The notes beneath the pieces were generated by a model, which was not told the origin of the DNA, made no database searches, and worked only from the letters and a program-made list of their open reading frames with translations. 64,000 nucleotides of DNA from Salinisphaera sp. LB1 (GTDB lineage: Bacteria > Pseudomonadota > Gammaproteobacteria > Nevskiales > Salinisphaeraceae): NCBI RefSeq assembly GCF_003177035.1, contig NZ_CP029488.1, positions 186,001 through 250,000 on the forward strand. Reading direction: 5' to 3'. Positions 1 through 64,000 of the stretch are shown here, piece after piece. Made by a program: the position numbers and the translations under genes. How positions within the stretch are numbered: the stretch's first letter is position 1; every line of letters begins with the position of its first letter.

Positions 1-1
1 C

Positions 2-313
2 GCCTACGCCATCTCCGGCTTCTGTGCCGCGCTCGCCGGCATCATGCTTACCGGCTATTCATCGCAAACCTATCTCGGCATGGGCAGCGGCTATCTGCTG
101 GTGCCGGTGGCCGCGGTGATCATCGGCGGCACCAACATCATGGGCGGTTCCGGCGGCTATCTGGGCTCGATCTCCGGCGCGATGATCGTGGTGCTGCTGC
201 AATCGGTGCTGTCGACCGTGCAGATCCAGGAAGCCGGCAAGAACATCATCTTCGGCTCGATCATCATCATCCTGCTGCTGCTCTATGGCCGCGAGAAACT
301 CAGCACCCACTGA
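2..313 (+). CDS. Sugar ABC transporter permease, C-terminal part (cut by window edge)
   Basis: An open frame enters from before base 1 and stops at 313, so only about the last 103 residues are seen. They are very hydrophobic and contain the glycine-rich stretch GGTNIMGGSGGYLGS, typical of the last part of RbsC/XylH-type permeases (BPD_transp_2 family). These inner-membrane subunits form the channel of a monosaccharide importer together with a binding protein and an ATPase, which would lie upstream of the window. The SMP-30 lactonase gene begins 21 bp after the stop, which suggests a sugar uptake and catabolism operon. The sugar cannot be told from this fragment. Confidence 0.85.
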   Translation, partial: AYAISGFCAALAGIMLTGYSSQTYLGMGSGYLLVPVAAVIIGGTNIMGGSGGYLGSISGAMIVVLLQSVLSTVQIQEAGKNIIFGSIIIILLLLYGREKLSTH

Positions 314-334
314 CCCAACCGAGGACATCGAGCG

Positions 335-1243
335 ATGGGCGATACAGTCGAATATCTCGATCCGCGTTTCTACGATCTGACCCAGCCCAATGCACGGCTC
401 GAGCGGCTGCATACCGGCGCGCTCTGGTGCGAGGGCCCGGTCTATATCGCCGACGCGGATATCGTTCTCTGGAGCGATATTCCCAACGACCGGATCCTGC
501 GCTGGACACCGGCCGGCGATGTCGGCGTGTTCCGCCAGCCGAGCCGGCATGCCAATGGCCATACCCGCGACCGTCAGGGTCGACTGATCAGCTGCGAGCA
601 CGGCGGCCGACAGGTCACCCGCACCGAGCCCGACGGGCGCACCACGGTTCTGGCCGACCGCTATGACGGCGGCCGCCTCAACTCACCCAACGATGTAGTC
701 GTGGCTGCGGACGACAGCATCTGGTTCACCGACCCGCCGTACGGCATCCTGAGCGACTACGAAGGCCACAAGGCCGAATCGGAACAAGCCGGCTGTTTCG
801 TCTTCCGGCTCGATCCGAAATCGGGCGAACTGACGGTCGTCGCCGACGATTTCGTACGCCCGAACGGGCTGGCTTTTTCACCGGACGAACGCACGCTCTA
901 TATTTCGGATACATCCCGCTCGCATGACCCGAACGGTCATCATCACATTCGCGCCTTCGACGTGATCGATGGCCGGCGACTGGAGAATTCGCGCGTGTTC
1001 GCGGTGATCGAGCCGGGTGTGTCCGACGGCTTTCGCGTGGATACCGACGGCAACATCTGGACCAGCGCGGGCGACGGCGTGCAGTGCTTTGCGCCGGATG
1101 GCACGCTGCTCGGCAAGATCCACGTTCCCGAGACCGTGTCCAACCTGACATTCGGCGGCCCGCGCCGCAATCGATTGTTCATCACCGCCAGTCGTTCGCT
1201 GTACGCGATCTACGTGGCCCAGAACGGCGCGCAGTGGCCGTGA
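335..1243 (+). CDS. SMP-30/gluconolactonase family protein
   Basis: 302 residues, a usual length for the SMP-30/gluconolactonase/luciferin-regenerating family, a six-bladed beta-propeller with one divalent metal. Visible family blocks are CEGPVY near residue 32 (metal-binding Glu), NSPNDVVV around 115, DPPYGI around 133, RPNGLAFSPDE around 180 and SDGFRVD near 230, which supply the Glu, Asn and Asp ligands. Members hydrolyse sugar lactones in oxidative sugar pathways. No signal peptide is seen, so it is probably cytoplasmic. The ATG is preceded by GAGGA about 9 bases upstream. Its position right behind a sugar permease gene supports a sugar-acid pathway role. The exact lactone is unknown. Confidence 0.85.
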   Translation: MGDTVEYLDPRFYDLTQPNARLERLHTGALWCEGPVYIADADIVLWSDIPNDRILRWTPAGDVGVFRQPSRHANGHTRDRQGRLISCEHGGRQVTRTEPDGRTTVLADRYDGGRLNSPNDVVVAADDSIWFTDPPYGILSDYEGHKAESEQAGCFVFRLDPKSGELTVVADDFVRPNGLAFSPDERTLYISDTSRSHDPNGHHHIRAFDVIDGRRLENSRVFAVIEPGVSDGFRVDTDGNIWTSAGDGVQCFAPDGTLLGKIHVPETVSNLTFGGPRRNRLFITASRSLYAIYVAQNGAQWP

Positions 1244-1255
1244 AACAGCCGTCGG

Positions 1256-1669
1256 CTAGCCGGCCGAGGTGAGCGTGACAACGACCTGACGCGAATGCCG
1301 CGAACTGCGGTGTTCGTAGAGATAGATGCCCTGCCAGGTGCCGAGGTTCAGCCGACCGCCGGTGATCGGCACGGTGACGTCCATGCCGGTGAGGATCGAG
1401 CGGATATGGCCGGGCATGTCGTCCGGGCCTTCCATGGTGTGCACGTACATCGGATCGCCGTCCGGCACGGCGCGACGCATCCAGGTCTCGACGTCTTCGC
1501 GCACGGTGGAATCGGCATTCTCGCAGATCATCAGGCTGGCCGAGGTGTGCTTGATGAACACATGCGCCAGCCCGGTCTCGATGCCCGCCTCGCTCACCAC
1601 GGCGTCCACGTCGCGCGTGATGTCCCGCGTCGAACGGCCGGGCGTGTCGTAGGTCAGTGTCTGTTGCAT
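1256..1669 (-). CDS. yjbQ: YjbQ/UPF0047 family protein
   Basis: 137 residues matching the small trimeric YjbQ (UPF0047) family along its full length. The conserved core is visible: HVFIKHTSASLMICENAD near residues 37-54, HTMEGPDDMPGHIRS around 77-91, and the C-terminal GTWQGIYLYEHR. Some members show weak thiamine-phosphate synthase activity, but the physiological role is not settled. It is convergent with the SMP-30 gene, with a 12-bp gap, and lies about 250 bp downstream of gatB in the same direction; the gap holds an inverted repeat, so co-transcription with gatCAB is doubtful. Confidence 0.9.
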   Translation of the reverse strand: MQQTLTYDTPGRSTRDITRDVDAVVSEAGIETGLAHVFIKHTSASLMICENADSTVREDVETWMRRAVPDGDPMYVHTMEGPDDMPGHIRSILTGMDVTVPITGGRLNLGTWQGIYLYEHRSSRHSRQVVVTLTSAG

Positions 1670-1792
1670 GGTTTCAAGGCACTCCAGAGTACTGCGCTAG
1701 AGGCTAACGCGCCCGGCAAATCCTGTCTGCCGGATCGACGCTATGATCCCCGCGCAGAAAATGTCGCTAAGACTGCAATTTCTGTAAGACAA

Positions 1793-1912
1793 GTCCGCAA
1801 ATGAACGCCGAAAACGCAAATGAAATCATAATTTTTAGATATGAACTTCGTTGACCCAACCGCTTCGTTCAATACCCTGTTTTATTTGCGCTCATTCGCG
1901 TTCATTTACGGA
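1793..1912. repeat. About 120-bp intergenic element with imperfect terminal inverted repeats
   Basis: The left arm (1793-1825) begins GTCCGCAAATGAACGC and the right arm (1880-1912) ends GCGTTCATTTACGGAC; they pair over about 33 bases with a few mismatches and one 1-base gap. The interior is AT-richer than the neighbouring genes. No open frame is convincing. The arm motif resembles the short palindrome at 28587-28624, so both may belong to one dispersed family. It fills most of the space between yjbQ and gatB. Confidence 0.55.
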
Positions 1913-1923
1913 CGACAATACAA

Positions 1924-3381
1924 CTAGGCCATCGCGTTGAGCTTCTCGACCATCATCTGGTTGACTTCCTTGGGATTGGCCTTGCCCTTGGAGGCTTTCA
2001 TCACCTGGCCGACCAGAAAGCCCACGACCTTGGTCTTGCCGTCGAGATACTGCTGGACCTGATCCGGGTTGTTGGCGATTGCTTCATCGACGAACGACTC
2101 GATGGCGCCGGTGTCGGTGATCTGCTTCAGCCCCTTGGCTTCGATGATTGCGTCGGCGGATTCGCCCTCGCCTGCCACCAGGGCGTCGAACACCTGCTTG
2201 GCGATCTTGCCGGAGATGGTGTTGTCGTCGACGCGCGCGATCAGCCCGCCGAGTTGGGCCGCGCTCACGGGCGCCTCGCCGATCGACAGGCCGTCGCGGT
2301 TCAGCACACCCGCCAGTTCGGTGCTGATCCAGTTGGACGCGGGCTTACCGAGCTTGGCTTTGTCCGAACCGGCGGCGGCAACGGTCGCCTCGAAATAATC
2401 GGCCCAGACGCGCGAGGCGGTGAGCGCGGCCGCATCGGCCGTGGACAGCCTGTATTCCGCTTCGAAGCGTTCAGCCTTGGCGCCCGGCAACTCGGGCATA
2501 TCGGCACGCACCGTTTCGATGAACGCCGCGTCGATGGCCACCGGCAGCAGGTCCGGATCGGGGAAGTAGCGATAGTCGTGGGCTTCTTCCTTCGAGCGCA
2601 TCGAGCGCGTTTCGCCGGAATCCGGGTCGAACAGGCGGGTTTCCTGCACGATGGAGCCGCCGCCCTCGATCACGTCGATCTGGCGCTCGATCTCGAACTC
2701 GATCGCTTTTTCCAGGAACCGGAAGGAGTTGACGTTCTTGGTTTCGGTGCGCGTACCGAATTCGGTCGAGCCGGCCGGGCGCACGGACACGTTCGCATCC
2801 ACGCGGAACGAGCCTTCGGCCATATTGCCGTCGCAGATGCCGAGATAGGTCACCAGCGAATGCAGCTTGCGGGCATAGGCCGCGGCCTCGGCGGCGGTCG
2901 CCATTTCCGGCTCCGACACACACTCGACCAGCGGCGTGCCCGCGCGATTCAGATCGATGCCGGTAGCGCGATCGAACGCATCGTGCAGCGACTTGCCGGC
3001 ATCCTCTTCCAGATGCGCCCGGGTGATGCCAATGCGCTTGGTCGCGCCCTCACCCACCGTAATATCCAGATGCCCGCCCGCCACGATCGGCAGTTCGAAC
3101 TGGCTGATCTGGTAGCCCTTGGGCAGATCGGGATAGAAATAATGCTTGCGCGCGAACACCGACCTGGGCGCGATATCGGCATCGATGGCCAGGCCGAACA
3201 GGGTCGCCATGCGGATGACCTGTTCGTTGATCACCGGCAGCACGCCGGGCATGGCCACGTCGACCGCGTTGGCCTGGGTGTTCGGCTCGGCCCCGTAGGC
3301 CGTGGGCGCGGTTGAGAAAATCTTGCTTTCGGTCGCGAGCTGGATATGCACTTCCAGCCCGATCACGGCTTCCCAGTTCAT
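1924..3381 (-). CDS. gatB: Asp-tRNA(Asn)/Glu-tRNA(Gln) amidotransferase subunit B
   Basis: 485 residues, full length for GatB. The N-terminus [13 protein letters not shown] and the block [16 protein letters not shown] are hallmarks of the GatB kinase-like catalytic domain that phosphorylates the Glu or Asp of misacylated tRNA; a C-terminal YqeY-like tail (about residues 330-485) binds tRNA. Together with GatA and GatC it converts Glu-tRNA(Gln) to Gln-tRNA(Gln) and/or Asp-tRNA(Asn) to Asn-tRNA(Asn) in the cytoplasm. It is third in gatC-gatA-gatB, 12 bp after gatA. Its presence implies that the organism charges at least one of Gln or Asn indirectly. Confidence 0.97.
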
Positions 3382-3393
3382 GGCTTGCCTTCC

Positions 3394-4839
3394 TTACTCG
3401 AAACCCGGCGGGCGGCGGGTGTGCCAGTCCGTGGCCTGCTGGTAGCTATGCGCGGCATTCAGCAACCGGCCCTCCTCGAACCAAGGCGCGATCAGCTGCA
3501 GCCCGACCGGCAGCCCGTTGACGAAGCCAGCCGGCACCGACATGCCGGGCACCCCGGCCAGACTGGCGGGCAGCGTGTAGACATCGTTCAGATACATCGC
3601 GACCGGATCGTCGGCCTTTTCGCCGATCGGGAAAGCCGGCGCCTGGGTCACCGGCGCGGCGATCAGATCCACCTTGGCGAAGGCATCGTGGAAGTCGCCC
3701 GCAATCAGCCGACGCGTCTTCTGTGCCTTCAGGTAATACGCATCGTAATAACCGGCCGACAGCACGTAGGCCCCCATCATGATGCGGCGCTGAACCTCGG
3801 GTCCGAAGCCCTCGGCTCTGGAGCGGGTATACAGATCGTCCAGATCGACCGGATCGGCACAGCGATAGCCATAGCGCACGCCGTCGAAGCGCGCCAGATT
3901 GGACGACGCCTCGGCCGGCGCGATCACGTAGTAGGTCGACACCGCGAGATCGGTATGCGGCATGTCGATTTCGACGACGTGGGCGCCGAGTGCCTCCAGT
4001 TCGCCGATCGCGGCCTCGATCACCGCACGGCTGCCGGCTTCCAGACCCTCGGCGAAATATTCACGCGGCAGGCCGATGGTCAGGCCGGCGATATCGCCGG
4101 TGAGCTGGCCGGCGTAATCCGGCACATCGCGCTCGACGCTGGTGGAATCGCGCGCGTCGAAGCCAGACATGGCGCCCAGCACATGCGCGCAATCCGCCGC
4201 CGAGCGGGCGAAACAGCCGCCCTGGTCGAGGCTGGAGGCGAACGCGATCATGCCGTAACGCGAAACCCGGCCGTAGGTCGGCTTGATGCCGGTCACGCCG
4301 CAGAACGCCGCCGGCTGGCGGATCGAGCCGCCGGTGTCGGTGCCGGTGGCCGCCGGCGCCAGCCCCGCGGCCACCGCGGCGGCCGAGCCGCCCGACGACC
4401 CGCCGGGCACGTAGTCGAGGTGCCACGGATTTTTCACCGCGCCGTAGAAACTGTTCTCGTTGGACGACCCCATGGCGAATTCGTCCATGTTCGCCTTGGC
4501 CAGCGTCACCGTGCCGGCGGCCTGCAACTTCTCGACCACGGTCGCGTCGTAAGGTGCGATGAAGTTGTCGAGCATGCGTGAGGCGCAGCTCGTCTTCACG
4601 CCGCGGGTACAGAAGATGTCCTTGTGGATAATCGGCAGGCCGGCCAGCGCGCCGGCGGCACGCGCATCAAGCGCCGTCGCGCATTCGCGGGCGGCGTCGT
4701 CGGTGCGCGTAATCAGCGCATTGAGCGTCTCGGCATGGGCATCGATCCGATCGAGATAGGCCTCGGCCATCTCCGCCGCGCTCAGCTCGCCGGCCGTGCG
4801 CGCCGCAATCAGTTCGGCGATGGAGCGTTCGTGGATCAT
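3394..4839 (-). CDS. gatA: Asp-tRNA(Asn)/Glu-tRNA(Gln) amidotransferase subunit A
   Basis: 481 residues, normal for GatA. This is the glutaminase subunit, which releases ammonia that is channelled to GatB. The amidase-signature Ser-cisSer-Lys triad is visible: Lys73 in PIIHKDIF, Ser148 in VPGGSSGGS and Ser172 in [10 protein letters not shown]. The spacing matches known GatA enzymes. The start ATG overlaps the gatC stop by 4 bases (ATGA), so translation is probably coupled and the three subunits are made in step. Confidence 0.97.
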
Positions 4840-5123
4840 TCGATCACCTTCGGCACGCGATACAGCCCTTCGGCGGTATCGGGCGCGATGGCCTGAAACG
4901 CGTCGCGATCGACCGTGGCCTGCGCCACGTCCGGGCGCAGGCGCGCGGTCAGATCGAGCGGGTGGGACATCGGCTCGACATTGTCGGTATCGGCGGCTTC
5001 CAGATGATCGACCACATCCAGTATGCTGGACAGTTGGGTCGCGTACTCGGCGATGGCGCCCTCATCCAGCCCCAGTCGGGCCAGGCGGGCAACCTTGCGC
5101 ACGTCATCGGCGGTCAGGCTCAC
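4836..5123 (-). CDS. gatC: Asp-tRNA(Asn)/Glu-tRNA(Gln) amidotransferase subunit C
   Basis: 95 residues. The sequence shows the standard GatC pattern: [15 protein letters not shown] near the start, a central [16 protein letters not shown], then an LR-D stretch and a C-terminal end of the YRVPKVIE type. GatC is a small belt protein that wraps GatA and stabilises the GatAB interface. It is the first gene of the operon, divergent from mreB across about 290 bp, and overlaps gatA by 4 bp. Confidence 0.96.
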
Positions 5124-6454
<1,331 letters not shown>

Positions 6455-6660
6455 TCGACGTTGCATGGCCTGCCCTGCGGGCCTAACTTGGTGCGATGCC
6501 GGATCGTCGGCTGTCGCCATATTCGCTCCCCCGGGACGAGCCGTCTTGACTCGATGAGCCAACTGTTACGCGTTGTTGCCCTGATTGAACGCCCCGCCCG
6601 CGCACGAGCGCGCCGGGCCGCGGGCGATCAACGCCGGCCGATGGCCGGGGAGTCGCGCTA

Positions 6661-7593
6661 GTGCTCGGGCTGTCCGACGACGACAAACCACGTTTTCTGG
6701 GCCGCCGGATCGCGCCCGGATTGAAGCTCGTGGCGATCACGGTCATTTCCATCGTGCTGATGATGGTCGACAACGCGCACGACAGTCTGTCGTCGGTGCG
6801 CGGCGTGCTCGCGGTCGCGCTCGAGCCGGTCCAGATGGCGGCCGAAATACCGGGCGACGCCTCGGAGTATTTCAAGAACTACTTCGATCGCGGCGACCTG
6901 ATCCAGAAGAACAAGCAGCTGTCGCAGAAGGTGCTGCTACTTCAGGGCCGACTGCAGCAATTGGCGGCGCTGCAGGCGGAGAACGAACGCATTCGCGCCC
7001 TGCTGGCCTCGGCCAGTTCGATCGATCGGAACGTGCTGATCGCGCGGATACTGTCGGTCAGCCCCGATCCGTATCGCCAGTACGTCAAACTCAACAAGGG
7101 CAGTTCGGACGGCGTGTTCGTCGGCCAGGCCCTAGTCGACGCTCATGGCATCATGGGGCAGGTCACCAATGTTACGCCGCTGGATTCGCGCGCGATCCTG
7201 ATCAGCGATCCGAACAATGGAATCCCGGTCCAGATCAACCGCACGGGACTGCAGACCATCGCCCAGGGGACCGGCAGCTCGGAAACGTTGACGCTGCCGT
7301 TTCTGCCCAACAACGCCGACGTCAAGGTCGGCGACCTGCTGGTGTCCTCCGGGCTTGGCGGACGTTATCCGGCGAACTACCCGGTGGCCAAGGTTACGCG
7401 TGTGGTGCATCGCCCGGGCCAGGAATTCCTCTCCGTGACGGCCCGGCCAACGGCCCATCTCGATCGCGGACGCGAGGCCCTGCTGGTCTGGAACACGACC
7501 GACTCGGAGCCGCCGACGCCGGACAATACCGGCAAATCGGGCCAACCCGCCGGGGATAACGGCGATGGCGCCAGCGCCTCGTCCGGGCAATGA
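6661..7593 (+). CDS. mreC: Rod shape-determining protein MreC
   Basis: 310 residues from a GTG at 6661 with GGGGAG eight bases upstream. It has the MreC layout: short cytoplasmic tail, one membrane segment (about residues 20-38, LKLVAITVISIVLMMV), a periplasmic coiled coil (about 80-115, KQLSQKVLLLQGRLQQLAAL) and the beta-domain with SPDPYRQYVKLNKG and GIPVQ. The tail after about 275 is polar and low-complexity. MreC links MreB inside the cell to PBP2 and RodA in the periplasm. It lies 206 bp after mreB and its stop overlaps the mreD start by 4 bp. Confidence 0.95.
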   Translation: MLGLSDDDKPRFLGRRIAPGLKLVAITVISIVLMMVDNAHDSLSSVRGVLAVALEPVQMAAEIPGDASEYFKNYFDRGDLIQKNKQLSQKVLLLQGRLQQLAALQAENERIRALLASASSIDRNVLIARILSVSPDPYRQYVKLNKGSSDGVFVGQALVDAHGIMGQVTNVTPLDSRAILISDPNNGIPVQINRTGLQTIAQGTGSSETLTLPFLPNNADVKVGDLLVSSGLGGRYPANYPVAKVTRVVHRPGQEFLSVTARPTAHLDRGREALLVWNTTDSEPPTPDNTGKSGQPAGDNGDGASASSGQ

Positions 7594-8075
7594 TCATCAA
7601 TCAACGCGTCAGCGGCCTGCTGATCGTGGTCAGCCTGGCCGTCGCTCTGGTGATCACGCTGTTGCCGATGCCGACAGCCGTTGCCGCCGCTCGACCCGCG
7701 TTCTATACCATGACGGTGCTGTTCTGGACCGCGAACCAGCCCCGTTGCTTCGGGCCGATCGCGGCCTGGTTCGCGGGACTGGCGATCGACGTGCTCTACG
7801 GCACGCCGTTTTCCGAGCACGGTCTGGCCATGGCGGTCGCAGCGTATGTTGTGGTCAAGGCGCGCGAGTTGTTATGGAGCTTTCCGCTGATCCAGCAGGG
7901 CCTGCTGATGCTGCCGGTATTCGCCATCTACGAGTTCGTTCTGTTCTGGATTGACGGGGTGGCCGGGCTGGACGTAAACCAGTGGTGGCGCTGGCTTCCG
8001 GTATTGTCCTCGGCGGCGCTGTGGCCGATATGGGCGTTTGTTCTGGAACGGATCGCCGAATTAGAGGTCGGATAG
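7590..8075 (+). CDS. mreD: Rod shape-determining protein MreD
   Basis: 161 residues, almost all hydrophobic, with about five predicted membrane helices, as in gammaproteobacterial MreD. Family cues are the FWTANQP stretch near residue 46, GLAIDVLYGTPFSEHGL near 68 and the C-terminal LWPIWAFVLERI. MreD is an inner-membrane partner of MreC in the elongation complex. The start overlaps the mreC stop (ATGA), so the two are translationally coupled. It ends 91 bp before the PBP2 gene. Confidence 0.93.
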   Translation: MIINQRVSGLLIVVSLAVALVITLLPMPTAVAAARPAFYTMTVLFWTANQPRCFGPIAAWFAGLAIDVLYGTPFSEHGLAMAVAAYVVVKARELLWSFPLIQQGLLMLPVFAIYEFVLFWIDGVAGLDVNQWWRWLPVLSSAALWPIWAFVLERIAELEVG

Positions 8076-8166
8076 TCCACAAGGGGTGACCACCGGGCCG
8101 ACGCTGCGTGTCTTCGAACGCGTCGCGGCGGCCCCATGCCTAACATCAGGATGATTACGAGCGGAT

Positions 8167-10077
8167 ATGGCCGCGGACGACGCAATCAAAAACCACGCGG
8201 CCGAGCGACGCCTGTTTCTCATTCGCACGGTGGCGGCCAGCCTGCTGCTGCTGACCTTGATCGGCATGCTGATCGCGCGTGTCGTGTACCTGCAGGTGTA
8301 TAAACACGGCTACTACGAAACACGCTCGCAGGACAACCGCATGCGCGTGGAAGTGGTGCCGCCGGTGCGCGGGCTGATCTACGACCGTCATGGCAACCTG
8401 CTGGCCAACAACGAACCGGCGTACCGGCTGGAAATCGTGCCCGAGCAGGTCAGCGACAGCGTGAAATCGACCATCGCACGCCTGTCGAAGATCGTCGACA
8501 TCAGCAAGGCCGACAAGCAGCGCTTTTATTCGCGCGAGAAGCAGACACCGTCGTTTCGTGGCACGCCGATACGGCTGAGCCTGAATCAGGCCGAGGTCGC
8601 CCGCTTCGAAGTCAACCGCGATCGTTTCCCGGGCGTGGATATTCGCGCCGGGCTGACCCGCAACTACCCGCTCGGCAAGTACGCCTCGCACCTGGTCGGC
8701 TATGTCGGCGGTATCACCGCCTCCGATCTCGACGGCTTGAACAAAAAGCGCTACCGCGGCTCATCGCATATCGGCAAGGCCGGCGTGGAGCTGTCGTACG
8801 AGTCGCGGCTGCACGGCTATCCGGGCTCGCGCGTGGTCGAGACCAACGCCGCCGGGCGCGCCCTGCGCCAACTGGACATGCACCCGGCGACCGCGGGCGA
8901 CAGCCTCGTGCTCACGGTTGATTCGGCGCTGCAGAAAGTCGCCTACAACGCCCTGGGCGACCAGGACGGCGCGGTGGTCGCGCTCAACCCGAACACCGGC
9001 GGCGTACTCGCCATGGTCAGCAAGCCGGGATACAACCCCGACCTGTTCGTCAACGGCATCAGCCACGCCAACTACACGCGGCTGCTCAACAATCCGCACA
9101 AGCCGCTGTACAACCGCGCATTGCAGGGCCAGTACCCGCCGGGCTCGACGATCAAGCCGTTCATGGCCATCGGCGCGCTGGAAACCGGGGTGATCGATCC
9201 GGACAAGAAAGTGTGGTGTCCCGGCTACATTACCCTGCCCGGCTCGAACCATCGGTATCGCGACTGGAAACGCTCCGGCCAGGGCTGGATCAATCTGACC
9301 CAGGCGATCGAGCGCAGTTCCGACGTCTATTTCTACAAGCTGGGCATGAAACTCGGCATCGACAATATCCATCGCTATGGTTCGATGTTCGGTTTCGGGC
9401 AGAAGACCGGTATCGACCTGCCGCGGGAGAATGCCGGCATCATGCCCTCGCGCGCATGGAAGCACGGCAACCGGCATCTGCCGTGGTACCCCGGCGAGAC
9501 GCTGATCACGGTGATCGGCCAGGGCTTCATGACCGCCACACCGCTGCAGCTGGCCCAGGCAGTGAGCGAGATCGCCAAACGCGGTCATGCCTACAAGCCG
9601 CATGTGCTCAAGGCCTGGAAAGATCCGCAGACCCATACCACCACCGACTACAAGCCGAAGGCGCTGCCGCCGATCGAACTCAAGGACAAGCGCCACTGGA
9701 ACATCGTCATCAACGCCATGAAGGGCGTGATCGACAATCCGCACGGCACCGCCCATTACTACGTCGGCCAGCATCTGAAGTATCCGATCGCGGGCAAGTC
9801 GGGCAGCGCCCAGGTGGCCGGCCTGCCGCAGAACGAAGTCGCCCCCGATCTCGACAGCATTCCGCATCGCCTGCGCGAACACGCGTTGTTCATCGCCTTT
9901 GCGCCGATCCAGCATCCCAAGATTGCGATCGCGGTACTGGTCGAACACGGCGGCGGCGGCTCCAGCGTGGCCGGCCCGATCGCCCGGCGCGTGATCGACA
10001 GTTACCTGGACAGCCTGCCGAACAGCAAGACACTGCAAGCCGACCAGTCGGGCAACAAAACGGGCGGCAACTCATGA
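8167..10077 (+). CDS. mrdA: Penicillin-binding protein 2 (elongasome transpeptidase)
   Basis: 636 residues. A single N-terminal membrane anchor (about 19-40) is followed by the PBP dimerisation domain, with the RGLIYDRHGNLLANN block near residue 73, and the transpeptidase domain. Active-site motifs: Ser327 in GSTIK (SxxK), Ser384-Ser-Asp (SxN position) and Lys544-Ser-Gly (KTG position, here KSG as in several PBP2). It cross-links peptidoglycan during rod elongation, working with RodA, the next gene, whose start overlaps its stop (ATGA at 10074). A beta-lactam such as mecillinam would be expected to target it. Confidence 0.96.
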   Translation: MAADDAIKNHAAERRLFLIRTVAASLLLLTLIGMLIARVVYLQVYKHGYYETRSQDNRMRVEVVPPVRGLIYDRHGNLLANNEPAYRLEIVPEQVSDSVKSTIARLSKIVDISKADKQRFYSREKQTPSFRGTPIRLSLNQAEVARFEVNRDRFPGVDIRAGLTRNYPLGKYASHLVGYVGGITASDLDGLNKKRYRGSSHIGKAGVELSYESRLHGYPGSRVVETNAAGRALRQLDMHPATAGDSLVLTVDSALQKVAYNALGDQDGAVVALNPNTGGVLAMVSKPGYNPDLFVNGISHANYTRLLNNPHKPLYNRALQGQYPPGSTIKPFMAIGALETGVIDPDKKVWCPGYITLPGSNHRYRDWKRSGQGWINLTQAIERSSDVYFYKLGMKLGIDNIHRYGSMFGFGQKTGIDLPRENAGIMPSRAWKHGNRHLPWYPGETLITVIGQGFMTATPLQLAQAVSEIAKRGHAYKPHVLKAWKDPQTHTTTDYKPKALPPIELKDKRHWNIVINAMKGVIDNPHGTAHYYVGQHLKYPIAGKSGSAQVAGLPQNEVAPDLDSIPHRLREHALFIAFAPIQHPKIAIAVLVEHGGGGSSVAGPIARRVIDSYLDSLPNSKTLQADQSGNKTGGNS

Positions 10078-11192
10078 GCACGACCACCCGTGAACGTCCG
10101 GCGACACTATCGGAATGGCTGGCCCACTGGCATATCGATGTGCAGCTGTTCGCCGCACTGCTCTGCTGCGCCCTGCTCGGGCTGTTCGTGCTGTACAGCG
10201 CCTCGGGCCGCTCGGCCAACGTTGTGATCGATCAATCGGTACGCCTGGGCATCGGCCTGTCCGCCATGATCGCCCTGGCCCAGGTCCCACCGCACTGGTA
10301 CCGCGCCGCCGCCCCCTGGGTTTACGTACTCGGCGTGGTATTGCTGGTCGCGACCCTGGTGCTCGGCGATGCGGCCATGGGCGCCAGGCGCTGGCTCGAT
10401 CTCGGCGTGGTGCGTTTCCAGCCATCCGAGATCTCGAAGCTGGTGGTGCCGCTGACCATCGCCGCTTACTTCCACTACCGCAGTCTGCCGCCCCGGCTTA
10501 CCGATGTCGCTAAGGCCAGTCTCATCATCGCCATGCCGGTGGCGCTCGTGGTGCGACAACCGGATCTGGGCACCGCGCTGTTGATCGTGGCCGGCGGCGG
10601 CTTCGCGCTGTTCTTCGCCGGGCTGCGCTGGCGCGTCATCATCCTGTTGCTGATACTCGCCGCAGCCGCCGCCCCGCTGGTCTGGTTCAACCTCCACGAC
10701 TACCAGCAACAACGGGTGCTCACCTTCCTCAACCCGGCGCGCGATCCGCTCGGGGCGGGTTATCACATCACCCAATCCAAGATCGCCATCGGCTCGGGCG
10801 GCGTATTCGGCAAGGGCTGGCTCAACGGCAGCCAGGCGCATCTGAATTTTCTGCCGGAATCGGATACCGACTTTGTATTCGCCGTCTATGCCGAAGAGAC
10901 CGGCCTGTTCGGCGTGCTCGGCCTGATGGCGATCTATGGCTTCATCGTCGCCCGCGGGCTATTCATCGCAGTCAAGAGTCAGGATACGTTCCAGCGCCTG
11001 ACCGCGGCCAGCCTGTCGCTGACCTTCTTCTTCTATGCGTTCGTCAACATGGGCATGGTCGCCGGGCTGCTGCCCGTGGTCGGCGTTCCGCTGCCGTTGA
11101 TCTCCTTCGGCGGCACGTCGATGGTCATGCTGCTGGCCTCGTTCGGCATCGTGATGTCGATCCACACCCACCGGAAGTTGCTCGCAACATGA
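10074..11192 (+). CDS. rodA: Peptidoglycan glycosyltransferase RodA
   Basis: 372 residues from the ATG at 10074, which overlaps the PBP2 stop; the same frame is open much further upstream, but that part lies inside mrdA. The protein has about ten membrane helices and the SEDS-family signatures GARRWLDLGVVRFQPSE near residue 103, RQPDLGTALL near 160 and SGGVFGKGW near 240, with the C-terminal PLPLISFGGTSM. RodA polymerises lipid II into glycan strands as PBP2 cross-links them. Its stop overlaps the mltB start by 4 bp, continuing a coupled operon. Confidence 0.97.
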   Translation: MSTTTRERPATLSEWLAHWHIDVQLFAALLCCALLGLFVLYSASGRSANVVIDQSVRLGIGLSAMIALAQVPPHWYRAAAPWVYVLGVVLLVATLVLGDAAMGARRWLDLGVVRFQPSEISKLVVPLTIAAYFHYRSLPPRLTDVAKASLIIAMPVALVVRQPDLGTALLIVAGGGFALFFAGLRWRVIILLLILAAAAAPLVWFNLHDYQQQRVLTFLNPARDPLGAGYHITQSKIAIGSGGVFGKGWLNGSQAHLNFLPESDTDFVFAVYAEETGLFGVLGLMAIYGFIVARGLFIAVKSQDTFQRLTAASLSLTFFFYAFVNMGMVAGLLPVVGVPLPLISFGGTSMVMLLASFGIVMSIHTHRKLLAT

Positions 11193-12226
11193 CGACTCTC
11201 AACCTCGGACCGGCGCTGAGCGCCGCCTTGGCGCTGACCTTCGCCCTCGCTCTGACCGTCGGGCCCGCGGCGCGTGCGGATACGCCCAAAGGCGATTACG
11301 CCGACTCGGCAGCCGGTCAAAAACTGATCGAGCGCTTGAAGCGAGAGAAGAACATCCCGAAAGCGACCACACGCAAACTGCTGGCCGAGGCGAAATACAA
11401 GCCCGGGATCATCGCCAAGATGCGCAAGCCGGCGGAGAAGACGCTGACCTGGGCCGATTACCGCCCGATCTTCGTCCAGTCCAAGCGCGCGCGCCAGGGG
11501 GCGGCCTACATCAACGCGCACCGCAAGCTGTTCGAAAAAGCGCAGGCAAAATACGGCGTGCCCGCCTATATGATCGCGGCCATCCTGGGCGTGGAAACAC
11601 GCTACGGCCGCTACATCGGCAAGGATCGCGTACTCGATGCGCTGTCCACACTGGCGTTCGACTATCCCGAGCGCTCGACCTTCTTCACCAAGGAACTGGG
11701 TGAATTCATCGCCCTCTGCCTCAAGAATAAACTCGACTGCACCCACGATGTCGGCTCCTACGCTGGCGCCATGGGGCTCGCCCAGTTCATGCCATCGAGC
11801 TATGCCGCCTATGCGGTCGATGGCAACGGCGACGGCCGGCGCGATCTCTGGCACGAACCCGCGGATATCATCGACTCGGTCGCCAATTACCTGGCCCAAA
11901 ACGGCTGGCAGCGGGGCGAGTCGATCGCCCAGCCCGCAACGCTGGCCAAACCCAAAGCCATCCACGATATCCATACCAGTACCCGCCAGCCGCGCTACCG
12001 CTGGGCCAAACTCAAGACCAAGGGCGTCGAGGTGGCGAATTCCCCGCCCTCGGATGCTCGCGTCGGCCTGCTCCGGTTCACCGGGCCGCACGGCCCCGAA
12101 TACTGGCTGGCCCGGCATAATTTCTTCGTGATTACCACCTACAACAGCAGCCCGCTCTATGCGATGGCGGTTTACCAGCTGGGCCGGGAGATCGAAGCGT
12201 TCACGCATCCGGCGGTGGGCTCGTGA
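11189..12226 (+). CDS. mltB: Membrane-bound lytic murein transglycosylase B
   Basis: 345 residues. An N-terminal signal peptide ends near ARADTPKG (about residue 30); no lipobox is seen, so it is probably soluble periplasmic rather than a lipoprotein like E. coli MltB. The catalytic acid is Glu136 in ILGVETRYG, followed by MGLAQFMPSSY and DGDGxxDLWxxxxDIIDS-type blocks of the MltB/SltB family. It cleaves glycan strands to give 1,6-anhydro-MurNAc ends, making room for new synthesis. It overlaps rodA by 4 bp, and the rlpA GTG start overlaps its stop. Confidence 0.94.
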   Translation: MTTLNLGPALSAALALTFALALTVGPAARADTPKGDYADSAAGQKLIERLKREKNIPKATTRKLLAEAKYKPGIIAKMRKPAEKTLTWADYRPIFVQSKRARQGAAYINAHRKLFEKAQAKYGVPAYMIAAILGVETRYGRYIGKDRVLDALSTLAFDYPERSTFFTKELGEFIALCLKNKLDCTHDVGSYAGAMGLAQFMPSSYAAYAVDGNGDGRRDLWHEPADIIDSVANYLAQNGWQRGESIAQPATLAKPKAIHDIHTSTRQPRYRWAKLKTKGVEVANSPPSDARVGLLRFTGPHGPEYWLARHNFFVITTYNSSPLYAMAVYQLGREIEAFTHPAVGS

Positions 12227-13206
12227 AGCTCGCGCCGCACCGGCTCGGCCGTCTGCTTGTTGTGGGCGGCATGCTCGCGCTCGCCGGCTGTGCCAGCGGG
12301 CCGGCACACAAGCCGCAAAAATCGCATGGCGGTGGCTACTATCAGAACGACGGCCCGCCAGCCGATACGCACATCGACTGGTCCAAGGTGCACGATGCGG
12401 TGCCCCGCAATGTACCGCCGTCCAAGCACGGCAACCCGACGAGTTATACGGCCCTCGGCAAGCGTTACTACGTACTCAAAAGTGCCAAGGGCTTTACCCA
12501 GACCGGGCGCGCGAGCTGGTACGGTCGCCAGTTCAACGGCCAGCGCACGTCCTCGGGCCAGCCTTACAACATGTTCGCCATGACCGCAGCCCACAAGCGC
12601 CTGCCGATCCCGACCTGGGTTCGGGTGACCAATCTGGACAACCACAAGCAGGTGGTGGTGAAGATCAACGACCGCGGCCCCTTCCACAAAGGCCGGATCA
12701 TCGATCTGTCCTATGTCGCCGCGCGCCGCCTGGGCATCGTCGGCGAAGGCAGCGCGCCGGTGCGTATCCATACCGTGACTCCGGCGACCATCGACCAGCC
12801 CGATACCGATAACGGCGCGTCGGGCAGCGCGCAGCCATCAGCCCCGCTGCGCCGGGCCGAAAACCCGCCCGCGGATGGCCAGCCTGCGCACCATGCCGGT
12901 CCGTCGCGCGTCGCGGATCACACCTCCGCCAGCCCAGCCTCGTCGGGCGCGCCGGCGCGCTCGTCACACGATGCCGCCAAGGCCGCGCCACTGCAGATCG
13001 GTGCCTTCTCGAGCGCCGCCCATGCAAGCCGGGCGAAGGCTCGGGCCCGCGCCGCCGGGGTCGGGCCGGTGGCGGTGATCCCACCCTCGTCCAACATGAA
13101 GCTGTATCGTGTTCGCGTGGGGCCGTTCAGTTCGCTGGCCGCCCAGGCGCGGGCGAAACAGCAACTGGCCGATGCGGGATTGCCCGTGCGCGAGATCAAA
13201 CGTTAG
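12223..13206 (+). CDS. rlpA: Septal-ring lytic transglycosylase RlpA family lipoprotein
   Basis: 327 residues from a GTG that overlaps the mltB stop. The signal peptide carries a lipobox LAGC (Cys about residue 24), so it is an outer-membrane lipoprotein candidate. Residues about 100-190 form the double-psi beta-barrel domain: GRASWYGRQFNGQRTSSG, TAAHKRLPIPTWVRVTNL and VVKINDRGPF, including the catalytic Glu/Asp/His region of RlpA. A Pro/Ala/Ser-rich linker (about 195-250) leads to a C-terminal SPOR domain (about 254-325) that binds denuded glycan at septa. It is a normal member of the rodA-mltB-rlpA-dacA cluster. Confidence 0.93.
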   Translation: MKLAPHRLGRLLVVGGMLALAGCASGPAHKPQKSHGGGYYQNDGPPADTHIDWSKVHDAVPRNVPPSKHGNPTSYTALGKRYYVLKSAKGFTQTGRASWYGRQFNGQRTSSGQPYNMFAMTAAHKRLPIPTWVRVTNLDNHKQVVVKINDRGPFHKGRIIDLSYVAARRLGIVGEGSAPVRIHTVTPATIDQPDTDNGASGSAQPSAPLRRAENPPADGQPAHHAGPSRVADHTSASPASSGAPARSSHDAAKAAPLQIGAFSSAAHASRAKARARAAGVGPVAVIPPSSNMKLYRVRVGPFSSLAAQARAKQQLADAGLPVREIKR

Positions 13207-13245
13207 CCGCGTCCGCGACGAGACGCTAAACTTTCCTGTCATCCA

Positions 13246-14430
13246 ATGCCTTACATGTCCGCCAAGAGTTCGAGCCTGATGCACCACGCCCAACGTTTGT
13301 TCTTGTTTGTCGCGGCCCTTCTGGTCAGTGTCGCCGCGTCGGCGGCCGACAACAGCCTGCCGATTCCGAGCGCGCCCTCTCTGGGGGCGAAAAGCTACAT
13401 CCTGGTGGACTACAACTCGGGGCAGGTGCTGGCGGCCAAGAACCCCGACAAACGTATCGAGCCGGCCAGCATCACCAAGCTGATGACCTGCTATATCGTC
13501 TTCGACGAGATCAAGAAGGGCAATCTCAAGCCCTCGGACATGGTCACGGTCAGCAAGAAGGCCTGGGAAATACACGGCTCGCAGATGTTTCTCAAGGTCG
13601 GCGACAAGGTATCGGTGGACGAGCTGCTGCAGGGTCTGATCACGCAGTCGGGCAACGACGCCGCGGTGGCGCTGGCCCAATACATCGCCGGCACCACATC
13701 CACGTTTACCGACTACATGAACCAGTACGCCAAGCACCTGGGCATGACCAACAGTCACTTCATGGACGTGAACGGCCTGCCGCATCCGGATCACTACATG
13801 AGCGCGCGCGACATCGCGACGCTTTATGCCGCCATCGTGCGCAAGTTCCCCAAGCTGTACGACCAGTATTTCCACGAGAAGTCGTTCACCTACGGCGGCA
13901 TCAAGCAGTACAACCGCAATACCCTATTGTGGTCCGATCCGCGCGTGGACGGCGGCAAGACCGGCCATACCCAGTCGGCCGGCTTCAACCTGGTGGCCTC
14001 GGCCAAGGACCACGGTATGCGCGTGATTTCGGTGGTCACGGGCACCGACTCGGAGAACGCGCGCAAAAACCAGTGCGAGGCGCTCATCAATTACGGATTC
14101 CGCTTCTTCGACGACGGCAAGCTGTTCGACAAGGGCAAGGAAATTTCCCAGATCCGGGTCTGGAAAGGCGCGCAAAGCGAACTCCCCGTGGTGGCCCACG
14201 GCCCGATCTACGTCGCCTACCCCCGCGGCCAGCGCGACGCGCTGTCGACCAGCGCCAAGCTGCCGGGACACCTCACGGCCCCGGTCAAGAAGGGCGAACG
14301 CCTGGGCACGCTGTCGATCAAGTACAACGACAAGACCCTAAAGGAAGAGCCGCTGTATGCCGGCAAGTCCATCGCGAAGGGCGGCTACGTTACGCAATTC
14401 ATGGACGATATTCTTATGATGTTCCAGTAG
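13246..14430 (+). CDS. dacA: D-alanyl-D-alanine carboxypeptidase (PBP5/6 family)
   Basis: 394 residues with a signal peptide ending near SAAD. Active-site motifs of the DacA family are clear: Ser75-Ile-Thr-Lys78, Ser135-Gly-Asn137 and Lys238-Thr-Gly240 (GGKTGHT). A C-terminal beta domain (about 275-365) ends in a short amphipathic segment (YVTQFMDDILMMF) that anchors PBP5-type enzymes to the inner membrane. It trims the terminal D-Ala from pentapeptides and so limits cross-linking. Three in-frame ATGs occur in the first 12 codons; the first is taken. It lies 39 bp after rlpA. Confidence 0.95.
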   Translation: MPYMSAKSSSLMHHAQRLFLFVAALLVSVAASAADNSLPIPSAPSLGAKSYILVDYNSGQVLAAKNPDKRIEPASITKLMTCYIVFDEIKKGNLKPSDMVTVSKKAWEIHGSQMFLKVGDKVSVDELLQGLITQSGNDAAVALAQYIAGTTSTFTDYMNQYAKHLGMTNSHFMDVNGLPHPDHYMSARDIATLYAAIVRKFPKLYDQYFHEKSFTYGGIKQYNRNTLLWSDPRVDGGKTGHTQSAGFNLVASAKDHGMRVISVVTGTDSENARKNQCEALINYGFRFFDDGKLFDKGKEISQIRVWKGAQSELPVVAHGPIYVAYPRGQRDALSTSAKLPGHLTAPVKKGERLGTLSIKYNDKTLKEEPLYAGKSIAKGGYVTQFMDDILMMFQ

Positions 14431-14507
14431 ATTGCGCGCCCGCCGCTCGCTTTTTGCGGGCCGCGGGCCGCTGGACGCCGACACCGCCCCGGGAGCACAG
14501 TGCAGCC

Positions 14508-14780
14508 ATGCCCGATTCCAACGATGAAACCCTGCTCGAATTCCCTTGTGAATTCGCGATCAAGGCGTTCGGTCGTCACGGCACCGCCTTCGAGCAGACC
14601 GTCTACACCCTGGTCAAGGCGCATGCGCCGGAGCTGACCACCGACGATCTAAGCAGCCGCGAGTCCAGCGGCGGGCGTTACATCGCGGTGACCGCCTCGA
14701 TCAATGCCAAGAGCAAGGCGCAGCTCGACGCAATCTACAAGGACCTGACCGACCACGATCACGTGCTCATGTCGCTGTGA
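14508..14780 (+). CDS. ybeD: YbeD/DUF493 family protein
   Basis: 90 residues from the ATG at 14508; the frame extends upstream through dacA in another phase, but the family length (about 87) fixes this start. The pattern LLEFPCEFAIKAFG, a central Ser-rich turn and the C-terminal LDAIYKDLTDHDHVLMSL match the DUF493 family, a small ferredoxin-like fold resembling regulatory ACT domains. Its function is not established. It is regularly found between dacA and lipB, as here, and its stop overlaps the lipB GTG start. Confidence 0.93.
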   Translation: MPDSNDETLLEFPCEFAIKAFGRHGTAFEQTVYTLVKAHAPELTTDDLSSRESSGGRYIAVTASINAKSKAQLDAIYKDLTDHDHVLMSL

Positions 14781-15433
14781 GCGCGCCCCCGATCGCGGTC
14801 CGCCATTTCGGCTGGCGGCCACAACCCTATCGCCCGGTCTGGCAGGCCATGCAGCGCTTCACCGCCGAACGTGGCCCGGACGATCCGGACGCCCTGTGGC
14901 TGCTCAATCACGAGCCGGTCTTCACCCAGGGCCGAAACGGCCGGGCCGAGCATATCCTCGCGCCGGGCGATATTGAGGTCGTACCCATCGATCGGGGCGG
15001 CCAGGTCACCTATCACGGGCCGGGCCAGCTCATGGCCTATATCATGCTCGACCTCAAAAGGCTCGGCATCGGCATTCGCAGTATGGTCAGCGCGCTGGAA
15101 AACGCCATGGTGGCCACGCTGGCCGGTTACGACATCGATGCCCATGCCCGGCGCGATGCCCCCGGCGTCTATGTCGGCGACGCCAAGATCGGCTCGGTCG
15201 GGCTGCGCGTGTCACGCTCGAACAGCTATCATGGCTTGGCGCTGAACGTGAACATGGACCTTGAGCCCTTCTCGAGCATTGATCCCTGTGGTTATCACGG
15301 CCTCGTCATGACCCAGATCGCCGACCTCGGCGGTCCCTCGGATCTGGACCGGGTCGCCGCGGACCTCAGCGCTCATCTTTGCGCCGAACTCGGGTTGATC
15401 GCCGCCGACGCGCCGGATACACCGGCGATCTGA
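14777..15433 (+). CDS. lipB: Lipoyl(octanoyl) transferase
   Basis: 218 residues from a GTG at 14777 that overlaps the ybeD stop. LipB moves the octanoyl group from acyl carrier protein to lipoyl domains of pyruvate and 2-oxoglutarate dehydrogenases. Key residues are visible: Lys137 in DAKIGSVG and catalytic Cys171 in DPCGYHG, plus the RGGQVTYHGPGQL block near residue 75. The partner lipA, which usually follows lipB in gammaproteobacteria, is absent here; the mla operon starts 34 bp downstream instead. Confidence 0.96.
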   Translation: MSAPPIAVRHFGWRPQPYRPVWQAMQRFTAERGPDDPDALWLLNHEPVFTQGRNGRAEHILAPGDIEVVPIDRGGQVTYHGPGQLMAYIMLDLKRLGIGIRSMVSALENAMVATLAGYDIDAHARRDAPGVYVGDAKIGSVGLRVSRSNSYHGLALNVNMDLEPFSSIDPCGYHGLVMTQIADLGGPSDLDRVAADLSAHLCAELGLIAADAPDTPAI

Positions 15434-15467
15434 TAGGCTGGCGCGCATCCGAGGCCCAATCTCGCCC

Positions 15468-16301
15468 ATGACCGATTCAATTGCGACGAAACACGCGGCC
15501 GAAAACCTGGTCGAGGTCCGCGATCTGCATTTCCGGCTCGGCTCCCGCGTCATCTACAAGGGGGTCGATATCGATATTGCGCGCGGCCGGATCACCGCCA
15601 TCATGGGCCCCTCCGGCACCGGCAAGACGACGCTGCTGCGCCTGATCAGCGGCCAGTGGCGCGCCGACTCGGGCAGTGTGCGTTTCGATGGCCAGTCCAT
15701 CGCCGACATGTCGCAAAAGACCCTGTTCGAACAACGAAAGCGCATGGGCATGCTGTTCCAGTCCGGCGCCCTGCTCACGGATCTGTCGGTGTTCGACAAC
15801 GTGGCGTTTCCGCTGCGGGAACACTCGAAACTCCCGGAACGCCTGATCCGTGACATCGTACTGATGAAGCTCGAAGCGGTCGGCCTGCGCGGGGCCCGCG
15901 ATCTGGCGCCGGCCCAGCTGTCGGGCGGCATGGCGCGGCGCGTGGCGCTCGCCCGGGCGATCGCGCTCGATCCCGAAATGATCATGTACGACGAGCCGTT
16001 CGCCGGACAGGATCCGATCTCGATGGGCGTACTGCTGCGTCTGATCCGGCGGCTCAACGATATTCTGGGCCTGACCGCCATCGTGGTCAGCCACGACGTC
16101 AAGGAAACGCTCGGCATCGCCGACTACGTCTATGTCATCTCCGATGGCGAAGTGGTGGATCACGGCGACCCGGCGCATATCCGGCATTCCGACTCGTCCT
16201 GGGTGCAGCAGTTCATCACGGCCTCGCCGGACGGGCCGGTGCCCTTCCATTATGCCGACACACCCTACGGCGAAGATCTACTCGGCGGAGATCGGGCGTG
16301 A
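15468..16301 (+). CDS. mlaF: Phospholipid transport ATP-binding protein MlaF
   Basis: 277 residues. It has all ABC ATPase motifs: Walker A GPSGTGKTT at 47-55, signature LSGGMARR, Walker B MIMYDEPFAGQDP and the switch His in VVSHDVKE. It powers MlaE, which moves phospholipids between the inner membrane and the periplasmic carrier MlaC and so maintains outer-membrane lipid asymmetry. It is the first gene of mlaFEDCB, and its stop overlaps the mlaE start by 4 bp. Confidence 0.95.
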   Translation: MTDSIATKHAAENLVEVRDLHFRLGSRVIYKGVDIDIARGRITAIMGPSGTGKTTLLRLISGQWRADSGSVRFDGQSIADMSQKTLFEQRKRMGMLFQSGALLTDLSVFDNVAFPLREHSKLPERLIRDIVLMKLEAVGLRGARDLAPAQLSGGMARRVALARAIALDPEMIMYDEPFAGQDPISMGVLLRLIRRLNDILGLTAIVVSHDVKETLGIADYVYVISDGEVVDHGDPAHIRHSDSSWVQQFITASPDGPVPFHYADTPYGEDLLGGDRA

Positions 16302-17080
16302 ACCGAACCATGCGGATCCTGAACCCCCTGTTCGGCTGGCTGGCGGATCTGGGCCGCAGCACCCTGTTCCTGGGCCGCGTGCTCACCGCCATCCCGTCGC
16401 TTGTGGCCAAGCCGCGGCTGGTGGTCGAACAGATCTATTCGGTCGGCGTATTGTCGCTGCTGATCGTCGTGGTAGCCGGCATCTTCGTGGGCATGGTACT
16501 GGCGCTTTCGGGCTATCGCGCCCTGGCCGATTTCGGCGCCGAGAACGCGCTGGGCACGTCGGTCGCGCTGGTCGTGGTTCGCGAGCTCGGCCCGGTCGTG
16601 ACCGGCCTGCTGTTCGCGGGCCGCGCCGGCAGCGCGCTGGCGGCCGAAATCGGCTTGATGAAAGCCACGGACCAGCTCTCCGGCATGGAAATGATGGCGG
16701 TCGACCCGGTGCGCCGTATCATCGCGCCCCGCTTCCTGGCGGGCGTCATCGCCATGCCGCTGCTTACCACGATCTTCTGTGTCATGGCGATCGGCGCCGG
16801 CGGTGGCTACTTCGTCGGCGTGGACATACTCGGGGTGGATGCCGGGGCCTACTGGAACGGCATCCAGTCGAGCGTCGATTTCAACCGCGACATCCTCAAC
16901 GTATTCGTCAAGAGCGGCGTGTTCGGCGCCATCATCACCTGGGTCGCCGTGTTCCAGGGCTATCATGCGCCGCCGACCTCGGAAGGGGTATCGCGCGCGA
17001 CGACCAATACGGTGGTCATCGCCTCGCTGGCCATTCTGGCCGCCAATCTCATGCTGACCGCCGTGATGTTCAGCGGTTAG
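16298..17080 (+). CDS. mlaE: Phospholipid transport permease MlaE
   Basis: 260 residues from a GTG that overlaps mlaF (GTGA). It is the MlaE/Ttg2B permease, with about five membrane helices and the conserved segments VARELGPVxTGLLFAGRAGSALAAEIGLMKATDQLSGMEM-like, GGYFVG and the C-terminal GVSRATTNTVV. Two copies pair with two MlaF subunits and a ring of MlaD in the inner membrane. It is followed 16 bp later by mlaD. Confidence 0.95.
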   Translation: MNRTMRILNPLFGWLADLGRSTLFLGRVLTAIPSLVAKPRLVVEQIYSVGVLSLLIVVVAGIFVGMVLALSGYRALADFGAENALGTSVALVVVRELGPVVTGLLFAGRAGSALAAEIGLMKATDQLSGMEMMAVDPVRRIIAPRFLAGVIAMPLLTTIFCVMAIGAGGGYFVGVDILGVDAGAYWNGIQSSVDFNRDILNVFVKSGVFGAIITWVAVFQGYHAPPTSEGVSRATTNTVVIASLAILAANLMLTAVMFSG

Positions 17081-17096
17081 TTGAAGGAAAGACGCT

Positions 17097-17591
17097 ATGC
17101 AATCAAGAGCCGTCGAGTTTCTGGTCGGATTATTCGTCTGCCTCGGGATCGCCGCCATATTCATCCTGACCATGCGGGTGAGCGATCTGGCACACACCGG
17201 GAATGTTCAAGGCTATACCGTCACCGCCGCGTTCAACAACATCGGCGGCCTGAAGGTGGGCGCGCCAGTCGACCTGGCCGGGGTTCGCATCGGCCGCGTG
17301 ACCGACATCAAACTGAATCAGACCACTTACCGCGCGGTCGCCACCATGCGGATCCAGGATCAGTACAAGATTCCCAAGGATTCCGACGCCTCGATTCTGA
17401 CCTCGGGCCTGCTCGGCGATCAGTACATCGGCGTCGGCCCCGGCGGTTCAACCCAGAACATGAAAAACGGCGACAAGTTCATCATCACCCAGTCCGCGAT
17501 CGTACTGGAGAACCTGATCGGCCAGTTCATGACCCGGATGTCGAACGACCAATCCTCCGGCGGCGGGGGTGGCGGCGGCTCGGGTAACTGA
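17097..17591 (+). CDS. mlaD: Mla MCE-domain protein MlaD
   Basis: 164 residues, a little shorter than the common 180. The N-terminal membrane anchor (about 8-27) is followed by one MCE domain (about 35-115) with the conserved FNNIGGLKVGAPVDLAGVRIG and LTSGLLGDQYIGV blocks. The C-terminus ends in a glycine-rich tail (SSGGGGGGGSGN). Hexamers of MlaD form the hydrophobic collar on MlaFE through which lipids pass. A GAAGGA ribosome site lies just before the ATG. A 132-bp gap separates it from mlaC. Confidence 0.95.
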   Translation: MQSRAVEFLVGLFVCLGIAAIFILTMRVSDLAHTGNVQGYTVTAAFNNIGGLKVGAPVDLAGVRIGRVTDIKLNQTTYRAVATMRIQDQYKIPKDSDASILTSGLLGDQYIGVGPGGSTQNMKNGDKFIITQSAIVLENLIGQFMTRMSNDQSSGGGGGGGSGN

Positions 17592-17723
17592 CCCCGCTTC
17601 GTGTTGCGTCGTATCATATGGCACACGGGGGTTGCTCGAATCATGCATTATCTTCAGGACGGATTCAGGGCGAAGGCACAGACTCCTTGAAATTCGACGA
17701 TCTATAAGCCAAGGGCTTTCATT

Positions 17724-18338
17724 ATGCGTTGGACTCGCGTTTTCATCCCCTTCATCGCGGTAGCGCTCATGGCGCCGGCTCTGGCCAGCGCCGCGCCGAC
17801 GCCGCCGCAACAGCTGGCGAAGCAGACCGTGCAGAAGGTCCTCAACGACCTCCAGGGCCACCGCGCCGAACTGCGCAAAAACCCGCAGAAACTCCATGCC
17901 CTGATCAATCGCGATCTGGTGCCGTTGATCGATCTGCCTTATATGTCGCGGCTAGTGCTCGGCCGCTACTGGCGCCAGGCGTCGCCGGCCCAGCGTCAAC
18001 GCTTCCAGCAAGCCTTCAAGAACATGCTGATTCGCACCTATGGCAGCGCGCTGCTCGGCTTCAACAACAACGTGAAGATCGAATACAGGCCGGTGCGCGC
18101 GGCCAAGGATGCCAAGAACGTCACCTTCAACGCCGTGATCCATTCGCCCAACGGCCAGGACACGCCCGTCAGCCTGCAACTGCACGAGGTCGACGGCCAA
18201 TGGAAGGTCTATGACGGCAGCATCGGCAATCTATCGTTCGTAACCAATTACCGCGGCCAGTTCAATTCGGCGATTCGCCGCGAGGGGCTCGAGAATTTCA
18301 TCGAGCAGCTGGAAAAACGCTACGGCGGCAACGCCTAG
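17724..18338 (+). CDS. mlaC: Periplasmic phospholipid-binding protein MlaC
   Basis: 204 residues with a cleavable signal peptide (MRWTRVFIPFIAVALMAPAL, then ASAAPT). The mature part follows the MlaC/Ttg2D family: DLVPLIDLPYMSRLVLGRYWR, then QRFQQAFKNMLIRTYGSALL, and a C-terminal VYDGSIGNLSFVTNYRGQF. It ferries phospholipids between the outer-membrane MlaA complex and MlaFEDB. The 132-bp spacer before it is longer than the other gaps in the operon, so a second promoter or processing site is possible, but none is clear. Confidence 0.94.
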   Translation: MRWTRVFIPFIAVALMAPALASAAPTPPQQLAKQTVQKVLNDLQGHRAELRKNPQKLHALINRDLVPLIDLPYMSRLVLGRYWRQASPAQRQRFQQAFKNMLIRTYGSALLGFNNNVKIEYRPVRAAKDAKNVTFNAVIHSPNGQDTPVSLQLHEVDGQWKVYDGSIGNLSFVTNYRGQFNSAIRREGLENFIEQLEKRYGGNA

Positions 18339-18347
18339 GACGCCCGG

Positions 18348-18641
18348 GTGAGCCCGACCGGCAACGCCGATATTCACACCGTGCGGGTCGACGGTGAACT
18401 CGATGTCGACAACGTGCCCGCCCGCCTGCGCAAGTCGGCGGCGTGGTTCAATCCTGGGCGCGAAACGGTGGTCGACCTGGGCGGCGTGACCCGGGCCGAT
18501 AGCGCCGGCGTCGCCCTGCTGCTGGAATGGATTCGCGAGGCGGACAAGGCCGGGGCCACGCTGCATTTCGCCAATGCGCCGGCGCAGATGCGCGCGATCA
18601 TCGACTTCTGCGCACTCAACGACGTGATTCCCATGCGTTGA
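18348..18641 (+). CDS. mlaB: STAS-domain protein MlaB
   Basis: 97 residues from a GTG 9 bp after mlaC. It is a single STAS domain like MlaB: a beta-strand start IHTVRVDGELDVDNVP, then the loop DLGGVTRADSAGVALLLEW with the conserved DSAG motif. It binds MlaF and is needed for assembly and activity of the transporter. It is the last gene of the operon and converges with the acetoacetyl-CoA synthetase gene. Confidence 0.9.
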   Translation: MSPTGNADIHTVRVDGELDVDNVPARLRKSAAWFNPGRETVVDLGGVTRADSAGVALLLEWIREADKAGATLHFANAPAQMRAIIDFCALNDVIPMR

Positions 18642-18707
18642 GCACACATCGCCACCCGCGCGCGATCCACCGGCGCCGGGCTGAATTCGCGCCGGGCCGG
18701 GCACGCG

Positions 18708-20699
18708 TTACGGCCGGCGCAGCTCCGGATGCTCGGCGATCGCGGCCAACGACTCGGGGTTGGCGATGGCGCTGGACTGCTCGACCTCACGCCCGTTGAG
18801 CAGCCGCGCGACCGCCACTTCCACCTTCTTGCCACTGCGTGTGTACGGCAACGCCTCGACGCCGACGATCACTTTCGGCACATGACGCGGGCTGGCCTGT
18901 TCGCGCAGGCGACGTCGAATCGCATCGCGCAGCGCATCATCCACCGCGTGGCCTTCGGCCGGCACCACCAGCATGACGATGCGGTCGTCTTCTCCGGTCG
19001 ATTGGGCGGCGACCAGGCAGTCCGCGATCTCCGGCATCGGCTCGATCTGACGATAGATCTCCGCCGTGCCGATACGCACGCCGCCCACGTTGAGCGTGGC
19101 ATCGCTGCGCCCATGGATCACCGCCCCGCCCGACGTACTGCTGAAGGAAATGAAATCGCCGTGCGCCCACACACCGGGAAACCGCTCGAAATACGCCGCG
19201 CGATAGCGCGCGCCGTCCGGGTCGTTCCAGAACGCGACCGGCATGGACGGAATCGGCTGGGTGCAGACCAGTTCGCCGCATTCATCGAGCACCGCTTCGC
19301 CAGCTTCGTTGAACGCTGCGGCGGCCACCCCCAGCAGCCGGCACTGGATTTCGCCGCGGCGCACCGGCAGCGTCGGGCAGCAACCGACGAAGCAGGCCAC
19401 AATATCGGTGCCGCCGGAGATCGAGCCCAGCAATACCTCGGCCTTGACCTGTTCGTACACCCAGTCGTAATCGGCATCCAGCAGCGGCGAGCCGGTCGAG
19501 AAGATCACGCGCAGCGCCGCGAGATCATGGGCCTTCCCCGGTGTCAGCCCCACATTTCGGCAGGCGCCGATCCACTTGGCGCTGGTACCAAAATGCGTGA
19601 CGCCACGCGCGGCGGCCATCGCCCAGAGCGCGTCGAGATCAGGATAAGCCGGATTGCCGTCGTAAGTGATCAGTTCGGCCCCGGCAAACAGGCCGGAGAC
19701 GTGCCAGTTCCACATCATCCAGCCACAGGTGGTGAAGTAGAAAAACACATCGTCGCGCTTGAGATCGCCGTGCAGCACCTGTTCCTTGACGTGCTGGATC
19801 AACGCCCCGCCGGCCCCGTGCACGATACACTTGGGCACGCCGGTCGTGCCCGAGGAAAACAGGATATAAACCGGTCGATCGAACGCGCCGCGCTCGAAGC
19901 TCGGCGGTGCCCCGTCGTGGTCGGCCAGGGCGACGGACCACGGCGTCATCCCGCGGTCGTCGGGCAACGGCCGCGCCGCGCCCGTGTTGTCCGTGACCAC
20001 GACATGCTCGATCGACGGAATCCGCTCACGCAACGCCGCGATGCGATCGAGTCGATCGAATGACTTGCCGCCATAACGGTAGCCATCGACGGTGACCAGC
20101 ACCCGCGGCTCGATCTGGGCAAAGCGATCGACGATACCGGACACGCCGAAATCCGGCGACGCCGACGACCAGATCGCCCCCAGGCTGGCACAGGCCAGCA
20201 GCGCCACGATGGGCTCGTGCGTATGGGCCACCACGCCCGCGACGCGGTCACCGGCCTGTACGCCTACCGAACGCAGAAATGCCTCGAAGGCGCCGACCTG
20301 ACGATACAGCTCACCGTAGGTCAGTGTTATCGGCTCGCGCGCCTCGGATAGCACGGTGACGGCCCGGCGGCCGGCATCGCCCTGGATGGCCTCACGCAGC
20401 AGATTCTCGGCGAAATTGAAACGCGCCCCGGTGAACCAACGCGCGCCGGGCATCTCCAGTGTATCGAGCACTGCGCCGGCGCCGCGATCTCCGATCAAAC
20501 CGAAATAATCCCAGAGACTGGACCAGAACGAATCCGGCTCATCGATCGACCATTGGTGCAGCGTCGCATAGTCTTCAACGGCAAACTCGGGTCCGCCTTC
20601 GCGCCGGGCCAGCCAGCGCAGATAATCGGCCAGGCGGCTGCCCTCGATCGCTTCGCGGGACGGCTGGTAAACAATCGGGTGTTCGGCATCAACGCTCAT
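18708..20699 (-). CDS. aacS: Acetoacetyl-CoA synthetase
   Basis: 663 residues from the ATG at 20699; an in-frame start at 20747 would add 16 residues that family members do not have. It belongs to the acyl-adenylate-forming superfamily: A3 loop ILFSSGTTGVPKCIVHGAGG, TCGWMMWN, and the A10 lysine in LPYTRSGKKVEV. The N-terminal WSIDEPDSFWSSLWDYFG and FNFAENLL blocks are typical of acetoacetate-CoA ligases rather than acetyl-CoA synthetase. It activates acetoacetate with ATP and CoA, probably linking ketone-body or polyhydroxybutyrate turnover to central metabolism. It appears monocistronic. Confidence 0.9.
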   Translation of the reverse strand: MSVDAEHPIVYQPSREAIEGSRLADYLRWLARREGGPEFAVEDYATLHQWSIDEPDSFWSSLWDYFGLIGDRGAGAVLDTLEMPGARWFTGARFNFAENLLREAIQGDAGRRAVTVLSEAREPITLTYGELYRQVGAFEAFLRSVGVQAGDRVAGVVAHTHEPIVALLACASLGAIWSSASPDFGVSGIVDRFAQIEPRVLVTVDGYRYGGKSFDRLDRIAALRERIPSIEHVVVTDNTGAARPLPDDRGMTPWSVALADHDGAPPSFERGAFDRPVYILFSSGTTGVPKCIVHGAGGALIQHVKEQVLHGDLKRDDVFFYFTTCGWMMWNWHVSGLFAGAELITYDGNPAYPDLDALWAMAAARGVTHFGTSAKWIGACRNVGLTPGKAHDLAALRVIFSTGSPLLDADYDWVYEQVKAEVLLGSISGGTDIVACFVGCCPTLPVRRGEIQCRLLGVAAAAFNEAGEAVLDECGELVCTQPIPSMPVAFWNDPDGARYRAAYFERFPGVWAHGDFISFSSTSGGAVIHGRSDATLNVGGVRIGTAEIYRQIEPMPEIADCLVAAQSTGEDDRIVMLVVPAEGHAVDDALRDAIRRRLREQASPRHVPKVIVGVEALPYTRSGKKVEVAVARLLNGREVEQSSAIANPESLAAIAEHPELRRP

Positions 20700-20789
20700 G
20701 CAGGCACTCTCAAAGTCGAATATCCGGAAACAAGACACTGGCCACACGGGTAGCCGGACAATCGCCCCGCGGCGGGGCGGCTCGGCGCG

Positions 20790-21332
20790 CTATTTCCGCT
20801 GATAGGTTCCCACCAGTTGCGTATGCGCGATCACATGGCCCTGCATCGCCTTCAGCACCGCGGCGCGGTTCTTCAGGTGCGACGGCAGTCGCTCATCCAG
20901 CGCGAAGAGCTTGAAATGATAATGATGCACGCCGTCGCCCGGCGGCGGGCACATGCCCTGGTAATTCGCCTGGTGAGTACTGTTATCGGCGGTGACCGCC
21001 GGCCCGGGCAGCGGCTGGTCGCTGGCGCCCGGCGCCAGCACCGCGACATCCGTCGCCAGGTTGTACAACACCCAGTGCGTAAACAACCCACCGGGCGCAT
21101 CCGGGTCGTCCACGATCAGCGCCAGGCTTTTCGCGCGCGCGGGCACACCGGAAAAGGTCAGTGGCGGCGAGGTGTTGCCGCCGCTGCAACTGAAACGCGC
21201 GGGGATGGGCTGGCCGTTGTCGAAGGCCGGGGAGTGGATCGCCAGCGCCGCCTCGGCCTGGGCGCTGCCGATCAAAGCAAGCACCGTTACGATAATCCAT
21301 CCCAGCCGATAGCCCATCGATTGTCTGCCCAT
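20790..21332 (-). CDS. YbhB/YbcL family Raf kinase inhibitor-like (PEBP) protein
   Basis: 180 residues from the ATG at 21332; the next ATG at 21317 gives 175 and fits the signal peptide better (GWIIVTVLALIGSAQAEA), so either start is possible. The mature part is a PEBP fold: AFDNGQPIPARFSCSGGNTSPPL, LIVDDPDAPGG and HWVLYNL, then YQGMCPPPGDGVHHYHF with the anion-binding His residues. It is predicted periplasmic. The role of bacterial PEBP proteins is unclear. A GC-rich hairpin without a T-run lies just downstream at 20762-20779. Confidence 0.88.
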   Translation of the reverse strand: MGRQSMGYRLGWIIVTVLALIGSAQAEAALAIHSPAFDNGQPIPARFSCSGGNTSPPLTFSGVPARAKSLALIVDDPDAPGGLFTHWVLYNLATDVAVLAPGASDQPLPGPAVTADNSTHQANYQGMCPPPGDGVHHYHFKLFALDERLPSHLKNRAAVLKAMQGHVIAHTQLVGTYQRK

Positions 21333-21448
21333 TGCCGCAGTCCGCCATTTGGATTGGGCACTCAGATTATCAAGGACCCAGCATCGGCGTCCCGCGCCGA
21401 CGTCGGCCCGGCCGGCGCGATCCGCGTCCACGCCGCCCGCGACCAGGG

Positions 21449-24400
21449 TCAGCCGACGAATCGCCGCGCGTTGGCGAACAGCCGCGCCCAGGGGCTGGCC
21501 TCGCCCCAGGAATCCGGTGCCCAGGATAGATTGACCGTACGCGTGACGCGTTCCGGGTGCGGCATGCAGATGAATACGCGCCCGTCGGCATTGGACAGGC
21601 CGGTCACCCCCTGCGGCGAACCGTTCGGGTTGGCCGGATAGGATTCGGCCGCACCGCCGGCGTTCGCGGTATAGCGCATGCCGATCTGCCCGGCCGCGCC
21701 CAGACGCTCGAGATCCGCGGCCCGGGCGAAACGGGCATAACCCTCGCCGTGCGCGACCGCGATCGGCATCCGCGAGCCGGCCATGCCGTCCAGCAGTACC
21801 GCGTTCGATTCCAGGATTTCCACCGCGCTGGTACGGGCTTCGAACTGGCGCGAGGCATTGGCCACGAATTGCGGCCAGCCCTCGGTGCCCGGAATGAGCT
21901 CCGACAGGGCGGACAACATCTGGCAGCCATTGCATACGCCCAGCGCGAATGTGTCGTCGCGCGCGAAGAAATCGGCGAACGCCTTGCGCGCGTTGCGATT
22001 GAACAGGATCGACTTGGCCCAGCCCTGGCCCGCGCCCAGCACGTCGCCGTAGGAGAATCCGCCACAGGCCGCTACGCCCTGCATGTCGGTCAGCCGGACC
22101 TTGCCGGAGACAACTTCCGACATGTGCACGTCGATGGCATCGAAACCGGCGCGCGTGAAGGCGAACGCCATCTCGTTATGACCATTGACGCCCTGCTCGC
22201 GCAGGATCGCGATCTTCGGCCGCTCGGTGTTGACGTACGGCGCGGCCACATCCACCGCCGGATCGAAGGCGGGTTCGGCCGGCAGGCCGGGGTCGCTGGC
22301 ATCCAGCAGCGCCTCGTACTCGGCATCGGCGCAGGCCGGATCGTCGCGCAGCGCAGCCATGGCGTGACTGGTCGCGGCCCAAATACGCTGGGCCGCCACG
22401 CGTGCGACCGACAACACCTCGGCCCCGCCGTGGCGCGCCACTATGCGATCGGTCGTGTTGACGCCACCGATATCGGTGGCCGCCACGCCGGCATCGCGCA
22501 GCGTTGCGAGCGCGGTCTCGACATCGGCCGCCGCGACCTGGATCACCGCGCCCAGTTCCTCGGCGAACAACGCCGCCAACGGATCGCCGTCGAGTTCATC
22601 CAGCGTCACATCCACGCCCAGCCGCGCGGCAAAGCACATCTCGGCCAGGCACGTGGCCAGGCCGCCGTCGCTGCGATCGTGATAGGCCAGAATCCGGCCG
22701 TCCGCGGCCAGGGTCTGCACCGCCGCGAAGAAACCGCCCAGCGTGGCCGGCGCATCGAGATCCGGCGCCCGGTTGCCCAGCGCGCCGTAGACCTGGGCCA
22801 AGGCCGATCCGCCCAGACGATTACGGCCGGCGCCCAGATCCGCCAGAATCAGGCGGCTTTCGGTCGCCTCCGGTGCCACCAGCTGCGGTGTCAGCGTAGC
22901 GCGCGCCGATACCGTCGGCGCAAACGCCGAAACCACCAGCGACACCGGCGCACTCATCGTGCGCGAGCCGGCCGCGCCCGCCCAGCTCGCCCGCATCGAC
23001 AACGAGTCCTTGCCGACCGGGATCGCCAATCCGAGCGTACTGCAGAGTTGTTCGCCCACGGCACGCACGGTGTCGTACAGCCGTGCATCCTCCGCGGGAT
23101 CGCCGCAGGCGGCCATCCAGTTCGCGGACAGCCGCACGTCGGTCAGCCGGTCGATGCGCGCCGCCGCCAGATTGGTGATGGCCTCGCCGACCGCGATACG
23201 GCCGGACGCCGCCGCATCGATCAGCGCGACCGGGCTGCGCTCGCCCATGGCCATCGCCTCCCCGGTATCGCCGGTGAAGGCGGTCGTGGTTACCGCCACG
23301 TCGGCCACCGGCACCTGCCACGGCCCCACCATCTGATCGCGCGCGGTCATGCCGCCGACGCTGCGATCGCCGATGGTGATCAGAAACGACTTGCTGGCCA
23401 CCGTCGGCAGCCTGAGCACGCGCTCGAAGGCGTCGGCGATATCAATGCCGTCGCGATCCCAGGCCGGCAGCTCGATCGTTGCATGCACGGCCTCGCGCTG
23501 CATGCGCGGCGTCCGGCCCAGGAGCACGTCCATCGGCATGTCGACCGGGCGTGCAGTCTCGGCCGTGGCGGCTTCGCCGTCCTCGACCACCAGGTTCGGC
23601 TCGGCGGTCGCCCGGCCCACCACGGCATAGGGGCAACGCTCGCGTCCGGCGAGGGCCTCGAACACATTCAGCGCATCCGCCGGAATCGCCACGACATAGC
23701 GTTCCTGCGACTCGTTGCACCAGATTTCCATCGGCGACAGGCTCGGATCGGCCGACTGAATGTCCCGCAGGCGGATCGATCCGCCCCGATCATCGGCATC
23801 GATGATCTCGGGCAACGCGTTGGACAAACCGCCCGCCCCCACGTCATGAATCGAGGCGATGGGGTTGTTCTCGCCCAGGGCAATGCAGCCCTCGATCACT
23901 TCCTGGGCGCGCCGCTGCATTTCCGGGTTGGCACGCTGGACCGAGGCGAAATCGAGCTCGGCGGACGCCGAGCCGCTGGCCATCGACGAGGCCGCGCCCC
24001 CACCCAGCCCGATCAGCATGGCCGGGCCGCCCAGCACGATCAGGCAGGCCTCGACCGGCACTTCGTGCTTTTCGACGTGGCCCGGGCGCACATTGCCCAT
24101 GCCGCCGGCGATCATGATCGGCTTGGCGAAACCGCGCAGGCCCGTGGCCGCCGATTCATACTGGAAGGTACGAAAATAGCCGCCCAGCGCCGGCCGGCCG
24201 AACTCGTTGTTGTAGCGCGCTGCCCCGATCGGGCCTTCGAGCATGATATCCAGCGCGCTGGCCAGATGCGCCGGCGCATCGCCATCGGTTTCCCAGGGCT
24301 GCAGCGCGCCGGGGATGCGCAGATCGGCGACCGAGAAGCCCGCCAACCCGGCCTTGGGCTTGCCGCCGCGGCCGGTGGCCGCCTCGTCGCGGATCTCGCC

Positions 24401-25348
24401 ACCGGCGCCGGTAGCCGCGCCCGGCGCCGGGGCGATCGCGGTCGGGTGGTTGTGCGTTTCCACTTTCATCAGCAGATGCACATCTTCGTCGACCAGACGA
24501 TAGACGCGATCGCGATCCACCGTCATCCGGCTCGCGGGCGGGCCGGCGACCACCGCGGCATTGTCGCGATAGGCCGACAACACGCCCTCGGGCGCGGCCC
24601 GGTACGAACTGCGGATCATGTCGAACAGCGAGGCCGCCCGCGGCTCGCCATCGAGGGTGAATTCGGCGTTGAATATCTTGTGCCGGCAGTGCTCGGAGTT
24701 GATCTGGCCGAACATCATGAGCTCGACATCGGTGGGATCACGGTCGAGCGCCGCGTATTGCTCGGCGAGATATTCGAGCTCCTCGTCGGCCAGCGCCAGC
24801 CCCCAGTCGCGGTTGGCCGTGCGCAGGGCTTCCATACCCTTGCGGGCTAGGGGAACGCGCCGCAGCCGGCGCCGCTCCGGCACGGTGAACAACGTGTTCA
24901 GCAGGGCCCAGTCGTCGACGATCGATTCGGTCATCGGATCGTGCAGCACCGCTGAAGCGGCCAGTGCCGCCGCGCCCGGCGCGTGGTCGCCGAAACGATA
25001 GACCAGCGCGCGCTCGAGCCGGACCAGCGTCTTCACGCCGCTGTTGCGGGCGATGTCCTGGGCCTTGGTCGACCAGGGCGAGACCGTACCCAGACGCGGC
25101 ACCACAACCACGCCCTGCGCCCGCGGCGCATCGCCGTCGACCGCCAGCAGACGATGCAAGCGCTCTTGCGTGGCATCGTCGGGCTCGGCGGAAAACGCAG
25201 CGATATAGATCGCCTGCACGGCCATCCTGTCGACCGCAAGCCCGGCTCGGGCCAGGCCGGCGACCAGACGCTCACGCTCGAAATCGGCCAGCGCAGTCTC
25301 GCCGGCATAGATTTCGACCGTCGTTATCGATTCACCAGACTTCGCCAC
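21449..25348 (-). CDS. purL: Phosphoribosylformylglycinamidine synthase (single-chain PurL)
   Basis: 1299 residues from a GTG at 25348 that has GAGGG about 6 bases upstream; an ATG at 25384 would add 12 residues. This is the large gammaproteobacterial form that fuses PurS-like, FGAM synthase and glutaminase parts. Visible are NSEHCRHKIFNA near residue 220, the ATP-binding KVETHNHPTAIAPxxGAATG block and the C-terminal class-I amidotransferase with nucleophile Cys in GVCNGCQML, plus HGEGYARF and PHPERVTR for the His-Glu pair. It makes FGAM in purine synthesis. The start lies inside the end of the upstream MBL gene. Confidence 0.96.
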   Translation of the reverse strand: MAKSGESITTVEIYAGETALADFERERLVAGLARAGLAVDRMAVQAIYIAAFSAEPDDATQERLHRLLAVDGDAPRAQGVVVVPRLGTVSPWSTKAQDIARNSGVKTLVRLERALVYRFGDHAPGAAALAASAVLHDPMTESIVDDWALLNTLFTVPERRRLRRVPLARKGMEALRTANRDWGLALADEELEYLAEQYAALDRDPTDVELMMFGQINSEHCRHKIFNAEFTLDGEPRAASLFDMIRSSYRAAPEGVLSAYRDNAAVVAGPPASRMTVDRDRVYRLVDEDVHLLMKVETHNHPTAIAPAPGAATGAGGEIRDEAATGRGGKPKAGLAGFSVADLRIPGALQPWETDGDAPAHLASALDIMLEGPIGAARYNNEFGRPALGGYFRTFQYESAATGLRGFAKPIMIAGGMGNVRPGHVEKHEVPVEACLIVLGGPAMLIGLGGGAASSMASGSASAELDFASVQRANPEMQRRAQEVIEGCIALGENNPIASIHDVGAGGLSNALPEIIDADDRGGSIRLRDIQSADPSLSPMEIWCNESQERYVVAIPADALNVFEALAGRERCPYAVVGRATAEPNLVVEDGEAATAETARPVDMPMDVLLGRTPRMQREAVHATIELPAWDRDGIDIADAFERVLRLPTVASKSFLITIGDRSVGGMTARDQMVGPWQVPVADVAVTTTAFTGDTGEAMAMGERSPVALIDAAASGRIAVGEAITNLAAARIDRLTDVRLSANWMAACGDPAEDARLYDTVRAVGEQLCSTLGLAIPVGKDSLSMRASWAGAAGSRTMSAPVSLVVSAFAPTVSARATLTPQLVAPEATESRLILADLGAGRNRLGGSALAQVYGALGNRAPDLDAPATLGGFFAAVQTLAADGRILAYHDRSDGGLATCLAEMCFAARLGVDVTLDELDGDPLAALFAEELGAVIQVAAADVETALATLRDAGVAATDIGGVNTTDRIVARHGGAEVLSVARVAAQRIWAATSHAMAALRDDPACADAEYEALLDASDPGLPAEPAFDPAVDVAAPYVNTERPKIAILREQGVNGHNEMAFAFTRAGFDAIDVHMSEVVSGKVRLTDMQGVAACGGFSYGDVLGAGQGWAKSILFNRNARKAFADFFARDDTFALGVCNGCQMLSALSELIPGTEGWPQFVANASRQFEARTSAVEILESNAVLLDGMAGSRMPIAVAHGEGYARFARAADLERLGAAGQIGMRYTANAGGAAESYPANPNGSPQGVTGLSNADGRVFICMPHPERVTRTVNLSWAPDSWGEASPWARLFANARRFVG

Positions 25349-26100
25349 GACAGACCCTCGTTTTGGTTGGCAACATGCACCCAATCCGGCGTGCAGGCCA
25401 GCGCTTGTGCCAGCGCGGCCTGCGCCAGTTCCGGGCGATTGTTGGATTCGGACAGATGCGCGACCACGACATGCTGCAGCGCACTGGTATCAATATCCGC
25501 TACCAGTGCGGCGGCGTCGGCGTTGCTAAGGTGGCCGAGCCGGCCGGCCACACGGGCCTTGAGGCTTGCCGGATACGGCCCGCCCGCCAGCATGTCGGGG
25601 TCGTGATTGGATTCGATGATGAGTGCGTCGCAGGCATCGACCATGGCCCGGACATGCGGCGTCACATGGCCGATGTCCGACAACACGCCCAGTCGCTGCG
25701 CGCCGTTGCCGATGACAAGCTGCGCGGGTTCGCGCGCGTCATGCGGCACCGGATACGGGAATAATTCGAGATCGCCGATGGCGAAGGGTTCGTGCGGGGA
25801 ATACAGCTCGGTGGCCGCGAGTTCGCTGCCGAGCGTCGCCGCGTGTGTGCCCGGCGTGAGCCAGACTGGCAGGTCATGCGCGCGCGAGAAGCGCGATACG
25901 CCCTTCCAGTGGTCGTCGTGTTCATGGGTGATCACGAGGGCATCGATATCGGCGGGCACGAGGGCCAGCCGCGCCAGGCGTTTCTCGATCTCGCGGGCGG
26001 AAAAACCGCAATCGACCAGAAGCCGCGTAGCGCCCTGCTCGACCACCAGCGCGTTGCCCTTGCTGCCGCTGCCCAACAGGGCGAAGCGCATGGCCGTCAT
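25324..26100 (-). CDS. MBL-fold metallohydrolase, YycJ-like
   Basis: 258 residues (an internal ATG at 26091 is equally plausible). The N-terminal RFALLGSGSKGNALVVEQG and the zinc motif HEHDDHWKG (HxHxDH) place it in the WalJ/YycJ branch of the metallo-beta-lactamase superfamily; further ligands appear in SDIGHVT and AHLSESNN. Members are predicted phosphodiesterases or nucleases acting on nucleic acids or small phosphodiesters; the substrate here is unknown. No signal peptide is seen. Its 3' end overlaps purL and its start follows the DUF1820 gene by 2 bp, so the three are probably co-transcribed. Confidence 0.88.
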   Translation of the reverse strand: MTAMRFALLGSGSKGNALVVEQGATRLLVDCGFSAREIEKRLARLALVPADIDALVITHEHDDHWKGVSRFSRAHDLPVWLTPGTHAATLGSELAATELYSPHEPFAIGDLELFPYPVPHDAREPAQLVIGNGAQRLGVLSDIGHVTPHVRAMVDACDALIIESNHDPDMLAGGPYPASLKARVAGRLGHLSNADAAALVADIDTSALQHVVVAHLSESNNRPELAQAALAQALACTPDWVHVANQNEGLSWRSLVNR

Positions 26101-26102
26101 GC

Positions 26103-26471
26103 TCAGGAGTGGCTGCCGGAGCCGTGGCCCCCCGAGCCGGGCCCCTGTCGGGTGTAGACCGGAAACGGACGCACCTTGGATTCGCCATCGGCCGGCGTGA
26201 TCTTCGCCGTGCCGCGCCGCTCGACCTCGTCGATGCGGATGATCGCGTGCATGGGGATGTAACTGCGCTTGACCTCGGCGAACTCGTCGGCGAGCTTCTC
26301 CTCGGCCGGATCGATCACGAGCGTGGTGCGCTCGCCGAAGTCCAGTTCCTCGATTTCTACGAAACCGAACAGGCCGCCCTGGGAGACCGAGCGCGCATAG
26401 ACTTCGTAGACTTCGCCCTGATTGTAGAACGCCACGCGATACAACCGGCGATTTGAATCGGCGTTGGCCAT
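26103..26471 (-). CDS. DUF1820 family protein
   Basis: 122 residues from the ATG at 26471; the frame continues upstream into the tRNA gene, which cannot be coding. The sequence RLYRVAFYNQGEVYEVYARSVSQGGLFGFVEIEELDFGE and the block RSYIPMHAIIRIDEVERRGTAKI match DUF1820, a small family of gammaproteobacteria with no known function. The C-terminus is a Gly/Ser/His-rich tail. It is the first gene of a likely DUF1820-MBL-purL transcript starting just after tRNA-Ser. Confidence 0.88.
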   Translation of the reverse strand: MANADSNRRLYRVAFYNQGEVYEVYARSVSQGGLFGFVEIEELDFGERTTLVIDPAEEKLADEFAEVKRSYIPMHAIIRIDEVERRGTAKITPADGESKVRPFPVYTRQGPGSGGHGSGSHS

Positions 26472-26503
26472 GGGGCGAATCGATCGATGATCGGGTGGAG
26501 AAA

Positions 26504-26595
26504 TGGCGGAGAGGGTGGGATTCGAACCCACGTGGGGCGGTTAGCCCCCAACCGATTTCGAGTCGGTGCCGTTATGACCGCTTCGGTACCTCTCC
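26504..26595 (-). tRNA. tRNA-Ser (anticodon CGA)
   Basis: On the minus strand, a 92-nt class II tRNA including an encoded CCA. The acceptor stem pairs GGAGAGG with CCTCTCC, the discriminator is G, and the anticodon stem-loop reads ACCGA-CTCGAAA-TCGGT, giving anticodon CGA (codon UCG). A long variable arm (about GGGGC/GCCCC) and the T-arm GTGGG-TTCGAAT-CCCAC are clear. The tRNA 5' end is about 45 bases from a good promoter at 26648-26676. Confidence 0.96.
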
Positions 26596-26647
26596 GTTGC
26601 TTGTCCGCAGCTGCAGATCGCGACTGACCCCGGCTGCGAAGTCGCGT

Positions 26648-26676
26648 ATGTTAAACGATCCGGATCGCTTTCCCAA
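26648..26676 (-). promoter_or_regulatory. Likely sigma-70 promoter of tRNA-Ser
   Basis: Reading the minus strand, TTGGGA (26676-26671) is followed after 17 bases by TAACAT (26653-26648), then a GC-rich discriminator (ACGCGAC) typical of stringently controlled stable-RNA promoters. A start of transcription near 26641 would put the mature tRNA 5' end about 45 bases downstream. The match is by eye only. Confidence 0.55.
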
Positions 26677-26704
26677 CACTTGATTCGATAATTCTTACAT
26701 AAAC

Positions 26705-28240
26705 GTGCCCGATACAATCCGCGGGCCGGGCGCCGGTTCGCGGCGCAGGGCCTCGACACTATTTCCAGGACGCCGCTTCGGCCCGCTGTTCGCGCTGATC
26801 GTACTGATCGGGGCCGGCGCGTTGATGACCACCTGCGTCCATCGTCCCGATGCCCTGACCCAGGTCCAGCGCAGCGGCGTGTTGCGCGTGGCGACGATCA
26901 ATTCAGCCCGCACTTATTATCTCGGCCCGCACGGCCCCAAGGGTTTCGAATACGATCTGGCGCGCGGCTTCGCCCAATCGCTGGGCGTAAAACTCCGTAT
27001 GATTATCGTGCCGGATCGCGCCGCCATCATCCAGGCGGTGAACAGCGGTCGGGCACAGATCGGTGCGGGGCTGGCGATCAGCCCCGGGCGCGATACCCGC
27101 GTGCGCTTCACCCCGCCCTATCTCAGCACCCCGCTGGACGCGGTCTATCGCCAGCACGCGAGCAAGCCCACCAAGCTCGCAGACCTGTCGGGCCGGCTCG
27201 TGCTGCCGGATAACACCGCGCTGGCGGCCTGGCTGCGCCGGCGCCATCCCGACCTGCAATTTACCGTCGACCGAACCGCGAACACCGAGGAACTCATGGC
27301 CCGGATCGCCCACGGCGATATCGATGCCACCGTGGCCAACGCCGACCTGGTCGCCATGAACCAGCGCTATTATCCGAAGTTACGCGTCGGGTTCACATTG
27401 AAAGGCGTGCGCCAGCAGATGGCCTGGGCGTTCGCCGGCACCGCGCTTGGCCACCGGCAGGACGGGCTCTACAACAAGGCGATCGCCTATCTCGAACAGG
27501 CGCGATCCAAGGGCCGAATCAAAATCCTGCACAACCGCTACTTCGGTCATGCCGCGCGCCTGGGATTCGTCGGCGGCGCCGAGTTCGCGCGGCAGGTCAA
27601 AAAACGGCTGCCGCGCTGGAAGCACTATTTCAAGAAAGCCGGCCGGAAATACGGCGTGGACTGGCGGCTGCTGGCGGCCATCGGCTATCAGGAATCGCGC
27701 TGGAATGCGAAGGCCGCCAGCCCGACCCACGTTCGCGGCATCATGATGCTGACCCGGGATACCGCGCAGCGCATGAACGTCGACAACCGCAGTAACCCGC
27801 AGCAATCGATCGACGGCGGCACCCGTTATCTGCTGCAATTGCGCAAACGCCTGCCCAAGGCCGTAAAGCCGCCGGATCGCACCTGGTTTGCGCTGGCCGC
27901 CTATAACCTCGGGCTCGGGCATGTGCTCGACGCCCGGCGCCTGCTCAAGCGGGCCGGGCGCAATCCGAACGTCTGGGTGAATCTGCGCGATGCACTGAGC
28001 TGGCTGTCGGAAAAGCGCTATCTCCAGCACACCCGCTACGGTTATGCCCAGGGCAAGCAGGCCGTCGCCTACGTCAGCGACATTCGCGCCTACTACGACA
28101 TCCTGAAGTGGATGACCAGCGACAAAAAGCGTCAGCACAAACCGGCGGCCCTGGACGAGCAACCCTCGGCCAGCGGCGCGGATCAGGGCGACGACAAGAA
28201 CACGCCGCCGGATATCAGCATCACGTCACCCGCTTTCTGA
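26705..28240 (+). CDS. mltF: Membrane-bound lytic murein transglycosylase F
   Basis: 511 residues from a GTG at 26705. It has the two-domain MltF layout: an N-terminal membrane segment (about 25-45), a periplasmic solute-binding-like domain (SBP_bac_3, about 55-300, SGVLRVATINSARTYY) and a C-terminal SLT catalytic domain with Glu330 in AIGYQESRWN and the LAAYNLGLGHVLDAR block. It cleaves peptidoglycan, and the regulatory domain is activated by muropeptides in characterised homologues. Its closeness to purL is a conserved gammaproteobacterial arrangement. A polar tail after about 480 is low-complexity. Confidence 0.93.
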   Translation: MPDTIRGPGAGSRRRASTLFPGRRFGPLFALIVLIGAGALMTTCVHRPDALTQVQRSGVLRVATINSARTYYLGPHGPKGFEYDLARGFAQSLGVKLRMIIVPDRAAIIQAVNSGRAQIGAGLAISPGRDTRVRFTPPYLSTPLDAVYRQHASKPTKLADLSGRLVLPDNTALAAWLRRRHPDLQFTVDRTANTEELMARIAHGDIDATVANADLVAMNQRYYPKLRVGFTLKGVRQQMAWAFAGTALGHRQDGLYNKAIAYLEQARSKGRIKILHNRYFGHAARLGFVGGAEFARQVKKRLPRWKHYFKKAGRKYGVDWRLLAAIGYQESRWNAKAASPTHVRGIMMLTRDTAQRMNVDNRSNPQQSIDGGTRYLLQLRKRLPKAVKPPDRTWFALAAYNLGLGHVLDARRLLKRAGRNPNVWVNLRDALSWLSEKRYLQHTRYGYAQGKQAVAYVSDIRAYYDILKWMTSDKKRQHKPAALDEQPSASGADQGDDKNTPPDISITSPAF

Positions 28241-28334
28241 TAGCGGTTTTAGCGCTTGAAAGCCTCGTCCGGCAAGGCGCCGAGGGCCGCATCCTGGCTG
28301 CCAGGCCCCGGACGCGGTTCCTTGAAGAAAACGA

Positions 28335-28522
28335 TCCGCAGATTCACGCAGATCGACGCAGATGCGGTTCTGCTTTCGTGGCATGGCGGATTCGAGGCGC
28401 GAACAGACGCCAAGTCAACAAACCCGGCGCAGAACAACGGGCAGGCGGTCATTCGCGCCACGATCGAACCAAGGCCTCCAACGACCAACCGCCATCTGCG
28501 TGAATCGGCGTCGATCTGCGGA
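28335..28522. repeat. Inverted-repeat-bounded element, unit 1
   Basis: The left arm (28335-28369) is built from repeated CGCAGAT words between TCCGCAGAT and GCGGTT. The right arm (28487-28522) is nearly its reverse complement. The 117-base interior shows no convincing frame. A diverged second copy in the same orientation lies 170 bp downstream (28692-28886), and both share the 5' flank GAAGAAAAC. It lies between mltF and cysH, where no gene is seen. Confidence 0.65.
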
Positions 28523-28586
28523 TAAATGCCTTACGGAACGAAGAGACAGGTCACGCGGCGCCCGAAACCAGGTCGGTCGCCAACCC

Positions 28587-28624
28587 AGTCCGCCAATGAA
28601 CGCGGAGTACGCCAATGGCGGACT
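28587..28624. repeat. Short near-palindrome between the two elements
   Basis: AGTCCGCCAAT at 28587-28597 is mirrored by AATGGCGGACT at 28614-28624 with one mismatch, around a centre GAACGCGGAGTACGCC. The motif resembles the arms of the 1793-1912 element (GTCCGCAAATGAACGC). It may be a minimal member of the same repeat family. No gene is seen here. Confidence 0.45.
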
Positions 28625-28691
28625 GGCATTTCGACCTGACGGATGAGCGGCGCCGTTGTGCTTTTCGGACTTCGCTAAGCGAAGAAAACTG

Positions 28692-28886
28692 TCCGCAGAT
28701 CAACGCAGATGCGGCTCTGCTCTCGCGGCGTAGCGGGCTCGAAGCGCTAACCGGAGACGGAGTCGACCGGAACGCCGAACTCGAAGGCTCCTTGGGAACG
28801 AAGAGTCAAAGGCGATTCGCGGCACGATCGGACTAGCACGTCCAACAATTAACCGCCATCTGCGTGAATCTGTGTTGCTCTGCGGA
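28692..28886. repeat. Inverted-repeat-bounded element, unit 2
   Basis: The left arm (28692-28714) begins TCCGCAGATCAACGCAGAT and ends GCGG. The right arm (28851-28886) begins AACCGCCATCTGCGTGAATC and ends TCTGCGGA. It is a diverged direct copy of 28335-28522, with the left arm one CGCAGAT word shorter. The stretch 28241-29052 as a whole holds only these repeats and the cysH terminator. Confidence 0.62.
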
Positions 28887-29000
28887 CAAATGCATTAAAG
28901 GAAAGGAGAAAGAAGTCCTGCGGCGCCCCGAAACCACGGATATAGCGAGTCCAGTACGCCACGCCCCAGGCGCCGATAGCTCAATGTGCGCGCGCCGGAC

Positions 29001-29030
29001 AAAAAAGAGCGCATGGGGTCCATGCGCTCT
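29001..29030 (-). terminator. Rho-independent terminator of cysH
   Basis: On the minus strand an 11-bp perfect stem AGAGCGCATGG / CCATGCGCTCT with a three-base loop is followed at once by six T residues. It lies 22 bp beyond the cysH stop. This is one of the clearest terminators in the window. Confidence 0.9.
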
Positions 29031-29052
29031 AGGCGTGCGAGACTGGGCCGGA

Positions 29053-29682
29053 TCAGGCCGAGAAACGGTTATGCAGACCGCATTCGCGGTTGCCCAGCAC
29101 CTTGGTCGGATCGTAATAATTGTTTTCGTTCGGCAGACCGTGCTCGATCAGGTAGCGTTCCATATCGATCTCGGTCCATTCCAGCACCGGGGCGACCTTG
29201 ACCACGCCGCCGGGCTTGTCCTGCGACACGGTCTCCATGCCCTGGCGGAACGCGGTCTGGTCACGACGCACTGCGGTCAACCAGACATCCGGGCTCATTT
29301 CGCGCATGGCGCGGCCGAACGGCTCGAGCTTCACCTGACGGGTGAATTCCTCGTGCTGCGGGTCATCCACATCGGGAATACCCATGATGGCATCGCGCCG
29401 CGCCGCCGACATCAGCGGATTGAATACGTGGATGTTCAGGCCGAGATCGGCGATCAGCTTCTCGGCGAACAGATAAGTCTTGCGCGTGGCGTAGCCGGAA
29501 TCGATCCACACGACATCCATGTCCGGCTGAGCGCGCACGGCCATGTGCAGGATCACGGCCTCGTAGGGGCCAAAGTTGGTGGTCACGATCGTGCGACCGT
29601 CGAGCGCGGCGGCCCAGTTCACGATCTCCTGCGGGTGCCGACCGGCGAGTTCGGCGTTGGCTTGGGCGGTATCGATGTCCAT
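29053..29682 (-). CDS. cysH: Phosphoadenosine phosphosulfate (PAPS) reductase
   Basis: 209 residues from the ATG at 29682; the ORF could start 5 codons earlier. The PP-loop-type TTNFGPYEAVILHMA block is near residue 36, VWIDSGYATRKTY is near 60, and the catalytic C-terminal Cys201 lies in RECGLH. This is the only cysteine in the protein, so the CC...CxxC cluster of APS reductases is absent. It is therefore probably the iron-sulfur-free, thioredoxin- or glutaredoxin-dependent type acting on PAPS. It reduces PAPS to sulfite for cysteine synthesis. No other cys genes are adjacent; it ends in a strong terminator. Confidence 0.92.
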   Translation of the reverse strand: MDIDTAQANAELAGRHPQEIVNWAAALDGRTIVTTNFGPYEAVILHMAVRAQPDMDVVWIDSGYATRKTYLFAEKLIADLGLNIHVFNPLMSAARRDAIMGIPDVDDPQHEEFTRQVKLEPFGRAMREMSPDVWLTAVRRDQTAFRQGMETVSQDKPGGVVKVAPVLEWTEIDMERYLIEHGLPNENNYYDPTKVLGNRECGLHNRFSA

Positions 29683-29898
29683 AAGACAAAACCTCACTTG
29701 GAGAAGAGCGAGCCGATCACTCGGTCTCGAATGGATTGCCGGCGATTGTAAGATCTATTCGGTTATTTTGAAGGGGCTTTTCGATATCGTTTGGTTATAT
29801 TCTTAGCATCGCGCCCGCGCGCGTGCGCCGCCCCGTGTATCGAGCTGCAAACTTGGCTACACTTGGGGGTCTACTTCTATCGAGTGCACGCGCTTCCT

Positions 29899-31560
<1,662 letters not shown>

Positions 31561-31588
31561 TCGCCGTTAGAACAGCGCAACGCCATCA

Positions 31589-31615
31589 AGCCCCGATCGA
31601 TCGACCGGGGCTTTT
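31589..31615 (+). terminator. Rho-independent terminator of ettA
   Basis: AGCCCC (31589-31594) and GGGGCT pair around a GATCGATCGACC-type centre that is itself palindromic, and the stem is followed by TTTT. It lies just past the ettA stop. Confidence 0.8.
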
Positions 31616-31969
31616 CCTGGCCTCGCCGCACCAGGAGCGGGGCCTCGCCATTCACAGCCGCCCGCTACGCTGGCGCCGCGCACGTTGCCGCTTGGCGCAA
31701 TCGATATCAGTCGCCAACTCGGGCTTCTGGAACTGCCCTCGTTGCCCATCATGCGCCACTCGAATATCAAGCATGCGCGGCAACGCGCTGCCATCGAGGA
31801 ACTGGCCGCCGCCTTCCGGGGCGCCACGCGGCATTGATCACCAACGCGCCCGGCGCGCACTGTCAGTCTTTGCCACATCCGGCGGCCTCAGCCCGTGACG
31901 CCGCAACCACGGCATCCACTCGATGCCCATGATTGAACGGGTGGCCGGATTCCTGCCCGTCAGCTGCTT
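31616..31969. other. Gene-free stretch between ettA and the MFS gene
   Basis: About 350 bp with only short overlapping frames on both strands (for example 31652-31834 minus, 60 codons). None matches a family I know or has a convincing ribosome site. It may be eroded coding sequence at the edge of the accessory region, but I cannot support a gene. Confidence 0.4.
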
Positions 31970-33412
31970 TTACAGCTCAGAGCAACCCGACCCATACGGG
32001 CTTTCGGTTACATGCGCCTTTCGGGCCTTGATCAAGTGAATCAATAACGCGATGGAGGCCGCCATGAGCGCCCCGACGGGCAACCAGGCTGCGGCTAGAT
32101 GCGCGCCCAACGCCGCCGAACCGAGCGCGGCCCCGATACCACTGCCGAGATAATTAGCCGACGAATTCCAGGCGACGGATGCCGCAGCATGCCGGGGTGC
32201 ATGCGTGACCAGAGCGTGCTGTTGCGGCGCCATGCTGGCCCAGCCACACAGGCCCCAGATAAAGCACCCCGCACCCGCCAGGGCGATCGGCGCATATCCA
32301 ACCAGCACAAAACCAACGCCCAATAGCGAGATCAGTATTGACGTCGCTTTTATTGGCGTCACGTATCGATCGATAAACCGGCCAATCAACAATGCGCCCA
32401 GCATGCCGCCGATACCCCACAACCATATGAAAGTATCGGTCACAGCCCCCATGGCCCGGGAAGACAATATCTCAGCGATATAGGTATAGAGTCCCAGTGA
32501 CGCGATGCCGGTCCATAGCGTCACACCCAGGGTGGATAGGGTAAACACATCCTTCAGCGCACCAAGTCGCTCTCGCCAAGCCATGGGTTCCGATTCCGGG
32601 TATGCACCGGCCCGCATCATGAGGCCGAATGCCGAAAGAAGCCCCAGAAAGACAATGAGCGCTATCGTCGACCGCCAGCCGAAATACGCCTCGATCAGGA
32701 GGCCGAACGGCACACCGAGGGCCGTGCCAACGCTCAAACCGGCCAGCACCAGGGACAAGGCGCGACCGCGCTGTGACGGGCTCACCATGTTGGCGGCACT
32801 GGATGTCGCCAGCGGCGAGTACATGCCGGCCCCGACACCGGCAATCAAGCGGGCGGTCAAAAAGACACCCAATGTGGGCGCAAGCGCCGTGATTATGTTG
32901 CCGAGCGTGAACACACCCATACCCGCCAACAAGGCCATTCGCGTGGTATATCGTGCGGAAACCGGCGCCAGGGCAGGCGCGCTGATCGCGTAAGCGCCGG
33001 TAAACAGGGCGACGCCTAGGGCCTGTTGCCGTTTCGTACACGTGCCGCGTTGGAGACCGCAAATCGTGTCCGGCAAGGCGCGAGCCGCCGCGTCGTGGCG
33101 TGCCACGACCCAGGCTTGCAACGCCGCCGGGCGCGATTTGCGGCCCAACCCGAAGGGACAAGCGCTGTTTTGCGGCAATACAGCGTTGTAGCTCTCTCAC
33201 ATAGAACGACTACGCTACGTTCGCTACGCCTCGTCTTGCCGCAAAACAGCGCTTGGCGCGGACGCGTACGAAACGGCAACAGGCCCTTGCCCGGCCATCG
33301 CCTGCGTCGTTTGCAAGTCCCGGGCGATGTGCGGCAAAAGGCCGGCGAGCACATAGGCATCCAGCCCAAGCGCGAAACCGCCGAGCACCACCGGCCACAA
33401 CAGATAAATCAT
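31970..33412 (-). pseudogene. MFS transporter interrupted by a 270-bp repeat element
   Basis: The gene starts at 33412 with MIYLLWPVVLGGFALGLDAY, overlapping the ArsR-type gene by 4 bp. After MAGQ the frame runs into the element at 33287-33018 and meets a TAG after about 62 codons. The rest of the transporter continues from 33017 to 31970 with GVALFTGAYAISAPALAPV and about eleven helices. Removing exactly 33018-33287 joins GCC GGG CAA to GGC GTC GCC and gives an intact 390-residue drug/sugar efflux-like MFS protein. A TTG-initiated frame at 33178 could still yield a fusion of element-coded residues to the transporter, but it would lack the first helix. Best read as a disrupted efflux gene. 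Confidence 0.82.
33018..33287. mobile_element. Foldback repeat element, copy A (inside the MFS gene)
   Basis: 270 bp bounded by 25-bp inverted repeats beginning AGGGCCTGTTGCCGTTTCGT, with one mismatch between ends. Inside are nested arms: CCGCAAATCG with CGATTTGCGG, a hairpin GTCGTGGC-GT-GCCACGAC, and a perfect 19-bp pair AAGCGCTGTTTTGCGGCAA with its complement. It has no transposase frame, so it is non-autonomous. Related copies are at 37337-37605 and 42985-43253. No clear target duplication is seen; at most one or two bases. Confidence 0.85.
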
Positions 33413-33720
33413 GCCCCCGACTCCTGTTTCAACACCGTATCCAGGAGCCCCGGAAACTTTGCGTCCAACAACTCACGTCGCAGGCTGATCCAGCAGTTGC
33501 GGCCCTCTGCGCGCGTGGTGGTGATGCCGGCCTTTCGCAGCGTCCCGGTGTGATGCGTCACCGTCGATTTTGGCATGTCAGGCGCCAGGTCGAGACTGTT
33601 CACGGCATCTCGCCTGGCCAGGATGCGCACCATTTCCAGCCGTGTCGGGTCGCTCAAGGCGAAAAGCACTTGGGCCAGGCTCACTTCCTCTGGAGACGGA
33701 TGCTGATAGATGCGGGGCAT
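33409..33720 (-). CDS. ArsR-family winged-helix transcriptional regulator
   Basis: 103 residues, the usual size of ArsR-type repressors. The helix-turn-helix region is visible in LFALSDPTRLEMVRILARRDAVNSLDLAPDMPKSTVTHHTGTLRKAGI, with the recognition helix around PKSTVTHHTGTL. There is no CxC metal-binding motif and no cysteine triad; the sole Cys is in GRNCW, so a metal sensor role is not indicated. It precedes and overlaps the MFS gene by 4 bp, and tandem GTTCG-N8-CGAAC sites lie 12-55 bp upstream of its start, pointing to autoregulation. Confidence 0.88.
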   Translation of the reverse strand: MPRIYQHPSPEEVSLAQVLFALSDPTRLEMVRILARRDAVNSLDLAPDMPKSTVTHHTGTLRKAGITTTRAEGRNCWISLRRELLDAKFPGLLDTVLKQESGA

Positions 33721-33731
33721 AGCGCATTAAC

Positions 33732-33775
33732 TGTTCGAATTTCTTCGAACAATAATAGTTCGGCATTCGTCGAAC
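33732..33775. promoter_or_regulatory. Two tandem operator-like palindromes upstream of the ArsR-type gene
   Basis: Two sites share the same form GTTCG-N8-CGAAC: 33733-33750 (extended by one matching base on each side) and 33758-33775. Their left ends are 25 bp apart. They lie between the regulator (33720, minus) and the BisC-like gene (33914, plus), so they may control one or both directions. Confidence 0.65.
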
Positions 33776-33913
33776 AGTCAACGCGCGTTGGTCGCGGCAG
33801 ATCGGGCTTGTATCGTCGCCTCGGTACGATGTATTGGTACGATCACTTGTATCGCCAGTGCGGCGCGCAGGGACACTGCTGTCAGCCAGCGCCCCAACCG
33901 GTAGGAGGCCGTC

Positions 33914-36154
33914 ATGAGCGACCATTTCTTCGCCACCCATTTTGGGACCTACCGCGTGGATCAAACCCCTGAGGGCCCCCGCCTGTCCGGCTGGCAAGCG
34001 GACCCACAGCCGAGCGGCTTCGGCCTGAGTTATCTCGAGCTCGCCCGGCATCGCTGTCGCGTCGCCCAACCCATGGTGCGGCGCGGCTGGCTTGAAGGGA
34101 ATGCACGATCGATACGCGGCGCCGACACGTTCGTTCCCGTTGCCTGGGATACAGCCACGCAATTCGTCGCCGATGAGATTGACCGAATCGCAGGCAACTA
34201 CGGCAACCGGTCGATCTTCGCCGGCTCGTACGGCTGGGCCAGTGCGGGCCGCTTTCATCACGCGCAAAGCCAGATCAAGCGCATGCTCAATCTGGCCGGT
34301 GGCTTCACCGCGAGCCGACACAGCTACAGCTACGGTACCGCCAGTGCCTTCCTGCCGCATGTCTTTGGGCCGGAGTACGCGGGCACGAACGCCTGTGCCC
34401 CGAGCTGGGATCAGATTGTCGACCATACGGATTGCCTGGTGGCCTTCGGTATGCGCCTGACCAATGCGCAATGTGACCCGGGTGGCGTTGGGCGCCATAC
34501 AGTCGAACAGTGGCTGGGCCGGGCGCTCGATCGCGGCATGCGACTGATCGTGGTTTCTCCGGACGCCGCGGATAGGCCCGAGCACCCGAACGCCGAACAT
34601 CTCGCGATCCGGCCAAACACCGACACCGCGCTGCTGCTGGCCTGTGCCCACGCCTTCATTCGAAACGGCGAGATCGATCAACGGCAAATCCGGCAACTGA
34701 CCACCGGTTTCGATCGGCTGGCCGCCTATGTCAAGGGCGACGCCGATGACGTGGCCAAGACGCCCGAATGGGCCGCGCGCATTACCGGCGCGCGGCCGTC
34801 GCAGATCGAGCGCTTCATCGCGGCGCTGCGCGTGCCGACCAGTCTATTGAATCTCGGCTGGTCCCTGCAGCGGGCAAGCGCCGGTGAGCAGCCTTACTGG
34901 ATGGCGATCGCACTGGCTGCGATGCGCGGCCAGATCGGCCGGCCGGGCGGCGGCTTTGCGTTCGGGCTGGGCTCGGTCAATTCGGTGGGTCAACCGGTGC
35001 GCCGTCTCAAGGCGCCCGGACTCGATCAGGGGCACAATCCGGTGAGCGACTTCATTCCGGTAGCCGCGATCGCCGACTTGCTCGCCAACCCTGGCGGCAC
35101 CCTCGAATACAACGGCCAAACGCTTTCACTGCCCGATATACGACTGGTCTACTGGGCCGGCGGCAACCCGTTCCATCACCACCAGGACCTGAACCGTCTG
35201 CGACACGCCTGGCAGCGGCCTGAAACGATCATTGTTCACGAGCCGGTCTGGACCGCGACGGCACAGCATGCGGATATCGTGCTGCCCTCGACGCTACCGT
35301 TCGAACGCAACGACATCGCCGTATCGAGCCACAACCGGACGATCGTATTCAATCGCGCCACCCATGCACCCTATGCCGATGCCCGCGACGACCATCAGAT
35401 CTGCACAATGATCGCTGACCACCTCGGCGTTGCCGATAAATTTGCCGAGCAGCGCAATACCGAAGATTGGCTGGCCTATCTATACGCCGGCTACCGAGAA
35501 AAATTTCCCGAGTTGCCCGACTATCGAACTTTTCGTCAAAAGGGCATCCACACCCTGGACGATGAACTGGAAGCGCCACGCTCGACGACGCTTCTGGCCG
35601 AATTTGCCGAGGCGCCCGAGGCTCACCCGTTGTCAACGCCCTCGGGTCGCATTGAACTGTTCTCTGAAACGATCGCGAGCTTTGCCTATGGGGACTGCCC
35701 GCCCCATGCAAGCTGGGTTGCCCCCAAAGAATGGCTGGGCGGCGAGCTGGCACAGACCTACCCACTTCACCTGCTTTCTCCACAGCCCGCGAACCGGTTG
35801 CACAGCCAACTGGACGCGGTAGGCGCGAGTCAGCGTGACAAGGTCGCCGCGCGCGAGGCCGCGGTGTTCTGTACCGAGGATGCCATTATGCGTGGAATCC
35901 GCGAAGGCGATACGGTCAAATTGTTCAATGCCCGGGGCGCTTGCCTGGTCGGCGCCACTCTGTCGGAAACGCTGATGCCCGGCGTCGTCATATTGCCGAC
36001 AGGGGCCTGGTATACCCCGGAAGATCCGACGGATTTTGCGAGTCTCGAACTGGCCGGCAATCCCAACGCAGTCACTCAGGATCGGCGGGCTTCCCGGTTG
36101 TCCCAAGGTAGTGCAGCACACAGTTGCCTGGTGGAAGCCGTACGGCACGAATGA
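33914..36154 (+). CDS. Molybdopterin oxidoreductase, BisC/TorZ-like (S- or N-oxide reductase)
   Basis: 746 residues with GTAGGAGG just before the ATG. The sequence follows biotin-sulfoxide reductase and TMAO/DMSO reductases along its length: ATHFGTYRV at the start, FAGSYGWASAGRFHHAQ with the probable molybdenum-ligating Ser110, VYWAGGNPFHHHQDLNRL, ADIVLPSTLPFERND and HPLSTPSGRIELFSE. There is no N-terminal Cys cluster and no twin-arginine signal, so it is predicted cytoplasmic without its own Fe-S centre, like BisC. It would reduce an S-oxide or N-oxide such as biotin or methionine sulfoxide. No cytochrome partner is adjacent; the electron donor is unknown. Confidence 0.85.
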   Translation: MSDHFFATHFGTYRVDQTPEGPRLSGWQADPQPSGFGLSYLELARHRCRVAQPMVRRGWLEGNARSIRGADTFVPVAWDTATQFVADEIDRIAGNYGNRSIFAGSYGWASAGRFHHAQSQIKRMLNLAGGFTASRHSYSYGTASAFLPHVFGPEYAGTNACAPSWDQIVDHTDCLVAFGMRLTNAQCDPGGVGRHTVEQWLGRALDRGMRLIVVSPDAADRPEHPNAEHLAIRPNTDTALLLACAHAFIRNGEIDQRQIRQLTTGFDRLAAYVKGDADDVAKTPEWAARITGARPSQIERFIAALRVPTSLLNLGWSLQRASAGEQPYWMAIALAAMRGQIGRPGGGFAFGLGSVNSVGQPVRRLKAPGLDQGHNPVSDFIPVAAIADLLANPGGTLEYNGQTLSLPDIRLVYWAGGNPFHHHQDLNRLRHAWQRPETIIVHEPVWTATAQHADIVLPSTLPFERNDIAVSSHNRTIVFNRATHAPYADARDDHQICTMIADHLGVADKFAEQRNTEDWLAYLYAGYREKFPELPDYRTFRQKGIHTLDDELEAPRSTTLLAEFAEAPEAHPLSTPSGRIELFSETIASFAYGDCPPHASWVAPKEWLGGELAQTYPLHLLSPQPANRLHSQLDAVGASQRDKVAAREAAVFCTEDAIMRGIREGDTVKLFNARGACLVGATLSETLMPGVVILPTGAWYTPEDPTDFASLELAGNPNAVTQDRRASRLSQGSAAHSCLVEAVRHE

Positions 36155-36376
36155 CGGCCACTCGAACAGGCCGTGCACGCGCATCCCGGCACCCACCGTC
36201 AATCGCTGCCGGTCGCGAAACAACGGCTCGGCGTCGTTCCGGGCGAGCCAGGACATCCCCGATCGCAACAAAGTTTGCCCGCGATCGAATCATCCGCCGC
36301 TACCGCGCGACGCGGCGCCGAGACGATTGTTGTTTCGCGCGCCATCGAAGCGTCTATCTCTGCAAGACAGACGGCG

Positions 36377-37297
36377 CTACAACCTGGGCAGAGCCGTTAT
36401 CAATAGACGCCCATCAATGGTTAGCAAGCCGACCCCGATCAACGCGACGCCCGCATAATCGGCCGGATGGAGCGCTTCGCCGAGGACTGCAACGCCCAGC
36501 ACAGCGGCCACCACGGGAATCAACAATGTGACCAGCAACAGATTGGTCGCACCCGCACTCTGTAGCAGACGGAAGTACAGGATATAGGCCAAGGCGGTCG
36601 AAAAGAGGCCGAGGGCGATGAGCGCCATCCAAACCGTCGGACCGATGCTTGTCGACGGCAGCGCCGAGCCGAAAACAAGCATCAGTAACGGGAGTACGAG
36701 GCTGGACATCGTGACCTGGCCTGTCGCGACCGCGATCGGGTCGACCCCCATGCGTTTGAAGCGGCGCCCGTACACGCCGGCGCAGGCATAAGACAGTGCC
36801 GCGCCGACGATCGCCAGTTGTGCCATGAGGTCCTGACCGACGTGAATCGCGCTATTGCCACGGACAACCAGGGCAACGCCGAAAAAACCCACAACGGCAC
36901 CGACCACCTTGTTCGGCGTGATCCGCTCGTCGGGCAAGCACACGGCGGCGACCAGTATGGTCAGAAACGGCGTGGTGGCGTTCAGGATGGAGGCCAGTGC
37001 CGCGCCGATCTGTTGTTGTCCCCACGCGATAACCGAGAAGGGCACCACGTTGTTCAGCACGGCCATGACGGCGAACGCGGCCCAGGTGCGCCGATCACGC
37101 GGGATGCGGACGCCGGCAAGCAACGAGCCGCACCAGAGCGCGACGGCCGCCAGCGTAACCCGCAGGCATACGATCGTGAGTGGCGAGACCGAGTCGAGCG
37201 CGATCTCCACGAAGAAGAACGACCCACCCCAGAGAAGCGCGAGCGCCAGGAGCATCGCCCACTCCCGTGCGCCCATCCGTGGTTTGATTGCACTCAT
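36377..37297 (-). CDS. EamA family (DMT superfamily) exporter
   Basis: 306 residues from the ATG at 37297; the frame extends upstream into repeat copy B, so the longer N-terminus is not trusted. It has ten predicted membrane helices arranged as two EamA repeats, beginning WAMLLALALLWGGSFFFVEIAL and ending with a second-repeat signature LGEALHPADYAGVALIGVGLL. Members export amino acids, metabolites or drugs; the substrate cannot be told here. The repeat element ends 39 bp upstream of its start and may have replaced or brought its promoter. Confidence 0.82.
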   Translation of the reverse strand: MSAIKPRMGAREWAMLLALALLWGGSFFFVEIALDSVSPLTIVCLRVTLAAVALWCGSLLAGVRIPRDRRTWAAFAVMAVLNNVVPFSVIAWGQQQIGAALASILNATTPFLTILVAAVCLPDERITPNKVVGAVVGFFGVALVVRGNSAIHVGQDLMAQLAIVGAALSYACAGVYGRRFKRMGVDPIAVATGQVTMSSLVLPLLMLVFGSALPSTSIGPTVWMALIALGLFSTALAYILYFRLLQSAGATNLLLVTLLIPVVAAVLGVAVLGEALHPADYAGVALIGVGLLTIDGRLLITALPRL

Positions 37298-37336
37298 TGC
37301 CAAGAACCTCGCGTGATACGGACACGAGATAGTTCG

Positions 37337-37605
37337 AGGGCCTGTTGCCGTTTCGTACACGTGCCGCGTTGGAGACCGCAAATCCGTCGACACAAGGCGC
37401 GCGTCGCCGGTCGTGGCGTGCCACGATCAAGACGCGCAACGCCGTATCGGCGGATTTGCGGCCCAACCCGAAGGGACAAGCGCTGTTTTGCGGCAATCCA
37501 GCGTTGTAGCTCTCTCACGTAGAACGACTACGCTACGTTCGCTACGCCTCGTCTTGCCGCAAAACAGCGCTTGGCGCGGACGCGGACGAAACGGCAACAG
37601 GCCCT
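37337..37605. mobile_element. Foldback repeat element, copy B
   Basis: 269 bp with the same terminal repeat as copy A (AGGGCCTGTTGCCGTTTCGT at the left; complement at the right, ending in GGCCCT). The part from about 37460 to 37600 is almost identical to copy A, while the first internal stem differs in a matched way: CCGCAAATCCG pairs with CGGATTTGCGG. It lies between the EamA gene start and the end of ada, 25 bp past the ada stop. The dinucleotide CG occurs at both outer flanks. Confidence 0.85.
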
Positions 37606-37630
37606 CGCGGCCGGCACGCCCCGGCACAGT

Positions 37631-38752
37631 CTAATTCTTGCGCTTGTTCTCAGCCGCCTGCGCCGCAGCCGTCGTTTGCGCGCGAGCGCCTGCCGGCGGG
37701 CTGGGGTCCTTTGCTTCGCGCTCAAGCAGATCGCGCTTTCGCGCGACGCCCCATCGGTATCCCGACAGCTGTCCGTCGGTGCGCACGACACGATGACACG
37801 GAATCGCGATTGCCAACGGATTGGAAGCGCAGGCCCGAGCAACCGCGCGTGCGGCCTTGGGCGAACCGATTCGCTCGGCAATCTCGGCGTAAGTCGCGGT
37901 CTCGCCGCAGGGGATTGTTTGCAGTGCCTGCCAGACGCGCTGCTGGAATACGGTGCCTTGCAAGTCCAGCGGGAGATCGAGGCCGCCCCGGGGCAACGCC
38001 ACGAACCCCACGACACGGGCGACATGGGCTTCGAACTCTGCATCGCCGCCCATCAGGTCCGCGCGCGCAAATCGATCCTGCAACTCGCGCACGAGCGCAT
38101 CGGCGTCGTCGCCGATCGAGATGGCACAGATCCCGCGCTCTGTCCCGGCCACCAGGATCGCGCCGAAGTCGGTTTCACCGACAGCGAAGCGGATGACGTG
38201 ATCGGCGCCACCGTCGCGATACGACCTGGGGGCCATGCCGAGTGAGCGAGCGGCCGACGTATAGAAATGACCGCTCGAATCGTAACCGGCGTCGAATACC
38301 GCATCGGTCACGCGTTGCCCGTTGGCAAGTGCTGCGCGCACGCGCTGCTCACGACATGTGATCGCATACTGGCGCGGCGTCATCCCCACGGTCTGTTTGA
38401 ACAGCCGATGAAAATGGAACCGGCTCATGCCGACGTACGCCGCGATCTGGGTCAGTTGTGGTGTCTTCTCGCTTTCCTCGATCAATCGACAGGCGCGTGC
38501 AATCGTGTCGGCCTTGCGTTGCGCCGGCGCGATCCGGTCGGGCGTGCATCGCTTGCAAGGTCGAAAACCGGCCCGTTCGGCCTGGGCAACGCTTTCGAAA
38601 AACACGACATTCTCAGGCCGTGGCGGCCGTGATTTGCAGCTCGGCCGGCAGTAAACACCCGTCGTTTTAACCGCATAGACAAACGCGCCATCGGCGCGGC
38701 CATCGTTGGCCAGGACCGACGCCCATCGGCTTTCATCGTGCTCTGTGCTCAT
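37631..38752 (-). CDS. ada: Ada-type methylphosphotriester/O6-methylguanine DNA methyltransferase and regulator
   Basis: 373 residues from the ATG at 38752; the longer upstream frame has no Ada-like sequence. The N-terminal zinc module has Cys35 and Cys39 (GVYCRPSCKSR) and Cys66 and Cys69 (FRPCKRC). An AraC-type HTH follows (about 80-180, TPQLTQIAAYVGMSRFHFHRLFKQTVGMTP). The C-terminal methyltransferase has the PCHRV motif with the acceptor Cys in NPLAIAIPCHRVV. It repairs methylated DNA and turns on the adaptive response once Cys in the N-domain is methylated. No alkB is adjacent. The tail is Ala/Gln-rich. Confidence 0.92.
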   Translation of the reverse strand: MSTEHDESRWASVLANDGRADGAFVYAVKTTGVYCRPSCKSRPPRPENVVFFESVAQAERAGFRPCKRCTPDRIAPAQRKADTIARACRLIEESEKTPQLTQIAAYVGMSRFHFHRLFKQTVGMTPRQYAITCREQRVRAALANGQRVTDAVFDAGYDSSGHFYTSAARSLGMAPRSYRDGGADHVIRFAVGETDFGAILVAGTERGICAISIGDDADALVRELQDRFARADLMGGDAEFEAHVARVVGFVALPRGGLDLPLDLQGTVFQQRVWQALQTIPCGETATYAEIAERIGSPKAARAVARACASNPLAIAIPCHRVVRTDGQLSGYRWGVARKRDLLEREAKDPSPPAGARAQTTAAAQAAENKRKN

Positions 38753-38969
38753 CTCTGGCTGGCTCGATATTCGGGTACTGGCAATCAATCTACATCGACA
38801 ACAGGCACGATGCGCTTTGAAGATTGCTCTGTAATTCAGCGAGCGAATGATCGGCGGCGGCGACCACGGCCAACCCCGCTGTCGCCCGCGATGCGATGCC
38901 GGCCATCGCTGTACGGAATGTGCCGCGCAACCGCCGCATGGCCGCGCCGACATGCTTACAAAAACCCGC

Positions 38970-40460
38970 TCAGCGTAACGCGTCAATCAATTTGCCGAGC
39001 TGCCTGATCCCCCTGTGAGTGGCCGCGTTCCATGGTTGCGCGCAGTTCAAACGAAAATGACCGGCAAAACGCGATCGGTCGGAAAACAGAGTTCCCGGCG
39101 CGATGCTGATGCCGAGTTCCAGTGCGCGACGATGGAGATCCCGTGAATCGACGCGATCCGGCAACGCGATCCACAGCAATATGCCGCCACTCGGGCGGTT
39201 TACACGCACGTCATCCGGCCATTCGCGATTAATCGCGTTCAGCGTGCGTTGAACGGCAACACCCGCGCGATGTTGCAACAGGCGCAGGTGGGTGAGGAAT
39301 TGGCCCGTGGCCAGAAACTCGCTGAGTGTCAGTTGCGCCGGGCCATTGTTGGCCAGCGAACTCGCCATTTTCAGTTTGACAATTGTTTCCCGGTATCGCG
39401 ACGACACGATCCAGCCCAGTCGATACGCAGGCGAAAGTGTTTTGGAAAAGGAACTGCAATAAAGCACCGATCCATTGGTATCAAATGCCTTCAGCGGCTT
39501 CGGCCGGGTCGATCGGGCATGCGTCAGATCACCATAGATATCGTCTTCTATCAGCGGAATTTGCCGGGCCGCAAGCATGTCGACCAGGGCCTTCTTGGCT
39601 CGATCCGCCATCACGAACCCCAACGGATTGTGATGGTTGGCGCTGATCACAAATGCTTGTACCGATCGTTTCCAGGCGATTTCTGCCACAGTATTCAAAT
39701 CGACCCCCGTCTCGGGCGACGTCGGCAACTCCAGGACTTTCAAGCCCAGACTTTCCAGAATCAACGGGATGCCGTAATACACCGGCGATTCGATGGCAAC
39801 GGTATCGCCGGGTCGGGTCACAGCCCTCAGCGCCAGCATCAACGCCTCGGTACAACCGTGGGTGATGACGATGTCGTCGGGATTCACGGCACACGCCGCC
39901 GTCGTCATGTGGTGGGCGATCCCCTGTCTGAGCGGTCTATGCCCCTGGGGTTCCGTCACCAGATGGGCGGTTTGAATGGCCTGCCTGACCGTTCGGTTAC
40001 TCAGCCGCTGCAGCTTCGACAGCGGTAGAAGCTCGGCGGCAGGGGCGGCGGAACCGAATTGAACCGTCGCCTGCTCGGCCGTGCAGGAAAGCACCGTTCG
40101 GATCAGGCTCGCGGCATCCACATCGCGCGCGCTCGATAGATTTCGATAAAAATACGCTGGTGTACTCAGCGTTCGCCGGCCCGCCACATAAAAGCCTGAC
40201 CGGTTCCGGCTTTCGATGACACCCTGCGCCTCCAGGGCCCGGTAGGCGCGCAACACGGTCCCCGGGCTGACCTCGGCGCGCCGGCTCATCGCCCGAACGG
40301 ACGGCAATACATCCCCGGTCTGCAGCGCGCCATTGTCGATCTGGCGCCGCAAACAATCGATCAGGTCCTGGTATCTGTATCCCACCCGGGCAAGCCGCTC
40401 ATTGCTGTTCCATACCCAATGACCGGTCACTGTACCTGTTCCAACCGCATCAGGAGGCAT
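38970..40460 (-). CDS. MocR-family (GntR-HTH plus aminotransferase-like) regulator
   Basis: 496 residues from the ATG at 40460; a GTG at 40385 would give 471 residues beginning just before YRYQDLIDCLRRQ and would leave a proper divergent intergenic region, so it may be the true start. The N-terminal GntR winged helix has SVRAMSRRAEVSPGTVLRAYRALEAQGVI. A PLP-dependent aminotransferase-like domain follows with the Lys in SSFSKTLSPAYRLGW and NHHNPLG. MocR proteins sense PLP or amino compounds. It is divergent from an EamA exporter at 40534, which it probably controls. Confidence 0.88.
   Translation of the reverse strand: MPPDAVGTGTVTGHWVWNSNERLARVGYRYQDLIDCLRRQIDNGALQTGDVLPSVRAMSRRAEVSPGTVLRAYRALEAQGVIESRNRSGFYVAGRRTLSTPAYFYRNLSSARDVDAASLIRTVLSCTAEQATVQFGSAAPAAELLPLSKLQRLSNRTVRQAIQTAHLVTEPQGHRPLRQGIAHHMTTAACAVNPDDIVITHGCTEALMLALRAVTRPGDTVAIESPVYYGIPLILESLGLKVLELPTSPETGVDLNTVAEIAWKRSVQAFVISANHHNPLGFVMADRAKKALVDMLAARQIPLIEDDIYGDLTHARSTRPKPLKAFDTNGSVLYCSSFSKTLSPAYRLGWIVSSRYRETIVKLKMASSLANNGPAQLTLSEFLATGQFLTHLRLLQHRAGVAVQRTLNAINREWPDDVRVNRPSGGILLWIALPDRVDSRDLHRRALELGISIAPGTLFSDRSRFAGHFRLNCAQPWNAATHRGIRQLGKLIDALR
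40418..40431. promoter_or_regulatory. Palindrome in the MocR / EamA divergent region
   Basis: TGACCGGTCA (40420-40429) is a perfect 10-bp palindrome with partly symmetric flanks. It falls inside the MocR reading frame if the ATG at 40460 is used, but about 35 bp upstream of the alternative GTG at 40385. It is a candidate operator or promoter part; two TACC words 19 bp apart also flank it. Confidence 0.35.
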
Positions 40461-40533
40461 ACGGTTTCATCTGAAAAAACGTCGCCTGCAACGCCTCGTT
40501 CGCGGGCGGGCCCGGCCTGAAAATGGAAAACGA

Positions 40534-41424
40534 ATGAAAACCAGAGACTTGTTATTGGGCATATGCGTCATGGCGATCTGGGGTTTGAACTTCTCGGTGA
40601 TCAAGCTCGGGCTGGAGCGCCTGGATCCATTCCTGCTGGCCGCCTGCCGTTTTCTTCTTTCCGCGATCCCGCTCGTCTTTTTTGTACGCAAACCCAACGT
40701 ACCCATGGCCGTCATCGCCGGCTACGGCTTGCTGTTCGGTGTCGGGCTCTGGGGCATCGTGACACTCGCCATGCAAATTGGCGTGTCGGCCGGCATTGCC
40801 TCGCTCGTGCTGCAAATCAGTGCCTTTTTCACCATTTTTCTGAGTGCGTACTGGTTCGGCGACCGGCTCTATGCGAGCCACTGGGTCGGCATTGGGCTGG
40901 CGGCTGTGGGGCTTGTCTGTTTGCTTGCGCTGACCCCGGGCCGGCTTTCCGTCCCCGGCTTGCTACTGGTGATCCTGGGCGCACTGTCATGGAGCGTCAG
41001 CAACCTTCTGGTCAAGCAATACCGGCCAGTGCCGATGTTTTCATTCCTGGTCTGGTCGAGCCTGTTTTCGCCCGTGCCGCTCGTGTGTCTGGCCATTCTG
41101 ACCGAGGGCTATCAACCGCTTGAAGATTTCGCCGCGCAAGTTGACGGCCTCGCGCTGTTTTCGATCGCATTTCAGGTCTACGTGACGACTGTGTTCGGCT
41201 ACTGGGCGTGGAACAGGCTGGTTAGCCGATATGCACTCTCGCAGGTCGCCCCGCTATCGCTGCTTGTGCCGATCTTCGGTCTCCTCGGTTCAGCCGCGAT
41301 ATTCGGCGAAGCGATCGGCTATGGAAAAGTCCTGGCCGCCGTTCTGATTCTTCTCGGCCTGATCCTCATCACATCGGCGCAGTGGATCAGACAGCGATCG
41401 ATATTGCGCCCATCGACCGGCTGA
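40534..41424 (+). CDS. EamA family (DMT superfamily) exporter
   Basis: 296 residues with ten predicted helices in two repeats. It begins MKTRDLLLGICVMAIWGLNFSVIKLG, characteristic of the YdcZ/YedA/EamA-type O-acetylserine or cysteine exporter branch; the central LGALSWSVSNLLVKQY and C-terminal LVPIFGLLGSAAIFGE are family blocks. It is divergent from the MocR regulator, a common pairing for amino-acid or amine exporters. The true substrate is not known. Confidence 0.85.
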   Translation: MKTRDLLLGICVMAIWGLNFSVIKLGLERLDPFLLAACRFLLSAIPLVFFVRKPNVPMAVIAGYGLLFGVGLWGIVTLAMQIGVSAGIASLVLQISAFFTIFLSAYWFGDRLYASHWVGIGLAAVGLVCLLALTPGRLSVPGLLLVILGALSWSVSNLLVKQYRPVPMFSFLVWSSLFSPVPLVCLAILTEGYQPLEDFAAQVDGLALFSIAFQVYVTTVFGYWAWNRLVSRYALSQVAPLSLLVPIFGLLGSAAIFGEAIGYGKVLAAVLILLGLILITSAQWIRQRSILRPSTG

Positions 41425-41538
41425 GCGCTGCCGAACAAGGTGACGCCGACGCCCGCACTGACCGGCGCCTCGCCGTGTCTTTCAACCCGGCAGCGGACGC
41501 GTCTTCATCCGCGGCCGGGCATTGGCTAGACTGGCCGG

Positions 41539-42423
41539 ATGCAAAATACAGACACGCTCGATCAAATCCTGTTCCAGCTGACCCGGCTGGCCGATACCGC
41601 CGAAGCGCGGCTGGCCGATGAGCGCAGCGCGCTCGGCGGCGATATCGACTGGTCGGCCCATGCCTTCCGCTGGCGTGATGATGGCCGGCTGCAGGCGATT
41701 GCCGCGCCCAGCACCATGCCGCTCGACCGCCTGCACGGTGTCGACCGGCAGAAGGAACGGCTGGTCGCCAATACCCGCCAGTTCGTGACCGGCCGGCCGG
41801 CCAACAACGCCCTGCTCTGGGGCTCGCGCGGGACCGGCAAATCCTCGATGGTGCGCGCGCTGTTGTCCGAATTCGCCGACGACGGACTGCGCATCATCGA
41901 AGTACCGGCGCATCGGCTGGTCGATCTGCCCGACCTGGTTGCCCGGCTGGGCGGCCGCGAGGAGCGCTTCATCGTGTTCTCGGACGATCTGTCGTTCGAG
42001 GCCGGCGACGGCAGCTACAAGGCGCTCAAGGCGGTGCTCGACGGCTCGCTGGCGGCCGCGCCCGAGAACGTGCTGATCTATGCCACCTCCAATCGGCGGC
42101 ATCTGCTGCCGGAGTATCAATCCGAGAACCAGGCCTCACAGACCGTTAATGCCGCGACCGGAGAAATCCATCACAGCGAGGCAGTCGAGGAAAAGATCTC
42201 GCTATCGGAGCGGTTCGGGCTGTGGCTGTCGTTCTATCCGTTCGACCAGGCCAACTACCTCGCCATCGCGGCCCGCCATCTGGCGGCCTACGGCATCGAC
42301 GCCGAAGTCGGCACCGATCAGCCGTGGGAGCGGGCGGCGCTGCAATGGGCGCTGGCGCGCGGCAACCGCAGCGGCCGCACGGCCGAGCAGTTCGCACGCG
42401 ATTGGGCGGGCCGCGACGCCTGA
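41539..42423 (+). CDS. DUF815 family AAA-type ATPase
   Basis: 294 residues. Walker A GSRGTGKSS is at 95-103 and the Walker B-like FIVFSDDLSFE near 150; the C-terminal half has IYATSNRRHLLPEY, EKISLSERFGLWLSFYPFDQANYL and the closing RNGRSGRTAEQFARDW pattern. This is the DUF815 family of stand-alone ATPases, widespread and without a firm biochemical role. It is transcribed alone, converging with sprT 26 bp beyond its stop. Confidence 0.88.
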   Translation: MQNTDTLDQILFQLTRLADTAEARLADERSALGGDIDWSAHAFRWRDDGRLQAIAAPSTMPLDRLHGVDRQKERLVANTRQFVTGRPANNALLWGSRGTGKSSMVRALLSEFADDGLRIIEVPAHRLVDLPDLVARLGGREERFIVFSDDLSFEAGDGSYKALKAVLDGSLAAAPENVLIYATSNRRHLLPEYQSENQASQTVNAATGEIHHSEAVEEKISLSERFGLWLSFYPFDQANYLAIAARHLAAYGIDAEVGTDQPWERAALQWALARGNRSGRTAEQFARDWAGRDA

Positions 42424-42449
42424 CGCGCCGTTCGGCGCGCCCGGCCGTG

Positions 42450-43004
42450 TCAGCCGGGCGCGTCGGGCTCGGCGTATGTCAGCCTGACGCCACAGACCCG
42501 GCAGATGTAAGCGGTCCCCGCCCGGGCTCGTTTGTGCCGGATACTCGTCAGCCAGGCCGGCTCGTCACAGCCACAGGCGTACCGATAGCGCTTGAGCTGG
42601 CGCGTCGGCTGTGCGGGCAGTGCATGGCACGGCGAGGCATCGACACCGAAAGCCTGCATCAACGCCTTCCATTCCGCGCCGTGGGGCTTGGCGCGGCGAC
42701 CGTAGAGCCGATAGATCGCCACGTGCGCGACTTCGTGCGGCACGGTTTCCGCCAGCATCTCCTTCGGATGCGAGGCCAGCAGCGCGGCATTGAGCCGGAC
42801 GTGGCAGCGCCGGGTGCGCCGGGCGAACACGGCCTGGCCGGCGGCACGGCCGCGCAGATCGAAGCGCACTTCGGGCACGGGCAGCCGGCGCGGGCTGGCG
42901 CCGGTGATCTCGCGCGCGCGGCCGATCCAGTATGCGGTCAGCTCGCGGGCGCGCGCCTGCAGATCATCGGCGTCATCGAGTGCTAGGGACTGTTGCCGCT
43001 TCAT
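42450..43004 (-). CDS. sprT: SprT-like zinc metalloprotease domain protein, start inside a repeat element
   Basis: 184 residues from the ATG at 43004 (192 from 43028). The SprT/Spartan fold is clear: the zinc motif VPHEVAHVAIY (HEVAH) near residue 88, GAEWKALMQAFG and a C-terminal zinc ribbon with CxC...CxxC (RYACGC and YICRVCG). The first in-frame start codons lie within the terminal repeat of foldback copy C (42985-43253): MKRQQS comes from the repeat, and only LALDD onward is native. No ATG, GTG or TTG occurs in the native frame before about residue 40. The original start was apparently lost and replaced by the element. Confidence 0.85.
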   Translation of the reverse strand: MKRQQSLALDDADDLQARARELTAYWIGRAREITGASPRRLPVPEVRFDLRGRAAGQAVFARRTRRCHVRLNAALLASHPKEMLAETVPHEVAHVAIYRLYGRRAKPHGAEWKALMQAFGVDASPCHALPAQPTRQLKRYRYACGCDEPAWLTSIRHKRARAGTAYICRVCGVRLTYAEPDAPG

Positions 43005-43253
43005 ACGAGGCCCGCGTTGGTGCCGCAAATCGTGCCAGGCAAGGCGCGAGCTGCCGGTCGTGGCGGGCCACGATCAAGGTGAGCAACGCCGCATGGCGCG
43101 ATTTGCGGCACCAACCCTTTGGGACAGCGGCCCTTGGGCCGCAATCCAGCGTTGCCGCTCACTTGCGTAGAGGGACTACACCGCACTCGCGGCGCCTCGT
43201 CTTGCAGCCCAATGGCCGCTGGCGCGGTCTCGTATGAAGCGGCAACAGTCCCT
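42985..43253. mobile_element. Foldback repeat element, copy C (overlaps the sprT start)
   Basis: 269 bp, more diverged than copies A and B but with perfect 25-bp ends beginning AGGGACTGTTGCCGCTTCAT. Three end positions differ from copy A and each is compensated on the opposite arm. Internal stems are likewise kept with other bases: GTTGGTGCCGCAAATCG pairs with its complement, and AGCGGCCCTTGGGCCGCAA with TTGCAGCCCAATGGCCGCT. No coding frame for a transposase is present. It lies between sprT and an unknown gene. Confidence 0.83.
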
Positions 43254-43307
43254 GGATTGTGCTGAACAGGCCGCGCCATCGAAACCGTGAAAATAAAACA
43301 TCCGCGC

Positions 43308-43985
43308 TCAGGATACCCGCTTGTGCCCGGCTTTGCCGCCGGCCGGCGCCTGGGTGAAGGCCTGCACCTGGGACAGCGCGAGACGCTGGCGACGGACCCA
43401 GTCGGCATCATCCAGCTTGCCGCGTACGTTGAACGGGAAAATCCGGCTCATCTCCGCGAGCCGGCGATCCGCGGCCTCGGCGGCGGCGCGCAGACGGTCG
43501 TGCTCGACGCGCAGCGCGACCACGTCGTCCGGCAGGCCCGGCCCGCGTACCAGTGCCCGGGTTTCCGACCAGGCGGCCACCAGCGCCGAGCGATCGCCGC
43601 TGCGGTAGGCGCGCAGGATCCGGGGCCAGAGGCTGGCGCGCGCGTCGTCCGCGGCCGCGGGGTCCACCGCGGGATGCGCCACGGTCACGAGCCCGCGGAA
43701 GATGGTGCGCACATCATCGGCCTCGGCGCGCGACAGGCTCGGCCACTCGCTGCGCGCGAGCACGCGCTGGTAGCGCGGCGCGGCCGCCGATTCGGCCAGA
43801 TCCACCGCCAGATCGCCGAAGGCACGCCAGTAACGGGCTGCCCATTCCGGGCCATCATGATAACGCCAGTCGTATTCGATCGACAAGGCATGCGCCAGCT
43901 GCCGACGCAACTCACGCGTGGCAACGCGCAGTTCGTCGTAGGCCGGATGGGCGCTGCGATTGGGGGCAACTCGACGGTTCGACAT
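43308..43985 (-). CDS. Hypothetical protein, charged and helix-rich
   Basis: 225 residues from the ATG at 43985 (an ORF start at 44036 is possible). I do not recognise it. The sequence is rich in Arg, Ala and Asp and predicts long helices: AYDELRVATRELRRQLAHAL at the start, a middle section with RDR/SEW words, and a C-terminal VALRVEHDRLRAAAEAADRRLAEMSRIF that could form a coiled coil. No signal peptide or membrane segment is seen. The coding bias is like that of the neighbours, so it is probably real. It lies 54 bp past element copy C and 94 bp before the end of the WYL regulator gene, in the same direction. Confidence 0.6.
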   Translation of the reverse strand: MSNRRVAPNRSAHPAYDELRVATRELRRQLAHALSIEYDWRYHDGPEWAARYWRAFGDLAVDLAESAAAPRYQRVLARSEWPSLSRAEADDVRTIFRGLVTVAHPAVDPAAADDARASLWPRILRAYRSGDRSALVAAWSETRALVRGPGLPDDVVALRVEHDRLRAAAEAADRRLAEMSRIFPFNVRGKLDDADWVRRQRLALSQVQAFTQAPAGGKAGHKRVS

Positions 43986-44079
43986 GGTGAGACTCCTGTG
44001 TCGCGAATGTCGCTGTTTCGACTCAAGACACAGCATGCAACCGCCGGTGGGTCAGAATACGACCCTGAGCTGTAAAAAT

Positions 44080-45048
44080 TTACAGTCCGTAAATGGCCGC
44101 GGCGTCGGCCAGCCGCCCGGCGGTGGCCTCGCGCAAGGCCGGCGGCGCGACAACCTCGACCTCCGGCCCGTAGGCCAGCACATCGCGCAACAGTTCCTCG
44201 GCGGCGGCATACGGCACGCGCAGCTCGTAGCGGCCGTCTTCGCGCCAGGTCCCGACCTGATCGGGATGCCACTGCTCGTCGGCCACCCAGCGCGCCGCGG
44301 CAGCACTGAAACACAACACCGCGGTATGGGCGGCCTCGCCCGAGAAGATGCCGTAACCCCCGCCGAGCCGGGCGTCCAGCGTGGCCGCGTCCATGTCGGC
44401 GGCCGGCGCGTCACTGATGACCGCCGACTGGATCCGGTCGATCGAGAAACTGCGCAGGCCATCCGAGCGGTGGCACCAGGCATCCAGATACCAGTTGTCG
44501 CGATAGTAGACCAGCCGCTGCGGCGAGACCGTGCGCTCGCTGATCACATCCCGCGCCCGCCCGTGATAGCGCATCGCAAGCCGCCGCCGCATGGCGGTCG
44601 CCGCAGCCACGTCGGCGAACGCCGGCCCCGGGCGTCTCGCGGTCGCGCGCAGCACGCGCGTGCGCGCCGACAATTCGCCGGTGCCCATCGCCCGCGATTC
44701 CAGAATCCGCTCGAGCCGGCGCCGTACCGGCGCCAGATCGGCCGACAACAGCCCGGGTTCGAGTGTTTCCAGCAACTGATCCATGGCCAGCAGCGACACC
44801 AACTCCGCAGCGTCGAACCACAACCCCGGCAGCTCGAAGCGCGCATCCGCTTGGCCGTGATAGTAGTACCCGTTGTATTCGCGGTCGTATTCGATCGGCG
44901 CATCGAGATACAGCCGCATATCGCGGATAATGCGTTTGACCGTGGCCGGCGAGCATTCCAGGCGCCGTTCCAGCGTGGCCTTGGGGATTGGATGATGCGC
45001 GCCGGACAGTTGTTTGTGCAGCGCGTAGATGCGGTCGAAGACGTTCAT
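44080..45048 (-). CDS. WYL-domain transcriptional regulator (YafY family)
   Basis: 322 residues from the ATG at 45048. The N-terminal winged helix (about 1-60, FDRIYALHKQLSGAHHPIPKATLERRLECSPATVKRIIRDM) is followed by a WYL domain (about 140-210, with RLVYYRDNWYLDAWCHRSDGLRSFSIDRI) and a C-terminal WCX-like extension. Such proteins sense nucleic acids or small ligands and regulate DNA repair or defence genes. Its direction is divergent from the SRPBCC-SDR gene (45235), a possible target. Confidence 0.87.
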   Translation of the reverse strand: MNVFDRIYALHKQLSGAHHPIPKATLERRLECSPATVKRIIRDMRLYLDAPIEYDREYNGYYYHGQADARFELPGLWFDAAELVSLLAMDQLLETLEPGLLSADLAPVRRRLERILESRAMGTGELSARTRVLRATARRPGPAFADVAAATAMRRRLAMRYHGRARDVISERTVSPQRLVYYRDNWYLDAWCHRSDGLRSFSIDRIQSAVISDAPAADMDAATLDARLGGGYGIFSGEAAHTAVLCFSAAAARWVADEQWHPDQVGTWREDGRYELRVPYAAAEELLRDVLAYGPEVEVVAPPALREATAGRLADAAAIYGL

Positions 45049-45234
45049 GCACCGAGTCTCGCATGTCGCCGCCGCCGTGATGAATGCCGTTTCCGAGTGA
45101 ACTTGTCGAGCCACGGCGGTCAGACGGTTGAACCCTTGACGCCTGCGGCGGGGAATCGCTTGCAGCGTCGCCCTGCAGTGGACAGACTGCCCGAACGGAA
45201 TCCGACCAATGTCGCAGACCATTACTGCGCGCCC

Positions 45235-46653
45235 ATGACCGAAATCGATACCCATGTCATCGCCGACCGACCGCCGAGAGACGCGTTTCGCTACCTCGCG
45301 GACTTTTCCACATGCGAACAGTGGGACCCGGCGGTCTATCGCGCGGACAAGCTCAGCGCGGGCCTGCCCGCGGTCGGCAGCGAGTTCCGTGTGATCGTAT
45401 CGCTCGGCGCCCGCCGCAAGACGCTGCGTTACCGCATCGACGCGATCCAGCCCGGCCGGCGCATCGAACTCGTGGGCCGTGGCGCCGGTATCAAGACCTT
45501 CGAAACGTTCACCGTGAGCGCCGAGGATGGCGGGCGTCGATCGCGCATCGATTATCAGGGTCGCTTCTCGTTGCGCGGCCCGCTGGCCCGGGCGAAGCCG
45601 ATCCTGGCGCCGGCCATCCGGCGCATGGTGTCGCGCGCGGCGCGCGGCCTGGCCGCGGCGCTGGCCGTCGACACCCGAACGCCGCGCCAGGGCTGGCTCA
45701 GCTATGCCGCCGACCGCGCCATCCTGCCCGGCGAAGCGCTGTATACCGATCGCGGCTATTTCGCCATGCCCGACCGCTCGCACAGCGAATTCATGGACGG
45801 CAAGCGCGTCGTGGTGACCGGCGCGACCGGCGGCATCGGCCGCGCCATCGCCGCGGAATATGCCCGGCTCGGCGCGCATGTCACGCTCGTCGGGCGCGAT
45901 GCCGACCGTCTGGAGGCGGCGGCCGAACACGTACGCGGTTTCGCCGGGGCCGCGCCGGACGCCGTGGATGTGGTCGAGGCCGATCTGACGAGCATCGCCG
46001 CCACGCGCCGGGCCGCCGCGACCATCGCCGAGGACGCACCCAAGCTCGACGTACTGGTGAACAACGCCGGCGCGCTATTCGACGAATACGGCGTGAGCGA
46101 TGACGGCATCGAACGCACCGTGGCGGTCAATCTGGTGGCGCCCTTCGTGCTCACCGAATCCCTGATCGGCCCGCTGCAGGCCGCCGGCGGCCGGGTGATC
46201 AACATGGCCAGCGGCGGCATGTATGCGGTCGACCTGGATATCGACGCGCTGTCGCCGTTGCCGACGAACTATGGCGGGCTCAAGGCTTACGCCCGGGCCA
46301 AGCGGGCGCTGGTCGCGCTGACTGCGCACTGGGCGCGCCGCTACGGCGACCAGGGGCTACAATTCAACGCCATGCACCCCGGCTGGGTGGACACACCCGG
46401 CGTGGCACGATCGCTACCGCGCTTTCATTTCGTGATGCGCCCGGTGTTGCGCGATACGCGCATGGGCGCCGACACCGCGGTCTGGCTGGGTGCGGCACGG
46501 GCCGCGGCCGGGCTCAACGGCGCCTTCGTGTTCGATCGCAGGCCGCGGCCGACGGCGCTCGTGCCCGGCACCCGGGTCAAACCCAGCCAGGCCCAGACCC
46601 TGTATGGCTGGCTTCGCAACACCACCGGTCTGCCCCCCCATGGCCTCGGATAG
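45235..46653 (+). CDS. SRPBCC domain-SDR oxidoreductase fusion protein
   Basis: 472 residues from the ATG at 45235, although the frame stays open to 43960. Residues 1-150 are an SRPBCC/polyketide-cyclase-like lipid- or ligand-binding domain (THVIADRPPRDAFRYLADFSTCEQWD). From about 185 it is a short-chain dehydrogenase: TGATGGIG 195-202, NNAG 276-279, Ser326, Tyr352 and Lys356, with a DHRS-12-like C-terminal part. A hydrophobic ligand may be presented by the first domain and oxidised by the second. The stop overlaps the start of the ABC1 kinase gene by 14 bp. Confidence 0.82.
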   Translation: MTEIDTHVIADRPPRDAFRYLADFSTCEQWDPAVYRADKLSAGLPAVGSEFRVIVSLGARRKTLRYRIDAIQPGRRIELVGRGAGIKTFETFTVSAEDGGRRSRIDYQGRFSLRGPLARAKPILAPAIRRMVSRAARGLAAALAVDTRTPRQGWLSYAADRAILPGEALYTDRGYFAMPDRSHSEFMDGKRVVVTGATGGIGRAIAAEYARLGAHVTLVGRDADRLEAAAEHVRGFAGAAPDAVDVVEADLTSIAATRRAAATIAEDAPKLDVLVNNAGALFDEYGVSDDGIERTVAVNLVAPFVLTESLIGPLQAAGGRVINMASGGMYAVDLDIDALSPLPTNYGGLKAYARAKRALVALTAHWARRYGDQGLQFNAMHPGWVDTPGVARSLPRFHFVMRPVLRDTRMGADTAVWLGAARAAAGLNGAFVFDRRPRPTALVPGTRVKPSQAQTLYGWLRNTTGLPPHGLG

Positions 46654-47932
46654 CGACGACTCGAAGAAACGCCGCCGGCGCATTCTCGGCGCCGGCATCC
46701 GTACACTTTCTCGCGGCGCGATGCGCGGCATGCCAGGCTACGACCGCGCCAAGAGCCTGCACAAGACCGGCCAGGACTGGTACGACACGCTGGGCGGGCT
46801 CAAGGGCGCCGCCATGAAGCTCGGCCAGATCGCCTCGCAGTATCAGGACCTGCTGCCGCCGCAGCTGACCGAACAACTCGCCCGCCTGCAGCGCAACGCC
46901 GAGCCCTGGCGCTTTGCCGATCTCGAACCGGTGCTCGATGCGAACTGGACCGACGAACAGCGCGAGATGATCGAACACATCGACGAGAACGCGATGGCGG
47001 CGGCCTCGATCGGCCAGGTACACGCCGCGCAGCTGACGGATGGGCGCGCGGTGGTGATCAAGATCCGTTACCCCGGCGTCGCCGACTCGATCGATGCCGA
47101 CATCGCCAATCTGGGCCGGCTGCTCAAGTGGTCGCGCTTCCTGCCGATCGGCGGGCGGGACCTGGATGGCGTGCTGGGAGAGCTGCGCGAACGTTTCGTC
47201 GAGGAAACCGACTATCGCCGCGAGCTCGTCAACCTCAAGCTGCTGCGTCAGCTCGAACTACACGACTTCGAGCTGCCCGAGCCGGTACCCGAACTCTGTA
47301 CCGAGGCCGTGCTGGTCACCACGCGGCTCGATTCGGCGCCGCTCGAGACCGGCCAACCGGCACTCGGGGCGGCGGTGGTCGAGGCGATCAATCGTCAGGT
47401 CTTCGAACTCGGCGCCCTGCACGCTGATCCGCATCCCGGCAATTTCGGCATCACCGAGGCCGGCACCATGGCGTTGTACGATTTCGGTTGCCTGAAGTAT
47501 CTGGACCAGCCGACCCGAGTCGCCATGCGCGATATCCTGACCGCCGCCATGGCTGATGACTGGGCGGGCGTACACGATGGCATGGAACGGCTCGGTGCAG
47601 TGCCCGAGGGCAGCTGGGAACGCCATGCCGAGGTCTATCGGGAAATTTATGCCCGGCATGCGGAATCGGCCCTGGCCCCGCTGCGCGACCGCCGGCCCTA
47701 TGTATTCGAACGCGACGAACTGATCGACTCCATCCGCGCCGAAATCGGGCGCTCGATGGGCTACTGGCGGTATTTTCGCGCCGCGCCCGACATGGTTTTC
47801 GTCATGCGCACCCTCTCCGGGTTGTACTGGATTCTGCGCAGCCTACACGCCGAAGTCGATCTGTACGGCGAACTCGAGCGCATTGTGGCCGGCGAATACG
47901 GCCCGCCGGCACAGGCCGACGAAACCCGTTGA
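46640..47932 (+). CDS. ABC1/UbiB-like atypical kinase
   Basis: 430 residues from the ATG at 46640, which lies inside the end of the preceding SDR gene. It shows the ABC1 family marks: KLGQ 60-63 (KxGQ motif), the Ala-rich loop AAASIGQVHAA, the Lys in VVIKIRYPGV, HADPHPGN and the Asp of DFG. It has no clear C-terminal membrane helix, so it is closer to ABC1 proteins outside the core UbiB group. Family members support isoprenoid or quinone lipid handling by extracting or modifying hydrophobic substrates, which would fit a lipid-binding SDR partner. The ligand is unknown. Confidence 0.87.
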   Translation: MASDSDDSKKRRRRILGAGIRTLSRGAMRGMPGYDRAKSLHKTGQDWYDTLGGLKGAAMKLGQIASQYQDLLPPQLTEQLARLQRNAEPWRFADLEPVLDANWTDEQREMIEHIDENAMAAASIGQVHAAQLTDGRAVVIKIRYPGVADSIDADIANLGRLLKWSRFLPIGGRDLDGVLGELRERFVEETDYRRELVNLKLLRQLELHDFELPEPVPELCTEAVLVTTRLDSAPLETGQPALGAAVVEAINRQVFELGALHADPHPGNFGITEAGTMALYDFGCLKYLDQPTRVAMRDILTAAMADDWAGVHDGMERLGAVPEGSWERHAEVYREIYARHAESALAPLRDRRPYVFERDELIDSIRAEIGRSMGYWRYFRAAPDMVFVMRTLSGLYWILRSLHAEVDLYGELERIVAGEYGPPAQADETR

Positions 47933-47958
47933 CAAACCGACGAACGGACGGCTAATCA
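47929..47958 (+). promoter_or_regulatory. Likely promoter of the arylsulfotransferase operon
   Basis: A consensus TTGACA (47929-47934), overlapping the preceding stop, lies 18 bases before TAATCA (47953-47958). A short inverted repeat GGCT-AATC-AGCC covers the -10. The next gene starts at 48064. Confidence 0.5.
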
Positions 47959-48063
47959 GCCGTTAAGCCTGACGATCTAATCTATAGTAGCGCATCGCAA
48001 TTACGGGTCGTGCTCGCCCCGATGGGCAGGTCGAGCAACCGCTACTAAATCGGGGTTTCGGGT

Positions 48064-49404
48064 ATGGAAAAAGGCGATCGGGCCGGCTTGACGGCATTTT
48101 TTATAGGTTGTCTGTTCTTCGCATTTCTGGGCGGCGCCTATATCGTTCTGGCCCAGGTCTTTCCCTATAAATTTCTCGATAACGCCTATCGCGCCGGGTG
48201 GGCGCTCGTGCAGCAGAAGCACACGATCGACAGCCCGTTCACGCAAACCGATCAATGGCGCAAGGCGCGCAGCGACAAGCGCGGCACCGCGATCTACGAC
48301 CCGAAGCGCGCCTACAACGGTTATACGCTCTACACCTCGGGGGGCCGCACCACGGCCTATCTCATCGACATGCAGGGCCATGTCGTGCACCAATGGCACG
48401 CCGACTACTCCAAGCTCTGGCAGACCACGCCGGACGGGCGCGAAGCCCAGCCCGACAAGCTGATGTATTTTCGCAAGGCGGTGATGTACCCCAACGGCGA
48501 CCTGCTGGCGATCTTCATCGCCGCGGGTGATACGCCCTGGGGCTACGGCCTGGTCAAGCTCGACGCCAACTCGAACGTAATCTGGAAGTATCACGGCGCG
48601 ACCCATCACGACCTGTATCTGACCGACGACAACCGCGTGTTCATTCTCACCGATGCCTACCGCGACCAACCGGTGCCGGGGTTCCGCAATCTGAAAACAC
48701 CGTGGCTGGATGATTATCTGGTCGAACTCAACGGCGAGAACGGTCAGGTCGTCAAGAAGATCTCGATCTTCGACGCGCTGTGGCATTCGCGCTACCAGGC
48801 TCTGCTCGGCGCCGACCCGAGTTTCGCCATGGAAGATCCGCTGCATACCAACAGCGTGCAATATCTCGGCGACGCGCTCGGCAAGGCATTCGCGCCGGCC
48901 CAGGGCAACGGCGATCAAGTGCTGTTGTCCACGCGGCATCCCGGGCTCGCTGTGCTGCTGGACGTCAAGTCCGGCCAGGTGACCTGGGCGCTGAAGGGCT
49001 CGTGGCTGGGCCAGCATTCCATGCGCGCGTTGCCGAACGGGCATTTCACCATTTTCGACAACTATGGCAACTTCGAGAAGCACAACATGAGCCGGATTCT
49101 CGAGGTCGACCCGACCACGCACGCGATTACCTGGCAATACGCAGGCAATGCGCAGCACCCGTTTTCGAATCTGCTGCGCGGTGCCGTGGTCACACTGCCC
49201 AACGGCGACCGCCTGATCACCGAATCCGACGGCGGCCGCCTGTTCGAAGTCGCGCCCAACGGCGACATCGTCTGGGAGTACGACAACCCGATCCGCGGCG
49301 GCGACCACAATCAATACATCCCGGTGGTGTCCTCGGGTCAGCGCATCAAGCCCGATCAACTCGCCCCGGCCTTCCGCCGTTCGCTCAACACCTCGCAGGA
49401 GTGA
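48064..49404 (+). CDS. Arylsulfotransferase (ASST)-family protein, membrane-anchored
   Basis: 446 residues. One N-terminal membrane segment (about 10-32, LTAFFIGCLFFAFLGGAYIVL) suggests anchoring with a large periplasmic domain. The remainder is a beta-propeller resembling PF14269-type arylsulfotransferases, with repeats of the form G-H-VVHQWHADY, LPNGDLLAIF and ITWQYAG and His-rich loops such as ATHHDLYL and LLGQHSMRALPNGHF. ASSTs move sulfate from one phenolic sulfate to another through a His intermediate; the catalytic residue is not proven here. It is the first gene of a four-gene set, followed 4 bp later by the next. Confidence 0.78.
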   Translation: MEKGDRAGLTAFFIGCLFFAFLGGAYIVLAQVFPYKFLDNAYRAGWALVQQKHTIDSPFTQTDQWRKARSDKRGTAIYDPKRAYNGYTLYTSGGRTTAYLIDMQGHVVHQWHADYSKLWQTTPDGREAQPDKLMYFRKAVMYPNGDLLAIFIAAGDTPWGYGLVKLDANSNVIWKYHGATHHDLYLTDDNRVFILTDAYRDQPVPGFRNLKTPWLDDYLVELNGENGQVVKKISIFDALWHSRYQALLGADPSFAMEDPLHTNSVQYLGDALGKAFAPAQGNGDQVLLSTRHPGLAVLLDVKSGQVTWALKGSWLGQHSMRALPNGHFTIFDNYGNFEKHNMSRILEVDPTTHAITWQYAGNAQHPFSNLLRGAVVTLPNGDRLITESDGGRLFEVAPNGDIVWEYDNPIRGGDHNQYIPVVSSGQRIKPDQLAPAFRRSLNTSQE

Positions 49405-49408
49405 TGTC

Positions 49409-49720
49409 ATGTCCCATCGTTGTTCCAACGCCCGCCGCTACAGCACATCGCTCAAGCTCGGCGTCACGCTGCTCATCCTGCTGGCGCCGTTCGCGGCGGC
49501 CCAGGCCTATGTCGGCCCCGGTGCCGGGCTCAGCCTGCTGAGTGCGCTGTGGGGCCTGCTCTGCGCCATCGGCGCGGCATTCCTGTTCGTGATCCTGTGG
49601 CCGATCCGCCGGCTGCGTCGCAAGCGCCGTGAAGCCCGACAGGCCCGCGAGCAGCATGCGGACAATGCCGACAAGCCGACGACCGCCCAGACATCCGAAC
49701 AACCGCGCGATTCGCGCTGA
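49409..49720 (+). CDS. Small membrane protein of the sulfotransferase operon
   Basis: 103 residues with an AGGAG site before the ATG at 49409. A signal-like segment (LGVTLLILLAPFAAAQA) is followed by AYVGPGAGLSLLSALWGLLCAIGAAFLFVILWPIRRLRRKRR: a Gly/Pro motif, one membrane helix and a strongly basic cytoplasmic edge. The polar tail is rich in Ala, Asp and Gln. Similar GPGAGL-helix proteins are often found in exopolysaccharide or ASST loci, but function is unknown. It sits between the ASST and three-helix genes. Confidence 0.72.
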   Translation: MSHRCSNARRYSTSLKLGVTLLILLAPFAAAQAYVGPGAGLSLLSALWGLLCAIGAAFLFVILWPIRRLRRKRREARQAREQHADNADKPTTAQTSEQPRDSR

Positions 49721-49792
49721 TACCCGACGCGCGGATTGCCCCGGCCGCCCGCTCCCAGCGGCGTGGCCGAGTTTCGAGGCAAGGAACCTTCC

Positions 49793-50518
49793 ATGGGCCT
49801 GTTCAATATTCTCTCGCCGGTCTTTGCTGCCATCGACGGCGCCGCCGCATTGGTGTTGCCTACCACGCTGCGTCTGGCGCTGTGGGCGGCGATTCTCGCC
49901 GTCGGCACCATGCTGCTGTATAAGGCGCTTTCACCCCAGGCCCGCATCGGCACGGCCAAGCGGGAGGCCCGCGAGGCACGGCGCAAGCTCAACAGCTTCG
50001 ACGGCGAATTCGCCGATGCCGGCCCGCTGATCCGCGACCAGTTCCTCACCGCCTTCAAGCACATCGGCCTGGTCGTGCCCGGCACGATCATCGCGGTTCT
50101 GCCGCTGCTTTGCTTTCTGGTCTGGGCCGATAACCATTTCGACTACAGCCTACCGGCCCACGGCAGCGCGCCCGACGTGGCCACCGTGCCGGCCGGTGCG
50201 TCGGGCGTAAGCGCACACTGGGACGCCGGCCAGACGCCGCCCGCTGTCTCGCTGGGTGGCAACGGCGCCACGCCGCGCTCCTATCCGATGACCGCGCCGG
50301 TACCGATCATCACCAAACACGGGGCCTGGAATTGGCTGGTGGGCAATCCGCTCGGCTATCTGCCGGATGATAGCCCGGTGGAGGCGGTGCGCATCGCGCT
50401 GCCGGAACGGGAATTCATTCACTTCGGCCCGTCGTGGATGCGCGGCTGGCTCGCCGTGTTCATCCCGGTGATGTTCATCGTCTCGCTGCTGATGTTCAAA
50501 TGGGCCAAAATCGAATGA
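49793..50518 (+). CDS. Uncharacterised three-helix membrane protein
   Basis: 241 residues from the ATG at 49793 (an earlier in-frame start at 49736 lacks a good site). The first helix is near the start (LVLPTTLRLALWAAILAVGTMLLY), followed by a basic, helical stretch (AKREAREARRKLNSFDG), a second helix at about 105-128, a periplasmic loop of about 90 residues and a last helix near the C-terminus (LAVFIPVMFIVSLLMFKW). The layout recalls the DUF106/EMC3-like Oxa1-superfamily, but that is only a resemblance. The stop overlaps the sulfotransferase start by 4 bp. Confidence 0.7.
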   Translation: MGLFNILSPVFAAIDGAAALVLPTTLRLALWAAILAVGTMLLYKALSPQARIGTAKREAREARRKLNSFDGEFADAGPLIRDQFLTAFKHIGLVVPGTIIAVLPLLCFLVWADNHFDYSLPAHGSAPDVATVPAGASGVSAHWDAGQTPPAVSLGGNGATPRSYPMTAPVPIITKHGAWNWLVGNPLGYLPDDSPVEAVRIALPEREFIHFGPSWMRGWLAVFIPVMFIVSLLMFKWAKIE

Positions 50519-51720
50519 GCGACGATACCCGCCGCACCACAGTACGCACGCCGCGCTCCGCGCCGAGCGAATCGGCCATCGCGAGCTTCGCGGTACCGAC
50601 CTGGATGCACCGCGTCGCCGGCTGGCAGGAACGCCATCCGCGTGCTGCGATCCGGCTCGGTAACTTCGATACGAAGACGGCCTCGGAAGCGATCGAGAAC
50701 GTCACGATCGAGGCGCCGATCTACATCGCGGGGCTGGCGCGTTCGGGCACCACCATCCTGCTCGAACTGCTCGCCGAGCACCCGGACGTGGCCACCCACA
50801 AGTACCGCGACTTCCCGCCGGTGTTCACGCCCTGGCTGTGGGATCGATGGCTGGCCCGGGTGCCGGAAAAAGACGAATCCGCCGCCGAGCGTGCCCACGG
50901 TGACGGTATCGCCGTCACCTCGCACAGCCCGGAAGCATTCGAGGAAGTGTTGTGGATGGCGTTCTTCGAGCACAGCCACGACGCCGCGCATTCGAACCGG
51001 CTGACGCGCGAGACCTCGAACCCCGAATTCGAGAAATTCTACGCCGACCATATCCGCAAGATTCTCGCGATACGTCAGGGCACGCGTTATGTCGCCAAGG
51101 GCAACTACAACCTCATGCGGCTGGCGTATCTGCAGAGGATGTTCGCCGATGCGCGCTTCGTGCTGCCCGTGCGCGACCCGGTCTGGCACATCGCCTCGCT
51201 GATGAAGCAGCAGACGCTGTTCGAGGCCGGCGAGAAGGCCCATCCGCGGGCGATCGATCATCTGCGCCGGGTGGGCCATTTCGAGTTCGGTCTGGATCGA
51301 CGCCCCATCAACACCGGCGACGCCGAAGCCGTCGAACGCATCGAATCGCTGTGGCGGGACGGCCGGGAGATCGAAGGCTGGGCGCGCTACTGGGCCATGG
51401 TCTACGGCGCCGTGGCCGACCAGCTCGCCGGCGACGAGACGCTCAAGCAGGCCACGCAGATCGTGCGCTACGAGCCGCTGTGCAATGACTCACAGCGCGT
51501 GCTCGCGGATTTCTATCGTCACTGCGGCCTGGCCGTGGACCCGGCCACGCTGGACGCCGCCAGCCAGCGGCTGCACTTGCCGGATTACTACAAGCCCGCC
51601 TTCGAAGCCGATGAGATCGGCCTCATTCGCCAAATCGCCGGCCCGGTGGCCGAGCGCTTCGGTTACGACCCGGCACGGCTCGGTGAACGCGAGCCAGTCC
51701 GTACTGAAGCTGACATATAA
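50515..51720 (+). CDS. PAPS-dependent sulfotransferase family protein
   Basis: 401 residues from the ATG at 50515, coupled to the previous gene (ATGA). The 5'-phosphosulfate loop is GLARSGTTI at 73-81; the 3'-phosphate block is ARFVLPVRDPVWHIASL around residue 210-226, with the conserved Arg and Ser. These residues bind PAPS; the acceptor is unknown. There is no signal peptide, so sulfation would occur in the cytoplasm. As the last gene of a module with a periplasmic ASST-like protein and two membrane proteins, it may make a sulfated lipid or precursor that is then exported. Confidence 0.82.
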   Translation: MSDDTRRTTVRTPRSAPSESAIASFAVPTWMHRVAGWQERHPRAAIRLGNFDTKTASEAIENVTIEAPIYIAGLARSGTTILLELLAEHPDVATHKYRDFPPVFTPWLWDRWLARVPEKDESAAERAHGDGIAVTSHSPEAFEEVLWMAFFEHSHDAAHSNRLTRETSNPEFEKFYADHIRKILAIRQGTRYVAKGNYNLMRLAYLQRMFADARFVLPVRDPVWHIASLMKQQTLFEAGEKAHPRAIDHLRRVGHFEFGLDRRPINTGDAEAVERIESLWRDGREIEGWARYWAMVYGAVADQLAGDETLKQATQIVRYEPLCNDSQRVLADFYRHCGLAVDPATLDAASQRLHLPDYYKPAFEADEIGLIRQIAGPVAERFGYDPARLGEREPVRTEADI

Positions 51721-51735
51721 GTTCCCGGCGAAATC

Positions 51736-51760
51736 GGCTCGGCCGCAAGGCGGCCGGGCC
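51736..51760. terminator. Possible bidirectional terminator
   Basis: GGCTCGGCCGC and GCGGCCGGGCC pair over 11 bp (one G-T) around a three-base AAG loop between the convergent sulfotransferase (+) and GlcG-like (-) genes. Short T runs follow on either side, so the stem is strong but the T-tract is weak. Confidence 0.5.
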
Positions 51761-51769
51761 TTCCAGCAT

Positions 51770-52177
51770 TCAGTCCGTCACGGCGGCGACACCGGCCTTG
51801 GCCGTCGCGGCATCCTGATCGGGTTTGACCCCGGATACGCCCACGGCGCCGGCCACCTGGCCATCGACCACCACCGGTACGCCGCCGGTCATCGTGCCCT
51901 TCAACTCGGGCACCGAGAGAAACGCGGCGCGCCCGCCGTTGATCATGTCTTCGAACACCTGGCTTTCCTTGCGGCCCAGAGCGGCGCTACGGGCTTTCTC
52001 GGTCGCGATGTAGCTGCCCATCGGCGCGCAGTCGTCCAGCCGGCGCAGCGCCAACGGATGCCCGCCATCGTCCACCACCGCGATCGCCACATTCCAGCCG
52101 TTGCGTTCGGCTTCGGCCTGGGCGGCATCGAGAATACGGTTGACGTCGTCCAGCGTAAGCACGGGTTTATGCTGCAT
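51770..52177 (-). CDS. GlcG/HbpS family protein
   Basis: 135 residues of the GlcG/HbpS (DUF336) family: VLTLDDVNRILDAAQAEAERNGWNVAIAVVDDGGHPLALRRLDD at the start and GGVPVVVDGQVAGAVGVSG near the end. Members bind haem or corrinoids or are linked to glycolate and diol utilisation; the function here is not clear. No signal peptide is seen, so it is cytoplasmic. It stands alone with a 187-bp gap before cytochrome b561. Confidence 0.85.
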   Translation of the reverse strand: MQHKPVLTLDDVNRILDAAQAEAERNGWNVAIAVVDDGGHPLALRRLDDCAPMGSYIATEKARSAALGRKESQVFEDMINGGRAAFLSVPELKGTMTGGVPVVVDGQVAGAVGVSGVKPDQDAATAKAGVAAVTD

Positions 52178-52364
52178 GATCTGATCCTTTTGGCTTGTGG
52201 TGAATTGCTACGATGGCCGGGCCGAGACGCGATACGACAACGTACCGCCAGTGCCCAAGCCCGTGGAAAACCGATGCGTCTGACGATACCGGTCCGCCTA
52301 CGATAATGGGATCGCCGGCCAGCGTGTCTTGTCAGGCACGCCGCAGGAGCCGGTCGCGGGCTTT

Positions 52365-52898
52365 TCAGGTCATGCGCGCGAGCGTGTCATCCTGGCGAAT
52401 CACGCGATGATAGAGCATTCCCAGCAGGTGTAGACCAACCAGCACAAGAATAGTCCAACCCAGGTAAGTGTGCAGATCTGCAACAAAATGGTCGATTCCG
52501 GGTGCTTTGCCCACGAGGCTCGGGATTGGAACGGCGCCGAACCACATATAGGTCGAACCATGATCAGTCACCAGGATATAGCCGATAATAGGCTGGCAGA
52601 TCAGCGCGAGATAGAGCAGCCATTGGTTCAAATATGCCAGCGAGGCCAAGCCTGCCGGCATGCCGGCGGGCTTGGCCGGCGTGTCTGTGAGAAAGCGCAC
52701 ACACAGCCGCGCCAACATAAGCCAAAATACGGTGACACCCAGTGCTTCATGCCAGAAGAAAAAACTCTTGGTGGCATCGACATGAAGGCTCGCACCCAGC
52801 AGCCCCAACGGCCATAAAACGAACACAAGCACCGCTACCAACCAGTGAAATGCCTTGGCGGCGGGATGGTAATGGTGTTGTCGCGTCTCTACGTTCAT
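52365..52898 (-). CDS. Cytochrome b561 family protein
   Basis: 177 residues with four membrane helices. Haem-ligating His candidates are His18 (HWLVAVLVF), His50 (FFFWHEALG), His143 (DLHTYLGW) and His157 (LVGLHLLGMLYHR), giving two haems as in bacterial cytochrome b561 (CybB). It can take electrons from the quinone pool or superoxide. It is monocistronic. The redox partner is not shown by context. Confidence 0.88.
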   Translation of the reverse strand: MNVETRQHHYHPAAKAFHWLVAVLVFVLWPLGLLGASLHVDATKSFFFWHEALGVTVFWLMLARLCVRFLTDTPAKPAGMPAGLASLAYLNQWLLYLALICQPIIGYILVTDHGSTYMWFGAVPIPSLVGKAPGIDHFVADLHTYLGWTILVLVGLHLLGMLYHRVIRQDDTLARMT

Positions 52899-53002
52899 GA
52901 AGTCTCCTGTCAGCCGGCAGTCGGCCGGCGCCGTTCTTTAATCTGATCGTGCCAAGAGTATGGACAAGTAGCGAGGCACGAATATGAAACGCGCCGTTGA
53001 CG

Positions 53003-53923
53003 TTATAGCAACGAATCGACGGCCGCCCCTGCGCCGGTGCCGGCCCGCAGGTGCCGCGCCGCGGCGGCCGTCACGGCCTCAGTCAGCGGCGCCATTACCG
53101 TTTCCAGCCGCCGAACGTAATGCCAATCCAGCGGCACGTCGAACGGTGTATCCGCCAGCAGCTCATGCAAACGCCCCGCGGACAAGGCGTCGGCGACCAG
53201 CGCTTCAGGATTGAGCCCCCATCCGACCCCGGCGAGCGCTGCTTCGACGAAGGCGTTGGCCGAGGGCAGGCGGTGGCCGAGGCCCGGCTCCACCGGCGCG
53301 ACATACTGCGCCGCCCAGCGCGCCTGCAGGCGGTCGAGCGTGTTGAACGACAGCGCGGGGGCGGCCTGCAATGCCTGCGCGGTCACGCCGTCCGCGAAAT
53401 GCTGCGCAAGGAACGCCGGCGCAGCCGTCGCGCGATAGCGCAGACGGCCCAACCGCCGGCGGTCGCAGCCGCCCACGGGGTGTGTCTGCGCCGTCACCGC
53501 TGCCATGACCTCGCCACGCCGCAGCCAGTCGGCACTATGGTCTTCATTGTCGATCACCACATCCACGCGCATCGATTGCAGATCGGACAGCGCGTCGACG
53601 AACCAGGTCGCCAGGCTGTCCGCGTTGACCGCCACCCGAACCACCGGCCGAGTGGCATCGGGCGCGGGCACGCCCAGCCGATCGAGCGTATCCCGCTCAG
53701 CCAGGGCCACCGCCTCCGCGTGACGCGCGAGACGCTCGCCGTGGGGCGTGGCCTGACACGGCATACCGCGCGCGATCAGCACCAGACCGAGTTCGTCCTC
53801 CAGACGGGCGATGCGCTGGGAGACCGCGGACGGCGTGACGTGCAGTACCCGCGCGGCCCGCTCGAACGAGCCATGCTGAATCACCGCCAGGAGCGCCGTG
53901 AGCCGCGCCGAATCGAGCTGCAT
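53003..53923 (-). CDS. argP: LysR-family regulator, ArgP-like
   Basis: 306 residues. The N-terminal HTH shows LDSARLTALLAVIQHGSFERAARVLHVTPSAVSQRIARLEDELG, with the ArgP (IciA) match at the start; the substrate-binding domain follows. It is divergent from the LysE/ArgO-type exporter gene with 96 bp between starts, the standard arrangement in which ArgP activates argO on lysine or arginine. The gene symbol rests on this context and sequence similarity by eye. Confidence 0.85.
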   Translation of the reverse strand: MQLDSARLTALLAVIQHGSFERAARVLHVTPSAVSQRIARLEDELGLVLIARGMPCQATPHGERLARHAEAVALAERDTLDRLGVPAPDATRPVVRVAVNADSLATWFVDALSDLQSMRVDVVIDNEDHSADWLRRGEVMAAVTAQTHPVGGCDRRRLGRLRYRATAAPAFLAQHFADGVTAQALQAAPALSFNTLDRLQARWAAQYVAPVEPGLGHRLPSANAFVEAALAGVGWGLNPEALVADALSAGRLHELLADTPFDVPLDWHYVRRLETVMAPLTEAVTAAAARHLRAGTGAGAAVDSLL

Positions 53924-54019
53924 TACATTTTCTTAATTGGCCTCAGTTAATTTAGCTTTCCTGTTGCGGCTCGCGGATGCAAGTTGCTTGTCTTCATCCT
54001 TCGCATCGACCGCCGCCCC

Positions 54020-54619
54020 ATGCCCTTCTACAGCGGTTTCGCTCTCGGCCTCGGACTGATCGCCGCCATCGGCGCGCAGAACGCGTTCGTTCTGCGACAG
54101 GGCCTGGCCGACCGGCATGTGCTCGCGATCTGTCTGTGCTGTGCGCTGTCCGACCTGATTCTCATCACCGCGGGGGTGGCCGGGATCGGCCGCGTTGCCC
54201 AGGCGCACCCGGCCTGGATCATGACGCTTCGCTACGCGGGCGCAGTGTTTCTCGCCGCCTATGCCCTGGCCAGTGCCCGCCGTGTGGCGCTGGGGAACAG
54301 CGGCCTGACGCCCGGCAGGACCGGCGACGCTTCACTTGCACGCACCCTGGCCATCGCGCTGGCGCTCACCTGGCTCAATCCGCATGTCTATATCGATACA
54401 CTGCTGCTGCTCGGCACCGTGGCCGCCACCTACGGCGACCAGCGTCTGCGCTTCGGTGCCGGGGCGATCTGCGCCTCGTTCGTCTTCTTTTTCGCCCTGG
54501 GATTCGGCGCCCGTCGGCTGCGCGGGCTGTTTGCCCGACCACTGACCTGGCGCATCGTCGACGGCGGCATCGCGCTATTGATGGCCGTGCTCGCGGCACG
54601 TCTGGCCCTCGGGGCATAA
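54020..54619 (+). CDS. argO: LysE/ArgO family amino-acid exporter
   Basis: 199 residues from the ATG at 54020; the ORF could begin 12 codons earlier. The protein has about six helices with the family start YSGFALGLGLIAAIGAQNAFVLRQGL and LALTWLNPHVYIDTLLLLG. It exports arginine or lysine across the inner membrane. It is divergent from the ArgP-like regulator, which supports the assignment; whether the substrate is lysine, arginine or both is unknown. Confidence 0.88.
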   Translation: MPFYSGFALGLGLIAAIGAQNAFVLRQGLADRHVLAICLCCALSDLILITAGVAGIGRVAQAHPAWIMTLRYAGAVFLAAYALASARRVALGNSGLTPGRTGDASLARTLAIALALTWLNPHVYIDTLLLLGTVAATYGDQRLRFGAGAICASFVFFFALGFGARRLRGLFARPLTWRIVDGGIALLMAVLAARLALGA

Positions 54620-54832
54620 CACGGTCGCGGGCGGGCGTGATCGCGCCAGGCAAACGGGCACGACGCACGCCGACACGCCCCATCCCTGGCCAGTTGAACC
54701 ATGGCCGTAATGCGCGCCGCACCGACTCGCGCCTGCCCTCGAATACCGCTGCGCGCGTGACCGGCCCCTGTTCAGCCCGCCGCGGATGGCTATACTGGCC
54801 CGATTTAATTTTGGCCACGGGGGATCCGAACG

Positions 54833-55777
54833 ATGTCGACCCGCTCGGTAGGCAGCCCCTACATGCAATTTTCCCGGGCACAGTGGGCGTCGCTTCGCGA
54901 CACCACGCCCATGACGCTGACTCCGGACGAGATCCGTACTCTCAAGGGCATCAATGAAGCGTTGTCGCTTGAGGAGGTGGCCGAGATCTATCTGCCGCTG
55001 GCGCGTCTGCTCAATCTCTACGTGGATGCCAATCAGCACCGCAGCGCAACGCTGGACCGTTTTCTCGGCAACCGTGACCGCCGGCCGCCGTTCGTGATCG
55101 GCATCGCCGGTAGCGTCGCGGTCGGCAAGTCAACCACGGCCCGTGTGCTGCAGGCCCTGCTCAATCGCTGGCCCGAACAACGCAACGTCGCCCTGGTGAC
55201 CACCGACGGTTTCCTCTATCCGAACGCCACCCTGGAAGCGCGCAATCTGATGAGCAAGAAGGGCTTCCCGGTGTCCTTCGATATCAATCGCCTGATCGAA
55301 TTCGTCTCGGATTTGAAGGCCGGCCGGCCCAGGCTCGAGGTGCCGCTGTACTCGCACCTGGTCTATGACGTGCTACAGGATCGGGCACAGATCGTGGATC
55401 AGCCCGATATCCTCGTCCTTGAGGGGCTGAACGTGTTGCAGAGCGGGATGGACTATCCACAGAACACGCATCATGTGTTCGTGTCGGATTTCATCGATTT
55501 CTCGATATTCGTCGATGCCCCGATCGCGCAACTCAACGAGTGGTTCATCCGCCGCTTCATGACCCTGCGCGACAGTGTCTTCTCGGACCCGCATTCCTAT
55601 TTCCACAAGTACGCGGATCTGTCCGACGCGGAAGCCGTGGCCACGGCGGATCGCATCTGGCGCGAGATCAATGAGGTCAATCTGCGCCAGAACATCCTGC
55701 CCACCCGCGAGCGGGCCAGCCTGATTCTCAACAAGGGCCCCGAACACGCAGTCGACAGCATCAGCCTGCGCAAGTAA
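54833..55777 (+). CDS. coaA: Type I pantothenate kinase
   Basis: 314 residues, full length for CoaA. The P-loop GSVAVGKST is at 93-101, then [22 protein letters not shown] and the LEGLNVLQS block of the family. It phosphorylates pantothenate in the first step of CoA synthesis and is feedback-inhibited by CoA. It is transcribed alone between the exporter gene and the Hyf-like operon, with which it converges. Confidence 0.96.
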
Positions 55778-55987
55778 TCGACCGTGCATGGCAAGCGCGA
55801 CCAGCCCGGCAAAATCGAGACCGGGCCGCTGGACGAGCTCGTGCCCGGCTGACGCGCGACCCAGGCAGCTCGATGCCCTCGACACGCCCGCACCGGCGCA
55901 GACCGAAGCCTATGTCCGACGCGATCTGCCGGCCCGGGCCCCGCGCCGTACTGCCGGATTCGCAGCATCGGTCATATTGTTTGCCGT

Positions 55988-57976
55988 CTACACAATAGCC
56001 AGCACGATGCCCAGGACAGCGACCAGAACACCACCGATCAAAAAGAGATAGAAATTCAGGTGGCCGGACTGCAGGGCCCTGAGCCTCTGACCCAGCCAAC
56101 GCACCAGCCGCACCATCGGGTCGAACAACCACGGCCCGAACACCGGGGCCAGTGCATAGCTGAAGTTGAGCTTTTTCGGAAAATAGCTCGACACTTCGTG
56201 CTCGCTTGAAGAGGTGGCCGTGGGGCGATAGACGAAGCCATAGTAGCGCTGCAAGGCGTTGGCAAACGTCAGCGCAGTGGTCGCACTGCTGGCCGGTTCG
56301 GCGAGGCCGCCGAACCAAATGGGCGCCCGCCTCGGCTTCAGCCGGGCCAGCCCCAGGACCAGCATTGCGGGTATCAGGCTATAAGCGGCAAGCGCGAGCG
56401 CCAGTTTGGTCGGCGATATAAAAGCAAAATCCTTGGCCAGAGGAACCAGTAGCCAACCGCGGCGCATCAAATCGGTAGCGGACGCGCCAAAACGCAGGCT
56501 TGTCGCCGGCCCAAGAGCGTCCAACCACCACGGCATACCGATCGCCAGCACGAGTACGGCGATACCGAGCCAAACCACGTTGACGCCGATCGGCTGGCGG
56601 TCTGGGGCTGTGGGTTCCGGGCGTCCCAGCAAGCCAAGCCCGATGGCTTTAACGAAGGTCGCCACTCCGATCGCACCGGACAGCGCCAATCCGGCCCCCG
56701 ACAGCACCAGGGCAATCCGGGCATTCAAGGTATCCAGACTGAAACCGTGGAACAGGCTCTGGAACCCGAACCATTCGCTGATGAAGCCCGGGGTCGGCGG
56801 TACGGCGGCCAGGCTCAGTGCCGCCAGAAAGGCGCCGGCCGTCATCCAGGGCATCAATCGCACGAGCCCGCCCTGTCTTAACCCGTAGCCGCGACCTGCC
56901 CGAAACGCGGCATCGGACGCCAGCAACAAGCCCGATTTCGCCAATGTGTGACCGGCCATATGCAGCAAACCGGCCACCCAGGCTATGCCGGCGAGGTGAT
57001 CACTACCGTGAAGCTTGAACAGTAATGCCGAACCCGCCAGCGATAAGGCGATTGCTGCATTATCCGCCGAGGAAAATGCCAGCAGACGGCGCCAATCGTC
57101 CTGTTGGAAGGCGTACAGGGCGGCAAGAATCGCGCTGACCACGGCCGCCGCCAGTACCAGCTGCGCCAGACCGGCATGGGCATTACCGCACCAGTCGAGC
57201 AAACCACGCACCAGGGCGAAGTACGCCGCATTCAATACGATGCCGGATAAAATGGCCCCGCTCGCCCCACTGCCGCTGGCATAGGCGTCGGGATACCATT
57301 CGTAGAATGGCAGCAATCCGAGTTTGGCGCCGAAACCGACCAAAAGCAGCAACGCAACGATGAAACCCGGCCAGCCGGACAATGCGAATCCCGAAAAAAC
57401 GGTGTGACCGCTGGCCGCAGTGAACCAGAGCATGGCAGCGAAGAGGGCCACGCTGCCGACTTCCAGCAAGCCCAGCATGAACAGCACGCCGCGCCCACTG
57501 TCCCGATCCGGTTGCTCGGCCAGCAGCATCAGGGCTGCACCGAGACTCATCAACTCCCAGCTGATCAGAAACGCCGTGCCTTCCTGAACGCCGAAAACGC
57601 CGATAGCACCCAGCAGACAGATGGCCACGCCGCTGTACCAACTCGGCCCACGCGCCACCGGCGAATCGGAACACACGGCCGCAAAGGCGCCCAGTGCGCC
57701 GAACAACAGCAGCCACAGCGCGGGGCCATCGAATTTGATCGGCGTGCCGGCAGCGACCGGATTGAACGGTAAATAGCCCACGATCGGTGTCTGGGCAATG
57801 AGCGCTCCGACAACACCCGCGAGCAAGGCGACGAGGCCGGCCAACAGCCCGAGTCTGGCCAACCCACGCCCACCGCGGGCAAAGCCGGCAACCAGAGCCA
57901 CCAGCCAGGCCATTGCTGCGAGGGCGACGAGGGCGACTTCGCCGAAGCCTGTGGTCACAGCGGCATGATCAGTCAT
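55988..57976 (-). CDS. Hyf/Hyc-type proton-translocating membrane subunit (HyfB-like)
   Basis: 662 residues with about 15 membrane helices, of the NuoL/NuoM/MrpD antiporter-like superfamily. Characteristic blocks are SWELMSLGAALML, LGLLPFYEWYPDAYASG (Lys-bearing helix region), DDWRRLLAFSSADN and HTLAKSGLL. The C-terminal extension after about 560 resembles HycC/HyfB. It is the last gene of the Ehr-like operon and overlaps the end of the preceding gene by 8 bp. Together with the other antiporter-like subunit it would couple electron transfer to ion translocation. Confidence 0.87.
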   Translation of the reverse strand: MTDHAAVTTGFGEVALVALAAMAWLVALVAGFARGGRGLARLGLLAGLVALLAGVVGALIAQTPIVGYLPFNPVAAGTPIKFDGPALWLLLFGALGAFAAVCSDSPVARGPSWYSGVAICLLGAIGVFGVQEGTAFLISWELMSLGAALMLLAEQPDRDSGRGVLFMLGLLEVGSVALFAAMLWFTAASGHTVFSGFALSGWPGFIVALLLLVGFGAKLGLLPFYEWYPDAYASGSGASGAILSGIVLNAAYFALVRGLLDWCGNAHAGLAQLVLAAAVVSAILAALYAFQQDDWRRLLAFSSADNAAIALSLAGSALLFKLHGSDHLAGIAWVAGLLHMAGHTLAKSGLLLASDAAFRAGRGYGLRQGGLVRLMPWMTAGAFLAALSLAAVPPTPGFISEWFGFQSLFHGFSLDTLNARIALVLSGAGLALSGAIGVATFVKAIGLGLLGRPEPTAPDRQPIGVNVVWLGIAVLVLAIGMPWWLDALGPATSLRFGASATDLMRRGWLLVPLAKDFAFISPTKLALALAAYSLIPAMLVLGLARLKPRRAPIWFGGLAEPASSATTALTFANALQRYYGFVYRPTATSSSEHEVSSYFPKKLNFSYALAPVFGPWLFDPMVRLVRWLGQRLRALQSGHLNFYLFLIGGVLVAVLGIVLAIV

Positions 57977-58793
57977 CCAGCTGCCCTCCCCGCATATGCT
58001 GTTCGGCCCGCCCGACGATCATCAACAGTGCATGAATCAAGGCGGCGGGATTAGGCGGACAGCCCGGCAAATAGACATCCACCGGCAGGATCGGGTCCAC
58101 GCCGACGCCACTGGCATAAGTGCCGCCGACCGCCCCGCCGGAGACCGCGCAGGTCCCGGTCGCCAGGACCCAACGGGGCTCCGGCATGGCTTCGTAGGTT
58201 GCCTGCAGGGCGTCGCGCATCGCATAAGTCACGGTGCCGGTCACCAGCAGCAGATCGGCATGACGGGGCGATGCGGTAAAAAATATCCCCAGCCGGTGCA
58301 GGTTGTAGAACGGATTGTTGAGCGCCTGCAGCTCGGACTCGCAGCCATTGCAGGAACCCGCGTCGACATGCCGGATATGCAAGCTGCGCCCGAACACGCG
58401 GCGGATACCGGCGGCCAGTTTCTGTTCGGGTGATGCGCCGTCGTCGTTATTGGCATCGGCGTCGGCCGGCCGCCAACGCAGATCGTCGCGCTCGCGCACG
58501 CCCAGCGCCCAGTCGTTGGAAGCGGTCAACGCCCCGGTCGGACAGGCTTCGACACAGAGCTGGCACGCGATGCAACGGCCGTAGTCTATATCGAGCGCCG
58601 GCTCACCGTCGGCCCGAAACTGGATCGCATCCGGCAGACAGACGTCGGCGCATTCGCGACAGCCGTCGCGGCATTTGTCCGCATCGAACCGGGGCATGCC
58701 GAGCACACCCGCCTGGCCATGCGCATCGCCGCGCGCCGGCCAGGCGGTCGTCGCACGCCCGGCGCGCAGTCCGAAAAGAGTCCATAACGCCAT
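57969..58793 (-). CDS. Fused ferredoxin-NuoB-like small subunit (HyfH-HyfI type)
   Basis: 274 residues with AAGGAGG before the ATG. The N-terminal part has two [4Fe-4S] motifs: Cys41, 45, 48, 52 and Cys74, 77, 80, 84. The C-terminal half is NuoB/HyfI-like, with Cys148, Cys151 (DAGSCNGCESE), Cys215 (TGTCAVSGG) and Cys245 (LPGCPPNPA), the ligands of the proximal N2-type cluster. In most hyc/hyf systems these are two genes (HycF and HycG); here they are fused. All cluster cysteines are kept. It passes electrons from the ferredoxin part toward the large subunit. Confidence 0.88.
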   Translation of the reverse strand: MALWTLFGLRAGRATTAWPARGDAHGQAGVLGMPRFDADKCRDGCRECADVCLPDAIQFRADGEPALDIDYGRCIACQLCVEACPTGALTASNDWALGVRERDDLRWRPADADANNDDGASPEQKLAAGIRRVFGRSLHIRHVDAGSCNGCESELQALNNPFYNLHRLGIFFTASPRHADLLLVTGTVTYAMRDALQATYEAMPEPRWVLATGTCAVSGGAVGGTYASGVGVDPILPVDVYLPGCPPNPAALIHALLMIVGRAEQHMRGGQLDD

Positions 58794-58862
58794 GGCCGGA
58801 GCCTCCTTAATCCGTAAAGTGCACGCCCTGCGCTGCTCGGCCCGGATTTGGCATACCGCTAT

Positions 58863-60335
58863 TCATCGGTCGCAACCGGCGATGGTCAGGCCGAAGCTGG
58901 CTTCGTTGATGGCGTAGTCCATGATGTCGCCGCCGTGCATCGTGAACGGGAACACACGCCAGTTGGAAAACGACGGCGACTTGATCTTGACGCGGGCGAG
59001 ACGCCCGGCGGCATCGGTATGCACGGCGTAATAGAGCGACCCGCGGGCGCCTTCGACCCAGCCCAGCCCCGCGCCCAGGGCGGGCACCGTCAGGTCGGTG
59101 CGGACGGGCCCGTCCAGATTGAGCCGAGCGAGACGCTTGACCATTTCGAAGCTCTGCTTGAGTTCCGCCGCGCGCACGCGAGCGCGCGCCAGGGCATCGC
59201 CGCGATCGTCGGTGGGAATCTCCAGCGGGATATCGAGATACATCGAATACGGATGATCACGCCGTAGATCGCGGTCGAGCCCGGAGGCGCGTTCCACCGG
59301 GCCGGTCGCGCCCTGGTCGTAAGCGACGTCACGCGACAACACACCCGTCTCGATCAGGCGATCCATATAGCTCGGCGTGGATTCGAGATGCTGCAGATAC
59401 TCGGCTGCCTCATCGGCCAGCGCCCGCACGTCGCCCAGTACATCGCCATCGAGCGCCAGATCACGCCGTAGCCCGCCCGGGACCACGATGCCGCGCAGAA
59501 AGCGGCTGCCCGTCAATTTCGCATTGATCTGCTTGGCTTTTTCTTCCAGCAACCGGCCCTGCGCATCGCCGACATACAGCGTCGTGGTGCTGGCCAGATG
59601 CGCGAAGTAATGCAGGTGGTTGTAAATTCGCTCCAGTTCGCCGAGCAGCGTCCGTATCACTTCGGCGCGCGGTGGTATCCCGGCATCCGCCATCGACTCG
59701 ATCGCCCGGCAGTACGCCCAGGCGTGGGCGAAACTGCCTACCCCGGAAACCCGCTCGGCCAGTACCGTCCCCAAGTCAGGCGCCACACCTTCAAAGCGTT
59801 TTTCCAGCCCCCGATGCTTGAAGAACAGGCGCGGCTGGTAGTGCAGGATGGACTCGCCCAGGTAATAGAAAATGAACTGGGCCGATTCCATGACGTCGGC
59901 GCGCACCGGTCCGAACGGCAGGCGCTGCACATCGCCATTGGCGGCGATTTCCGGCGCGTGCCATTCGCTGCGCTCGAAGGTCAATGCCTGGCCCCGCGGG
60001 TGCGCCGGTTCCATCGGCGGATGTTCGGAACTTGCGCCTTCGTGCAGCACCAGAGGCGCCGATTGCGGCATGTCGTCGATTTCGAGCGCGAACAGATCGC
60101 GCATTTCGCGCTCGTACCAGCTCGCCAGCGGCACGATATCGGCCACGCTCGGCAGGCGTCCGTCGACAGGCTTGCAGCACCACATCTCGAACGCCCGGCC
60201 TTTCGCCGGCGCGCACAGATACCGCACCTCGAGTTCGTCGTCGGCATCGCGCCATGCGTAGATCATCTGCAGGCGTCCCTGGTCCCGCACAAGCTGCTGG
60301 CAGCGCGCCCGCAGCGCGTCGGCCGGCACCGTCAT
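58863..60335 (-). CDS. HyfG/HycE-like large subunit lacking the NiFe ligands
   Basis: 490 residues from the ATG at 60335 (GGAG eight bases upstream); a GTG at 60353 overlaps the previous stop. An N-terminal NuoC-like domain (about 1-130) precedes a NuoD/HycE-like domain. Where NiFe hydrogenases have RxCGxC, this protein has ERVSGVGSFAHAW (Ser197-Gly-Val-Gly200), and the C-terminal DPCxxC is absent; the sequence simply ends AGCDR. It cannot hold a NiFe centre. It fits Ehr-type complexes, and the KHRGLEK block of the fold is retained. The catalytic function is unknown. Confidence 0.88.
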   Translation of the reverse strand: MTVPADALRARCQQLVRDQGRLQMIYAWRDADDELEVRYLCAPAKGRAFEMWCCKPVDGRLPSVADIVPLASWYEREMRDLFALEIDDMPQSAPLVLHEGASSEHPPMEPAHPRGQALTFERSEWHAPEIAANGDVQRLPFGPVRADVMESAQFIFYYLGESILHYQPRLFFKHRGLEKRFEGVAPDLGTVLAERVSGVGSFAHAWAYCRAIESMADAGIPPRAEVIRTLLGELERIYNHLHYFAHLASTTTLYVGDAQGRLLEEKAKQINAKLTGSRFLRGIVVPGGLRRDLALDGDVLGDVRALADEAAEYLQHLESTPSYMDRLIETGVLSRDVAYDQGATGPVERASGLDRDLRRDHPYSMYLDIPLEIPTDDRGDALARARVRAAELKQSFEMVKRLARLNLDGPVRTDLTVPALGAGLGWVEGARGSLYYAVHTDAAGRLARVKIKSPSFSNWRVFPFTMHGGDIMDYAINEASFGLTIAGCDR

Positions 60336-60349
60336 GTACTCGACTCCGT

Positions 60350-61825
60350 TCACGAGCCCCCCTTCGCAACCAAAGCGAACAACGCATGCAACGGCGCCGG
60401 CCACCACAGACCGAACACCAGCAACGGGATGAAGGCCAGCCACATCGCCAACACATTGGTCCACGGCAGGCGCCGCACACGGTCGGCGCCAACCGCGCCG
60501 GGCGCGGCGTCGGATTCGTCCGCCGTGTAGTACATGCGCCGGAAATGATCGAGAAAACCGATGAAGATCACGATCAGCAACACCAGCATGATCGCCACCG
60601 GCGCCGGCCAGTCGCCAACCCAGCCGGCGCGCAGCGTGGTGAATTCGCTCACGAACAGGCCGAACGGCGGCGCGCCGGTGATCGCCACCGCGCCGGCCAG
60701 CCACAGGGCCCCACCAACGGGTGTGAGCCGCAAAATCTGGCGGATCCGGCTCATGTCATGCGAGCCGAACAGCAAGCCGGCATTGCCGGCGCCGAAGAAC
60801 ATCAGCGACTTGTTCAACGAATGGTTGAGCATGTGGTAGCAGGCCGCGGCCACGCCGAATACGCCACCGAAACCGAAACCCAGCGCCACCACGCCCATGT
60901 GCTCGACGCTCGAGTAAGCCATCAAACGCTTGGGATCGCGCTGGCGCACGATCAGGAGGGCCGCGACCGCGAGCGAGAGCAACCCGAGCGCCACCAGTAC
61001 GCCGTGCGAAAGCCGTGTCAGATGCGCCGCATCGGCGATACGCAGCCCGCGCACGATGCCCACCATCGCGGTGTTCAGCAATGCGCCCGACAGCATCGCC
61101 GACACCGGCGTCGGACTCTGGCTATGCGCGTCCGGCAGCCAGGTGTGCATCGGCGCCAGGCCGACCTTGGTGGCATAACCGGCCAGGATCAGCAGAAAGC
61201 CGAGCGCCATGAGCACCGGATCCGCCCTGGCAGCCGCCGCGCCAAGCGCCGCCCAGGTCATGTCGTACCGGGCCCCGTATACGAAGGTGCCGGCCCAGTA
61301 CCAGAACACCGTGCCCAGCAGCGCCAGCGTAATACCGGCCGATACGATGATCAGATATTTCCAGGCCGCCTCGGTGCTTTCGGCCGAACGTTCGAACCCG
61401 ACCAGGAACGTGCTCACCAGCGTCGTCAACTCGATCGAGATCCAGTACAGCCCCGGCTTGTTCATGGCCGGCGCAATAAACATGCTGAGCGCGAAACCCG
61501 CGAATAGCGCGTAAAACGCCCACAGGCGGTCATGATCCGCTTCGGCGCGCATGTAGCCCAGCGCATAGATCGAGGCCAGCAGATACACCACGGCCACACA
61601 GAGCAGCACCCAGCAGGCAAGCGGGTCGAGCAGCACATAGCCATGCCAGAGCGCGCCTGCATCGGCGGCGGTTGTGGCCACCAGCCCGATGGTGGCGCCC
61701 AGCGAGGCCACCGCCGACAGTAGATTGATCCACTCGGACCACCGCGCGCGCCGCAGCGAAAGCGCCACCAGAATCGCTAGCGCCGGCGCGCCGAGCGTGA
61801 TGGCATAACAGATCGTCTGGCTCAT
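60350..61825 (-). CDS. Hyf/Hyc-type membrane subunit (HyfF-like)
   Basis: 491 residues from the ATG at 61825, overlapping the HyfE-like stop (ATGA). It is another NuoL/M-type antiporter-like protein with about 14 helices: PGLYWISIELTTLVSTFLVGFE with the key Glu, LILAGYATKVGLAPMHTWLPDAHSQSPTPVSAML with the Lys, and HMLNHSLNKSLMFF. These charged residues form the ion path in complex I relatives. It lies between hyfE-like and hyfG-like genes, and its stop overlaps a GTG of the latter. Confidence 0.88.
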   Translation of the reverse strand: MSQTICYAITLGAPALAILVALSLRRARWSEWINLLSAVASLGATIGLVATTAADAGALWHGYVLLDPLACWVLLCVAVVYLLASIYALGYMRAEADHDRLWAFYALFAGFALSMFIAPAMNKPGLYWISIELTTLVSTFLVGFERSAESTEAAWKYLIIVSAGITLALLGTVFWYWAGTFVYGARYDMTWAALGAAAARADPVLMALGFLLILAGYATKVGLAPMHTWLPDAHSQSPTPVSAMLSGALLNTAMVGIVRGLRIADAAHLTRLSHGVLVALGLLSLAVAALLIVRQRDPKRLMAYSSVEHMGVVALGFGFGGVFGVAAACYHMLNHSLNKSLMFFGAGNAGLLFGSHDMSRIRQILRLTPVGGALWLAGAVAITGAPPFGLFVSEFTTLRAGWVGDWPAPVAIMLVLLIVIFIGFLDHFRRMYYTADESDAAPGAVGADRVRRLPWTNVLAMWLAFIPLLVFGLWWPAPLHALFALVAKGGS

Positions 61826-62502
61826 CCGCGCAGCCTCCGCAGGTCCAGGCTGCTGGTGCTGCCCACGTGGGTGACGAGGTAGCGGGTGAGTACGCCGAAA
61901 CAGGCGACCGCCACCAACAGATCGAACAGAATCACCAGTTCCAGCAACAGCGGCATGCCCGGCACGAGAATCTGCGAGCCAAGAAAGATGCCGTTTTCCA
62001 GTACCAGCAGGCCGAGGATCTGGCTCATCGCTTCGTGCCGGACCGAGAGCATCAGAAAGCCGATCAGCTTCATCGACAGCATGACCGTCAGGGCAAGCAG
62101 AACGACCGTGTCCGGATGCGCCAGACTGGCGCCGATATGCTCGGCCACCGCCAGCGCCAGCAGCACCAGCGCCGCGCCAATCACGAGCGCCGAGGACGGC
62201 TTGATGATCTCGTGCAGTTCGCGGTCCACGCCCATGCGCCCGGTAATTCGCCAGAGCAGATACGGCAGCGCCAGACCCCGGAACAACGCGGTCAGCGCCG
62301 CCACCAGGTACAACTCGGGATAGCCGCCGTAATAGCCGACCGCTGCGGACAACAACGCGATCAGCCAGCACTGCCCGGTATAAGCCAGCAGATAGTTCTG
62401 CAGCCAGCGCGAGCCGAGCATGACGAACACCAGGATCAAGCTGGCGATTGCCAGCAGGCTGAACAATGAGGTGGCCAGCGGGGTGAATTGAAGAGAGTTC
62501 AT
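61822..62502 (-). CDS. Hyf-type membrane subunit (HyfE-like)
   Basis: 226 residues from the ATG at 62502. It has about six helices and a NuoK-like part: ALTVMLSMKLIGFLMLSVRHEAMSQILGLLVLENGIFLGSQIL, with the Glu of LLVLENGIF conserved in NuoK/HyfE. The length matches HyfE. It is the second gene in the operon, 10 bp after the HyfC-like gene, and overlaps the next by 4 bp. Confidence 0.85.
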   Translation of the reverse strand: MNSLQFTPLATSLFSLLAIASLILVFVMLGSRWLQNYLLAYTGQCWLIALLSAAVGYYGGYPELYLVAALTALFRGLALPYLLWRITGRMGVDRELHEIIKPSSALVIGAALVLLALAVAEHIGASLAHPDTVVLLALTVMLSMKLIGFLMLSVRHEAMSQILGLLVLENGIFLGSQILVPGMPLLLELVILFDLLVAVACFGVLTRYLVTHVGSTSSLDLRRLRG

Positions 62503-62512
62503 GGACCCACCC

Positions 62513-63457
62513 CTAAAACTGCTGCGCCACGATGCCAAGCACCGCCAGTAAAAAGGACGCCGCCAGCGGTTCCTGGTAACGGAAGAAACGCAACCGGGCC
62601 TGCGCCGTCTCGACCACGATGACCGCCAAGGCCACGACACCGAACTTGATCGCGATCGCGCCGACCGCCCCGGCCTCGCCGACGAGCGTGCCGACATGCG
62701 ACAACCCCCAGGGCAGCGTGAGCACGTTGCAGAAAATGGTGTAGAGGATGAATTGCTTCATCATCGAAGCCCAGCGCGCGAAGGCCATCAGCGGGCCCGA
62801 GTATTCGAGCGTGCGCGCCGCGCCGATCATGTAGATCTCGATATCGGTGCTGGAGTGGATCGGCAGCCGATCAGTCTCAACCAGCAGCAGCACGAAGAAC
62901 GCACAGACAATGAAGATATGCGCCGGGCTGAAGAACACCGGCCAATGGCCGGCCAGCAGATGATTAACCGGAAACGGCAACATCGTGTGCGCCAGCAGCG
63001 CGACGCCGGCCAACACCAGGATCAGCGTGGGTTCCGACAGGATGCCGAGCATGGCCGAGCGGCTCGAGCCGATGCCGCCATAGGCGCTGCCGGTATCCAG
63101 GCCGGACATCATCAGCATGAACGAGCCGATCGACAGCACCATGCCGCCGCCCAGAATATCGCCCATGTCGGACTGCGGCAGCGGGAAATCGGTGAGCACC
63201 GGAATCAGTATCGGCACGATGCACATGGCCGCGAACGCGACCACCGGCGTGATCAGATAGACGAACGACGCCGACTCTGGAATCACCAGTTCCTTATGGA
63301 ACAGCTTCCACAGGTCGCGATAGGGCTGGATCAGCGACGGACCGGTCGCGCGCTGGACGCGCTCCTTGCCGCGGAGAATGAACCCCTCAAGCAAAGGCGA
63401 AAGCAACAACGCCGCCAGCACCTGTCCAATTTGCGAGACCACATCAGGCAGACTCAC
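62513..63457 (-). CDS. Hyf/Hyc-type NuoH-like membrane subunit (HyfC/HycD-like)
   Basis: 314 residues from a GTG at 63457, with AAGGAG about 7 bases upstream. It is the NuoH/HycD family: SPLLEGFILRGKERVQRATGPSLIQPYRDLWKLFHKE at the start and VETDRLPIHSSTDIEIYMIGAARTLEYSG later, the Glu-rich region that contacts the peripheral arm in complex I. It has about eight helices. It is the first gene of the six-gene operon; a palindrome at 63531-63551 lies 74 bp upstream. Confidence 0.9.
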   Translation of the reverse strand: MSLPDVVSQIGQVLAALLLSPLLEGFILRGKERVQRATGPSLIQPYRDLWKLFHKELVIPESASFVYLITPVVAFAAMCIVPILIPVLTDFPLPQSDMGDILGGGMVLSIGSFMLMMSGLDTGSAYGGIGSSRSAMLGILSEPTLILVLAGVALLAHTMLPFPVNHLLAGHWPVFFSPAHIFIVCAFFVLLLVETDRLPIHSSTDIEIYMIGAARTLEYSGPLMAFARWASMMKQFILYTIFCNVLTLPWGLSHVGTLVGEAGAVGAIAIKFGVVALAVIVVETAQARLRFFRYQEPLAASFLLAVLGIVAQQF

Positions 63458-63530
63458 CCAGCGCTCCTTGCGCTGCTATGAGCTACGATGATCTCGTCGA
63501 TTGACGAAGCATATTCCAGCATCGGATGCA

Positions 63531-63551
63531 CCTATCTTGCGATCAGATAGG
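63531..63551. promoter_or_regulatory. Inverted repeat upstream of the Hyf-like operon
   Basis: CCTATCT and AGATAGG form perfect 7-base arms around a seven-base centre, 74-94 bp upstream of the HyfC-like start. This could be an operator for a dimeric regulator. No regulator gene is adjacent in the window. Confidence 0.45.
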
Positions 63552-64000
63552 AGTCATTAGCCGATGTCGGCGGTTCGAGGCGAACTCCATCGCCTGTGAT
63601 CGTCTGGCCGCATCAACTATTCGCTATTCGCACGGCGCTGTCAATCGCCGATAAACGCCGACGCTTGCTTTGCAGCATCAGAACAATAAGCCTCGTTATC
63701 ATTCGCTTTCGTCTCACGATCGGCAAATATGCGCGCATGGAGCTGGCACCCATACGGGGGACGCGACGGCCGTTCCGGCTGTATTCGATGGGTGCTGACA
63801 CCAGCCTCGAACACCCGTGCCAGGTCGTAGAAACTCGGGATCGTTGGTCTCCGGCCGGGCGATCGAGCGCCTGTGATGCCCCGGGGGTCACGCTATCGCG
63901 CGGACAATGACATCGCGAACCGAGCCAACGGCCCACGCTCGATCGCTCAGTGGCCAAATTCCCAGTACTCGATGGTTCGGCGTATACAGAACACGTGTAG
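63552..64000. other. Stretch with no supportable gene
   Basis: About 450 bp with overlapping unconvincing frames on both strands (for example 63596-63910 plus and 63613-63957 minus). Neither has a recognisable family. The part near 63640-63760 is somewhat AT-richer than the flanks. A gene cannot be excluded past the window edge. Confidence 0.4.

Follow-up and report, generated by a model that had tools for sequence, protein, structure and literature searches.

Salinisphaera sp. LB1 carries a hydrogenase-4-like operon whose large subunit lacks the NiFe site and whose leader holds a fluoride riboswitch—this upstream riboswitch ties the complex to fluoride stress, and together with the lost metal site it suggests a proton pump that helps the cell to survive fluoride, not an enzyme that makes hydrogen. 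The reading that we favour, and consider probable, is that the operon encodes a fluoride-inducible Ehr complex, a redox-driven proton pump that would expel HF-borne protons while CrcB expels F-. It builds on four things read from the sequences: the NiFe-less complex, the riboswitch, the conservation of that riboswitch, and the crcB/DUF190 neighbourhood. The relevant features of the window (the whole 64,000-nucleotide stretch analysed) and of the adjoining contig are as follows, all on the minus strand:

55988..57976, HyfB-like antiporter-type subunit, the final gene of the operon
57969..58793, HyfH/HyfI fusion, with a ferredoxin-type domain (8 Cys) and a 20 kDa domain (4 Cys)
58863..60353, HyfG-like large subunit, fused 30 and 49 kDa parts, without NiFe cysteines
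60350..61825, HyfF-like antiporter-type subunit, 491 aa
61822..62502, HyfE-like membrane subunit, 226 aa with an ATG start
62513..63457, HyfC/NuoH-like membrane subunit, the first gene of the operon, GTG start preceded by AAGGAG
63541..63603, fluoride riboswitch aptamer (RF01734, crcB motif), 62.4 bits, full model 1-64
63616..63644, promoter-like site TTGACA-N17-AATAGT, directly ahead of the riboswitch
63947..64000, 3' part of a DUF190-type gene, 104 aa in all, extending to G000:C1:250261
G000:C1:250258-250779, crcB
G000:C1:251054-251120, the fluoride riboswitch of crcB itself

The aptamer scores well above the Rfam gathering score (62.4 bits vs 34; E 1.4e-14) and lies on the same strand as the operon, 83 bases from the HyfC-like start codon; the operon thus has an above-cut-off RF01734 aptamer in its 5' leader, as expected of a member of the fluoride-riboswitch regulon. 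The promoter-like site is a consensus match only, found once vs a mean of 0.1 in shuffled sequences, and a consensus scan of the leader for a terminator hairpin found none. The earlier note on this DNA covered the six genes and rightly read them as an Ehr-type, NiFe-less complex; it considered the coding block only, left out the regulatory region at 63541-63644, missed the riboswitch, and called the role undescribed.

Open reading frames, Pfam and NCBIfam agree that the six minus-strand genes at 55988-63457 encode a complex-I-like or hydrogenase-4-like complex, as had been proposed. Pfam matches to the operon proteins are NADHdh, Proton_antipo_M (twice), Complex1_30kDa with Complex1_49kDa, and Oxidored_q6 with Fer4; for the HyfE-like protein Pfam gives nothing, and the single match from NCBIfam, to 'hydrogenase 4 membrane subunit' (E 1.5e-13), falls below the cut-off of that model. 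Neither HyfA nor HyfD was recognised among the frames of the operon, nor was a gene for an electron donor or acceptor. No NADH module (NuoE, F, G) was recognised by eye in the frames in or beside the operon, or by Pfam in the six proteins.

The absence of the NiFe cysteines from the large subunit, the central claim of the earlier note, is borne out by alignment at both ends of the protein. Its first motif reads ERVSGVGSFAH vs DRVCGICGFAH in E. coli HycE, and the same position holds ERMCGICSFSH in Pyrococcus MBH and PRMDYLHSFAH in Thermus Nqo4; the tail reads ASFGLTIAGCDR, without CxxC. The Ser-Gly-Val-Gly motif stands as described, with a change of numbering to Ser203-Gly206 if counted from the GTG at 60353 (Ser197-Gly200 had been counted from the ATG at 60335). 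Two checks could have overturned the claim and did not: realignment restored no NiFe ligands, and searches of the one-contig genome with PF00346 and NF033181 for a second large-subunit gene returned this protein and NuoD only. The loss extends to the relatives. In an alignment of 67 large-subunit rows (92 before 25 duplicates were dropped), the first-motif cysteines are missing from every row, 12 of which are NuoD, and the tail cysteines from all 66 rows in which the tail is seen; a loose scan found a CxxC elsewhere in three rows (L014_3873, L042, L063), none at the ligand columns. Judged by these alignments, the two NiFe-binding CxxC motifs of a group 4 NiFe hydrogenase or formate hydrogenlyase are absent, and the verdict 'not a NiFe hydrogenase' was right. 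Among the residues of the 49 kDa subunit that we take to serve the quinone site, the His is kept (KHRGLEK), and Gly stands in place of the Tyr found in the Nqo4 DYLH motif.

The electron and membrane arms are largely intact. All 12 cysteines ascribed to the small-subunit fusion are present (41, 45, 48, 52, 74, 77, 80, 84, 148, 151, 215, and 245). Charged residues of the complex I type are kept in HyfB (E141, K218, and E401; 10/10 relatives examined), in HyfF (K225, K304, and E399, counted from the frame starting at 61840; 12/12), and in HyfC (E142, E194, and E218; 9/9), and it is among these that we presume the pumping residues to lie. Two departures count against a pump: a Lys shared by NuoL, M, and N is Arg in HyfB (R296), and 9 of 12 relatives have Asp in place of a conserved HyfF Glu.

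Ehr complexes are defined by a group-4-like large subunit without NiFe ligands and by antiporter-like membrane subunits (PMC6349859, PMC10284858, in the passages that define them), and redox-driven charge translocation is suspected in a passage of PMC6349859. Core homology, ligand loss, and antiporter-like subunits are each found here, in keeping with the earlier assignment; the LB1 operon differs from the Ehr complexes in that a signal is indicated, by the fluoride riboswitch. With E. coli formate hydrogenlyase and hydrogenase-4 it shares subunits like HyfC, E, F, G, H, I, and B; however, H and I are fused, the NiFe cysteines are absent, and no formate dehydrogenase, HyfA, or HyfD was recognised in the operon. 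The core and the charged residues are shared with complex I (NuoB, CD, H, I, L/M/N), but the LB1 operon has only two antiporter-type subunits, shows no recognisable NADH module, and carries the Tyr-to-Gly change. A Hyf-like cluster without a hydrogenase-type catalytic subunit is already in print for Acidithiobacillus ferrooxidans (PMC7735108); two passages of that paper on the cluster make no fluoride link.

The riboswitch is conserved with the clade of the LB1 large subunit, termed clade A (tree support 100/100). All 17 clade A rows have an upstream switch, 16 of them above the Rfam cut-off (13 rows and three plasmid loci) and one, G062 at 29.6 bits, below it. Of the 13 group B rows, 11 could be scored, and 9 of these have the switch upstream, including a Terriglobia contig (L011); the count is 8/10 without the misplaced row L087, a long-branch Alicyclobacillus row that joins group C at 90/68 and whose placement is unsure. 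The group B counts omit L009, on a contig that starts within the operon, and L041, where no switch was found in the ~280 bases available upstream; the two rows without a switch, L010 and L013, are near-identical and, like other such rows, were counted apart. A further group B copy in G127, absent from the tree, has a switch of 43.3 bits. Group C, made up of 25 NiFe-less rows that lack a switch close by, is separate from clade A in the tree and has a switch in 0/24 scored rows, where 'no' means no match near the gene on the same contig and contig ends could hide some switches; six of its genomes (G073, G220, G221, G238, G332, and G427) have an above-cut-off riboswitch on a different contig. Relatives were scored with stricter Infernal filters. 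The tree kept 6 of 12 Nuo rows, five of them from genomes searched for the riboswitch, and the LB1 nuo operon, taken as a control, has no fluoride riboswitch. Within the genus, 2 of 14 Salinisphaera genomes (G000 and G002) have a fluoride riboswitch, and the same two have such operons. Elsewhere in a 398-genome phylum sample, 60 fetched regions covering 61 of the 63 above-cut-off riboswitches outside the LB1 genome showed no Hyf-like gene, some regions being cut by contig ends; a repeat search at E up to 10 gave a best E of 0.22, which is noise. An Alicyclobacillus plasmid has a lone large-subunit gene behind a fluoride riboswitch, an arrangement hard to read as a pump.

The surroundings of the operon also point to fluoride. 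The DUF190-type gene sits between crcB and the operon, and the names DUF190 and CrcB come from similarity to annotated plasmid proteins (34% identity for DUF190, 53% for CrcB). At 12 of 15 clade A loci the fetched flanks include crcB or CLC; those of L067, L068, and L070 have neither. A Rhodanobacter MAG has, on one strand, a riboswitch, crcB, DUF190, and then hyf-like genes. Plasmids of Burkholderia and Caballeronia also carry the operon; on those of Burkholderia it lies amid eno, ppa, mutS, CLC, crcB, and DUF190 genes, in loci with 9 and 10 fluoride riboswitches per 31 kb. The switch and neighbours are thus those of the known fluoride-riboswitch regulon (crcB, CLC-F, eno, ppa, mutS, 'formate hydrogen lyase'); the difference is that its 'formate hydrogen lyase'-like member is NiFe-less in every switch-linked row examined.

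We infer a proton pump that is induced by fluoride in vivo, works between an electron donor and an acceptor, and cooperates with CrcB. Rising F- would let the riboswitch permit expression of the operon; electrons would be taken up by the two ferredoxin-type clusters in the HyfHI fusion, move on to the cluster beside the large-subunit pocket, which lacks both the NiFe ligands and the quinone tyrosine of complex I, and exit to an acceptor, most likely a quinone. The energy released would drive proton export through HyfC, HyfE, HyfF, and HyfB. According to passages of the review PMC11139923, HF entry acidifies the cytoplasm, export by CrcB draws on the membrane potential, and the commonest riboswitch genes after exporters encode Na+/H+ antiporters. 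The pump would dispose of the H+ that HF brings in and rebuild the membrane potential on which the exit of F- via CrcB depends—pump and neighbouring channel would together amount to HF export. Formate is a possible electron source, given two formate dehydrogenase alpha genes above the curated cut-off in LB1. Group B has lost four of the eight ferredoxin-type cysteines (5/5 rows) and mostly retains the switch, so electron entry may differ there. Against the pump, LB1 also has a normal complex I, so an extra one needs a reason; the switchless L010 and L013 and the three clade A loci without crcB or CLC likewise count against it.

The literature reads the association otherwise. Fluoride riboswitches were linked to formate hydrogen lyase in 2010 (PMC2864571), and the link was repeated in 2021 and 2024 (PMC8004769, PMC11139923) in the passages that list riboswitch genes; the 2024 review reads it as part of a metabolic shift. 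A formate hydrogenlyase or hydrogenase-4 switched on in a fluoride-driven shift to fermentation would agree with HycE (formate hydrogenlyase subunit 5) of E. coli being the best PDB match of the large subunit, by sequence and fold, and with the two formate dehydrogenases; however, both lie 1.6 Mb from the operon, with none inside it, HypD (the sole Hyp maturation protein searched for) has no match in the LB1 genome, and the missing ligands refute a NiFe hydrogenase identity, so that we regard this reading as extremely unlikely. By their aligned ligand columns, the fluoride-linked complexes at the loci examined cannot make H2 by NiFe chemistry, and the label 'formate hydrogen lyase' is wrong there. 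A bypass of complex I, carrying electrons from ferredoxin to quinone and useful for sustaining respiration when fluoride blocks enolase and the NADH supply drops, instead of for expelling protons brought by HF, is unlikely but has points in its favour: no NADH module was recognised, the Burkholderia island also carries genes for enolase and pyrophosphatase, and fluoride inhibits enolase and depletes lower glycolysis, as a passage of PMC11139923 has it. Two antiporter-type subunits and a NuoH-like one, with most charged residues intact, argue instead for energy coupling, and the commonest neighbour is a fluoride exporter.

We think it very unlikely that the complex is itself a primary, redox-driven fluoride/HF exporter in which the antiporter-type subunits couple the movement of F- to that of H+. 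The switch in every clade A row and the three loci without crcB or CLC would suit such a device, which would be, as far as we know, the first redox-driven fluoride pump; its charged residues, however, are those of proton channels, crcB is nearby at most loci, and we know of no precedent for fluoride or HF transport in the complex I family. A device for inorganic carbon or for CO2/pH, the role suggested for Acidithiobacillus hyf clusters near carbonic anhydrase or carbon fixation genes, is highly improbable. The A. caldus hyf adjoins a beta carbonic anhydrase gene (in a passage of PMC3826726), and A. ferrooxidans AFE2149-54 (PMC2621215), which may or may not fall within clade A, is numbered beside cbbM AFE_2155 (PMC6458275), as given in the passages concerned; in contrast, no carbonic anhydrase was recognised by eye among the frames neighbouring the LB1 operon, and RubisCO was not found in the LB1 genome, for which reason a carbon fixation link was set aside.

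The proton-pump reading joins two puzzles, the trigger of Ehr complexes and the association of the riboswitch with 'formate hydrogen lyase'—the papers cited here on Ehr complexes give no trigger, and the fluoride riboswitch points to fluoride as a likely inducer. It offers a simple physical idea, that H+ and F- are exported together, and gives an Ehr complex a testable phenotype, fluoride tolerance at low pH. It would also correct public plasmid records, which label clade members 'nickel-dependent hydrogenase large subunit'. An 'acidophile-specific' complex was considered and rejected, since the Burkholderia and Caballeronia plasmids carry the operon too. Several named relatives do have a link to acidic habitats, which we presume for Acidithiobacillus and for the sulfidic-cave Rhodanobacter MAG; LB1 itself is a halo-acidophile from an acidic salt lake, enriched at pH 4.

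The six minus-strand genes of the operon, which are HyfC-, HyfE-, HyfF-, HyfG-, HyfHI-, and HyfB-like, overlap or are closely spaced, and family searches, a PDB sequence search, and the predicted structure of the large subunit all point to a hydrogenase/complex I core. The best PDB match to this subunit, in sequence as well as in fold (TM 0.85 on the query), is E. coli HycE; the predicted structure has a mean pLDDT of 80.6, with residues 98–180 below 50. As an earlier note had proposed, the subunit has no NiFe site: in the alignment Ser and Gly replace the first-motif cysteines, and the tail is without CxxC. CxxC is found at the first NiFe motif in none of the 67 distinct aligned large-subunit rows (12 of them NuoD, from complex I), and in the tail in 0/66 rows whose tail is present. 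A second large subunit outside the window, which the note had considered, was not found in a search of the LB1 genome apart from the operon's own and NuoD; HypD has no match in this genome. These three absences exclude the complex from the NiFe hydrogenases. All 12 cysteines of HyfHI, the fused small subunit, noted earlier as intact in LB1, are kept in all nine clade A relatives examined, clade A being the large subunits that group with that of LB1. Charged residues in common with the pump subunits of complex I are retained in the relatives examined with two exceptions—HyfB has Arg in place of one Lys, and in 9/12 relatives Asp replaces one HyfF Glu.

The operon is preceded by a fluoride riboswitch (RF01734, crcB motif) that lies inside the window, yet beyond the coordinates given for the operon in the earlier note (55988–63457):

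Window 63541–63603 (L004:5542–5604, in the record holding the LB1 operon region), minus strand: fluoride riboswitch, operon leader (Rfam score 62.4 bits, cut-off 34)

Twelve bases separate this riboswitch from a promoter-like site ahead of it, and the GTG start of the HyfC-like gene stands 83 bases past it. Farther upstream of the operon, crcB and a DUF190-type gene lie behind another fluoride riboswitch (50.8 bits); a genome search found two such switches in all of LB1, less than 1.6 kb apart.

A large-subunit tree of 61 rows resolved clade A (17 rows including LB1, support 100/100), two further NiFe-less Hyf-like groups, B (12 rows, 100/99, with the long-branch row L087 added though placed elsewhere in the tree) and C (25 rows, 100/100), and NuoD. 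A same-strand upstream fluoride riboswitch is found in 17/17 clade A rows—13 over the cut-off, one at 29.6 bits, and three from a separate locus search—and in 9/11 scorable group B rows (8/10 without L087), leaving two rows without a switch; in group C, none of the 24 scored rows has one near the gene. Among the 14 genomes of the genus Salinisphaera, the type A operon was seen in LB1 alone and type B in one other genome, G002; none but these two carries any fluoride riboswitch. A separate phylum sample held over-cut-off fluoride riboswitches in 57/398 genomes (LB1 counted), and in its other genomes the 60 regions retrieved from behind such switches had no Hyf-like gene. The switch thus rarely governs such genes, while clade A and most group B genes have the switch.

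Operons A and B are adjacent in five Acidithiobacillus records and one MAG (L007, L008, L010, L012, L013, and the MAG L014); L007, L008, L012, and L014 have a separate fluoride riboswitch for each of the pair. In group B HyfHI, the cysteines of one ferredoxin-type cluster, four of eight, are lost in 5/5 rows (L070, L072, L074, L077, L081); four of these five operons keep the riboswitch. An Alicyclobacillus sp. ALC3 plasmid has a fluoride riboswitch followed immediately by a large-subunit gene on its own (L087:7702–9404, ~32% identical); in 50 of the plasmid's 137 kb, no membrane subunits are annotated.

Genes for fluoride exporters are frequent neighbours: crcB or CLC lies within the fetched flanks of 12/15 clade A loci, namely those of LB1, three further genomes (G041, G127, G443), five Acidithiobacillus (L072/L007, L074/L008, L076/L010, L077/L012, L013), two Burkholderia plasmids (L084, L085), and Caballeronia (L086, CLC only). 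The flanks of L067, L068, and L070 held neither; L064 and L071, on contigs of ~5 kb, were left out of this count. On the Burkholderia plasmids the operon neighbours inorganic diphosphatase, enolase, MutS, CLC, CrcB, DUF190, and cfa genes, and L084 (B. multivorans) and L085 (B. cenocepacia) carry 9 and 10 fluoride riboswitches in 31 kb, a stretch that also has MutS-like, dynamin-family, and HAD genes. Both enolase and pyrophosphatase are established targets of fluoride (PMC11139923).

Fluoride enters as HF, acidifying the cytoplasm, and CrcB-type channels export F- by means of the membrane potential (PMC11139923). We propose that F- would turn on the operon via the riboswitch, and that redox-driven proton export by the complex would dispose of HF's other half, the proton, and also uphold the membrane potential. 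In acidophiles at low external pH this potential is small or inverted, so a fluoride channel by itself would be of little use; the proposed exporter fits a halo-acidophile host. From the subunits we would guess at a ferredoxin-like electron donor and a quinone-like acceptor; the quinone-site tyrosine of complex I is absent from the aligned large subunit. Two formate dehydrogenases elsewhere in the LB1 genome could feed electrons to the complex. The group B cysteine loss, the lone L087 subunit, and the two switchless group B rows count against a fluoride-induced pump.

Parts of this picture are known. Ehr (energy-converting-hydrogenase-related) complexes are defined by their missing ligands (PMC6349859, PMC10284858), an A. 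ferrooxidans hyf cluster without a hydrogenase-type subunit is described (PMC7735108), and the crcB motif is linked to 'formate hydrogen lyase' (PMC2864571, PMC8004769, PMC11139923). Among the matches listed, from a search covering little subscription literature, no paper joined NiFe-less Ehr-type complexes with the fluoride riboswitch, which does not prove the link novel.

The window comprises bases 186001–250000 of a single LB1 contig of 4,141,708 bases; the published chromosome of Salinisphaera sp. LB1 (CP029488), from a Lake Brown, Western Australia, enrichment at pH 4.0 and 5% NaCl, has 4,141,708 bp (PMC6256560). Elsewhere in the window, a 749-aa plus-strand frame (34058–35461) scores 117.8 bits in a partial match to the formate dehydrogenase alpha model, whose cut-off is 666, and is probably another molybdopterin oxidoreductase. 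At 53003–54619, a divergent gene pair, one for a LysR-type regulator and the other for a LysE-type exporter, is, by eye, argP/argO-like.
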